Part shown: one piece after another, positions 1 to 5,345 of the stretch
Numbering within the stretch: the stretch's first letter is position 1
How the letters are laid out: every line of letters starts with the position of its first letter
DNA from: Anaerolineae bacterium
GTDB taxonomy: Bacteria > Chloroflexota > Anaerolineae > JAFGEY01
Direction: 5' to 3'
Length of the DNA: 5,345 nt
NCBI GenBank assembly: GCA_016929205.1
Contig: JAFGJF010000527.1
Location: 1 to 5,345 of the forward strand
The notes under the pieces: generated by a model
Database searches by the model: none
What the model was told of the DNA's origin: nothing
What the model saw: only the letters and a program-made list of their open reading frames with translations
Translations under genes and position numbers: made by a program

Positions 1-1043
<1,043 letters not shown>

Positions 1044-1237
1044 GGCAGGACATCCCAGCGCCAGCGAGCAGTTGGCCTATGAAACGTGAGCGGGTTGCAG
1101 CCCTGTAGATTCCGAAGCGAAAGGGCACCGGTCCATGACGCGGTCAAAACAGCGCGCTCTCGGCAAGGCCATACGCTCGCCATCGCGGGATACCATGCTG
1201 TCGCATGTGACCTACCAGACCGGGCGCGGGTGGGGGT

Positions 1238-1684
1238 TTGCGCTGCACGCAGATCCCGATCTTGTATGCCGTCGCCATGGGAGTGGACGCCCTGGCGGCA
1301 CTGCTGGTCGGTAAGGCGTACGATCGGGTCGGGTTAAAGTCCCTGATCATCATCCCCTTTGTTACCCTGCCGCTGCCTTTCCTGGCATTCTCGCAGCACT
1401 ACTGGCTGGCCGTCGTCACCGCCGTCCTGTGGGGGCTGGTCATGGCTGTGCACGAGACGATCATGCGTGCCGGACTTGCCGATCTCGTCCAAGCGGGACA
1501 GCGGGCGTTTGCTTATGGCATTTTCAATACCGTCTATGGAGCTGCGTGGTTCGTGGGTGGGGCTGCGCTCGGGTTGTTGTACGACCTTTCCGGTGTCTGG
1601 CTCGTTGCCTATGTCGTCGTGATGGAAGCTGGCGCGCTCTTGGTGTTCCCTCGCCTTGCGCGGGCGGCAGAGAGGCAGGTCTGA
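1238..1684 (+). pseudogene. C-terminal remnant of an MFS transporter
   Basis: The frame from a TTG at 1238 encodes ~148 residues resembling the last five helices of a 12-helix major facilitator transporter. A helix starting IPILYAVAMGVDALAALL is followed by the cytoplasmic motif GKAYDRVG, then by hydrophobic segments around LIIIPFVTLPLPFLAF, WLAVVTAVLWGLVMAV, AYGIFNTVYGAAWFVGGAALGLLY and WLVAYVVVMEAGALLVF. A typical member has ~400 residues, so the N-terminal half is missing. Upstream the frame closes with TGA at 1208-1210. Weak MFS-like wording appears in another frame just before it (MLSHVTYQTG, from 1194), which hints at a frameshift as well as a deletion. No convincing ribosome binding site precedes the TTG. 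The 194 bases between the enolase stop and this frame hold no recognisable gene or terminator. I infer a decayed gene. A genuine short membrane protein started at the TTG is less likely. The transported substrate cannot be inferred. Confidence 0.65.
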
Positions 1685-1708
1685 CCCTGGTCGCTGCGGG
1701 CGGTGTCC

Positions 1709-1737
1709 TTGACTCCTGGGCCACACTGTGCTACAAT
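1709..1737 (+). promoter_or_regulatory. Sigma70-type promoter of the MutS-like operon
   Basis: The -35 box TTGACT (1709-1714) and the -10 box TACAAT (1732-1737) are separated by exactly 17 bases, each one mismatch from consensus. Transcription should start near 1743-1745. This lies a few bases before the P1 hairpin of the leader, so the whole riboswitch would be transcribed. The promoter is just past the MFS remnant stop and points at the ATPase operon. Confidence 0.85.
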
Positions 1738-1750
1738 CAAGGCCATTGGA

Positions 1751-1823
1751 GAGGGGTGATGAGGCTCACCCGAGGGGGCTTGTCCTCCTGATCCGTCGGT
1801 TTCCCGATTAATAGCCTCTACCG
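1751..1823 (+). promoter_or_regulatory. Candidate fluoride (crcB-type) riboswitch aptamer, variant
   Basis: The leader RNA begins with a 5-bp P1 stem, GGGTG (1754-1758) with CACCC (1767-1771), closing the loop ATGAGGCT. The loop segment GAGGCT (1761-1766) is an exact complement of AGCCTC (1813-1818), giving a 6-bp pseudoknot. As I recall the Thermotoga petrophila fluoride aptamer, it has the same GATGAGGC loop and the same 3' element GCCTCTAC. Between them lies a hairpin GGGGG (1774-1778)/CCTCC (1784-1788) followed directly by TGAT, matching the P3-UGAU arrangement. The variant parts are a two-base junction after P1 (usually longer) and about 20 extra bases (1793-1812) holding a small TCGG/CCGA hairpin. 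The pseudoknot strand is also the left arm of the following terminator, so ligand binding would favour read-through, as in known fluoride ON switches. The ligand assignment rests on motif recall and was not searched. Confidence 0.68.
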
Positions 1824-1864
1824 CTGCGGCGCAGAACGGCGTCCGGCCGGTAGAGGCTTTTTTT
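1813..1864 (+). terminator. Intrinsic terminator / expression platform in the operon leader
   Basis: AGCCTCTACCG (1813-1823) pairs perfectly with CGGTAGAGGCT (1848-1858), an 11-bp stem around a GC-rich 24-base loop, followed by a run of seven T (1858-1864). It lies between the promoter and gene A, so it can act only as an attenuator of that operon. Its left arm overlaps the predicted pseudoknot strand 1813-1818, making the two structures mutually exclusive. Confidence 0.92.
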
Positions 1865-1888
1865 ACGATTGCAGGGGAAGAATAGAGG

Positions 1889-3418
1889 ATGGCTTTTCAC
1901 AGCATACTGATGGAAAAAGACGGCCGAAAATCAGAGACTCTTGAGCAGCCGGCCTTTTTTGCCGATCTGAATCTCGATCAGATCGTCGACGCCGTTACAG
2001 CGGGCAAACAGGAATACAACCTGAAACCCTTTTTCTACACGCCCCTGCGCGATGCCAGGACCATCCGCTATCGCCATGAAGTGATGCAGGACCTGGAAGA
2101 CGAAACGCTGCTGGGGCAGATCAATGCCTTTGCCGAAAGAATGGTGATCGTGCGCCGCTATCTGGCACTCGTGGAAAAATTGGATTTTGAGCACCACAAA
2201 AAAGGCTGGTTTCTGGAGGCAGCGCTGGCGTATTGTAAGGCCATAACCGACCTGGCGCGCGATCTGGGCCTTGCGGCCCTGTCATCGCGCGGCCTGGTGG
2301 CATTCCGCGAGTATGTGGCAAACTACAGCCGCTCGCCCGAGTTTCAGTCGCTGCTGGCAGAAGCAAAAGAGGTCAAGGCCGGGCTGTCGGAGGCGACGTA
2401 CAGCGTGATTATCCAAACTGGCAAGTTCAGGGTGCGGAGATACGACGGGGAGAAGGATTACAGTGTACAGGTGCTAGAAACCTTTGAAAAGTTCAAACAA
2501 GGCGCGGCCAAAGACTACCGGGTTGACCTTTTCAAAGGGGCCGGCATGAACCATATCGAAGCCAAAATTCTGGAGTTTGTCGCCCGGCTGTATCCAGAGC
2601 AATTTGCTGCCCTCGACCGGTTTTGCGAGCGGCACAACCCTTTCCTGGACGGCGTCATCCGCACCTTTGACCGCGAGATCCAGTTCTACGTGGCCTATCT
2701 GGAGTTTGTCGCCGGCATCAAGAAAAAAGGGCTATCATTCTGCTATCCACAGGTGAGCGCCACCAGCCGCGAGGTGTTCAACCACGACGGCTTTGATCTG
2801 GCCCTGGCCCACACTCTGCTGGATACGCCCAGGCCGGTCGTCGTCAACGATTTTGCCCTCCGTCGCCCCGAGGCCGTGATCGTCGTCTCGGGCCCGAACC
2901 AGGGCGGCAAGACGACCTTTGCCCGCACCTTCGGGCAGTTGCACTATCTTGCCAGCCTCGGTTGTCCTGTGCCGGGCAGGGAAGCGCGGCTCTTTTTGTT
3001 CGACGAGATTTATACGTATTTCGAGAGAGAAGAGGACATCCACAACCTGCGGGGCAAGCTGCAGGATGACCTGGTACGCATCCACGACATTCTTGCCCGC
3101 GCCACGTCTCGGAGCATCCTCGTCCTGAACGAGATCTTTGCCTCCACCACGTTGCAGGATGCCGCTTTCCTGAGTAGGGCAATTATGGACAAAGTGATGG
3201 AACTCGATTTGCTGTGCGTGTGGGTTACTTTTATCGACGAGCTGGCTTCTTTTAACGAGAGAACCGTCAGCATGGTCAGCACCGTTGTCCCCGAAAACCC
3301 GGCCATACGGACGTTCAAAATCGTCAGAAAGCCCGCCGATGGGCTGGCTTATGCCCTGTCGATTGCCGAGAAGCACCATCTGACCTACAGGCAAATCAAG
3401 GAGCGCATCAGCCTATGA
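1889..3418 (+). CDS. MutS-like ATPase, gene A (no mismatch-recognition domain)
   Basis: This 509-residue protein resembles the lever and ATPase domains of MutS. It lacks the N-terminal mismatch-reading and connector domains of full MutS (~850 aa). Residues ~1-300 are mainly helical, with the lever-like motif FFYTPLRDARTIRYRHEVMQDL near 48-69. The ATPase has Walker A GPNQGGKTT (335-343); FEREED (378-383) leading to a signature loop LRGKL with Arg388; Walker B LVLNE with Asn414-Glu415, where MutS has Asp-Glu; and an H-loop reading VTF (446-448) instead of VTH, so the usual His is Phe. The nucleotide-binding loop is intact, but the site looks atypical. The ATG at 1889 follows AGGGGAAG (1873-1880); it is supported by the matching start of gene C (MVFQSIL versus MAFHSIL). 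This is the first gene after the leader terminator and is translationally coupled to gene B. A DNA-related mechanochemical or clamp role follows from the family; the actual substrate is unknown. Confidence 0.9.
   Translation: MAFHSILMEKDGRKSETLEQPAFFADLNLDQIVDAVTAGKQEYNLKPFFYTPLRDARTIRYRHEVMQDLEDETLLGQINAFAERMVIVRRYLALVEKLDFEHHKKGWFLEAALAYCKAITDLARDLGLAALSSRGLVAFREYVANYSRSPEFQSLLAEAKEVKAGLSEATYSVIIQTGKFRVRRYDGEKDYSVQVLETFEKFKQGAAKDYRVDLFKGAGMNHIEAKILEFVARLYPEQFAALDRFCERHNPFLDGVIRTFDREIQFYVAYLEFVAGIKKKGLSFCYPQVSATSREVFNHDGFDLALAHTLLDTPRPVVVNDFALRRPEAVIVVSGPNQGGKTTFARTFGQLHYLASLGCPVPGREARLFLFDEIYTYFEREEDIHNLRGKLQDDLVRIHDILARATSRSILVLNEIFASTTLQDAAFLSRAIMDKVMELDLLCVWVTFIDELASFNERTVSMVSTVVPENPAIRTFKIVRKPADGLAYALSIAEKHHLTYRQIKERISL
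3398..3403 (+). promoter_or_regulatory. Shine-Dalgarno site for gene B, inside gene A
   Basis: AAGGAG lies 11 bases before the ATG at 3415, within the last codons of gene A. It supports that start. Together with the ATGA overlap (3415-3418) it suggests coupled translation and near-equal output of the two proteins. Confidence 0.75.
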
Positions 3419-4962
3419 AGGTTTTCCTGATGTATCCCGACCGGGACTTCGATCCCAAGGAAAAACTGCCATGGAACGAGCAGGCACTGACGCAGGACCT
3501 GGAGCTAAATACCCTGTTCGAGGCGATGGCCTGTGGGGATGGATTCTTGTTCACCACCGCCAGGCAAGCGGTATTGACCGCTTTGGACGACGAGGAGACG
3601 ATACGCTACCGCCAGGACATTCTGCGCGACTGTCTGAAGAATGGTCCCGTAGTCCGGGAAATCTACCAGGTCCCCATCGAAGCGATCCAAAGGAAAAAAC
3701 AGAAGTGGATGGGCATTTACAGTAGATATCCCCGCGGGATCCTGACCAGCGCGCTGGAGATGCTGGAGATGTTTGTCGAGATGCTCAAAAAGCTCAGGAG
3801 AATCGCCGACGAAAACGCCGACAAGTTTGAATCGGACGGTTTCAGGCGGTTTTTCGCAATGATGGCCCAGGAACTGGACGATGACTATTTCGCGGTCGTA
3901 GATAGCCATCTCAAGGAGCTGAGATTCCGTGACGGCGTTCTGCTCAGCGCTGAATTGGGACGGGGGAATGAAGGCACGAACTATGTGCTCCGGGAACCGC
4001 CCGGGAAAGCGCGGAATTGGATAAGGCGGGTTTTAACGAAAAAATCCCCGGCCTACAGCTTCAGCATTCACCCCCGCGACGACCATGGTGCCAGGGCACT
4101 GGCGGAACTGAGAGATGGGGGTCTGAACCTGGTGGCGAATGCGGCCGCCCAGTCCGCCGACCACATTGACAGCTTTTTCAATATGCTGTGGATCGAGCTG
4201 GCTTTTTACATTGGCTGTCTGAATCTATCGGAGCGACTCGCTCAACTGGACGAGCCAATCGCGTTTCCTCTGCCCGTCCATTCCAGCCAACGCAGGCATT
4301 CGTTTACCGGGTTATACGATGTCTGCCTGGCATTGACCATGGAACGCCAGGTGGTCGGCAACGACGTGAATGCCGACGACCAAGACCTGGTCGTGATCAC
4401 GGGTGCCAACGAGGGCGGCAAATCCACTTTTTTGCGCAGCATCGGCCTGGCGCAAGTGATGTTGCAATGCGGTATGTTTGTGCCGGCCGCGTCCTTTTGC
4501 TCCAACGTCTGTGACGGGCTTTGCACGCACTTTAAACGGGAAGAAGACGCCACGATGGAGAGCGGCAAGCTGGATGAAGAGCTCGGCAGGATGAGCGAGA
4601 TTGTAGACCACCTGACGTCGCACTCTATGCTGCTGTTTAATGAATCGTTCGCGGCGACGAACGAAAGGGAAGGCTCAGAGATTGCCAGGCAAATCGTAAC
4701 TGCCTTGCTGGAAAAGCACGTCAAGGTTTTTTTTGTGACGCACCTGTACGAGTTTGCGCATGGGATGCACGATCTCGACATGGAAAACGCCCTTTTCCTC
4801 CGTGCTGAAAGACAAGCCGACGGAACGCGGACTTTTCGATTAATCGAAGGCGAACCATTGCAGACCAGTTACGGCCAGGACCTGTACGACAGGACGTTCG
4901 GACCGGACAACCAGACGCTCGCGCCTGCTGGCCAGCCGGAGGGAATAGGTGCGCCAGCCTGA
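3415..4962 (+). CDS. MutS-like ATPase, gene B
   Basis: This 515-residue paralogue of gene A has the same helical N-terminal part (ETIRYRQDILRDCL near 62-75 matches RTIRYRHEVMQDL of A) and a C-terminal MutS-type ATPase. Its motifs are closer to canonical: Walker A GANEGGKST (330-338); FKREED (373-378) with a signature loop SGKLDEEL starting at Ser383; Walker B LLFNES with Asn409-Glu410, again Asn for the usual Asp; the conserved-looking stretch ATNEREGSEIA; and an H-loop VTH with His443. No mismatch-recognition domain or nuclease (Smr) domain is present. The last ~18 residues are Pro/Gly/Ala-rich and probably disordered. The gene starts inside the stop of gene A (ATGA), and gene C begins 63 bases downstream. 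I infer that A and B form a hetero-oligomer in which B carries the more complete site. Function beyond ATP hydrolysis or ATP-driven conformational change is unknown. Confidence 0.9.
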   Translation: MKVFLMYPDRDFDPKEKLPWNEQALTQDLELNTLFEAMACGDGFLFTTARQAVLTALDDEETIRYRQDILRDCLKNGPVVREIYQVPIEAIQRKKQKWMGIYSRYPRGILTSALEMLEMFVEMLKKLRRIADENADKFESDGFRRFFAMMAQELDDDYFAVVDSHLKELRFRDGVLLSAELGRGNEGTNYVLREPPGKARNWIRRVLTKKSPAYSFSIHPRDDHGARALAELRDGGLNLVANAAAQSADHIDSFFNMLWIELAFYIGCLNLSERLAQLDEPIAFPLPVHSSQRRHSFTGLYDVCLALTMERQVVGNDVNADDQDLVVITGANEGGKSTFLRSIGLAQVMLQCGMFVPAASFCSNVCDGLCTHFKREEDATMESGKLDEELGRMSEIVDHLTSHSMLLFNESFAATNEREGSEIARQIVTALLEKHVKVFFVTHLYEFAHGMHDLDMENALFLRAERQADGTRTFRLIEGEPLQTSYGQDLYDRTFGPDNQTLAPAGQPEGIGAPA

Positions 4963-4983
4963 GATGTAACATGGATGGGGAGT

Positions 4984-5015
4984 GCTGGCGCCGGATTCGA
5001 GACCTGGCGTCCAGC
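4984..5015 (+). repeat. Inverted repeat (hairpin) between genes B and C
   Basis: GCTGGCGCC (4984-4992) pairs with GGCG-T-CCAGC (5006-5015) with one bulged T, around a 13-base loop. No T-run follows, so it is unlikely to be an intrinsic terminator. It ends just before the weak GGAAAA ribosome site of gene C and could act on mRNA stability or on translation of C. It could also be chance in GC-rich DNA. Confidence 0.4.
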
Positions 5016-5025
5016 TCGGAAAAAG

Positions 5026-5345
5026 ATGGTTTTTCAGAGCATACTATTTGAGAGAGCCCAGGACAGCATAACGGCGGAAGTAGCGGCAGTTCCCGGCACT
5101 GTCGACGTGGAGCAGCTCATGGACGCCGTCACGGCTGGCAAGCAAGATCAACCCGCCGAAGACGATACGACGACGGAACCCCCTGCCGCACCCCCCTTTT
5201 TCATTGATCTGAATCTCGATCAGGTTGTCGACGCCATCACGGTTGCCAAGCAGGAATATTCTCTGGAGCCGTTTTTTTACACGGCCTTGCACACCGTCGA
5301 CGCGATTGAATATCGGCATCAGATATTTCGGGATCTCGAGGATCG
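5026..5345 (+). CDS. MutS-like ATPase, gene C, N-terminal part only (3'-truncated by window edge)
   Basis: An open frame from the ATG at 5026 runs to the window end (106 full codons). Its start, MVFQSILFER, and residues 59-106 (FIDLNLDQVVDAITVAKQEY, then EPFFYTALHTVDAIEYRHQIFRDLED) clearly match the N-terminus of gene A (MAFHSIL, FADLNLDQIVDAVTAGKQEY, PFFYTPLRD..IRYRHEVMQDLED). It is therefore a third member of the same MutS-like family and nearer to A than to B. The part carrying Walker A and B lies outside the window. Compared with A it has about 35 extra residues near the N-terminus, made of a second copy of the DAVTAGKQ element and an acidic, Thr/Pro-rich linker (PAEDDTTTEPPAAPP, 43-57). 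An in-frame ATG at 4975 would add 17 residues, but the match to gene A favours 5026. The ribosome site is weak (GGAAAAAG, 5018-5025). It is probably in the same transcript as A and B. Confidence 0.85.
   Translation, partial: MVFQSILFERAQDSITAEVAAVPGTVDVEQLMDAVTAGKQDQPAEDDTTTEPPAAPPFFIDLNLDQVVDAITVAKQEYSLEPFFYTALHTVDAIEYRHQIFRDLED
5101..5259 (+). repeat. Internal duplication within gene C N-terminus
   Basis: Residues 26-42 (VDVEQLMDAVTAGKQDQ, 5101-5151) and 62-78 (LNLDQVVDAITVAKQEY, 5209-5259) are two diverged copies of one motif that occurs once in gene A (LNLDQIVDAVTAGKQEY, residues 27-43). They are separated by a Pro/Thr-rich linker. The first copy keeps DAVTAGKQ exactly as in gene A. Confidence 0.7.

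Follow-up and report, generated by a model that had tools for sequence, protein, structure and literature searches.

The leader ahead of two tandem MutS-like ATPase genes (here MutS1 and MutS2) in the 5,345-nucleotide stretch of DNA analysed in this study, hereafter the window, is very probably a fluoride riboswitch of the crcB class that would control the MutS1–MutS2 operon by transcription attenuation, as judged from its sequence and from comparison with relatives. Fluoride probably switches on the MutS1–MutS2 protein machine, and the proteins themselves look unfit for DNA mismatch repair.

The structural claims that an initial annotation had made for this leader held: a near-consensus promoter, a P1 hairpin with its loop, an exact 6-bp pseudoknot and an 11-bp terminator sharing a pseudoknot strand were each found in the sequence (Table 1). 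The promoter pattern occurred once in the window against a mean of 0.1 in shuffled sequences, and the RNA would be expected to start near position 1744. The loop–tail pseudoknot formed six of six pairs. The terminator hairpin was highly stable (−33 kcal/mol, z = −6.1, equalled by none of 200 shuffles); its 11-bp outer stem opens with 1813–1818, and the first T of its terminal run (1858) pairs with A1813. A simple terminator scan of the window returned no sites, because loops in that scan were limited to 3–8 and this hairpin has inner loops. The aptamer and the expression platform overlap, with 1813–1818 common to both.

That fluoride binds, and in which direction the switch works, we infer from the published class, in which fluoride stabilises the aptamer and the terminator is thereby prevented (PMC13273304; PMC2864571, both in excerpt). 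Without fluoride, 1813–1818 of an RNA begun near 1744 would enter the terminator stem (1813–1858), and transcription would stop at the U-run. With fluoride and magnesium bound, the aptamer would hold 1813–1818 on the P1 loop (1761–1766), so that the terminator stem could not begin and the polymerase would read into MutS1 and MutS2, and probably into the third gene too.

Table 1. Features of the window, all coordinates in window numbering.
Feature	Coordinates	Strand	Details and basis
Enolase, fluoride-island type	3–1043	+	5′ end cut by the window
Promoter, sigma-70 type	1709–1737	+	TTGACT-17-TACAAT, TG ahead of the second hexamer; pattern scan
P1 hairpin	1754–1771	+	4-bp stem, GGGU (1754–1757) pairs with ACCC (1768–1771); loop 1758–1767 is GAUGAGGCUC
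Pseudoknot, 5′ strand	1761–1766	+	GAGGCU in the P1 loop; exact complement of 1813–1818; columns covary in relatives
Possible extra hairpin in P1–P2 linker	1773–1789	+	1773–1778 with 1784–1789; folding
P2 stem-loop	1795–1808	+	1795–1799 with 1804–1808; covariance models and folding
Pseudoknot, 3′ strand	1813–1818	+	AGCCUC; the terminator stem begins with the same letters
Intrinsic terminator	1813–1864	+	hairpin 1813–1858, seven T at 1858–1864
MutS1, MutS-like ATPase	1889–3418	+	509 aa; Walker B Asn-Glu, H-loop Phe; Pfam MutS_V, 65 bits
MutS2, MutS-like ATPase	3415–4962	+	515 aa; Walker B Asn-Glu, H-loop His; Pfam MutS_V, 79.6 bits
Third gene, MutS1-like, 5′ part	5026–5345	+	frame still open where the window ends; 55% identity with MutS1 over 62 aa

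Rfam returned nothing on the window at gathering level, which for the fluoride riboswitch family (RF01734, crcB motif) is a score of 34 and marks a limit for inclusion in the database, not a structural feature. In a permissive scan of 1690–1900, RF01734 aligned at full length (64 positions) with 1746–1827 (18.5 bits, E = 0.0048), with 17 nt inserted between P1 and P2, and this was the best E-value among 14 families listed for the stretch. The other 13 were sRNA, snoRNA, microRNA or lncRNA matches, all under their own cut-offs; Ref55 reached 19.8 bits, above the score of the fluoride family, but with E = 1.4 and over the terminator only. The model R1, built with the window left out from 35 aptamers of other genomes that had been chosen by a rule requiring the pseudoknot (alignment A2, which omits L047, a near copy of L043), matched 1754–1821 with 39.4 bits and E = 4.4e-10. 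The initial annotation had identified the loop and tail words with those of the fluoride aptamer and had named the crcB covariance model as a check; both models bear this identification out, with the RF01734 score staying under its gathering level. P1 with its GAUG loop, P2 and a UNAU...CUAC-like tail are present in the window, as are the letters invariant in 81 of 81 aptamers (loop GAUG, tail U and A).

For comparison with relatives, at least 593 stretches matched MutS1, 578 were confirmed and the best 80 of these 578 loci were kept. A descriptor (P1, GATG loop, five loop–tail pairs, tail word) matched once in the window and 80 times in 1.11 Mb of real sequence (the window plus the best 80 loci), against none in 200 simulated windows and none when all 81 sequences were simulated three times over; it was written after the window had been seen, from what we take to be the fluoride aptamer motif, and for that reason the covariance scores are the cleaner test. 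Across 80 distinct aptamers (alignment A6), the structure with its pseudoknot had pairs in 93.8% of cells, compared with 77.3% when shuffled and at most 58.5% when slid, and a covariation score of 0.589 against 0.275. Pairs changed on both sides were present in each of P1, P2 and the pseudoknot, their number being equalled by 47 of 500 shuffles. The pseudoknot columns covaried, with 99.2% of cells paired in an alignment of which 35 rows had been preselected for the pseudoknot.

Compared with the RF01734 class, the window has the same P1 with GAUG loop, P2, loop–tail pseudoknot, terminator overlap and position before a mutS-like gene. It differs in its score (18.5 bits, below 34), in a P1–P2 linker of 23 nt, the longest among 81 aptamers, and in a U at the position of the second conserved linker adenine, which is present in 75 of 81. 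These differences, and an adjoining MFS gene that is a mere fragment, would suit a decayed fluoride riboswitch whose long linker and changed adenine had cost it ligand binding, leaving a fixed attenuator. Such decay seems improbable to us, since nothing is missing from P1, P2, the pseudoknot, the strongly conserved letters of loop and tail or the terminator overlap, and long linkers recur. A linker of 5 nt is commonest (33/81), but 16 of 81 aptamers have at least 13 nt, and linkers of 22 nt (L035), 21 nt (L057 and L016) and 19 nt (L010) stand ahead of MutS1 or nearby genes; we therefore read the window linker as a tolerated expansion. With RF01734, the L010 aptamer scored 24.5 bits and the L035 aptamer, identified by its coordinates, 36.3 bits in spite of its 22-nt linker; the insert is thus not enough by itself to account for the low score of the window.

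The position of the aptamer ties the riboswitch to the MutS-like pair. In the window, 68 nt lie between the aptamer end and the MutS1 start. Among the best 80 of 578 loci, a descriptor aptamer stood within 600 nt ahead of MutS1 in 36, 35 of which were aligned. When aptamer matches of at least 20 bits were used (122 of 136), 54 of the 77 loci among these 80 with at least 300 nt upstream had a same-strand aptamer no more than 700 nt ahead of MutS1 (55/80 when all are counted); the median distance was 100 nt, and 6 of these 54 were weak (20–28 bits). No aptamer of at least 20 bits lay inside MutS1 or within 700 nt past its end in these best 80 of 578 loci; among the 14 weaker matches (below 20 bits), one was inside MutS1 (L026, 14.8 bits, E = 0.34). 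An upstream aptamer, or one of at least 28 bits anywhere in the locus, was present in 66 of the 77 loci from the best 80 of 578, and neither in 11. Opposite-strand aptamers occurred within 700 nt upstream of MutS1 in ten loci (L017, L027, L032, L037, L039, L053, L056, L069, L075 and L076), several of them back to back with a same-strand one.

It is extremely improbable that the leader is an ordinary constitutive terminator between genes whose resemblance to the aptamer arose by chance. The gathering score is not reached, and the possible linker hairpin, folded alone, was no more stable than shuffles (z = −0.43), which would fit such a resemblance; against it stand the E-value of a model made from other genomes, the absence of descriptor matches in simulated sequence and the recurrence of the aptamer at the same place before MutS1 in most relatives (the 54 of 77 loci above).

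A genuine riboswitch linked to the pair is also what genome-level counts suggest. RF01734 matches over the cut-off, which are free of the pseudoknot-selection bias affecting the R1 rows, were found in 30 of 40 and in 37 of 39 genomes behind the loci, against 4 of 14 control genomes. In 251 genomes drawn evenly from one phylum, a sample that avoids the bias of fetching by gene, MutS1 was present in 29 (one a fragment) and RF01734 at E ≤ 1e-5 in 74; the riboswitch accompanied the pair in 23 of 29 pair-bearing genomes and was present in 51 of 222 others (odds ratio 12.9, Fisher p = 4.3e-9, a value that is optimistic because the sampled genomes are related). An R1 match at E ≤ 0.01 was present in 28 of the 29 pair-bearing genomes. 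It lay within 700 nt upstream of MutS1 in 17 of the 29. In 6 it shared the strand and contig of MutS1 but stood farther ahead, at 802 to 7643 nt, and in the last 6 there was none upstream. The short spacing in the window and the linkage in both the loci and the phylum sample uphold the earlier proposal that the leader controls the MutS-like operon.

The gene content around the leader also points to fluoride. The window enolase shared 82–84% identity with the island copies found in six genomes, whereas its identity to the other copy was 62–65% in five of these genomes and 50% in the sixth. In a tree, it joined the six island copies (100/100), apart from the five other copies (100/100); island copies stand twice in this tree under two labels, which voids its group statistics, and only the branch with the six island enolases is used. 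Since its enolase falls in the fluoride-island clade, the window belongs to a fluoride island. Among genomes with an enolase in the MutS locus, all 21 searched hold at least two enolases. The window differs from the other islands in an MFS fragment between enolase and riboswitch: 1086–1684 holds only a C-terminal part (148 aa) of an MFS transporter, a broken gene. The MFS family is found near the MutS pair in several relatives.

In the best 80 of 578 loci, 106 of 111 aptamers of at least 28 bits were followed by a frame of at least 80 aa; the first frame belonged to the MutS cluster in 45 of these 106 and to the enolase cluster in 9, in loci that had been chosen for MutS1. Other clusters near aptamers, named from one representative each, were a dynamin-like GTPase, MFS transporter, CrcB, CBS-DUF190 protein, Na/H exchanger, universal stress protein, histidine phosphatase, CLC channel, complex I-like subunits and, once, pyrophosphatase. 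The dynamin-like GTPase (L008, 11478–13157) was the second commonest cluster, in 23 of the best 80 loci of 578, and the first gene behind 6 of the 106 aptamers. L045, labelled Candidatus Woesearchaeota archaeon, carries an island enolase within the Chloroflexota island clade, reflecting either a recent transfer or a misbinned contig. Paraburkholderia sp. DHOC27 had 34 RF01734 matches over the cut-off, all on one contig (G078:C3) between 51350 and 177321, a fluoride island of about 126 kb; by matching coordinates we equate this contig with that of L080 (NZ_QVQV01000011.1). A 2024 review counts exporters, Na/H antiporters, pyrophosphatase, haloacid dehalogenase-like proteins, enolase and formate hydrogen lyase among riboswitch-associated genes, and the term "DNA repair" is absent from its text (PMC11139923).

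MutS1 and MutS2 are core-only MutS-like ATPases whose genes stand as a conserved tandem pair, the start of MutS2 overlapping the end of MutS1 by 4 nt, and both pass the gathering score of the MutS_V superfamily (PF00488, 30.2 bits). After 4 MutS1 and 10 MutS2 frames had been dropped as short or with an internal stop, 76 and 70 were left, part of which entered the protein alignments (A4, 54 rows, seven from a protein search; A5, 47 rows). The Walker A Lys was present in 54 of 54 and 47 of 47 aligned rows, and Asn took the place of the Walker B Asp in almost every copy of either subunit; the H-loop His was lost in MutS1 (Phe) and kept in MutS2. The one MutS2 row with an H-loop Phe (L046) is the MutS1 gene itself, from a contig that ends behind MutS1, and two MutS1 rows that the motif count did not parse have the Walker B Asn by eye. 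The third gene gave no Pfam match on its own and has extra acidic, proline-rich residues near its start; no second MutS1 copy resembling it was seen in the best 80 of 578 loci. PADLOC, searched for a defence-system reading, gave none for MutS1 and a weak partial match for MutS2 (17.8 bits).

No mismatch-recognition domain was found, Pfam giving MutS_V only at E up to 0.001. In the best structural match, residues 14–508 of the MutS-like protein model align to MSH2 177–846, and, given the usual domain limits of MSH2, an alignment starting at residue 177 leaves no room for an N-terminal mismatch-recognition domain; the 509- and 515-aa proteins end just after the ATPase domain. Like DNA mismatch repair MutS (TIGR01070) and endonuclease MutS2 (TIGR01069), they have the core and the MutS_V ATPase fold, but they differ in length, in lacking the mismatch-recognition domain, in the Walker B Asn and in the H-loop Phe of MutS1, and they stay far below both equivalog cut-offs (66 and 73.8 bits vs 641.7 for TIGR01070; 71.2 and 75.1 bits vs 400 for TIGR01069). 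The "DNA-repair-type" label of the initial annotation therefore applies in name only.

Real mismatch repair, or a DNA-binding clamp, induced since fluoride stress damages DNA would agree with the shared fold and with the stress able to damage DNA that Weinberg et al. (2010; PMC2864571, in excerpt) proposed. We consider it quite unlikely in view of the truncated domain content, the Walker B Asn and the low mutS1 equivalog scores. Somewhat less unlikely is an action on ribosomes, like that of MutS2 on collided ribosomes, which would clear fluoride-stalled translation; the endonuclease MutS2 scores and the end of both proteins right behind the ATPase domain speak against it, and a common fold proves no function.

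KamC (NCBIfam NF052383), named lysine 5,6-aminomutase reactivase ATPase, offers another comparison, being a core-only MutS relative of similar length (508 model positions). The pair scored 50.2 and 72.5 bits against its cut-off of 300, and the profile aligned with MutS2 over 207 columns only, around the ATPase. KamC proteins keep the Walker B Asp-Glu (3/3), unlike the pair. Of 26 genomes of one class, 3 carry KamC genes, and in these 3 loci the KamC gene adjoins a putative lysine 5,6-aminomutase gene. The KamC cut-off was reached in none of 10 genomes bearing the pair. Given an alignment confined to the ATPase part and the different Walker B, membership in KamC is rejected and the analogy kept; a search for KamB/KamC literature gave nothing on the topic by title.

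Following this analogy, the pair may tentatively be seen as a heterodimer that uses ATP to remodel or reactivate a target damaged by fluoride and does not repair mismatches. Enolase and pyrophosphatase are inhibited by fluoride, often via metal complexes in the active site (PMC11139923, in excerpt), and would therefore be natural clients of such a candidate remodeller. A more specific version, which we regard as doubtful, is a fluoride-adapted heterodimeric reactivase whose Walker B Asn would change how magnesium is coordinated and so keep magnesium-fluoride phosphate mimics from locking the ATPase, and which would strip fluoride-magnesium dead-end complexes from essential enzymes such as the adjoining enolase. 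If this version were true, fluoride defence would extend beyond export, with a riboswitch in direct control of this further kind.

Fluoride was reportedly named as the ligand of this riboswitch class in a 2012 paper. The mutS genes had been named as crcB-RNA targets in 2010 (PMC2864571, in excerpt), as the initial annotation correctly stated; neither the class nor its occurrence ahead of mutS genes is thus new, and the window RNA is a sub-threshold addition. A search of the open-licence literature found no study of the role of mutS-like proteins in the fluoride response. The output genes described here encode a two-subunit ATPase whose odd active-site changes are fixed, and they stand amid fluoride-resistance genes in many phyla; the anatomy of the pair makes the question of what "mutS" does in fluoride regulons sharper and testable. 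Aptamers like that of the window score under the Rfam cut-off, and fluoride regulons may therefore be undercounted. If the pair restores proteins, "mutS" would be a misnomer in fluoride regulons, and a fluoride defence beyond export would exist.
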